Source: Fibrobacter sp. (GTDB lineage Bacteria > Fibrobacterota > Fibrobacteria > Fibrobacterales > Fibrobacteraceae). From it: a stretch of DNA of 33,836 nucleotides. Position 1 is the stretch's first letter, and each line of letters begins with the position of its first letter. The translations under genes and the position numbers were made by a program. The stretch is from contig JAILDK010000017.1 of assembly GCA_024689485.1 (NCBI GenBank), positions 1 to 33,836 on the forward strand. Reading direction: 5' to 3'. Positions 1-33,836 of the stretch are shown one piece after another. Below the pieces are notes generated by a model. The model did no database searches and had not been told where the DNA came from. It worked only from the letters and a program-made list of their open reading frames with translations.

Positions 1-1
1 A

Positions 2-373
2 CGATATGAAGTCCGTGTTTTACATAAATTAGGAGATGAATATAGAGTACATAGTCAGTTTGTTTATAAATGGCATTTTGGAATTATTAGTGATTTCGGA
101 CTTGCGAATGACGTAATTCCGTCAGTTTTTTATGTTAATGGAAACATAATGGCTGGAATTTTTCAATTTAGATGGTCAACTTCAAAATGGATTCACTATC
201 TGTATTATAGTGTTGATGGTGGAAAAACGTGGCAGAACGAAAAAATTCCAGTTTTCGCGTTTGAGCGTTTGAATGTGACGGAAGATAAAATTGTTGTTCT
301 TGGCTTTGACTGGTTTTACAAGGAGAAACGTGGAGAAACCGCAATCCTCACGATACCAATCCCGAAAGAATAA
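2..373 (+). CDS. C-terminal fragment of a hypothetical protein with an Asp-box motif (5' end outside the window)
   Basis: The frame is open from the left edge to a TAA at 371-373, so the gene starts before the window and only about 123 C-terminal residues are seen. A Met occurs at 149, but codons before it are also open and protein-like, so 149 is probably not the start. The stretch SVDGGKTW (around 212-235) matches the Asp-box pattern SxDxGxxW, found in beta-propeller folds such as sialidases and BNR-repeat proteins. The fragment is rich in aromatic residues and beta-prone, which fits the last blade of a propeller. Base composition is clearly more AT-rich than every other gene here, with many AAA, ATT and TTT codons. 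That may mean recent acquisition or low expression. Enzyme activity cannot be judged from this fragment. I am confident that it is coding, less so about the fold. Confidence 0.7.
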   Translation, partial: RYEVRVLHKLGDEYRVHSQFVYKWHFGIISDFGLANDVIPSVFYVNGNIMAGIFQFRWSTSKWIHYLYYSVDGGKTWQNEKIPVFAFERLNVTEDKIVVLGFDWFYKEKRGETAILTIPIPKE

Positions 374-404
374 TCCTATATTAACCTTATGCCCTGCGCT
401 TCTT

Positions 405-450
405 TATAAAAAAGAGAGCCGAAACACCTTTCGACTCTCAAATTTTTTTT
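405..450. terminator. Bidirectional rho-independent terminator between the left-edge gene and aspS
   Basis: Arms at 414-424 and 429-439 pair around a CACC loop. A run of eight T follows at 443-450 on the plus strand, and a T-rich run follows on the minus strand (406-413). The single plus-strand C/A mismatch (419/434) becomes a G-U wobble in the minus-strand RNA, so the hairpin is stronger for aspS transcripts. It can serve both converging genes. Confidence 0.8.
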
Positions 451-456
451 GCGTCT

Positions 457-477
457 CTAGTAACTAATAACTAGTAA
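457..477. repeat. Three tandem 7-bp units (CTAGTAA / CTAATAA / CTAGTAA)
   Basis: Three heptamers lie between the aspS stop and its terminator. The middle unit differs by one base. Because the unit is 7 bp long, successive copies shift frame. TAG or TAA triplets therefore appear in all three plus-strand frames, and TAG in all three minus-strand frames. Whether this is a functional safety stop or a simple expanded repeat cannot be told from one copy. Confidence 0.7.
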
Positions 478-491
478 CTGCACCGCAGGTG

Positions 492-2276
492 CTACTTACC
501 CTTAGGCAACTGCACAGAAATATGAATATCCTGCAACTGCTGCAAATCCACTTCGCTCGGGCACTGGTCCATCGGGCTAGAAGCACTCGTGTTCTTCGGG
601 AATGCGATGTAGTCACGGATGGATTCTTCACCTTCCATGGTGGCGACAACGCGGTCGAGACCGAAGGCGAGACCACCGTGCGGAGGAGCGCCATACTTGA
701 AGGCGTCGACGAAGAAGCCGAACTTTTCCTTCACCTGTTCTTCGGAAAGACCGAGGAGACGGAAAACCTTTTCCTGAACTTCCGGGTTGTGAATACGGAT
801 GGAACCACCACCGATTTCAACACCGTTCAAGACGAGGTCGTAAGCTTCGGCGTTGCAATCCTTGAGGTTGCCGTCGAGCATCATCTGGAGATGTTCCGGA
901 AGCGGGTTCGTGAACGGGTGGTGCATCGCCATGTAGCGGCCTTCCGTTTCGCTGTATTCGAACATCGGGAATTCGGTAATCCACACGAATTCGCGCTTCT
1001 TCGGATCGCGGAGACCCTTGATGCGGGCGACTTCGAGACGGAGCTGACCCATAGCGGTTGCAGCGGTCTTTTCCGGACCGGCGATGAAGAACATCATGTC
1101 GCCGCACTTTGCGCCGACAGCGTCACGGAGTTCGTTCAGCTGTTCGGTCGTGAAGAACTTGCCGACCTGAGTTTCGACTTCGTCATTTTCCTTGACGCGC
1201 ATCCAAACGAGGCCCTTGGAACCGTACTTGCCGACGTAAGCGGTGAGTTCGTCGATCTGCTTACGGGTGAAGTCCACACAGCCCTTGGCTGCGATACCGC
1301 GGATCTTACCACCAGCGGCGACGCAGTTCTTGAACACGCCGAAGTTGGACTTGGCGCCGATTTCAGACACATCGTGAATTTCGAGGTCGAAGCGAAGGTC
1401 CGGCTTATCGGAACCGTACTTGAGCATGGCTTCGTGCCAGTTCATACGGCGGATGTGCTTAGGCGGTTCAAAGTTCCAAACCTTGCCGAGCACGTCGGTC
1501 ACGAACTTGTCGAACATTTCCATGACTTCGTCCTGGTTGACGAAAGACATTTCGACGTCGATCTGGGTGAATTCCGGCTGACGGTCTGCGCGAAGGTCTT
1601 CATCGCGGAAGCACTTGGCGACCTGGAAGTAGCGGTCCATGCCAGCAATCATCAAGAGCTGCTTGTACTGCTGCGGGGACTGCGGAAGAGCATAGAACTT
1701 GCCCGGGTTCACGCGGGACGGCACGAGGTAGTCACGTGCGCCTTCCGGAGTGGACTTGCAAAGGCACGGAGTTTCAATGTTTTCAAAACCGTTTGCGTAG
1801 AAGAAGTCGTACACGGCCTTGAGGAAACGGCTCTTGAGGAGGAGTTTCTTCTGAATCCACGGACGGCGAAGGTCGAGGTAACGGTACTGCAGGCGAAGGT
1901 CGTCGTTTTCCTTGCATTCTTCGTTCGGGTCATTGATCGCGAGCGGAGAAGTGAGAGCGGCGTTCAAAATTTCAAGCTTGTCTGCCTTGACTTCAATATC
2001 ACCGGTAGCGAGCTTTTCGTTCGTATTGCCTTCTTCACGGGCATAGACCTTACCAGTCACGTAAATGACATATTCATTACGGAGCTGTTCAGCGGTCTTC
2101 AAAACTTCGGCATTGTAATCCGGATTGAAAACGATCTGCGTCTTGCCAAACTTGTCGCGGAGGTCGACGAAAATGACTCCACCATGGTCGCGGCGGCGAT
2201 CCACCCAACCGGCGAGTGTTACAGTCTGGCCAACATCTTCCTTGCGAAGTTGGCCGCAGTTATGTGTGCGTTTCAT
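492..2276 (-). CDS. aspS: Aspartate--tRNA ligase (bacterial type, possibly non-discriminating)
   Basis: Cytoplasmic class II synthetase that charges tRNA-Asp with aspartate. The 594-residue length is normal for the bacterial form. An N-terminal OB-fold anticodon-binding domain comes first (about 1-110). The catalytic core follows, with class II motif 2 around 223-240 (FRDEDLRADRQ), a GAD insertion domain in the middle, and motif 3 near the C-terminus (GLAFGLDR). I chose the ATG at 2276 because the AspRS homology begins there (MKRTHNCGQL) and an AAGGAAG ribosome site sits 8 bases upstream. A start at 2315 would add 13 unrelated residues. Residue 31 is His and residue 83 is Gly, a pair linked in bacterial AspRS to relaxed specificity that also charges tRNA-Asn. 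The gene is divergent from the cytochrome operon and ends at the shared terminator. The function call is secure; the dual specificity is inference. Confidence 0.97.
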   Translation of the reverse strand: MKRTHNCGQLRKEDVGQTVTLAGWVDRRRDHGGVIFVDLRDKFGKTQIVFNPDYNAEVLKTAEQLRNEYVIYVTGKVYAREEGNTNEKLATGDIEVKADKLEILNAALTSPLAINDPNEECKENDDLRLQYRYLDLRRPWIQKKLLLKSRFLKAVYDFFYANGFENIETPCLCKSTPEGARDYLVPSRVNPGKFYALPQSPQQYKQLLMIAGMDRYFQVAKCFRDEDLRADRQPEFTQIDVEMSFVNQDEVMEMFDKFVTDVLGKVWNFEPPKHIRRMNWHEAMLKYGSDKPDLRFDLEIHDVSEIGAKSNFGVFKNCVAAGGKIRGIAAKGCVDFTRKQIDELTAYVGKYGSKGLVWMRVKENDEVETQVGKFFTTEQLNELRDAVGAKCGDMMFFIAGPEKTAATAMGQLRLEVARIKGLRDPKKREFVWITEFPMFEYSETEGRYMAMHHPFTNPLPEHLQMMLDGNLKDCNAEAYDLVLNGVEIGGGSIRIHNPEVQEKVFRLLGLSEEQVKEKFGFFVDAFKYGAPPHGGLAFGLDRVVATMEGEESIRDYIAFPKNTSASSPMDQCPSEVDLQQLQDIHISVQLPKGK

Positions 2277-2293
2277 AAAGAGAACTTCCTTGA

Positions 2294-2322
2294 TTGGGAA
2301 TATTAAGCATGACAAATATAAA
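2294..2322 (+). promoter_or_regulatory. Candidate sigma70-type promoter for the cytochrome/quinol operon
   Basis: TTGGGA (2294-2299) and TATAAA (2317-2322) are separated by exactly 17 bases, in the 105-base divergent gap between aspS and the cytochrome gene. The predicted start near 2329 leaves a leader of about 53 bases. The -35 box matches consensus at four of six positions, so this is a reasonable but not certain call. Confidence 0.45.
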
Positions 2323-2381
2323 AAACTCGCTCTTCAATACAGGCAAAAAATTATTTTTTGAGGGAGGAAAACGGGTAAAGT

Positions 2382-2909
2382 TTGCAAAAAAGAAAGATTC
2401 CATTCACGATCTTGTGGGTTATCCTTGCTGTTTGCGGGGGTGGTCTTGTCGTGTGGGATCTGACTGCTTTCCCCGACTATATCTACGAAAATCCTTCGAC
2501 GCTTCCATTTAACCACGAAAAACACGGCGAAGCTCTGGGTTTGGACTGCTCCAAGTGCCATCCGGGAGCAGAAGCCGGAATCCGGGCCGGGATGCCGTCC
2601 AAAGCGGACTGCATGGACTGTCACAATTTGCCGTTAAGCGATTCCCCGGAAAACGAAGCCTTTGACAAGGCGCTTTTGACCGCCAAAGAAAATCCGTTCA
2701 CGTTCACAAGCCTTTTGCCGTCGAATGTCGTCTTTCCGCACGGGCTGCACGTGAAGTCCGGCGTAAGCTGTGAAACGTGCCACGGATCTGCCAAAGAAAT
2801 CGACGCGGGACGCCGTCCACAGGTGCGCATGCAGGACTGCCTTGCCTGTCACCAAGGAAAGCGCGGGTTCCCACAGGCTTCGACCGATTGCGCGAGGTGC
2901 CACCGATGA
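2382..2909 (+). CDS. Membrane-anchored pentahaem cytochrome c (ActA/QrcA-like)
   Basis: An extracytoplasmic electron carrier of 175 residues. One uncleaved N-terminal anchor helix (about 8-25) precedes five CxxCH haem-c sites at C56-H60, C77-H81, C130-H134, C153-H157 and C170-H174. FxHxxH-type elements (H45/H48, H120/H123) look like distal haem ligands, as in cytochrome c3/c7 folds. The start is a TTG at 2382, because a TAA lies in frame just upstream. A GGGAGG ribosome site lies 14 bases before it, which is a long spacing, so the start is less certain than the frame. The gene overlaps the Fe-S gene by ATGA and heads a four-gene operon. Pentahaem or multihaem subunits of this kind accompany NrfD-type quinol oxidoreductases (alternative complex III ActA, QrcA), which is the likely role here. 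Confidence 0.85.
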   Translation: MQKRKIPFTILWVILAVCGGGLVVWDLTAFPDYIYENPSTLPFNHEKHGEALGLDCSKCHPGAEAGIRAGMPSKADCMDCHNLPLSDSPENEAFDKALLTAKENPFTFTSLLPSNVVFPHGLHVKSGVSCETCHGSAKEIDAGRRPQVRMQDCLACHQGKRGFPQASTDCARCHR

Positions 2910-3787
2910 AGATTTCTCGCGCCTCCTTTCTTAAACTTTTGACGGGCACATTTGCTGCGCTTTCGCTGTTTGGATGCCGCAGGGAAAAATCCTTGCCAAA
3001 AAATGAACACCGGGAAGTCTCTTCTAAACCGGATTTGAGCCTTTGGCAAAAAGAAATCGATGAGGCGAGGTTTGCAACTCCAAGGCCGGAATCCTTGGTG
3101 ATGGTCCCGCGGCCTGGAATTCATCCGAAGTTTCCGGATGCGGATGTGAGGCTCGGCATGGCGATCGATTTGGACTTGTGCGACAGCTGCGGAAAATGTG
3201 CACTCGCTTGCATGGTCGAAAATAATGTTCCCCGTGTGAATGCGGACGAGGCTCGCAAGGGCCGCTATATGCACTGGCTTGAACTGCGAGGCGGCATGCC
3301 TGTGATGTGCGCTCACTGCGGAGATGCGCCTTGTGAAAAGGTCTGCCCGACGGGTGCCGCTGTAGCAAGTCCGGACGGATTTTCGTCCATGGTGTATCCG
3401 CGTTGCATTGGAACGCGCTTCTGTGGCGCGAACTGCCCCCTGCACGCGCGCAAGTTCAACTATACCGATGCGGCAGAACAAGGCCTTGCGGCCAAATTCA
3501 ATCCAGAAGTTCCGCTTCGTCCGCAGGGTGTCATGGAAAAATGTTCCCTGTGCATTCAAAGGCTCCAAAACGCCCGAATTCAGGCCAAAACGTTTGGACT
3601 TGAATGGCGGGGAAGTGGAGTTTTGCCCGCTTGCGCAGCTGCATGCCCAAAACACGCGATTATATTTGGTAACTGGTTGGATCTGAATTCGGATCTTGTG
3701 CGGAAAACGCGCGGCCGCGGTATTTACGCTCCGAAGTCGATCGCCAAATTCTTACCGGCTGTTGTGTATCTGAGGGGCAAAGCATGA
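2906..3787 (+). CDS. Four-cluster Fe-S subunit of an ActB/Qrc/NrfC-type quinol oxidoreductase, lipoprotein signal
   Basis: A 293-residue ferredoxin-like electron-transfer subunit. Its cysteine groups are C92-95-98-102, C135-138-143-147, C167-173-177 and C213-216-243-247. The third group reads CIGTRFCGANC, with Thr where a fourth Cys would be. That is the pattern in ActB-type proteins, where the site is thought to hold a [3Fe-4S] cluster. The start at 2906 overlaps the preceding stop (ATGA) and gives a signal-peptide start; the longer open frame upstream is inside the cytochrome gene. The N-terminus has a lipobox (LFGC, Cys24) and a Tat-like SRASFLK in which the second Arg of the usual SRRxFLK is missing. 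It should pass electrons between the NrfD-like subunit and the haems. The usual molybdopterin-like partner is absent from the operon. Confidence 0.88.
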   Translation: MKISRASFLKLLTGTFAALSLFGCRREKSLPKNEHREVSSKPDLSLWQKEIDEARFATPRPESLVMVPRPGIHPKFPDADVRLGMAIDLDLCDSCGKCALACMVENNVPRVNADEARKGRYMHWLELRGGMPVMCAHCGDAPCEKVCPTGAAVASPDGFSSMVYPRCIGTRFCGANCPLHARKFNYTDAAEQGLAAKFNPEVPLRPQGVMEKCSLCIQRLQNARIQAKTFGLEWRGSGVLPACAAACPKHAIIFGNWLDLNSDLVRKTRGRGIYAPKSIAKFLPAVVYLRGKA

Positions 3788-5436
3788 ATCGAAACTTTTT
3801 GATTTTTGGACTGGTGCTGTTATTGCCCAGCCTCTTTGCCGTGGATTCCGCCCTTTCGATTGGACCTGCGAGTTGGGCGCTTTCCCAAGAATCTTTTTGG
3901 GGAACGCCGATTGCGGACTTTGTTTTTTGGATTGGCCTTGCGCATGCAGGAACTTTGTTCTCTGCAATCTTGCTTGTGTTGGGTGTGCGTTGGCAGCACC
4001 GCGTTGCGTTCCTTGCAGAGCTTTCGACAATTGCGGCTCTAGGCGTTGCGGCGTCTTTTCCGCTGATTCACTTGGGAATTCCGGAAGCCTTTTACAATAT
4101 GATTCCGGTGGGGAATGCGCGTTCCATGTATGTGAATGTGGAGTCTCCGTTGGTTTGGGACTTTGTGGCGATTTTTGTTTATGGCACCGTTTCTGTGCTG
4201 TATCTTTTGCTGCATCTTTTTTCGATTCGAAACGCGTCCCTTGAAAAATACCGCAGACCGTTTGCGTGGATCCTTTTCCCTTTGGTGCTGTGGGTGCACA
4301 CGATCGTTTCGCTGGATTTTGCGGTGACCTTTGTGCCGGGTTGGCAGGGTGCGTATTTTCCGCTGTATTTTATTTTTGGAGCTCTGTTTTCGGGCGTCGC
4401 CCTGGTGCAGATTTTGGTGGAACTTTCGCACCGGCGAGTGCGGGCAGTGGAAGATTTGCTGATCGCCTTTTCGTGGGCGCTTCTCGCATTTTGGATGTGG
4501 GAAGCGAATGTAAAAGCGGTCTGGCATCCAGAACTTTTGATTTTCGGATTTTTGGTGCCGCAGCTTTTGTGGATTTCCAAAGTGCGCGAAATTTCGGTGG
4601 TACGTGCTTTGGTGGCGATCTCGGTGATGGCGAGCCTTTGGTGGGAACGCATCGGGCTTGTACAGCCAGAAAACTTGGACTGGACTTGGGTGGACCTTGG
4701 GCTTGCGTCGTTTGGAATCGGTGCGTTCTGCGTGGCGTTTGCCCTGTTGCGGATTCTGCTGAAGAAATTCTTTCCGCAGGCGTTTGATGAAGATGTCATG
4801 GAAAGCTTGCGCGAAAGAGTGGTCTCTTTTGAACGGAAAAAATTCTGGATTTCTGTGGGAGTGGGAACCTTTGCTGCCGGCGCCTTTGCGGTTTATTTTA
4901 TATGGAATGCGCCGGCGTTCCCAGGGGTGCGCATGATTCCGGTGCTCTTTCCGATCGGTGCTTTGTGTGCGGGAATTTCTCTTTCGCTTTTTGCGATTGC
5001 GGAACTTTGGAAGACTCGTGTGGCTGTGATGTGTGCTGTTCTTTTGGCTGTATTTGCGGTGGCTGTGGGCGGCTTACTTTATCGCGGAACCGATGTCTCG
5101 TACACGGAATCCTTGACGACTGTCGAAAGTGTGAACCCTGCGCTGGGAACGTCCAAACAGGCGACTGCCGAGCTTTGGAATGCCCGTTGCGCGGCCTGCC
5201 ACGGCAAAGATGGAAATCTGAATCGTAAATTCGTGCATGAATTTTATCCGTTGCCGCAAACGCTTTCGCTCGAACGATTGGATTCCCTGGGACTCGATTC
5301 CCTTTCCAAGGTTGTGCTTGAAGGTCGAAATTACATGCGTCCTTTCCGCGGACGTGTGACGGATGCAGAAGCCTTTGCCTTGGTGCGTTACATGCGAAGC
5401 CTTGCCGTTCAAAAGAAAGGGGGAGCTGTTCCATGA
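3784..5436 (+). CDS. NrfD/ActC/QrcD-family quinol-oxidising membrane subunit fused to a C-terminal cytochrome c domain
   Basis: A 550-residue integral membrane protein. Residues 1 to about 345 resemble ActC/QrcD, for example SPLVWDFVA, HTIVSLDFAVTFVPGW and the LVPQLLWISKVR...WWERIGLV region. These proteins take electrons and protons from menaquinol or ubiquinol at the membrane surface. About three more hydrophobic helices follow (around 355-440). A soluble tail then carries one haem-c site, CAACH at 469-473, with Met518 (NYMRPF) as a plausible sixth ligand. I count about 13 hydrophobic segments in total. In alternative complex III the mono-haem protein (ActE) is separate, so this looks like an ActC-ActE-type fusion. 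ATGA overlaps on both sides show tight translational coupling. Family assignment is confident; the electron acceptor is unknown. Confidence 0.85.
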   Translation: MNRNFLIFGLVLLLPSLFAVDSALSIGPASWALSQESFWGTPIADFVFWIGLAHAGTLFSAILLVLGVRWQHRVAFLAELSTIAALGVAASFPLIHLGIPEAFYNMIPVGNARSMYVNVESPLVWDFVAIFVYGTVSVLYLLLHLFSIRNASLEKYRRPFAWILFPLVLWVHTIVSLDFAVTFVPGWQGAYFPLYFIFGALFSGVALVQILVELSHRRVRAVEDLLIAFSWALLAFWMWEANVKAVWHPELLIFGFLVPQLLWISKVREISVVRALVAISVMASLWWERIGLVQPENLDWTWVDLGLASFGIGAFCVAFALLRILLKKFFPQAFDEDVMESLRERVVSFERKKFWISVGVGTFAAGAFAVYFIWNAPAFPGVRMIPVLFPIGALCAGISLSLFAIAELWKTRVAVMCAVLLAVFAVAVGGLLYRGTDVSYTESLTTVESVNPALGTSKQATAELWNARCAACHGKDGNLNRKFVHEFYPLPQTLSLERLDSLGLDSLSKVVLEGRNYMRPFRGRVTDAEAFALVRYMRSLAVQKKGGAVP

Positions 5437-5894
5437 CGTCTTTTGCGTATATGCTCGCCGCTTTATTCGCGATGATTCCGGCGCCCTTCCTTTTTAAGGC
5501 TCCAATGCGCGTTCCGCTTCGCGGTGCGGCGATTGCGATCGTTCTGCTGGTCGATGAAGTTTTCGTTTGGCTCGTCTCTTCACCGGAGTATCCGCATTAC
5601 GAACTTTTGCCGTTCCAGATGCTCGCGTTGATGCTCTGCGTTTCGACGCTTTTTTTAGGAAGAAGGCGTCGCTTGTACGCGTCGCTTGCGACCGTGCTTT
5701 GGCTGTGGATCGATTTCTTCGGCATGCTTTCGCTGTCTTATCGGGGCGTTCCGTTCCAATGGCTTCCGTTTGCCGTTCTACCGCTCGCCTTTTTGCCGAT
5801 CTTTTTTATGCATCCCTATAAAAAAGAATCCCGCTTTTTTCTCGCGGTCATTTGGGCCGCAGCGTGGATTCTCTCATTTGTCTTTGAACTGTAA
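5433..5894 (+). CDS. Small multi-spanning membrane protein of the quinol-oxidoreductase operon
   Basis: I do not recognise the family. The 153 residues form about five hydrophobic helices with an Arg-rich loop (GRRRRL) after the third, which suggests that loop faces the cytoplasm. The gene begins within the stop of the NrfD-like gene (ATGA) and is the last of the operon. It converges on the YrdC-family gene with only 15 bases between the stops and no visible terminator. Its position suggests an accessory or assembly subunit of the same complex. It has no haem or cluster motif of its own. Confidence 0.75.
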   Translation: MTSFAYMLAALFAMIPAPFLFKAPMRVPLRGAAIAIVLLVDEVFVWLVSSPEYPHYELLPFQMLALMLCVSTLFLGRRRRLYASLATVLWLWIDFFGMLSLSYRGVPFQWLPFAVLPLAFLPIFFMHPYKKESRFFLAVIWAAAWILSFVFEL

Positions 5895-5909
5895 GCGCTT
5901 TCTGCGAAA

Positions 5910-6518
5910 TCAAGGCTCCGGCAAAAGTTCGCCACGGATGACTTCGATCGAATCGCCGACCAGGCTGATGATGTTCGTCGGGCGAATATCGATTTCACCG
6001 CAATCGATCATCATATCGACGCTGTGCTGGAAAAGCTTCCAAAGATCGTCGGGTTCCGTAAAGACTTCTTCATCCGAAAGTTTGGCGGCGGTACTCAGAA
6101 TCGGCTTGTCGTAAATGCGGAAGAGTTCCTTGAAAAACGGATGCTCCGGCATGCGGAATCCGACTTCCGGACGTTTCACGTCGAGCTTGCGAGCGATCGA
6201 AGGATCTGCCGGCAAAATAAAGGTGTAAGGTCCCGGAACGCGACGCTTCATAATCTGAAAGGCGAAATTGCTGACGTGGGCAAATTCCGAAGCCTTGCGA
6301 ATGTCCGGAAGGATAATCGCCATCACAAACTTCTTCATCGGCTTCTTCAGCTGGTAAAGACGGTGAATCGCCTTAGACGATTGGGCGTTGCAACCAATCG
6401 CATAACCGGATTCTGTCGGGTAAAGAACCAGACCGTCTTTGTCAAGAATATCGGCAGCCTGCTTCACAAAGCGAGCCTGCGGATTCAAAGGATGTACTTC
6501 AAGTCGCGTTGAATTCAT
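5910..6518 (-). CDS. Sua5/YciO/YrdC-family protein (YciO-like)
   Basis: A 202-residue cytoplasmic protein of the YrdC fold, which binds ATP and double-stranded RNA. True TsaC/Sua5 members make threonylcarbamoyl-AMP for the t6A base of tRNA. The sequence shows the family core: YPTESGYAIGC (33-43), the KKPMKKF segment (58-64), PGPYTFILPA (95-104) and the GFRMPEH loop (120-126). The spacing and the KKPMKK form look closer to YciO than to TsaC. YciO's role is less settled, so I do not assign the t6A step. The gene is last in the minus-strand run and starts 9 bases after the yraN-like stop. No clear ribosome site is visible. Confidence 0.85.
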   Translation of the reverse strand: MNSTRLEVHPLNPQARFVKQAADILDKDGLVLYPTESGYAIGCNAQSSKAIHRLYQLKKPMKKFVMAIILPDIRKASEFAHVSNFAFQIMKRRVPGPYTFILPADPSIARKLDVKRPEVGFRMPEHPFFKELFRIYDKPILSTAAKLSDEEVFTEPDDLWKLFQHSVDMMIDCGEIDIRPTNIISLVGDSIEVIRGELLPEP

Positions 6519-6527
6519 GGCGCAAAT

Positions 6528-6932
6528 TTAACATTCGGGAACGACATGCGTGGAAACGAATGCGTCGGGATAATGCCTTAAAACGAACTTTCCAAAGCGC
6601 AAATCGACCGTGATAACGTCAAAACGGCATTTTTGATCCTGTCCACCGTGAAAGTGCAGAAAATGCGCCGCGGTTTTCCAAACCTGATTCTGCTTGCGAA
6701 GGTTCACCCGGCTCGCCGGATTTCCCGCGTTGGAATCCCAGACGGATTTGACTTCCACAAAAAGGATGACGCCTTTGGAATTTTTGGCGACGATATCCAG
6801 CTCGCCGTTTTGGTAACGGTAATTTCGCGCGAGAAGGGTACACCCTTTTCGACAGAGATAAGCGGCCGCATGCAGCTCCGCGAATCGTCCTTTTTGTTTA
6901 TTGTAACACTTCAGGTTCTTTCGCGCTATCAT
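6528..6932 (-). CDS. YraN/UPF0102-family endonuclease-like protein
   Basis: A 134-residue protein of the UPF0102 family, which has a restriction-endonuclease-like fold. The active-site pattern is visible: Glu19, GELDIV with Asp46, and VEVKS with Glu60 and Lys62, an arrangement of the PD-(D/E)xK type. Family members occur in most bacteria, often near rnhB or rsmI, and their exact substrate is not settled. Here the gene overlaps the kinase stop by ATGA and is followed by the YciO-like gene, so it is probably carried along in the long minus-strand operon. No domain is missing for the family. Confidence 0.88.
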   Translation of the reverse strand: MIARKNLKCYNKQKGRFAELHAAAYLCRKGCTLLARNYRYQNGELDIVAKNSKGVILFVEVKSVWDSNAGNPASRVNLRKQNQVWKTAAHFLHFHGGQDQKCRFDVITVDLRFGKFVLRHYPDAFVSTHVVPEC

Positions 6933-8413
6933 TGCGCGAGCAGCCCCAGAATGCGCATTTCAGAAATCGCGAAGTCGCTCGATTCGTTGACGATGTAAGC
7001 GTCGTCGAGGAACACTTGGATTTCGGTCGTTTCCATCGCCTTCATCGCCGGATATTGAACGCCCTTGATGTCTTCCAGCTGGATCGTTTGACGGAATCCT
7101 TCCTTGGTCAACAGCGAAAGGGTTTTCGGCTTGTTGAAAATGCGGAAGCGGTCGCCGAATTCATCGTCGATGGATTTTTGGAAGCCCGAGGCGAAACCGA
7201 TGTGCGTGATGATGGTCGGCTGGTCAAAGTCGAGAATGCAGATCGGGGCGCGGGAATTCGTCGGCATCGGAAGAAGCCAGGCCGATTTCAGATCCTTGTC
7301 CAAAAGATTCGACGGTTCGTAATCGTCATCGCCTTCCATGTCGCGTTCTTCGTAAGCGGCGCGAATTTCGACACCGGAAACTTCTTGCAGAGTCTTGGGC
7401 GGTTTGTATGTCAGCAAAAAGGCGAGAATCAAAAGGATCAAGAGCGGGAAGAGCGCAATCGCAAACAGCATCGCGTGCTTGTTCGTGAATTTGCAAACCT
7501 TGTCCGTCACTTGGTTTGAAATCAGCGGGCGGTTCTTGATGAGCTTGCGAATGCTCATGGTGTCGTGACCGTGATGTTCACCCGGGTGGAGCGGCGCAAA
7601 GACAATGTCCAAGGCGTCGAGGAATTCCTGCATGTCCTTGAAACGGTCCGCTACATTTTTCTTCAAGCATTTGAGAATCAGTTTCGCAAGACCCTTCGGC
7701 ATGTCGGGACGGAAGTTCTCCGGATTAGGAGGCTCCTCCTGTACATGCTTCATCGCAATTTCGATTGGCTTGGAACCGGTGAACGGCAAACGTCCGCAGG
7801 TCATTTCGAATAAAATAACACCCAGACTGTAAATATCGGATCCAATCGTGACATCATCGCCGTGGCACTGTTCCGGAGACATGTATTCCGGCGTTCCCAT
7901 GGTCATACCGGTCAAAGTCAAACGTTCCGCCGACTGAATGTGCGAAATGCCAAAGTCCATCAGGTAAACACGGTTGTCGTGCGTGATCATGATGTTCGAA
8001 GGCTTCACGTCACGGTGGACAATCGATTTGCTGTGCGCATAAAGAAGACCGCGGGCGACCTGCTTGGTGATGATCTCAATCGCGTCAAAATCCAGACGGC
8101 GACGGTGTTCCAGCACTTCCGAAAGGGTACTGCCTTTCACGTAGGTCATCGCAATGAATAGCTGATTGCCTTGCTTTCCAAAATCGAACACCTGAACCAG
8201 GTTCTGGTGGTCCAGTTCCTTCATCGCTTGCGCTTCCATATAGAAGCGTTCGATGGATTCCTTATCCGAAGAAGCGTCGAGTACCTTGAGAGCGACTTCT
8301 CGTTTCAGGTTCTTTTGCATGGCTTTGTAAACATAGCCCATGCCCCCTTTTCCGAGGACTCCCAAAAGTTCATAGTTTTCGTTGAACGGTCTTGGAAATT
8401 TTTCTACGGTCAT
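6929..8413 (-). CDS. Transmembrane Ser/Thr protein kinase (PknB type) with an outside discoidin-like domain
   Basis: A 494-residue membrane kinase. The cytoplasmic kinase domain (about 14-272) has the glycine loop GKGGMG (21-26), Lys43, Glu60, HRD (133-135), DFG (153-155) and an APE-like PEYMSPE, so it should be active. A single membrane helix lies at about 314-336. The outside part (340-494) looks like a discoidin or galactose-binding beta-sandwich, with a NLLDKDLKSAW start, an ILDF strand and a closing EMRILG strand, and may sense a ligand. The ATG at 8413 overlaps the upstream ABC stop (ATGA) and sits just before the kinase homology; the longer frame upstream lies inside the ABC gene. The neighbouring protein has a phosphothreonine-binding FHA domain, a likely substrate or partner. 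Confidence 0.93.
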   Translation of the reverse strand: MTVEKFPRPFNENYELLGVLGKGGMGYVYKAMQKNLKREVALKVLDASSDKESIERFYMEAQAMKELDHQNLVQVFDFGKQGNQLFIAMTYVKGSTLSEVLEHRRRLDFDAIEIITKQVARGLLYAHSKSIVHRDVKPSNIMITHDNRVYLMDFGISHIQSAERLTLTGMTMGTPEYMSPEQCHGDDVTIGSDIYSLGVILFEMTCGRLPFTGSKPIEIAMKHVQEEPPNPENFRPDMPKGLAKLILKCLKKNVADRFKDMQEFLDALDIVFAPLHPGEHHGHDTMSIRKLIKNRPLISNQVTDKVCKFTNKHAMLFAIALFPLLILLILAFLLTYKPPKTLQEVSGVEIRAAYEERDMEGDDDYEPSNLLDKDLKSAWLLPMPTNSRAPICILDFDQPTIITHIGFASGFQKSIDDEFGDRFRIFNKPKTLSLLTKEGFRQTIQLEDIKGVQYPAMKAMETTEIQVFLDDAYIVNESSDFAISEMRILGLLAQ

Positions 8414-10491
8414 TTTGCTTTCTTCATGGTTTCTAAAGCGAATATTGCCACAATATAAATTATGAATGCAATGCCGAGAGGAATGCACCAATCCAAGAGG
8501 GCGGGCTTAAGCCCTGTAAAAACGTCCTGCAGGGCGGATTGGTTGTAGCTCGTCCAGATTGCATTCGAAAGAACCTGTGCAAAGGATGTCGCCTGGTCCT
8601 TGGGAACTAGAGCGCCGGAAAGGGCAATCTGCGGAAGGATGATCAGCGGCAAAAAGGCATTGGCCTGCCCCGGGTTCCGTGCGAAGGTGCTCAGCAGAAG
8701 GCCTGCCGCGGAAGCAGGAAGTACCGTCATCAGAAGCGAAAGAAGAAGTTCCGGCGTTGGATAGATTCCGATATTTTCCGCAAAGAGCGCGTAGGCGATA
8801 AAGGTTTCGAGCAGGGCAAAGAATGCGGTGAAGATGAGCTTTGCGCTCATGACCGAAAGCGGGGAAGTTCCCTTGCGGAATTCGTCGAGAAGCAAAGCCT
8901 TTTCCTGAACGATTTCTCGCACAGAAAGCGAAAGCGCAAACCAGTTCGCACAAAGAACCAGCGCAAAGGCGGCGACCCAGAGCGAAGAGGTTTTGGAAAA
9001 AATCTGCGACAGCAAAAAACCAATGACGAGCGGCTGAAGTAAAAGGGAAAATGCCTTGCCGCGGTCTCGGAACCATTGCTTCCAAAGGAGCGTGAAGAAG
9101 TAGAAGAACATGTTCTTCCGCGGAACTTTGGGGAAAAAGCTTCGGGCAGGCTCCGGTTCTTCAATCGCGTTTCCGAGTCCCGATTCAATCCAATTGTCTG
9201 CGGTATGGTCGGAAAGCGTTTCGAGAATTCCTTCCGGGTCTTCAGCGTTAAAATAGCGGAAGGCGTCTTTCGGGGTGCCGTAGAAACCCATATTGCCTTG
9301 GTGAATCAGCAGGACTTCGTCAGAGACTTGCAGAGCTTCGTAGCTGTGGGTCGTGAGAATGACCGTGTGTCCTTTGGATGCCAAAATTTTAAGGTGGGCG
9401 CAAAGGCGTTTGGCGTTTAGCGGGTCGAGCCCTGAAAGCGGTTCGTCTAAAAGGATTAGACCGGGAGCGCCCATCAGCTGCGATGCGATGGCGACGCGTC
9501 GACGTTCACCACCCGAAAGGACGCTGATTCGGCTGTTTTCGAGCTTTTCAATGTGCAAAAGCTTTAAGAGTTCTCTTGCGCGGGCGTCGGTTTCTTCGAC
9601 GGAATAGTCCTTGGGAAGCGTGATGCGGGCCGCAAGTCTCAGCGTTTCTAAAACGGTCAGCGAATCGCGGAGTAAAGGTTCTTGCGGCAGATAGGCGATT
9701 TCACGTCGAACGTTACCTTGTTCGTAATCAATGCCGTCGAGGAGAATGCTCCCGCTTGCCTTGCGAACTTTACCAGCGAGCAGTTCAAGAAAGGTGCTTT
9801 TCCCTTGACCGCTCATGCCGATGATCGAAAGAATTTTCCCTGCTGCAAGGGAAAATCGAATGTCGTGCAAAATTTCCTTGCGGGAAAGTTTCACGGAAAT
9901 GTCTTTGACGATCAGTGAAAATCCGACGTCTTTCTGGTGAACAAAAAGATTCCCGTCGCGGAATTCGAGCAGGCACCAGGGGAGCTTGAGAGTCTCATGA
10001 TTTTCCAGGTACTGCGTTTTCTGCAAACATTGATGGGTGAAGACGAGCTTTAAACGCTTGCCTTCGAGCTTTGCCTTGGCGAGAATTTTGGGGCAAGCGG
10101 GGTGCAGAATCGTTCCTGCATCGTCGTCGTTCGTGCCACGGCGCAGTAAAACGATCTTGTCTTCGGAAAGCGGAATTGCGGGAACGTCTTCGACGGAACG
10201 GACGTGCGAAAGGGAAAGTTCTCCCTGCTTCAAGGAAAATCGAATCTGCTGCAACCCGAGCAGAAAAACGTCGCCATGGAAAATCTCTTTCTCATCGATA
10301 TTTTTTCCGTCAAAGAGAGTTCCCGACGTCTGACTTAAATTGGTGAAAATCCAATGTCCATCGCGGTGTTCGATCTTTGCGTGATGCCTGGAAACGGAAG
10401 CGTCTTTCAGTTCAAAGTCAACATCTTTACCGCGCCCAATCAAGAAAGGCGCGTCCGCAGAAATCTTCTGAACGAAAAAAGTGGAAGCCAT
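8410..10491 (-). CDS. FHA-domain ABC exporter (ABCG-like half transporter)
   Basis: A 693-residue fused protein in three parts. Residues 1-90 form an FHA domain with the phosphopeptide-binding signature (GR 19-20, SRH 34-36, N51, G57-T58). A beta-rich linker of unknown fold follows (about 100-195). The ABC ATPase comes next, with Walker A GMSGQGKST (225-233), signature LSGGE (about 325-329), Walker B LILLDE (345-350) and the LTTHS switch. The C-terminal ~240 residues form an ABC-2 membrane domain with about six helices. This ATPase-before-membrane order is typical of ABCG/White exporters. The closest known analogue is mycobacterial Rv1747, an FHA-ABC protein regulated by the kinase PknF. Here the kinase gene overlaps the stop codon. 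The substrate is unknown. Confidence 0.92.
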   Translation of the reverse strand: MASTFFVQKISADAPFLIGRGKDVDFELKDASVSRHHAKIEHRDGHWIFTNLSQTSGTLFDGKNIDEKEIFHGDVFLLGLQQIRFSLKQGELSLSHVRSVEDVPAIPLSEDKIVLLRRGTNDDDAGTILHPACPKILAKAKLEGKRLKLVFTHQCLQKTQYLENHETLKLPWCLLEFRDGNLFVHQKDVGFSLIVKDISVKLSRKEILHDIRFSLAAGKILSIIGMSGQGKSTFLELLAGKVRKASGSILLDGIDYEQGNVRREIAYLPQEPLLRDSLTVLETLRLAARITLPKDYSVEETDARARELLKLLHIEKLENSRISVLSGGERRRVAIASQLMGAPGLILLDEPLSGLDPLNAKRLCAHLKILASKGHTVILTTHSYEALQVSDEVLLIHQGNMGFYGTPKDAFRYFNAEDPEGILETLSDHTADNWIESGLGNAIEEPEPARSFFPKVPRKNMFFYFFTLLWKQWFRDRGKAFSLLLQPLVIGFLLSQIFSKTSSLWVAAFALVLCANWFALSLSVREIVQEKALLLDEFRKGTSPLSVMSAKLIFTAFFALLETFIAYALFAENIGIYPTPELLLSLLMTVLPASAAGLLLSTFARNPGQANAFLPLIILPQIALSGALVPKDQATSFAQVLSNAIWTSYNQSALQDVFTGLKPALLDWCIPLGIAFIIYIVAIFALETMKKAK

Positions 10492-10502
10492 GGACTTTCG
10501 AA

Positions 10503-11702
10503 TTACTGGAGCGCGCGAATGCCTTTTTCAAAACGTTCTGCAGCGGCAGCGAGCGTGTCCATCGATGCGGCGTAAGAAAAACGCACATAGCCTTCACGGC
10601 CAAAGGCGCTGCCCGGCACAATCGCAAGCCCGACGGTTTCGAGCAGGTACGTGCAGAATTCAATCGAATCGGAAATCGTTTTGCCCGCCGGAGTCTTTTT
10701 GCCAAACAAGGCGCTGATGTCGGCGAACAGGTAGAAGGCTCCACCTGGAACGCGAAGGTTCACTCCCGGAATCGCGGAAACTTTTCCGTAAAGGAAATCG
10801 CGGCGCTTGCGGAATTCATCACGCATTTTGTACACGGTTTCTAACGGCATCTTCAAAGCTTCTTCGGCTGCGTACTGGGCGATGTTCGACGGATGATGCG
10901 TTGTCTGCCCCTGAGCCTTGGCGATGAGCTTTGCAATTTCTTTCGGAGCGGCGACGTAGCCCGTTCTCCAACCGGTCATGCAGTGCGACTTGGAAAGTCC
11001 GTTGATGACGAGCGTGCGTTCGTACATGCCTTCAAAGGAGGCGAGGCTCTTGAACTGGAAAGAATCGCTGTAAGAGAAGTGTTCGTAAATTTCGTCCGAT
11101 ACGGCGTACAGGTCGTTTTCCACGATGACCTTGGCGATGCTTGCAAGGACTTCTTCGGAATAGAGTGTTCCCGTCGGGTTCGTCGGGTTGTTCAAAATGA
11201 CGGCTTTGGTCTTCGGGGTAATGACCTGGGCCATTTCTTCGCCCGACATCTGGAAGTCGTTTTCCACCTTCGTGTGAACGATTACCGGGACGCCGCCGAG
11301 AAGCTTGACGAGTTCCGGATAAGTCACCCAATAGGGTTCAGGAATAATGACTTCATCGCCCGGGTTGATAATGGCGAGCAGGGAATTAAAAACGGCGTGC
11401 TTGGCGCCGCTTGTCATGATGATCTGTTCCGGAGCGTATTCAATGCCGTTCTGCTTACGGAGCTTTTCGCAAACCGCTTCGCGAACTTCGAGAATTCCCT
11501 GCGGAGCCGAGTAACGTGTTTTGCCTTCATCGATCGAAGCCTTGCCTGCGTTGCGCACTTCGAGCGGCGTGTCCCAATCCGGTTCTCCTGCGCCCAAGGA
11601 AACGATATCCTTTCCTTCGGCTTTCAACTTTTTAGCGAGAGTATCGACAGCTACGGTTAAAGAGGGGGCGATGTTCAGAATGCGTTCTGAAAGGTTTTTC
11701 AT
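10503..11702 (-). CDS. Pyridoxal-phosphate aminotransferase, class I (aspartate aminotransferase-like, I-beta type)
   Basis: A 399-residue cytoplasmic fold-type I enzyme that moves an amino group between an amino acid and a 2-oxo acid, most likely aspartate/2-oxoglutarate. The PLP Schiff-base lysine is Lys238 in NGLSKSHCMTGWRTGY. Asn175 (NPTNPTG), Asp203 and Tyr206 (SDEIY) hold the cofactor, and a C-terminal YVRFSYA provides the carboxylate-binding Arg. Length and motifs match the AatA-like subgroup. Related enzymes act on other amino acids, so substrate preference is not fixed by sequence alone. The start at 11702 overlaps the RND gene stop (ATGA); the FHA-ABC gene begins 11 bases after the stop. 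Confidence 0.92.
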   Translation of the reverse strand: MKNLSERILNIAPSLTVAVDTLAKKLKAEGKDIVSLGAGEPDWDTPLEVRNAGKASIDEGKTRYSAPQGILEVREAVCEKLRKQNGIEYAPEQIIMTSGAKHAVFNSLLAIINPGDEVIIPEPYWVTYPELVKLLGGVPVIVHTKVENDFQMSGEEMAQVITPKTKAVILNNPTNPTGTLYSEEVLASIAKVIVENDLYAVSDEIYEHFSYSDSFQFKSLASFEGMYERTLVINGLSKSHCMTGWRTGYVAAPKEIAKLIAKAQGQTTHHPSNIAQYAAEEALKMPLETVYKMRDEFRKRRDFLYGKVSAIPGVNLRVPGGAFYLFADISALFGKKTPAGKTISDSIEFCTYLLETVGLAIVPGSAFGREGYVRFSYAASMDTLAAAAERFEKGIRALQ

Positions 11703-14101
11703 CGATGTTTTCTCCTGCGAATCCGTCGACGATCGAGTGCGCCGGCGAGAAGCGGAAATACAAAGTTATGAGACAGCAACAGGCAAACCACACCGAGGAT
11801 AGAAATCATCCCGATGGAGTGGATTCCCGGATGGGAGGATAGAGAAAGACCGAACAGCACCACGATCGTCAAAAGCTCTGCAAAGAAACAGGTGACGCCA
11901 GTCGTGCGCAAAATGTAGTAGATGCTCCCGGTGGAACGTTCGTAATAGGCGTTCCATAGCTGAATGGCACCGTCGAGGCTCATCCCGATCAGAATGGGGA
12001 ACGCAAGACAGCTGTACGCGGTCAGCGGAATGTTCAAGAATCGCAAAAGTCCCAAAAGCCAGAAGAAGGCGATGATCGGGGACACGAGAGTGAAAACCGA
12101 GAAGTAGAATCTCTTGTAGAAGAGGAAAGTCAAAAGGAACACGCAGACGATGCCGAAAAGAATCGCCTTGTGGAAGTGCGGAAGGGTCATGTTCAAAACA
12201 GAAGCGCGGACAAGAGCTGTTCCCGCCATCGGATAATCGAACGGTTCCAGTTCTTTCGCAAGTCTGCGGCAGGCAAGTCCGTCATTGGAATTGAAGTTCG
12301 GGAAGATGAAAGCGTATTCGGTGGAACTGCCTGCATCCGCACCGAACATTTTACGCAAGTTCGTCGGAAGGTCCTTGAAAAGAATCGGAGCTGCTTTCCA
12401 ATCTTTGACAAGCTTTTCAATGCGTTCGGAATCACTCGGACTCAGGGCGCGAAGAACAGACGGATCCAGTTCGTTTTTGATTTCGGTCAAAAGCGAAAGT
12501 TTTTCCTGCTGGTTCGAAGGCAAAAGGTTTTGGTAAATCGCGACGGCACGAATGCCGGACTGCGGATTGGACTCTCTTTCGCGGTTGATGCGGTTGTAGA
12601 AGGTTCTCGCCGATTCGGAATTCGGCAAAATGACAACGATCGGATCGTAATTCAAATAATCCGTATCACGAAGAAGGGCGTCTGCTTTGGCCGTGTTCGG
12701 ATGGTAGTCGGAATGCGAAAAATCGTAATCAAACTTGGGGTAAAGTCCTCGGCTAGGCAAAATAATGCAAAGGAGAAGAACCGGGATGAGTGCCTTTTTG
12801 AATCCGACGAAGGGACGTTCCTTAAAGTCTTCGATGCGACCCTTGATTTTTCCAAATACGAGGAACGAACGGTATTTGCCGGTGAGTTCAATCAAAGCGG
12901 GGAAGACAAGGCTCGCCAGAGCCCAGTTTAGAATCGAACCGATCGCACCGAGAACACCGAGTTCCTGCATCCCTTCCAAAGGCACAAAAAGCAAACCGAG
13001 GAATGCCGCCGCAAAGGAAAATGTCGAAATCGCAATCGTCGGTCCAACACCCAGCAAGGCACTTTCAAGGCTCAATTCATAGCCGAGACCCTTGCGCTGC
13101 TCATCGGCAAACCGCGTCATCAAATGCACAATCTGGCGGCAAGAAATGCCCGGCAAAATCACCGCGAGGACAATTGAATACAGGTTGATTCTTCCAAAAA
13201 AGAGCCAAGCCGCCGCAAGAGTCCACAAAAAGACGAGCGCAATCGGAATAATCGAAAGGATAAAGACCGCGGGCTGCTTTGCAAAGCGGAACAAGAAGAA
13301 AAGCGCGAGGATGATGGCGAGCGCAATCCCCGTAAAGCGGGCTTCCGGCAAAATTCGCCAGCCTTCGCTTGCGGTCTGAAAGACTTTTCCCGTCATATAA
13401 AGTTCTGCTTTTTCACTTTCGGGTAAACTTTCGAAAGCCCCAGAAACGATGCGGGTCAGCTTACGGGATGCAGAAAGATCGGAAACGCGTGCCTTGGGAA
13501 AAACGCTTACGATGCGGACTGTTCCGTCTGCATTGGAATACATGTTTCGGAGCTTTGAAAAATATTTGTCTTCCAGTTCTGCAAGGGAAAGGGAATCGGT
13601 GATTTCCTTTGTCAGGGAATCGCGGACAACCTTCTGCAGGGAATCGTTAGAAAGCAGATCGATGTAAAAAGGACTGTTTTCAAACTTGTAACGGGACTGT
13701 AAACTCGAAATGCGATCTCGGATTTTTCGTAAATCTTCGGTTTTCGCGTAAAGAAGCTTGTGCTTTTCAAAAAAATCAACTTCGGATTTGTATTCGACGA
13801 AATTGACGTAACGGTTGTCTTCAAGCTCTTTCGCAAGCCCGTTGACGAGTCTCGAATTCAAAGCGCTGTCCTTGGAGGTGATGATTGCAACCAAGGATCC
13901 GAAACCGCCGAAGTTCTCCTCGACAATGGCATTCGTCTTTTTGACTTCCGAAGAATCCGGCAGCATATCGATCATGCGAAGTTCCCACTTGAGGTTTCGC
14001 ACGGGATAAATCGAAAGAAGCGTCACCGCAAGAGTGATGACGAGTACGATTTTCGGATGTTTGAGCGCGTTGCGCAGAATTCTTTGAAGTAAGGAAAACA
14101 T
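11699..14101 (-). CDS. RND/MMPL-family membrane exporter
   Basis: An 800-residue protein with the two-fold repeat of the RND superfamily. A first helix (about 17-35) and a large outside domain lead into a five-helix bundle (about 255-410). The second copy follows, with its helices near 660-790. Members of this MMPL-like class move lipids or other hydrophobic molecules, usually by proton coupling. The proton-relay Asp expected in helix 4 is Arg322 here (GISCRQIVHL), while the matching position in the second half keeps Asp710 (GMSLDGAIQL). The C-terminus is very basic. It is the first gene of the minus-strand run and overlaps the aminotransferase by four bases. No clear ribosome site or promoter was found for it. 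The substrate is unknown. Confidence 0.88.
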   Translation of the reverse strand: MFSLLQRILRNALKHPKIVLVITLAVTLLSIYPVRNLKWELRMIDMLPDSSEVKKTNAIVEENFGGFGSLVAIITSKDSALNSRLVNGLAKELEDNRYVNFVEYKSEVDFFEKHKLLYAKTEDLRKIRDRISSLQSRYKFENSPFYIDLLSNDSLQKVVRDSLTKEITDSLSLAELEDKYFSKLRNMYSNADGTVRIVSVFPKARVSDLSASRKLTRIVSGAFESLPESEKAELYMTGKVFQTASEGWRILPEARFTGIALAIILALFFLFRFAKQPAVFILSIIPIALVFLWTLAAAWLFFGRINLYSIVLAVILPGISCRQIVHLMTRFADEQRKGLGYELSLESALLGVGPTIAISTFSFAAAFLGLLFVPLEGMQELGVLGAIGSILNWALASLVFPALIELTGKYRSFLVFGKIKGRIEDFKERPFVGFKKALIPVLLLCIILPSRGLYPKFDYDFSHSDYHPNTAKADALLRDTDYLNYDPIVVILPNSESARTFYNRINRERESNPQSGIRAVAIYQNLLPSNQQEKLSLLTEIKNELDPSVLRALSPSDSERIEKLVKDWKAAPILFKDLPTNLRKMFGADAGSSTEYAFIFPNFNSNDGLACRRLAKELEPFDYPMAGTALVRASVLNMTLPHFHKAILFGIVCVFLLTFLFYKRFYFSVFTLVSPIIAFFWLLGLLRFLNIPLTAYSCLAFPILIGMSLDGAIQLWNAYYERSTGSIYYILRTTGVTCFFAELLTIVVLFGLSLSSHPGIHSIGMISILGVVCLLLSHNFVFPLLAGALDRRRIRRRKHR

Positions 14102-14112
14102 CGCTTTATAAT
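14084..14112 (+). promoter_or_regulatory. Near-consensus promoter for the Omp85-like gene
   Basis: TTGAAG (14084-14089) and a perfect TATAAT (14107-14112) are separated by 17 bases. The predicted start is near 14119. The -35 box lies inside the first codons of the divergent RND gene, so the two transcription units overlap at their 5' ends. Confidence 0.7.
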
Positions 14113-14134
14113 CTAAAAAATGTAAAAGAAGGCG

Positions 14135-15679
14135 ATGAATGGAAATCGTTGTTTGGAACGAATTATTAAATTATTCATCGAAATGAGAGTGAGCTTTGTG
14201 GGAATTCTATGGTTGCTTGCTCTTCCGTTGTGGGCGGAAGAGGCTTCGAAACCTGTGGAATCCCAGAACGATTACTCGATGGCGCATTATGACCCGAATG
14301 ATTCAACGGTTGTAGAAACGGAGGAAGAAGAACCTGCGGAAATGTCCGCGACGGATTATCTGCTTTGGCCTTTCTCTCATTTAATTCAGCCCGCATTGGA
14401 TCTTATGGTGTATCCGTTTGCCGCTCCGGTCAAATATGCGGCGGATAATCGGATTTTGGAAAAGGCCGAAAAATTGGCGGCGTTAGGCCCCAATCGCAAC
14501 ATCTATCTTTATCCGACGATGAATTTAAAGCCGGGTACGCGGACCCAGCTGGGTGTCGCTTACCGTCACCGCAATATGCTTCTTCAAAAGGACTATTTCG
14601 TGGCGAACGCGACACTTTTTGTCAATAGCGACATGAAGTTTTCGACCCGCTATACCAAACGAAACCTTTTTGGATCGGACTTTGTCATCGGCGGACGCTT
14701 GGATTGGGTCTTGGACCGCGATGCGGAAGTCGCTCTGCCGCGCTCCTTGACGGTCTTTGATACGGATGAAACCTTTATCTATACGGATTCCTCCTATTCC
14801 GCTCAGTTGCGCCTCGGGCATCCGCTCCCCTTGATTCCCAATATGGATTTCCAAATTGAAGGGGAGGCGGAACATCGCCTGTACGATCAGCCGGACGTCA
14901 AGGACACGGTTTTGACGGACCATCCGAAGTTCAATCCGCATACGCATGGCCTGTACCAGAATTTTTACCAGTTCCCGCTAAAATTCACGCTGACTTTTGA
15001 TAATACAGACGCTCCTTTTGTCCCGACCCGCGGTTCCCGTATTTCTGCTACATGGAGATATGTGAACGTGACCAAGTACCGTGGAGAAAATGTCACATCC
15101 AAGTCTAATTCTCTCGACCACGACTACCAGGCGTTTGATTTTGTCGCCCAGCATTATTTTTATTTGGGAAAGGACGATTCGAAGTATGGGCTTTCCTCGA
15201 AAGAGGCGCGCGAATTCCGCAAGTTCTACACGGACTTTTCTTGGGATGAAACCCTTCGTCTTTGGCGTCCGGAAAATATTCGGAACACCCTCCTAAACCG
15301 TCGCGTCCTCGCTCTTCAGTTCCGTATGCGGCAGATGTGGGAAATGGAAGAGGGCGGCGCCCCGTTCTCCGCTTTTTCGACGGCGGGGGGAACTTATCCG
15401 CTTCGCGGTTATACGCGAAGGTATGCGGACTATGCGATGAAGGGTATTTCGCTCGAGTACCGCTGGCCGATCGACCGACTGGTGGACGGCGTCCTTTTTG
15501 ACGAATACGTGGTCTATGGTCGAAACTGGTACTCGCTCGATGGCGACAAGCTTTTGAACTCCTGGGGCTTCGGTATTCGAGTGCGCAAGCCGGATATGTA
15601 TTTGTTCCGTATTCAGATCGGTTTCCACGGCTTTAACGGCTTTGCTCTCATCTGCACGATCGCGCCTGAATTCCAGTAA
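14135..15679 (+). CDS. Omp85/surface-antigen-like outer-membrane beta-barrel protein
   Basis: A secreted barrel protein of up to 514 residues. A signal peptide ends near LWAEEAS, followed by an acidic low-complexity stretch and a long series of alternating beta strands. The closing third has GGTYPLRGYTRRYADYA followed by strands, resembling the conserved LRGY loop region of Omp85/D15 barrels, and the last residue pattern (APEFQ) suits barrel insertion. No clear POTRA repeats are seen, so this is a reduced member rather than BamA itself. The start at 14135 has an AGAAGG only two bases before it. An ATG at 14183 would give a more standard signal peptide (MRVSFVGILWLLALPLWA) and may be the true start. 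Its own promoter lies just upstream. The transported or assembled partner is unknown. Confidence 0.8.
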   Translation: MNGNRCLERIIKLFIEMRVSFVGILWLLALPLWAEEASKPVESQNDYSMAHYDPNDSTVVETEEEEPAEMSATDYLLWPFSHLIQPALDLMVYPFAAPVKYAADNRILEKAEKLAALGPNRNIYLYPTMNLKPGTRTQLGVAYRHRNMLLQKDYFVANATLFVNSDMKFSTRYTKRNLFGSDFVIGGRLDWVLDRDAEVALPRSLTVFDTDETFIYTDSSYSAQLRLGHPLPLIPNMDFQIEGEAEHRLYDQPDVKDTVLTDHPKFNPHTHGLYQNFYQFPLKFTLTFDNTDAPFVPTRGSRISATWRYVNVTKYRGENVTSKSNSLDHDYQAFDFVAQHYFYLGKDDSKYGLSSKEAREFRKFYTDFSWDETLRLWRPENIRNTLLNRRVLALQFRMRQMWEMEEGGAPFSAFSTAGGTYPLRGYTRRYADYAMKGISLEYRWPIDRLVDGVLFDEYVVYGRNWYSLDGDKLLNSWGFGIRVRKPDMYLFRIQIGFHGFNGFALICTIAPEFQ

Positions 15680-15734
15680 AATCGGTTAAAATCCGTCCAT
15701 TTCGCTTTCCAATGCTCCGTTTTCACTTTTTTAG

Positions 15735-15763
15735 GTGAATTTTCAGCAAAAAATTGCTATCAT
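15735..15763 (+). promoter_or_regulatory. Weak candidate promoter for mdh
   Basis: The -10-like TATCAT (15758-15763) matches consensus at five of six positions. The element 17 bases upstream (GTGAAT) matches only three of six. The predicted start near 15770 would leave a 30-base leader. The strong codon bias of mdh implies high expression, so a better element may have been missed. Confidence 0.3.
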
Positions 15764-15785
15764 TGGGGCAACATTTTTGTCCTAA

Positions 15786-16742
<957 letters not shown>

Positions 16743-16757
16743 TCTTGGTTGATCTTG

Positions 16758-16795
16758 AAAAAAGCTCTTGGTTCATCACCAAGGGCTTTTTTTTT
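16758..16795 (+). terminator. Strong rho-independent terminator of mdh
   Basis: Arms at 16758-16771 and 16779-16792 pair over about 14 bases, with one T-G wobble and a seven-base loop. A run of nine T (16787-16795) forms the end of the stem and the tail. Confidence 0.92.
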
Positions 16796-16836
16796 GCAGA
16801 AATTTGTTAAATTCACAAGACCAACCAAGGAATTTT

Positions 16837-17325
16837 ATGGCAGATATGATCGACGATGAAGAATTGAACGTTTCCGAAGAAAAGCCTAACGAGGACAACA
16901 TCGAAAGTGCGATGAAGCCGCGCGATTACAGTTCGCGTCGCGTTCTCCTGTGGGAACCGGATGAAAATCGCCGTAATTGTGCAATTGAAGTAATCTCGGG
17001 TCTTTTGACCGGTGCTTTTGTCGATGGCGTGGGCACGGAAGAAGAAGCTCTCCAGAAGCTCGATGAAGAACTCTGGGATACTTTTGTCGTGGACTTCTAC
17101 AACGAAGGCTGCTCGGAATCGGAATTCATCAAAAAGGTGAACAATTATCCGAATTCGATTCTTGTCGCGCTGAACCTCGCTCCGTTCACCCTTCCGGAAG
17201 AACGTAACCGTTACAAGATCGAACCTCTCCGCAAGCTCTTCGAAGTTGAAAAGCCGAAGTCGGAAGAAGAGGAAGAGATGGCCGACATCTCCGATGACGA
17301 TTCCTTCGACGAGGAAGATTCGTAA
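16837..17325 (+). CDS. Degenerate response-regulator receiver-like protein with acidic ends
   Basis: A 162-residue protein I cannot assign to a named family. Residues 34 to about 138 read like a receiver domain. Strand 1 ends in EPDENRR (40-46) where active receivers have EDDE. Strand 3 gives VVDFYNEG, with Asp86 at the phosphoacceptor place. Strand 4 ends in VALN, where Thr/Ser is usual, and the KP switch lysine appears as Glu-Pro (IEPL). The protein may therefore be a pseudo-receiver. The first 30 and last 25 residues are strongly acidic. I start at the ATG at 16837 because AAGGAA lies five bases upstream; the open frame before it has no ribosome site and runs into the mdh terminator. It precedes the ABC ATPase gene by 10 bases, so the two are probably co-transcribed. 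Confidence 0.75.
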   Translation: MADMIDDEELNVSEEKPNEDNIESAMKPRDYSSRRVLLWEPDENRRNCAIEVISGLLTGAFVDGVGTEEEALQKLDEELWDTFVVDFYNEGCSESEFIKKVNNYPNSILVALNLAPFTLPEERNRYKIEPLRKLFEVEKPKSEEEEEMADISDDDSFDEEDS

Positions 17326-17335
17326 GGACTGATTT

Positions 17336-18427
17336 ATGGCAGAAGCCAAATCAGCGATTGAACTTTCGCACGTTTCCAAGGCTTACCCTGGAGACGTAGA
17401 TGCGGTTAACGACGTCTCGCTTTCCATTCGGGAAGGCGAGTTTGTCGCTTTGGTCGGCCCGTCGGGCTGTGGAAAATCTTCCATTCTGCGCATGATCGCA
17501 GGGCTTGAAGCTCCTTCGGAAGGGGATCTTTTGCTGCATGGAGAAGATGCGAGCAGACTCGATCCGAAGGACCGCGACATCGCCATGGTGTTCCAGACAC
17601 ATGCGCTGTATCCGCACATGACTGTCCGTCAAAATCTGGAATTTGCTCTTCGCATGAAGGTCGTCTATTCGGCGAAGGAAATCGAGGAACGTATCCGCGA
17701 AGCTGTCGATATTTTGGACCTCGCTCCGCTGCTCGACCGTAAACCGAAGCACCTTTCCGGCGGTCAACGCCAGCGTGTTGCCTTGGGAAGAGCGCTTGTC
17801 CGCAAACCGAAGATCTTCCTCTTTGATGAGCCGCTTTCCGGTCTCGACGCCAAGATGAAGAATCAGATGTGCGTGGAACTCGGCCGTTTGCACTCGCGCT
17901 TACAGGCGACGATGGTGCTGGTGACGCACGATCAGAACGAAGCGATGACCATGGGCGACCGTGTCGTCTGTCTTTCGAATGGAAAGATTCAGCAGGTCGG
18001 GACGCCGATGGAACTTTACGAACATCCGGCGAATGAATTTGTGGCGAGCTTTATCGGGGTTCCTCCGATGAACATCTTCGCTGCGCAGTGGGGACGTGAT
18101 GGCCTTTATTTTGAAAAGGCGGGATTCACTTTCCCGGTCTCCGAAGCGTTTGCGTCAAAGTACCGCACAGTTCCTCGTATGCTTGTCGGGGTTCGTCCGG
18201 AATTCTTTACCATTACGGCTGCGGGTCCGAATACGATTGTCGCCGTAATCGAAGTGGTGGAACATCTGGGTTACGAAACGCTGGTCTATGCGCAGTGTAA
18301 CGATTTGAGTTTGGTCGTTCGCGTTCCGCCGCTTGCTAGTTTTACGGTCGGCGAAAAGATCTATCTCGCGCTCGACGAAAAGAATATTCACTTGTTTGAT
18401 ATTTCGACAGGGGCAAGTTTCTTTTGA
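17336..18427 (+). CDS. Sugar-type ABC importer ATPase (MsmK/UgpC/MalK family)
   Basis: A 363-residue cytoplasmic ATPase that powers uptake through the two permeases downstream. The nucleotide domain has Walker A GPSGCGKSS (41-49), the Q-loop region MVFQTHALYPHMTV, signature LSGGQRQR (140-147), Walker B IFLFDE (160-165) and the switch His in LVTHDQ. A C-terminal TOBE domain (about 240-363) is the regulatory part of MalK/UgpC-type proteins. The ribosome site TAAGGA overlaps the stop of the receiver-like gene. Its own stop overlaps the next gene's TTG start. The transported sugar or polyol cannot be read from the ATPase, since such subunits are often shared. Confidence 0.95.
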   Translation: MAEAKSAIELSHVSKAYPGDVDAVNDVSLSIREGEFVALVGPSGCGKSSILRMIAGLEAPSEGDLLLHGEDASRLDPKDRDIAMVFQTHALYPHMTVRQNLEFALRMKVVYSAKEIEERIREAVDILDLAPLLDRKPKHLSGGQRQRVALGRALVRKPKIFLFDEPLSGLDAKMKNQMCVELGRLHSRLQATMVLVTHDQNEAMTMGDRVVCLSNGKIQQVGTPMELYEHPANEFVASFIGVPPMNIFAAQWGRDGLYFEKAGFTFPVSEAFASKYRTVPRMLVGVRPEFFTITAAGPNTIVAVIEVVEHLGYETLVYAQCNDLSLVVRVPPLASFTVGEKIYLALDEKNIHLFDISTGASFF

Positions 18428-19791
18428 GAATCTTCCGGGCTATTAGGCTTTTGGCCATGTTGCTCTGTGCAGCTTTCCTAGGAAGCTGTAGCTCGGACGA
18501 TGGTCTGCAAAAAGAAGTTTTGCAGCTCTGGATTATGCCGAACAGTCCTGACCCGACTGCGGATATGCAGCACGTTCTGCGCAACTTTGAACTTGAAAAT
18601 CCGGGTATCGAAGTACAGGTGACTGTTCTTGACTGGAGCGTCGCCTGGACAAAAATTACGACAGCCGCTTCCACGCGAAGCGGTCCCGATGTGATTCAGA
18701 TGCCGACGACTTGGGCCGCGGCTGTGACGGCAATGGGCGCTCTCATGTCGATGGATTCGCTGATTGCGGTCTCGGGCGGGGATTCCGTATTTGCGTCCGT
18801 GTCGATGAAATTTGCGCGTCCTGTCGGCGTTCAAAAGGCGACTTCCATTCCGTGGTTCCTGGATGTACGCCCCCTGTATTACAGGCGTGATGTTTTGGCT
18901 GAAGCGGGAGTCAATCCGGCCAAGGTTCGAAATTGGGACGAATTCCGTGTAGCCTTGGAAAAAATTCGCAAGGCCAATTTGAAAATCGAAGATCAGCATA
19001 TCGATCCGATTGGATATCCAGGAAAGCATGACTGGAATGTGATTCACAATTTGGCTCCGTGGATCTGGGGCGCCGGTGGAGACTTTTTGGATTCGACGGG
19101 AACGGAAAGCCGTCTTGCGACCAAGGAGAGCATCAACGGAATTCTGTTCTATTTGAGCCTGGTGCGCGATGGCTATAATAGCCGTAAGAATCTGTCGAAG
19201 AATACGAACCAGGTGAGCATGGATTTTGACGAAGGCCGTCTGGCGTTCTGGTTTGATGTTACGAATAAGACGCTTTATTTGGACAGCCCGCGTTTCCTCG
19301 GCGGTTCTTCGAAGAACGTGACGGCTCGCAATTATTCGGCAATGCTTCCGCCGGTCGCTCCTTTGGGAAAGACGCCTTATTATTTTGCTGGCGGTTCGAA
19401 TCTTTCGGTTTCTCGCTATACAAAGCATAAACGGGCGGCGATGGCTCTTGTGCGTTATTTGGCGGCCCGTCCGGACGTTCAGCTGGAAATCGCCCGTGTG
19501 ATGGGCTTTATGCCGGCGCTCCTTTCCACGTATGAATATCCGTTCTTCAAGGATGACGGAAAGCGTGATGTGTTCCAACAGATGGTTCTGCATTTGCGCT
19601 CTTACCCGGCGGTTCCGTATTGGGGTGAAATTGAAACGGAAATTTTGCTCCGCCGCTTTGGAAATATCTTCGACCTGATTACGTCGAGCCCGGAAAAGGT
19701 TTGGCCGGAAAAGGATATTATTGCAGAAATTCGTGCCGCGGATAGGGAAGTGGACCGCTTTATCCATCGCCAGAGGGAGGGTAATCGATGA
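18424..19791 (+). CDS. Extracellular solute-binding lipoprotein, family 1 (sugar type)
   Basis: A 455-residue lipoprotein that captures substrate for the ABC importer. The signal peptide ends in a lipobox (LGSC) with the lipid-bearing Cys at about residue 22. The mature part has the family 1 pattern, for example FELENPGIEVQV, then GPDVIQMPTTW, and near the end FAGGSNLSVSRYTKHK and AMALVRYLAA. It starts with TTG at 18424, overlapping the ATPase stop (TTGA). The next ATG (18457) would cut off most of the signal peptide, so TTG is preferred. The permease gene overlaps the stop by ATGA. Substrate specificity is unknown, though the family mostly binds mono- and oligosaccharides. Confidence 0.92.
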   Translation: MRIFRAIRLLAMLLCAAFLGSCSSDDGLQKEVLQLWIMPNSPDPTADMQHVLRNFELENPGIEVQVTVLDWSVAWTKITTAASTRSGPDVIQMPTTWAAAVTAMGALMSMDSLIAVSGGDSVFASVSMKFARPVGVQKATSIPWFLDVRPLYYRRDVLAEAGVNPAKVRNWDEFRVALEKIRKANLKIEDQHIDPIGYPGKHDWNVIHNLAPWIWGAGGDFLDSTGTESRLATKESINGILFYLSLVRDGYNSRKNLSKNTNQVSMDFDEGRLAFWFDVTNKTLYLDSPRFLGGSSKNVTARNYSAMLPPVAPLGKTPYYFAGGSNLSVSRYTKHKRAAMALVRYLAARPDVQLEIARVMGFMPALLSTYEYPFFKDDGKRDVFQQMVLHLRSYPAVPYWGEIETEILLRRFGNIFDLITSSPEKVWPEKDIIAEIRAADREVDRFIHRQREGNR

Positions 19792-20726
19792 GAAAGCGTT
19801 ACGTCTTCCTTTTGCCGTTGCTCGTTTTTTTGATGCTCGTTTTTGTGATTCCTGTCTTGATGGGAATCGTGCTTCCGTTCTTTTCGGGTGAAGCGACTCC
19901 GCAAGAGATCCAAAACGGCTCTTTTAGCATTGCGCATTTTATCGAATCGGTTTCGTCGGGTGCGGGAACGGGCTTGATTGATGCAATCCGCAATACGTTG
20001 ATTTACACCTTCTGCGTTTCGAGTGGCTGTATCATTTTGGGCCTTTTCGGGGCTTTGCTGGTGACGCAGAAATTCCCGTCTGCGGGTGTCGTCCGATTTT
20101 TGCTGATGATTTCTTGGGTGGTGCCGACTTATATCGTTGGCCTTCTTTGGGGATTCATGTGGCAGCAGGATGAAGGCATTATCAATATGATCCTGTTCGA
20201 TTATTTGCATTGGGATCAGATTACGGGAATTTTTGGTGCGACATGGAATTATTTGCCGGATGGAACCCTAGTGAAACCGAACTGGCTGACGGGTCCGAAT
20301 ACGATCTGGGCAATTATTGTGCCGGCGATTTGGCGTAACTGGCCGTTCTGCATGATGATGTTCCTTTCGGGGCTTTCGGCGATTCCGCACGATATCTACG
20401 AAGCTGCGGAAATCGATGGTATTCCTCCGCGTGAACGTTTTTGGCATATCACATTGCCGATTTTACGCCCGATTTTTGGCGTCGTCATTCTCGAATGCTT
20501 GGTGATCAATATGTACAGCTTTAACCTTGTCGCGATGATGTTCGGCAACGGTTCGGGCTTCCCGGGCAAATTCGGCGATTTGATGATGACGTTCCTTTAC
20601 CGTACATCTTTCCAGACTTGGAATTTTGGCGCAGGAGCGGCTCTCGGTACGCTTTCGATGTTCTTTATGCTGATTTGCGTTTCGATCTGGTATCGGAATT
20701 TTGGAAAGGAACTGAAGAATGGTTAA
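19788..20726 (+). CDS. ABC sugar permease, MalF/UgpA type
   Basis: A 312-residue inner-membrane permease with about six helices. The EAA loop that docks onto the ATPase is visible as EAAEIDGIPPRERFWHITLP (about 205-224). The first helix (about 5-27) is followed by a loop of about 40 residues, so it lacks the large second periplasmic loop of E. coli MalF. It pairs with the MalG-type permease next to it, which it overlaps by eight bases. Together with the lipoprotein and the ATPase it forms a complete CUT1-like importer. No truncation is seen. Confidence 0.93.
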   Translation: MRKRYVFLLPLLVFLMLVFVIPVLMGIVLPFFSGEATPQEIQNGSFSIAHFIESVSSGAGTGLIDAIRNTLIYTFCVSSGCIILGLFGALLVTQKFPSAGVVRFLLMISWVVPTYIVGLLWGFMWQQDEGIINMILFDYLHWDQITGIFGATWNYLPDGTLVKPNWLTGPNTIWAIIVPAIWRNWPFCMMMFLSGLSAIPHDIYEAAEIDGIPPRERFWHITLPILRPIFGVVILECLVINMYSFNLVAMMFGNGSGFPGKFGDLMMTFLYRTSFQTWNFGAGAALGTLSMFFMLICVSIWYRNFGKELKNG

Positions 20727-22902
20727 GTTCCTCGCCTGGGCATTTGCACTTTTGAACGTCGCTCCGATCCTCTGGATGGTGTGGAGTTCTTTGCTCGGCT
20801 CCAGTGAAATTCAGCAGGGTAAAATCTTTCCGGATCCGTACCCGAATGACGTCGTCTTTTTTGAAAAGACGCTAAACCGCAGTGTGGTCGCTGCAACCTT
20901 GCACGGTCAGGTTTACCAGTACGAAAATAAGGAGTTGCAACCGAGTTCTCGTCAAAAACTCGATCTGCAGGCGGTGTCCGTCAACTATGTGCTTTCGGAT
21001 TCGAGCCTCTACGCCTTTTCGCCCGATGAAGGCCTCATGAAAGTCAATCTGTCGAAGATGCGAGTGGACCGCAAATGGAACTGGTCCGACTTCGAAAGCT
21101 CTTTCAAACAGTATGACTTCTCCACGTTCCGCTACGTGGCAAACCAGACTCCGGAAGGGGAATTCGCCCGTCTAGGCGCTCTTCTCGACACGGTCCCGCT
21201 GATCGAAAAATCGGAATGGACATTTGCAACGCTTTTCAAACGTTCCTTCCCCAGAGATTCAAGCGTCATGGAATCCCTGAACATGATCTTGAATTCGACC
21301 GAAAGCCTTTCCAAGGTCATCGCCATTTGGCAGAAGAAAACGGACTGGGTGAACCCGGCGATTGATAAACTCTTCAAAAAGCGCTTCCGTTCCACCAAGG
21401 AAAATCGTGAACTTTTCCGTTGGTGCTTAGCGGAACGCATTCCGACTCCGCTCACGATCTACCGTCGCATTCCGTGGTCTTCCATTTGGGTGGACCGTGT
21501 GCCGGCGAGCGATCACGGTGTGTCGATTGCGAGTGCGGGTAACATTCTTTGCGTGGGCATGTGGTGGGAATCCTTCCCGGGCATCGCCTTTGTGAATAAG
21601 AAAACGGGAAAGATTGGCTGGGTGACGCCGCAGACCGGTTTGCCGTCGAGTTCCGTGCAACGTATTTTGCGCGTTTCCGATAAGGAAGTTTTGGTGGCGC
21701 ACGACCAGGGATTCTCTTTGATCGATGTGCAAAGTGAAAAGGTCAAGGCGAACTATATCTTTGGCGAATCGGGGCTTCCATTTTACAATGGCCGCGATAT
21801 GCGCCTTTCCATTGTGAGCCGCAGTTCAATGCTCTTTGCCTGCGGACGTGAAATCGTCTTCTTTGATTTCCGTGCGGGTCATGCGGTTAAGCGTCTTTAT
21901 GGCGATTCGCATTTGTTCCAATCGGATATTTCGGTAATCAAGAGCGTTAGCAATCGAGTTTTCTTTGGACTGTCGAACGGCTTTGTCGAAATGAATCTTT
22001 GGGACCTGTTGAACGAAGGCAGTGAACAAAAAACGTATTCGGTGGATGGGACGGCGACGAGTCTTTTCTTTGACAATGGAAATCTGCTCGTTGGCATGCA
22101 AGAAGGTAAACTTGCGAATATCGATTTAGCTTCGGGCAGTGCGGTTGTCAAGGAACAGCTTCCTTCGGGCGGTTTGTATTTGCACTGGCGCAATTATGAA
22201 GACCTTTGGCGCACGATTCCGTTTGGCACTTTCCTTTCGAACTCCTTGCTGATTTGCTGCTCGACGGTCTTGATCTGTTTGATTCTCGGATCGCTTGCGG
22301 GCTACGGTCTTGCGCGGGCTTCTTTCCGTTTGAGCCGTTTTATGAATGTGGGTTTGATCTGGAGTCAGGTGATTCCGAACGTATTGCTTTTGATCCCGGC
22401 TTTCTTGATTGCGTCTTATTTGCAGTTGAATTCTTCGATTCATGTTTTGAATACGCGGTGGGGAATCATTGTGCTGTATTCGGCGCTCTTCCTTCCGATG
22501 GCGACCTGGATTTTGCAGAACTTCTTCCGTTCCGTTCCGCGTGAAATTGAAGAAGCCGCTTTGCTCGATGGCTGTACCCCGTTTACGGCGTTCTTCCGTG
22601 TGATCGTTCCTTCGTCTTTACCCGGCATTTTGACGACGGGCATTTACGTGTTCATTCTTGCGTGGGACGAACTGATGTTTGCCTGGGTGTTCTCGATGGA
22701 TGTTTCGACGGCGACGATTCCGGTGGGCATGCGACTTTTCTTTGGGCAGTTTGCGACGCGCTATGACTTGGTGATGGCGGCGGCAACCCTTTCTACTTTG
22801 CCTGTGATGATTCTCTTTATGATTGTTCAACGTCGCTTGATCAGCGGTTTCCCTGGTGGACGTGCTGTTGCGGCAAGGAATGTGGGCAAGAAGGTTCGAT
22901 AG
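20719..22902 (+). CDS. MalG-type ABC permease with a ~460-residue propeller-like extracytoplasmic insertion
   Basis: A 727-residue protein, whereas MalG-type permeases are usually about 280. Residues 4-26 form helix 1. Residues 27 to about 490 have no membrane segments and should lie outside the inner membrane. From about 493 the normal permease core resumes with five helices and the EAA loop (EEAALLDGCTPFTAFF). The second half of the insertion has repeated beta-strand units, such as TGLPSSSVQRIL followed by VLVAHDQGFSLIDV, then LFACGREIVFFDF, RVFFGLSNGFVEMNL and LLVGMQEGKLANIDL. These look like propeller blades of the two-component-regulator or PQQ-like type. The first half is mixed and helical around 140-240. 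The frame is intact throughout with even codon use, so this is a real fusion, not an assembly artefact. It is the last gene of the importer operon. Confidence 0.9.
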   Translation: MVKFLAWAFALLNVAPILWMVWSSLLGSSEIQQGKIFPDPYPNDVVFFEKTLNRSVVAATLHGQVYQYENKELQPSSRQKLDLQAVSVNYVLSDSSLYAFSPDEGLMKVNLSKMRVDRKWNWSDFESSFKQYDFSTFRYVANQTPEGEFARLGALLDTVPLIEKSEWTFATLFKRSFPRDSSVMESLNMILNSTESLSKVIAIWQKKTDWVNPAIDKLFKKRFRSTKENRELFRWCLAERIPTPLTIYRRIPWSSIWVDRVPASDHGVSIASAGNILCVGMWWESFPGIAFVNKKTGKIGWVTPQTGLPSSSVQRILRVSDKEVLVAHDQGFSLIDVQSEKVKANYIFGESGLPFYNGRDMRLSIVSRSSMLFACGREIVFFDFRAGHAVKRLYGDSHLFQSDISVIKSVSNRVFFGLSNGFVEMNLWDLLNEGSEQKTYSVDGTATSLFFDNGNLLVGMQEGKLANIDLASGSAVVKEQLPSGGLYLHWRNYEDLWRTIPFGTFLSNSLLICCSTVLICLILGSLAGYGLARASFRLSRFMNVGLIWSQVIPNVLLLIPAFLIASYLQLNSSIHVLNTRWGIIVLYSALFLPMATWILQNFFRSVPREIEEAALLDGCTPFTAFFRVIVPSSLPGILTTGIYVFILAWDELMFAWVFSMDVSTATIPVGMRLFFGQFATRYDLVMAAATLSTLPVMILFMIVQRRLISGFPGGRAVAARNVGKKVR

Positions 22903-22956
22903 GGGAATGACAAATTGCTATTTTGCAGTCGAAAATTTGGTTTTGGAGCTTTCTAA

Positions 22957-24786
22957 ATGAAGATTCAGCGTAAAAAATCTGATGAATCCCGTGCAACACG
23001 AATTTCTCGTGTGTATTTCAATCGCATGTTCCCGAAGCGAATGGATGCGCTTGAAGTGGCTCTTTCTGTGTTTGTGGGTGTCTTTATCGGTGTTTGGCCA
23101 ACGATCGGCGTGGCGATTATTTTGACGGTCGCTCTTTGTGCGTTGTTCAAGCTTCCGAAAGTTCCGGGCGTGATTTCTTCTTTCGTTGCGAATCCGGTGA
23201 CCCAGTTTGGATTCTTCTATCCGTCGGGATATTTTCTCGGTAAAAAGATCTGGCATCCCGAATCGATTACCTTCGATTTTTTGGAAGAACTGAAGGGGCT
23301 TTCTTTTAGCAACGCGATTGAAGTGGTTTCTCGCCTTTGGAATGAAGCGGCGGGTCACGTGATCGCTTTCCTTATCGGTATCACGATTGTCGCCTTTATT
23401 TTTGGTTTGATTTTTGGCATCGCTGCCTACTTCATCGTTTCGTATCGCAAGCGCAAGCACATCGATATCAAGAACAAGTACATCCACGAATTGATCGCCG
23501 AAGATCAAGTTATTATTAAAGAAGCCAAGCAAAAAGGAAAACACATGCATATCTTTCCGTTCAAAGCACTCCGTCCTGTTGATCCCGCCCAGGCAAAGGA
23601 TATTTCCGCTCTGCCGTATGACGTGATGAACCGTGAAGAAGCCAAGGAAATGGCCAAGGGCCTTCCGTATTCCTATCTGCGCATCACCCGTGCAGAACTT
23701 GAACTCCCGGATTCCGTGGACGCCTATGACCCGCAGGTCTATGCGCACGCCAAGGAAAACTTGGACAAGTTCATCGCTGAAGGCGTGATCGCTTTCGATA
23801 AGAAGGATTGCCTCTACATTTACCGTCAGACGATGGAAGGCCGCGAACAGTACGGTCTCGTTTGCACGGTGCCGGCGAAGGATTACTTCGAAGGCGTCAT
23901 CAAGAAGCACGAACTCACCCGTAAGGATAAGGAAGACGACCGTCTTCGCCACGTGCTCGCCACGAATTCCAACACGGGTCCGGTGTTCCTCACCTACCGT
24001 GACAACGGTCAGTTCGAACTGCTCAAGGACATCATCGCTCGCAAGCCGGTCTATGACTTTGTGACGGAAGCCGACGGCTTTGGCCACACGGTCTGGGTCA
24101 TCGAAGACGATGCAGAAATCGAAAAGATCTGCCGCGCCTTTGACGCCGTTCCGGTCAGCTACATCGCCGATGGTCACCACCGTAGCGCCGCTGGCGCTCG
24201 TGCCGCAGGTTACCGCGCTTCGCAGAACCCGGAAAACAAGGGCGACGAAGAATACAACCGTTACCTCGCTATTCTCTTCCCGAGCACTCAGCTCAAGATC
24301 TTGGATTACAACCGCGTCCTGAAGGATTTGAACGGTCGTACTCCGGAACAGTTCATGGAAGAATTGAAGAAGGTCTTCGAAATTTCGGAACTCCCGGCAC
24401 AGGCTCACCCGACGAAGCAGAATGTGGTGAACATGTACCTCGGCGGCAAGTGGTACGCTTGCGAATTCAAGCAGGAATACTTGCAGAACCTCGGCCCGGT
24501 CGATAGCCTCGACGTGGCTCTTCTCCAGAAGCTCGTTCTGAAGCCGCTCTTCAACGTGGAAGATCCGAGAACCGCTCAGAACATCGACTTTGTCGGTGGT
24601 ATCCGCGGTCTTGGCGAACTCGAAAAGCGCGTGAATTCCGGTGAATGCGCAGTCGCTTTTGCGATGTACCCGACTTCCTTGGATCAGCTGATGGCGATTG
24701 CCGACGCCGGTGAAATCATGCCGCCGAAGAGCACATGGTTTGAGCCGAAACTGCGCGACGGTCTCCTCGTTCATACGCTCGACTAA
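22957..24786 (+). CDS. DUF2062 membrane domain fused to a DUF1015 domain
   Basis: A 609-residue open frame joining two proteins that are normally separate. Residues 1-196 are a DUF2062-type membrane domain with about three helices (for example VFVGVFIGVWPTIGVA and the NPVTQFGFFYPSGY motif). Residues 197-609 form a complete DUF1015 protein beginning MHIFPFKALRPV and containing the hallmark ADGHHRSAA. DUF1015 is often encoded beside serine biosynthesis genes in anaerobes, but its chemistry is not firmly settled, so I do not assign a reaction. The ATG at 22957 follows GGAG by eight bases. Met197 has its own ribosome site (see the separate entry), and codon bias rises sharply after it, so DUF1015 may also be made alone. 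The next gene starts six bases after the stop. Confidence 0.85.
   Translation: MKIQRKKSDESRATRISRVYFNRMFPKRMDALEVALSVFVGVFIGVWPTIGVAIILTVALCALFKLPKVPGVISSFVANPVTQFGFFYPSGYFLGKKIWHPESITFDFLEELKGLSFSNAIEVVSRLWNEAAGHVIAFLIGITIVAFIFGLIFGIAAYFIVSYRKRKHIDIKNKYIHELIAEDQVIIKEAKQKGKHMHIFPFKALRPVDPAQAKDISALPYDVMNREEAKEMAKGLPYSYLRITRAELELPDSVDAYDPQVYAHAKENLDKFIAEGVIAFDKKDCLYIYRQTMEGREQYGLVCTVPAKDYFEGVIKKHELTRKDKEDDRLRHVLATNSNTGPVFLTYRDNGQFELLKDIIARKPVYDFVTEADGFGHTVWVIEDDAEIEKICRAFDAVPVSYIADGHHRSAAGARAAGYRASQNPENKGDEEYNRYLAILFPSTQLKILDYNRVLKDLNGRTPEQFMEELKKVFEISELPAQAHPTKQNVVNMYLGGKWYACEFKQEYLQNLGPVDSLDVALLQKLVLKPLFNVEDPRTAQNIDFVGGIRGLGELEKRVNSGECAVAFAMYPTSLDQLMAIADAGEIMPPKSTWFEPKLRDGLLVHTLD
23534..23547 (+). 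promoter_or_regulatory. In-frame internal ribosome-binding site and ATG at the DUF2062/DUF1015 junction
   Basis: AAGGA (23534-23538) lies six bases before an in-frame ATG at 23545-23547, exactly where DUF1015 homology begins. It could produce a free 413-residue DUF1015 protein in addition to the fused form. Confidence 0.5.
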
Positions 24787-24792
24787 TCGAAG

Positions 24793-26034
24793 ATGAAAAA
24801 AATCCGCTTTCACAGATGGCGATTGAAAACAGCATGCATCTTGGCATGGATGCTGGTTCTTTCGCTTTCTGCGCATGCGGGACATTTGAAGGCCTCCGGA
24901 GTTTCCGCGGGTGGTAGCGTCACACGCGATCTGCAACTGCGGGAATTCGGAATGGTCTTTCACCCGGGAGCCGATGGCTATCTCGGAGCGAATTTGCTTT
25001 ATTTCCCATTACCGAGCCAGTCTCAGCTGAGCACGGAATATGGAAAACACGAAGGCTACGTCCTTCGTGAAAACTTTGCCGGTTACTTTGCCGAAGAACT
25101 CGGAAAGAGCGGCTGGGATTTAGGCGTTCTCTGGTGGATTGAACGTCACGGCTGGGACAGTGAAGACTTTGCTGTTTTCCCCAACTATGGAAAATTTTCG
25201 CTCATTCGCAGCGTCCAGACGACGGGTCTTTCGATTGCCCGGCCGGATTTGAACTTGGGCGTTGCAGGCGGTATCCAGTACACGAATCCGGAATATGTCG
25301 GAAAGGTTTATGAACCGGAAACGGATACTTTGTACGAATGGGCTGCTGCGACCTGGGGACCGATTTCTGCCCAAACGAGCTTTCACCATTCAAGCTTTCG
25401 CCATGCACGTGTTTCGCTGAATCTGGAATCCAAAAAGGTTTTGGGCGGCAGGGAATCCGGCCCGCTGACCTATTTGCCGAATATCGATGTGGCAATTTAC
25501 GATCGGAATGGCGATGGGGAAGACTCGCTTCGCCTTTTCTGGGAGCAGAATTTGATTGCACAGCGTTTGTATGCAGAAGTGGCTGTGTATTTCCCGGATC
25601 CGGCTTTGCGTTTTGTGGCGCTTAAGTATTACCCGGATCCTTCGAAGGTGGTTTCGATCGACGTGACCTGCTACCGCAAGTCGAACGGTGATTTGCTGTG
25701 GGGCGGTGGCATTTCGATGCCTTTTGTCCGCGTCGCATACAATCATGCGGATGATATCGAAAATGTTTTCGGGCTACGCGGCACTTTTGTGTTGCAGTTC
25801 CATTTTGCAATCGAAAAGATTCGCGATACCTTTGTCGGTTTGAACGGTTCCAAGGCAACGCCGATGATGACGCGTGAAATCGATACCGATGATAATGTGA
25901 AGAAGCAGAGAAGGGAACAGCGCGAGCAGGAATTCAACGAGTCCCGTCGCAAGTCGAGCCTGCAGGAATCGTCTAAGACGAATTCCCCGCGAGAAATCAC
26001 GGCTACGGGAATTGTCCTGGAGAAGGCAAAATGA
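24793..26034 (+). CDS. Secreted beta-rich envelope protein of unknown function
   Basis: I do not recognise the family. The 413 residues start with a signal peptide cleaved near SAHA-G (about residue 29-30). A long series of beta strands rich in Tyr, Phe and Trp follows, which suits an outer-membrane or periplasmic beta structure. A DRNGDGED segment at 237-244 resembles a calcium-binding DxNxDG loop. The last ~50 residues are highly charged (KKQRREQREQEFNESRRK) and probably disordered or coiled. The gene follows DUF1015 by six bases and overlaps the next lipoprotein gene by ATGA, so the pair likely works together at the envelope. Confidence is high that it is a real secreted protein and low on its function. 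Confidence 0.78.
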   Translation: MKKIRFHRWRLKTACILAWMLVLSLSAHAGHLKASGVSAGGSVTRDLQLREFGMVFHPGADGYLGANLLYFPLPSQSQLSTEYGKHEGYVLRENFAGYFAEELGKSGWDLGVLWWIERHGWDSEDFAVFPNYGKFSLIRSVQTTGLSIARPDLNLGVAGGIQYTNPEYVGKVYEPETDTLYEWAAATWGPISAQTSFHHSSFRHARVSLNLESKKVLGGRESGPLTYLPNIDVAIYDRNGDGEDSLRLFWEQNLIAQRLYAEVAVYFPDPALRFVALKYYPDPSKVVSIDVTCYRKSNGDLLWGGGISMPFVRVAYNHADDIENVFGLRGTFVLQFHFAIEKIRDTFVGLNGSKATPMMTREIDTDDNVKKQRREQREQEFNESRRKSSLQESSKTNSPREITATGIVLEKAK

Positions 26035-26393
26035 AAAAGTGGATTCTCGCACTCGTTTCGACTGTATTCTTCATGCTTTCCGCCTGTACGCACCTCGTAT
26101 TGGATTCAACGGAGCGTTTGCAGGTAAAAAACCTTTCGGACCAGGATATTACAGATCTTTCGGTCGTCGGCAAAAGCGATACCATTGTCTGGATTCCGGA
26201 TACGGTCGCTCCAGGTGAACTTTCTTTTGTGCACGAACAGGATTTTGTCGGTTCGTTCCACATTATTTTCAAAACTCTGGATTCTACGGGTGCGTGGGAA
26301 ATCGTCGATATGGGGAAAATCGATTTTGACGGAGGCAGTGAACTCCTTAAAATTTCGAAAAAAGACGGCGAATGGGACCACGAATTCGAATAG
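26031..26393 (+). CDS. Small lipoprotein of unknown function
   Basis: A 120-residue lipoprotein. The signal peptide MKKWILALVSTVFFMLSAC has a lipobox with Cys19. The mature part is a small beta-rich domain (VKNLSDQDITDLSVVG...) and has a compact, possibly immunoglobulin-like strand pattern, but I cannot name a family. It overlaps the preceding secreted-protein gene by four bases and ends 31 bases before smc. A role alongside its upstream neighbour is the simplest reading. Confidence 0.8.
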   Translation: MKKWILALVSTVFFMLSACTHLVLDSTERLQVKNLSDQDITDLSVVGKSDTIVWIPDTVAPGELSFVHEQDFVGSFHIIFKTLDSTGAWEIVDMGKIDFDGGSELLKISKKDGEWDHEFE

Positions 26394-26424
26394 AATCTGT
26401 TTTAAAAGTTATTTTTGATCTAAC

Positions 26425-29400
26425 GTGAAAATTACCAAGTTAAAGATTTTCGGATTTAAGTCCTTCGCACAGCGTACGGAAATCACCTTTCCGGGCAATG
26501 GTCTAACTGCCGTTGTCGGACCTAACGGAGCGGGCAAGTCCAACATTGTGGACGCGATTCGTTGGGTGCTCGGTGAACAGCGCGCTTCTGTGCTCCGTAT
26601 GGACAAAATGCAGAGCGTGATCTTCTCCGGTACGGAAGAACGTGCCGCGATGAGCATTGCGGAAGTTTCCTTGGTAATCGACAACAGCAACGGCGATCTC
26701 GCTTCGGAATATTCGGAAGTGATGGTGACTCGCCGTGCACACCGCGACGGTCTTACGGAATACCTGATCAACAATCAGGAATGCCGCTTAAAAGACATCC
26801 AGAATTTGTTCTTTGACTCGGGCCTCGGTCTTGGCAACTATTCCCAAATGAACGAAACGATGATTCGTAACGTTCTTGCCGATAGCCCGGAATACCGCCG
26901 CACGCTTTTTGAAGAAGCTGCCGGCGTGAGTAAGTATAAAAAGCAGCGCAAAGAAACGATCAGCCAGCTCGAACGTGTCCGTAGCGACATGGAACGCGTG
27001 GAAGATAACTTGCGCCGCGAACGCCAAACGGTTCGCCAGTTCGAAAAACAGGTGGAAAAAGCGAAGGAATGGAAACGTCTTCGCACCCGTCTCCGCGAAC
27101 TGGACCTTTCGGTAAGCTTGGATCGCCACGAAGAAAACCGCCGCAATCTCGGCGTTTTGAACGAAGCGAAAACGCGCGTTTCGAGCGAACAGGAATCCGA
27201 CAAGACCCGCTTGACGGAACTCGATGCAAAAATCGCAGAACGTCAGCTCGCGATTGCAGGCGATGAAGAAAATCTTCGCGGTCTTGAAAACGAAGTTAAA
27301 AAGCAAGAAATCGCCCTGAACGATTTGAATAACGAGCTTACCCGCAATCGCGAACAGCAGGGAACTGCCGCGATGAACGTGCAGAAGTATCGCGACGAAA
27401 TCACCCAGGCGGAAAACAGCATTTCACAGCTCGAAGCCGAAAAGGCAAAGCTCGAAGAAAACCTGCAGTCCTTGGGCTCGGAAGACGCCATCTCGGAACA
27501 GGAAGCGGAACTTGCCCGCGAAGAAGAAGCTCTCCAGATTTTGACCGACACCGTGGACGATCTCCGCGAACAGTCGAGAACCCTTTCGGACCAGCGTATT
27601 GCAAGCCTGAACAAGGCAAACTCTCTTCGCAGCAAGTGGCAGCGCCAGGATGCGGAAGCGGACATGCTCCGCGTCAATATTGACAAGTGGAAAGAAGACC
27701 TCGCCGAGCTCGAACGCAAAAAGTCGGAAGTCGAAGAAACTTTAAAGACTTTTGAAGACGGCATCGAAAACGCGGAAAGAGATATCGAAAACTGTTCGGA
27801 ACGCAAGAGTGTCCAGGAAGAAGATATCGAAACCAAGAAGCAAGAGCTTTCTGCAATCGATGAAAAGATTTCGCAGGCGAAGAGCCATAAGGCGGGGCTT
27901 GAATCTCGAATCGAAGTCCTTCAGAATATGGATTCCGATGCGGGTTCCGGTGCCGATTATTTGGTGAATAGCCGCGCCTCTGAAGTCAAGGGCCTTCTCG
28001 GTTCCTTGATCGATGTCGAAGCGGAATATGCGAATGCCATTGAATTCGCTTTGGGACGTTCCCTGAATGCGGTCGTGGCGAATAGCCCATCTGCTTTGGA
28101 TGGTTTGCTTGATGCGTTGGATTCGGCCAATGCCGGTAATGCGATGCTCGCCTTTGCCAATGGATCTTCTGCGGTTCCGGAATTCCCGTCTAAGCCGGGA
28201 GTTATCGGTGTTGCTTCGAATTTTGTGAAGGCAGACGCTTCGGTGAAGCCGATTGTCGATCAGCTGCTTTCGCATACGATTTTGGTCGATAGCTTTGCTA
28301 CGGCGAAATCTTTGGCGGTGGAATTTGCAAATCAGGATTACTGGTTCCTTTCGACGGATGGACGTTATGTTTCGGCGTCGGGCCTTGTCTTTGGCGGTCG
28401 CGGTAAGAGCGAAGCGCCGGGCGTTCTCGCTCGCAAGGCGGAAGTCGATAAGGATTTGGCGGAACTCGATGCGTTGATTGCGGAAATCGACCGTTTGGAA
28501 GATGAACGCGAAAAGTCGAACGAACTTTTGGAAGAAGCCCGTTCCATGCTTTCGGAAACGGAAGAGTCCATTCGCGAAGCAAATGAAACGATTCGCTCGG
28601 GACAGGCCGCGAAGAAAATTCACCAGTCGATGCTTTCGGATACCGATCGTCGCATCGCTTCTTTGGAAGCCAATTTGCAGAATGCAGAACAGCGTATTCA
28701 GAAAGCGGAATCGGAACGCTCCGACGATGCGGAACTCGCCGAAGCCGAAGCGGAATCCTCTCGCTTGGAAGATGAATATGCGAAGGTGATGGAAATCCTC
28801 GAAGAAAAGGATCAGATTCGCAAGGACAAGGACGAAGACGTGCGAACTTTGCGCAGTCAGCTGGGTTCTGCCCAGTCGACGATGCAAGAAAGCCTCGCCC
28901 GTATCCGCTCCATAGGCGATCAGGTCAAGTTCTTTGACAACATCATTTCGAACCGCAAGAACGATATCGACAATATCGAATCCCACAAGGACGAACTCCT
29001 TTCCAAGGAAACGGAAATCGCCGATCGTATCCAGGTTCAGGATGCGGAACTGCGCAAAAAAGAAGAAGAACGCGATATCGCCCGCGAACATTATAATATT
29101 GTCGCCGGGGATATGAACGATTGGCGTTCGGAAGTGCGCCAGATTAACTCCAAGCTTTTGGAACGTTCAAACGATTTGAACGATTTGACCCTTCGCATCA
29201 GCACGCTCGGTCAGAACATTGACCGCATGCGTGAACGCATTTTTGCGGAATGGGAAGTGGACATTGACCATGCGGAAGATGTGACCCGCGTGGAATATGA
29301 AGAAAAGGAAGCGAAGAAGGAAATTTCTGAAATTCGCGTCCAGATCAAGAATTTGGGACCGGTCAATACCGAGATCATGGAAGACTTCGATGCGGAAAAG

Positions 29401-29976
29401 GCTCGCCTTGCCGAAGTCGAAAAGCAGTTCGATGACTTGGATAAGGCCCGCGCCTCTCTCGAACGTACCATTACAAAGCTCGACGGTATTGCGCGCGACC
29501 GCTTCCTCAGCACGTTCCGCAATATCCAAAAGAACTTCCAGGATGTGTTCAGCCGCATCATGATCAACGGTGAAGCGAAGCTCACTTTGCAGGAAGGCGT
29601 CGACCCGCTCGAAGCCGCGATCGAAGTGAACGCTCGACCGACCGGTAAGAAGATGCGCGGCGTGACCGCCCTTTCGGGTGGTGAACGTGCGCTGACGGCG
29701 GTCTCGCTCCTGTTCGCCATTTACATGGAAAAGCCTTCGCCGTACTGCGTTCTGGACGAAGTTGACGGTCCGTTGGATGACGCAAACATCGGCCGCTTTA
29801 TGGAACTCCTGCGTCACTTCTCGAACCAGACCCAGTTCATTCTGGTGACGCATAACAAGCGTACCATGGCTGCGGCAGACATGCTTTACGGTGTGACTCA
29901 GGAAATCAAGGGTATTTCCCGTATTGCATCGGTCAAGCTCGACGATGCAGTGGCATTGGAATTGCACAGAACCTAA
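26425..29976 (+). CDS. smc: Chromosome segregation ATPase SMC
   Basis: A 1183-residue condensin subunit that folds and segregates the chromosome. The N-terminal head has Walker A GPNGAGKSN (32-40). Two long coiled coils flank a hinge around 515-650 (DYLVNSRASEVKGLLGSLI begins it). The C-terminal head has LSGGERALTAV, Walker B YCVLDEVDGPLDDANI and the switch His in LVTHNK. Full length for the family and uninterrupted. It starts with GTG at 26425, where the family's usual MKITKLKIFGFKSF begins, but no ribosome site is visible. No scpA or scpB partner is in the window. A strong terminator follows. Confidence 0.98.
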   Translation: MKITKLKIFGFKSFAQRTEITFPGNGLTAVVGPNGAGKSNIVDAIRWVLGEQRASVLRMDKMQSVIFSGTEERAAMSIAEVSLVIDNSNGDLASEYSEVMVTRRAHRDGLTEYLINNQECRLKDIQNLFFDSGLGLGNYSQMNETMIRNVLADSPEYRRTLFEEAAGVSKYKKQRKETISQLERVRSDMERVEDNLRRERQTVRQFEKQVEKAKEWKRLRTRLRELDLSVSLDRHEENRRNLGVLNEAKTRVSSEQESDKTRLTELDAKIAERQLAIAGDEENLRGLENEVKKQEIALNDLNNELTRNREQQGTAAMNVQKYRDEITQAENSISQLEAEKAKLEENLQSLGSEDAISEQEAELAREEEALQILTDTVDDLREQSRTLSDQRIASLNKANSLRSKWQRQDAEADMLRVNIDKWKEDLAELERKKSEVEETLKTFEDGIENAERDIENCSERKSVQEEDIETKKQELSAIDEKISQAKSHKAGLESRIEVLQNMDSDAGSGADYLVNSRASEVKGLLGSLIDVEAEYANAIEFALGRSLNAVVANSPSALDGLLDALDSANAGNAMLAFANGSSAVPEFPSKPGVIGVASNFVKADASVKPIVDQLLSHTILVDSFATAKSLAVEFANQDYWFLSTDGRYVSASGLVFGGRGKSEAPGVLARKAEVDKDLAELDALIAEIDRLEDEREKSNELLEEARSMLSETEESIREANETIRSGQAAKKIHQSMLSDTDRRIASLEANLQNAEQRIQKAESERSDDAELAEAEAESSRLEDEYAKVMEILEEKDQIRKDKDEDVRTLRSQLGSAQSTMQESLARIRSIGDQVKFFDNIISNRKNDIDNIESHKDELLSKETEIADRIQVQDAELRKKEEERDIAREHYNIVAGDMNDWRSEVRQINSKLLERSNDLNDLTLRISTLGQNIDRMRERIFAEWEVDIDHAEDVTRVEYEEKEAKKEISEIRVQIKNLGPVNTEIMEDFDAEKARLAEVEKQFDDLDKARASLERTITKLDGIARDRFLSTFRNIQKNFQDVFSRIMINGEAKLTLQEGVDPLEAAIEVNARPTGKKMRGVTALSGGERALTAVSLLFAIYMEKPSPYCVLDEVDGPLDDANIGRFMELLRHFSNQTQFILVTHNKRTMAAADMLYGVTQEIKGISRIASVKLDDAVALELHRT

Positions 29977-30005
29977 GAGCTGTTTTCAATTCTGTTTCAA
30001 AAGCC

Positions 30006-30032
30006 AAAGGCGCGAAGTTTCGCGCCTTTTTT
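30006..30032 (+). terminator. Rho-independent terminator of smc
   Basis: GGCGCGAA (30009-30016) pairs with TTCGCGCC (30019-30026), with a tight loop and six T from 30027. It is a textbook hairpin directly after smc. Confidence 0.95.
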
Positions 30033-30059
30033 GATAGGGGATAGGCTTTTTGAAATAAA

Positions 30060-30090
30060 AAAAAGACCCGGAGTTCATCCGAGTCTTTTT
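30060..30090 (-). terminator. Rho-independent terminator of the initiator tRNA gene
   Basis: On the minus strand, AAAAAGAC-T-CGGA pairs with TCCG-G-GTCTTTTT around a five-base loop, with a U-G wobble that is a C/A mismatch on the plus strand. A long T run follows. It sits three bases beyond the tRNA 3' end. Confidence 0.88.
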
Positions 30091-30092
30091 AG

Positions 30093-30166
<74 letters not shown>

Positions 30167-30197
30167 TCGAGTGGGTACCGTTACCAGTACAGCACCA

Positions 30198-30226
30198 TAT
30201 ATAGTAATTAAGTTTTCCCTTGTCAA
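30198..30226 (-). promoter_or_regulatory. Consensus-like promoter of the initiator tRNA
   Basis: On the minus strand a perfect TTGACA (30226-30221) and TATATA (30203-30198) are separated by exactly 17 bases. The predicted start near 30191 leaves a leader of about 25 bases before the tRNA. This is the best promoter in the window. Confidence 0.88.
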
Positions 30227-30252
30227 GGGTGAAGCGGGGATAAAGCTTTGAT

Positions 30253-31410
30253 TTAGACGTATTTCTGCAGAATATGCTTTGATGATACAAAGTAATCGAT
30301 GCCGCTTGCGAGAGTGACAAATGTAATCACGCCCATCACGATCTGCGGAAGCGTTGCCCACACGGCTTTGAATCCTTCGATTTGCTGAATCGGATCGAGT
30401 GCGCAAACGAGAATCGTTACAATGCCGATGCCCTGCAAAGCGGTCTTCCATTTACCGCTACGGCGAGCCGGCATAATCAAGCCTTCTGCGGCGGCGAGAG
30501 TGCGGAGCGTTTCCACGCTGGCTTCTCGGAAGTAAATCAGCGCAACCATCCACACCGGAGCGTAACCCGTAGCGATGAAGCACATGAAAATCGTCATGTT
30601 CGAAATCTTGTCGCTGAACGGATCCAGGTATTTGCCAAGGGTCGAAACTTCGCCCCATTTGCGGGCGAGATGTCCGTCCAAGTAGTCGGTCAGCATAAAG
30701 CCAAGAACCATCACCAGGGCGAGAACCTTGAAAACGATATGGTTGTCTTCGTAATTCAGATTGTTGTCGTAGAAGAACACCCAGAGGAAGAACGGGGTCA
30801 GCACAATGCGCGTCATCGTGAGCTGGCTTGCAATCGAAAGCGGCTTACGGTGGGCCGGGTCGCGGTAGAACCAGTACAAAAATTCCACAGAGGCGGCGCT
30901 CATCATCAAAATGCTCGCGACCATGAAAATCTGCTGGTAACGTTCGAGTCCCAGAATGTACACGAGCATCGTCGCATTGATCGCTACAGCGGAAATCTTA
31001 GACCAGGCGTGGCGACCGGGAACCTTTTTCCCTTCGCGGATCACAGAAAGGCTCAGCAGGGAATGCGCAATCACGCGCCCGAGCAAACAGGCGCAGCCGA
31101 CGGCGAGCAAAATTTCAAAATCGCCATCCAGGAAAAAGTCTCGCAGTAAAACGCTTGTCATCACCGTGACCGAGAGAATGCCTTCGATGACATTCAGCCA
31201 CAGCTGATAATAAGGTTCTTCGAATTCTTGAACGCGAAGCTGCCAGTTGTTGAGCCAGGTCAGGATCAGCACAACCAACGTCAGCATCGCCGCTGTATAA
31301 TTATGCTGGGTCCAGATTGTTGCAATCAGGGGAATAAAAAGGGCCGCTCTGAAAATTCGCCAGGCACGACCGCGCAGGCGCAGACTCAACAACTTCTTTT
31401 TAAGAGGCAT
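30253..31410 (-). CDS. CDP-alcohol phosphatidyltransferase with duplicated, degenerate N-terminal half (PgsA-like)
   Basis: A 385-residue integral membrane enzyme that transfers a phosphatidyl group from CDP-diacylglycerol to an alcohol such as glycerol-3-phosphate. The full catalytic motif lies in the C-terminal half: D242, D245-G246, A249-R250, G259, D263 and D267 in TDYLDGHLAR...YLDPFSD. Family members are usually about 180-200 residues. The N-terminal ~185 residues here also align with the same fold at offsets of 180-191 residues, but the catalytic Asp positions are Thr/Asn/Glu (see findings). I start at 31410 because GGAGGAAG lies just upstream inside recN; the longer frame is recN antiparallel noise. 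It overlaps recN by 11 bases. The alcohol substrate is not certain. Confidence 0.88.
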   Translation of the reverse strand: MPLKKKLLSLRLRGRAWRIFRAALFIPLIATIWTQHNYTAAMLTLVVLILTWLNNWQLRVQEFEEPYYQLWLNVIEGILSVTVMTSVLLRDFFLDGDFEILLAVGCACLLGRVIAHSLLSLSVIREGKKVPGRHAWSKISAVAINATMLVYILGLERYQQIFMVASILMMSAASVEFLYWFYRDPAHRKPLSIASQLTMTRIVLTPFFLWVFFYDNNLNYEDNHIVFKVLALVMVLGFMLTDYLDGHLARKWGEVSTLGKYLDPFSDKISNMTIFMCFIATGYAPVWMVALIYFREASVETLRTLAAAEGLIMPARRSGKWKTALQGIGIVTILVCALDPIQQIEGFKAVWATLPQIVMGVITFVTLASGIDYFVSSKHILQKYV

Positions 31411-33061
31411 TCGCTTCCTCCAGTAATTCCTTTGCATGGGCAAGCGAGGTGGGGGACTTGGCGTCTCCGAGCATTCTCGCAATTTCCACGATTCTCTCGT
31501 TATATGATAACAATTTCACATTCGAAATAGTACGGGCTTCGCCATTTTCATGTTTTTCCACGGCCAGGTGAGACTGGGCGCGGCATGCGACCTGTTGAAG
31601 GTGCGTAATGGCGAGAACCTGATGGTACTTTCCGATGTTGCGGAGGGCTTCTCCGACGTTGTTGCCGATTTCACCGCTAATGCCGGAGTCCACTTCGTCA
31701 AAGACGAGGACCGGAACGTGATCCTGTTCGGCCATCACCGATTTGAAGGCGAGAAGCACACGGGAAAGTTCACCGCCCGAAACGGCAACACGGAGGGGCT
31801 TTTGACCTTCGCCGAGGTTCGGCGCCATGCAGAACTCCACACGGTCCTTCCCAGTTGCGGAATAGGCTTCTTCGGTAATGTCCGTGTTGAACGTAGCCTT
31901 GGGCATGCCGAGGGAATGCAGAACTTCGGCGACTTTGGCGTCGAGGGTCTGCTTGCCGGTTTTGCGCTTTTCGGAAAGGGCGCTTGCGGCAACGGCGAGC
32001 TTTTCTTCCGCTTTTTGGATGTTTTTACGGATTTCGGCGAGATCCGCGTCCAGGTTTTCAAGGCTTTCGAGTTCCTGCTTGCGGCGGGCGTAAAGATCGA
32101 TCAGTCCCGCTTCATCGGTGCGGTATTTGCGCTTTAAACGCTGAATTTGTGCAAGACGCGTATTGGCGCGGTCGAGTTCCGCCGGATCGAGCTCCGAGGA
32201 TTCTTCGGCTTCGCGGAGAGCGTCTTCGATGAAGGAAAGCGAGTCGTAGGCGTCGCCGAGCTTGACAGCCCATTCTTCCATTTCGGGAAGCTTGGACGAG
32301 AACTGGCGAATCTTGGACTGGAAAACTTCGAACTGCGAAAGGAGTCCGTTTTCACCGTCAAAGAGTTTGCTCAGCTCTTCGATCGCATGCATTTTCGCTT
32401 CGGACTTGGAAGCGGCGGAAGTCTTTTCTTCGAGTTCCGCTTCTTCGCCGGCGCGGAGTTTTGCCTTTTCCAGTTCATTTTTTTGGAAAGTCAAAAATTC
32501 CTTTTGTTCGGCGAGGTTGCGAGCGTTTTCTTCGGTCTTTTCGAGCTCTTCCTTGAGCTTGTTCCATGTGGTCCAAGTTTCACTGTAGGCGGCGAGTTCC
32601 GGTTCGCATTCGCAGTAATCGTCCAAAAGCTTGAGCTGGGTGCGCAGATCGCGCAACAGAAGCTGATCGCTTTGACCGTGCATCTGGATCAAAGTTTCGC
32701 CGAGGTCTTGGAGCGTACCCTGTTTGATGATAACGCCGTTAACGCGGGTACGGTTTTTGCCGCCCGAAAGAATTTCGCGCTGAATAACGAGTTCATCGTC
32801 TGCGTCGATTTCTTCCGCGGCAAGAATCTTTTTCGCTTCGGCATTGTCCGAAATATCGAAAGTCGCTTCGACTGTCGCTTTATCGGCTCCGTGGCGAATC
32901 ATCGTCGGGAGGGTCTTTCCGCCGACGACCACGCGCAAGGCGCCCATGAGGACGGATTTACCTGCGCCGGTTTCGCCGGTAATGGCGGAGAAGCCCGTTC
33001 CAAATTGGACCTGGGTTTCTTCGATGAGAGCAAAATTACGGATCGTCAGCTGTTCTAGCAT
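31400..33061 (-). CDS. recN: DNA repair protein RecN
   Basis: A 553-residue SMC-like ATPase that acts at double-strand breaks in recombinational repair. The N-terminal head carries Walker A GETGAGKS (29-36). A coiled-coil middle follows (about 155-370), shorter than in SMC, as is normal for RecN. The C-terminal head has VSGGELSR, Walker B VPVLVFDEVDSGISG and ITHLQQVA. Length fits the family. The ATG at 33061 follows GGGA by about five bases and lies 15 bases after trmB. The gene overlaps the phosphatidyltransferase start, forming a trmB-recN-phosphatidyltransferase run. No LexA-type operator could be identified by eye. Confidence 0.97.
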   Translation of the reverse strand: MLEQLTIRNFALIEETQVQFGTGFSAITGETGAGKSVLMGALRVVVGGKTLPTMIRHGADKATVEATFDISDNAEAKKILAAEEIDADDELVIQREILSGGKNRTRVNGVIIKQGTLQDLGETLIQMHGQSDQLLLRDLRTQLKLLDDYCECEPELAAYSETWTTWNKLKEELEKTEENARNLAEQKEFLTFQKNELEKAKLRAGEEAELEEKTSAASKSEAKMHAIEELSKLFDGENGLLSQFEVFQSKIRQFSSKLPEMEEWAVKLGDAYDSLSFIEDALREAEESSELDPAELDRANTRLAQIQRLKRKYRTDEAGLIDLYARRKQELESLENLDADLAEIRKNIQKAEEKLAVAASALSEKRKTGKQTLDAKVAEVLHSLGMPKATFNTDITEEAYSATGKDRVEFCMAPNLGEGQKPLRVAVSGGELSRVLLAFKSVMAEQDHVPVLVFDEVDSGISGEIGNNVGEALRNIGKYHQVLAITHLQQVACRAQSHLAVEKHENGEARTISNVKLLSYNERIVEIARMLGDAKSPTSLAHAKELLEEANAS

Positions 33062-33076
33062 AAGTCCCGTTTTGAA

Positions 33077-33826
33077 TTAGGCCTTGTCAAACTCAATGAT
33101 ACTACGGTAGATCGGGCGGCCTTCCAACCGATACTTCTTTTCAAAATTCGTCATGATCCCTTCTGTCGGAAGGGCTGTGTTGCGTTCAATGACCTTGCAA
33201 CCCTGGAAGTTGTCAAAGACTTCGAGTGCGACTTCGTTGTATTCCTTGTGGTCCGTGCCCCAGTAGAAGATGCGCTTGCCCGGCTTCAGCACGCGGGCGA
33301 CTTCGACGAGGAATTCTTCGCGGAGAAGGCGGTTCTTGTGGTGACGTTCCTTCGGCCACGGATCCGGGAAGTACATGTGGAATGCGTCCACGGTATTGCT
33401 CTGCACGCGGTCGCGGAGGAAGTAGAAAACGTCGCCACGGAGCATGGCCGTGTTGGCGTCTAGCTTGTTGCGCATCATGCGGTCTGCGGCGTAACGAGCC
33501 CAGGTCAGATCCCATTCGCTTCCCATGATGAAATAGTCCGGATGCTTTTTGCCGTATTCCACGAGGAATCCGCCCTTGCCGGAACCGATTTCAATTTCGA
33601 TGTGGTCGTTGTGCGTCGGGAAGATTTCCGTCCAATCCAGCGGATGCTTGTCCGGCTGGTTGTCTTCGGTCTGGATCGGCTTGCGCGTACCCGGAATATG
33701 ACGGTGAACAAAGTGCCACATGCAAGGCAAAGCTTTGTCCTGGTTCAGGTCGCGGTAAAATTCAGGAATGATGATTTCCTTCTTTGCCTTCGGGGTTTCT
33801 TCCATGTTTTCCATTTCGTTACTCAT
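33077..33826 (-). CDS. trmB: tRNA (guanine-46-N7)-methyltransferase
   Basis: A SAM-dependent enzyme of about 249 residues that makes m7G46 in the variable loop of tRNAs. The SAM site reads EIEIGSGKGGFL, and the family signature YFPDPWPKERHHKNRL is complete. A conserved TNFEKKYRLEGRPIY closes the protein. The first ~55 residues are an acidic extension without family homology. I chose ATG 33826 because AAGGTG lies three bases upstream. A GTG at 33832 is possible and would add two residues. The window ends four bases beyond that, so the promoter is not seen. It is the first visible gene of the recN run. Confidence 0.95.
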   Translation of the reverse strand: MSNEMENMEETPKAKKEIIIPEFYRDLNQDKALPCMWHFVHRHIPGTRKPIQTEDNQPDKHPLDWTEIFPTHNDHIEIEIGSGKGGFLVEYGKKHPDYFIMGSEWDLTWARYAADRMMRNKLDANTAMLRGDVFYFLRDRVQSNTVDAFHMYFPDPWPKERHHKNRLLREEFLVEVARVLKPGKRIFYWGTDHKEYNEVALEVFDNFQGCKVIERNTALPTEGIMTNFEKKYRLEGRPIYRSIIEFDKA

Positions 33827-33836
33827 GTTCACCTTA

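Follow-up and report, generated by a model that had tools for sequence, protein, structure and literature searches.

The locus raises the question of why a MalG-type permease should carry a giant domain between its first two transmembrane helices, what this domain is, how it was acquired and what it might contribute to import. The window, meaning the whole stretch of 33,836 nucleotides that was analysed, encodes the permease together with its partner subunits (Table 1), and the architecture is almost certainly that of a CUT1 ABC importer with a beta-propeller lodged inside loop P1 of MalG.

Table 1. Features of the importer operon and of the propeller-bearing permease, in window coordinates
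Feature	Position	Strand	Evidence
MalG-type permease with propeller insert, 727 aa	20719..22902	+	single open frame
Transmembrane helix 1, residues 4-26	20728..20796	+	hydropathy; basic N-termini of orthologues
Periplasmic insert, loop P1, residues 34-484; predicted seven-bladed beta-propeller with helical subdomain	20818..22170	+	AF2, HTCS-propeller profile match, Foldseek
Predicted blades 1-2, residues about 45-120	20851..21078	+	AF2 insert model
Predicted helical subdomain, residues about 122-252, between blades 2 and 3	21082..21474	+	AF2 insert model; sequence comparison
Predicted blades 3-7, residues about 266-480	21514..22158	+	AF2 insert model
Permease core, five helices, PF00528	22171..22845	+	domain match, hydropathy
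EAA loop EEAALLDGC, residues 611-619	22549..22575	+	invariant positions
MalF-type partner permease, 312 aa, without large loop	19788..20726	+	domain match, hydropathy
Lipoprotein-type solute-binding protein, beta-glucoside/cellodextrin group	18424..19791	+	lipobox LGSC in sequence
MalK/UgpC-type ATPase	17336..18427	+	score above UgpC subfamily cut-off
Conserved operon ORF, weak receiver-like signal	16768..17325	+	

A conserved permease with a periplasmic insert

MalG (20719) is the last of five co-directional genes and follows a small open reading frame (16768), the ATPase (17336), the binding protein (18424) and the MalF partner (19788), so named by start position; the operon context of a complete importer is present. 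The permease core matches PF00528 (BPD_transp_1) over residues 523-707 with 62.1 bits against a cut-off of 26.4, and all of the 20 orthologues compared share E611, E612, A614, D617 and G618 of the EAA loop, which bears out the normal five-helix core with an intact EAA loop described in the initial annotation. The protein scores 101 bits against the maltose-transporter equivalog NF008231, below the cut-off of 261, and domain searches of MalG returned neither a kinase nor a receiver domain. Within the window, none of the genes flanking the operon was identified as a glycoside hydrolase gene.

Hydropathy places a helix at residues 4-26 and the next one only at about residue 510, as had been read before, with six helices overall. 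The N-termini of MalG orthologues are rich in Lys and Arg and strongly basic, which, together with the six helices, indicates an N-terminus on the inside and hence an insert on the outside, the location assumed earlier. This topology argues strongly that the propeller sits in the periplasm beside the translocation mouth. In the MalF partner the first two predicted helices are only about 45 residues apart, so that it lacks a large loop, as claimed.

The frame runs uninterrupted through all 727 codons. Full-length orthologues are intact, with 68-95% identity within the genus and down to about 30% within the family; one of them lies on a single 3.1-Mb contig and the others come from many independent assemblies. 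A frame error, which would have refuted the earlier reading, or a chimera is therefore ruled out, because the orthologues are intact in independent assemblies and the insert has a low dN/dS. Nei-Gojobori ratios range from 0.06 to 0.14 for the insert and from 0.03 to 0.13 for the core; synonymous sites are near saturation in all pairs except the closest, so the value of that pair (0.064) is the figure to trust. In the genus of the window the insert is therefore maintained by purifying selection.

Intact orthologues occur in 28 of the 168 Fibrobacterota genomes and in 8 of 41 genera, the genera being counted among good genomes, and the well-sampled genus g2 of the same family gave no match. Named matches include Fibrobacter sp. 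MAGs (yak rumen, UBA1313) and Fibrobacteria GUT307. One Fibrobacteraceae genome (G013) lacks part of the insert. In some family members (L036/L037, MalG of 787/809 aa) a Pro/Lys-rich low-complexity stretch lies inside the propeller region and the protein has a C-terminal extension.

Fold and relatives of the insert

An AF2 model of residues 28-490 alone, computed with four sequences, reached a pLDDT of 77 and a pTM of 0.74 and contains seven four-stranded blades, whose limits in Table 1 are the numbering of the insert model plus 27. The alignments behind the structure predictions were shallow and held sequences of the window and related loci only. A full-length model was weak (pTM 0.40) and was dropped as stand-alone evidence, and its strand pattern agrees with that of the insert model. 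The Foldseek matches listed for the insert model are propeller proteins, namely the designed Tako8, HTCS BT3049, WD40 proteins and BamB. The initial annotation had proposed a propeller-like domain of about 460 residues built of repeated blades; the propeller part of this holds in the model, but the roughly 450 residues are not all blades, since residues of about 122-252 form a helical subdomain. This subdomain is missing from a genus of the same class (g15) and from the relatives in candidate division WOR-1, and is therefore a family-specific addition. The insert is thus predicted to be a seven-bladed beta-propeller with a helical subdomain of 130 residues between blades 2 and 3.

The inserts of Fibrobacteraceae, of the same-class genus and of WOR-1 are homologous, with pairwise profile comparisons of 99.2%, 98.6% and 99.3%. 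Compared with all solved structures, the WOR-1 insert profile matches 3ott (3e-30), 4a2l (1e-23) and 3v9f (2e-19), all of them sensor domains from hybrid two-component systems (HTCS) in Bacteroides, with the next match at 0.06. The profile of the Fibrobacteraceae inserts, the clade of the window, finds 3ott weakly (1.4e-5) and designed propellers better (1e-7), and the same-class profile on its own had no match in the PDB. Reg_prop (PF07494) is matched weakly in 2 of 29 members, at best with 0.005, and other weak Pfam matches of the insert are PQQ_2 and the PorZ propeller. Judged by these profiles, the insert is related to the propellers of HTCS sensors, chiefly through its WOR-1 members. It is described here as related to HTCS propellers rather than as a member of Reg_prop, because the strong match comes from the WOR-1 profile and the other two give weak matches or none.

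The HTCS propellers (BT4663, 4a2l; BT3049, 3v9f; 3ott; Reg_prop PF07494) are seven-bladed and periplasmic and are the nearest by profile. HTCS sensors, however, combine two propellers with a Y_Y_Y domain and a kinase, whereas the window encodes one propeller within a permease loop.

No search supports the insert as a relocated MalF P2, whose fold (2r6g) differs from a propeller. The E. coli loop is likewise large and periplasmic, occupies the equivalent site between TM1 and TM2 of the core and contacts MalE, but it lies in MalF rather than in MalG and measures about 180 residues (PMC2246101). MalF has eight helices with P2 between helices 3 and 4 (PMC2246101), and once its two additional N-terminal helices are set aside, MalG P1 falls at the equivalent place of the core.

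A precedent for the site is found in Thermotogales, whose MalG1 and MalG2 were reported to have a hydrophilic stretch of about 500 residues separating helix 1 from helix 2, of unknown function and thought unique at the time (Noll 2008, PMC2246101). Both these proteins and the window MalG have a giant insert between TM1 and TM2, and the earlier suggestion of an undescribed importer architecture therefore fails in its strict sense, as the Thermotogales inserts were reported in 2008. Homology between the two inserts was rejected, however, since the profile probability is 0.2-0.5% as against 99% among the propeller groups, and the Thermotogales insert is helix-leaning by composition whereas that of the window is a predicted propeller. 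The general idea of a giant MalG P1 insert is thus already known, and the propeller version appears undescribed: the literature searched, which misses most subscription journals, contained no propeller-bearing permease and no mention of its link with beta-glucan uptake or of its occurrence in both Fibrobacterota and WOR-1. MalG P1, next to the binding-protein contact, took up large unrelated domains in separate lineages. Giant MalG forms are present in nearly all of 41 genomes around the genome G061, and in Thermotogota loci (L134, 1795-4155, minus strand; L181-L190) the insert has 485-535 residues at the same site.

Distribution and history of the propeller

The initial annotation had asked whether permeases with this insertion cluster in one phylum; the propeller permease is distributed over at least two, Fibrobacterota and candidate division WOR-1. 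A WOR-1 genome encodes a 482-aa propeller form, and the core was found in 46 of 57 relatives of this genome, most of the frames having a length of 600-657, 480-491 or about 297 aa. Within WOR-1 the insert ranges down to about 200 residues or is absent. No insert-bearing relatives appeared in samples of four further phyla among the best few candidates scored per genome, and the matches in one of these searches measured 297-302 aa. The Bacillota permeases found have about 289-311 aa and no insert. An apparent Bacillota member of 757 aa (L212) was discarded as a spurious long frame in GC-rich DNA, the actual permease there being without insert, and the long frames in actinobacterial matches likewise appear spurious.

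A tree of the core, with the insert left out, unites all propeller-bearing permeases, the propeller-less WOR-1 forms and two Bacillota permeases (L052/L053) in one group (100/99); the latter two share a core clade with the window permease but are insert-free. The propeller-less and short WOR-1 forms fall together (100/98), nested among the propeller-bearing permeases of WOR-1 (fork 90/72). This nesting is explained more simply by loss, and the tree suits one old gain of the propeller followed by shrinkage and loss. A second gain may also have occurred, as the placement of the two Bacillota rows is weakly supported. The contrast between two WOR-1 loci (L051/L054) was considered as a fresh insertion and dropped, because the propeller-less group is nested in the propeller-bearing one.

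In one WOR-1 lineage the propellers are full, and every flank of sufficient length shows the binding-protein gene as a neighbour of the permease genes. Its sister lineage has no binding-protein gene next to the operon; five of its loci retain a full propeller, and at the remaining ones the propeller is reduced or missing. Shrinkage and loss are thus confined to the lineage that lacks this neighbour. Such a pattern is expected if the propeller serves the binding protein. Against this, the correlation concerns a single lineage, five loci keep a full propeller without the adjacent gene, and adjacency is not the same as presence. Since closely related cores bear a full propeller, a short one or none, they form a natural series that makes the role of the loop directly testable.

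Substrate and role of the propeller

Among solved proteins the binding protein of the window is closest to 7c63-7c71 (2e-88), which we take to be the beta-glucosides-binding protein of Thermus thermophilus, and to C. thermocellum CbpB (1.7e-70), far ahead of any other. The Thermus protein is the structural counterpart of CbpB, which binds laminaribiose and cellodextrins with KD values for G2-G4 of 0.6-1.9 uM (PMC9601137). The window importer shares this binding-protein group with the cellodextrin and beta-glucoside CUT1 importers of C. thermocellum (transporter B with CbpB) and Thermus (the beta-GlyBP system). WOR-1 operons adjoin large GH8 genes (7 loci; single-domain GH8 genes occur at others), GH26 or GH116 genes, an enzyme with CBM30 and CBM11 is encoded at 4 of 5 same-class loci, and a GH1 gene lies alongside the propeller-less Bacillota sister operon. 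The binding-protein group and the GH/CBM neighbours agree and point to beta-linked gluco-oligosaccharides, and the substrate very likely belongs to the cellodextrin/laminaribiose class. In F. succinogenes, the route of cellodextrin transport has been described as unknown (PMC6851124); in Fibrobacterota, of which some come from the rumen, a propeller related to glycan sensors would be part of a likely cellodextrin importer. The GH8 proteins beside the WOR-1 importers (L151, L154, L158, L160, L161, L168, L170) have 1571-2340 aa, some being cut by the ends of the stretches.

The explanation that best covers the observations, and that we regard as reasonably probable, is a CUT1 importer of beta-gluco-oligosaccharides with a propeller in P1 for docking and possibly for glycan binding. 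MalG would be the second permease subunit of this importer, and its propeller could give the lipoprotein binding protein, once loaded, an additional surface on which to dock. The central shaft of the propeller may itself hold glycan, and the presence of beta-glucan fragments might thereby favour delivery and the opening of the permease. In E. coli, MalE interacts with MalF loop P2 and MalG loop P1, according to the title of Daus 2007 (given in PMC3150292), and the propeller is thus placed where it would be able to meet the binding protein. Disaccharides bind to the propellers of the HTCS protein BT4663 at their entry faces (PMC5121618), which makes glycan binding a reasonable second role. Nevertheless, the fold leaves function unfixed because propellers serve many functions, and we put the likelihood that the propeller acts in binding-protein docking or glycan binding at slightly under even. 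The docking or sensing module that had been postulated for the insert is therefore plausible, P1 being in contact with the binding protein in E. coli, but its supposed move from the partner subunit is not borne out, as nothing ties the propeller to MalF P2.

The kinship with sensor propellers, which are the nearest solved relatives, lends some weight to a different role, in which the propeller is a flux or ligand sensor and the importer serves as the periplasmic input of a signalling chain that is read by the receiver-like protein of the operon or by a nearby kinase. The first gene of the operon (16768-17325) is conserved in Fibrobacteraceae. The N-terminus of its product is acidic and is followed by a weak receiver-like domain, in which an Asp within WDTFVVDF is invariant and occupies the position of the phospho-site. 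In one genome (G015, L034) malG is followed after 4 bp by the gene of a HisKA-receiver protein without a matched sensor domain. With a best E of 0.004-0.009, however, the receiver signal of the first gene is a weak one, Pfam had no match in the window copy, WOR-1 and same-class operons showed no receiver-like gene of this sort, and the kinase neighbour was seen in one genome only, which leaves the sensor role somewhat unlikely. A bolder version, in which the permease captured an HTCS-type sensor propeller and so united sensing and import, would have the propeller read beta-glucan fragments or the loaded binding protein, set the activity of the permease and, in Fibrobacteraceae, signal to the receiver-like protein; we consider it unlikely.

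The large projection into the periplasm and the weak matches to PQQ_2 and the PorZ propeller could also indicate that the propeller anchors the importer to the outer membrane, to the cell wall or to another periplasmic protein and so holds it under the site of beta-glucan breakdown, and BamB and PorZ are propellers that work in the envelope. Yet the flanks examined contain no partner gene conserved across the groups beyond the importer subunits, and such tethering is quite improbable. Finally, the insert might be an ancestral extension that is now mainly structural or functionless and is lost piecemeal, as its shrinkage or absence in WOR-1 and its partial absence in G013 would allow, but purifying selection in the genus of the window and retention across 8 Fibrobacterota genera make this very improbable. 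Docking of the binding protein, with possible glycan binding, is the role that we prefer for the propeller.

A few further genes were noted alongside the importer. The 388-aa HisKA and receiver protein of G015 is encoded at 8546-9709 of L034, on the minus strand, directly after the propeller malG. In the window, positions 22957-24786 encode a 609-aa protein in which DUF2062 is fused to DUF1015 and which is syntenic with the importer in close relatives, and a 413-aa protein with no Pfam match (24793-26034) is kept beside DUF1015 and smc in the genus. At 6929-10491, on the minus strand, a Ser/Thr kinase gene adjoins that of an ABC-2 exporter protein whose N-terminal domain is of the FHA type, and the pair is possibly a kinase-controlled exporter.
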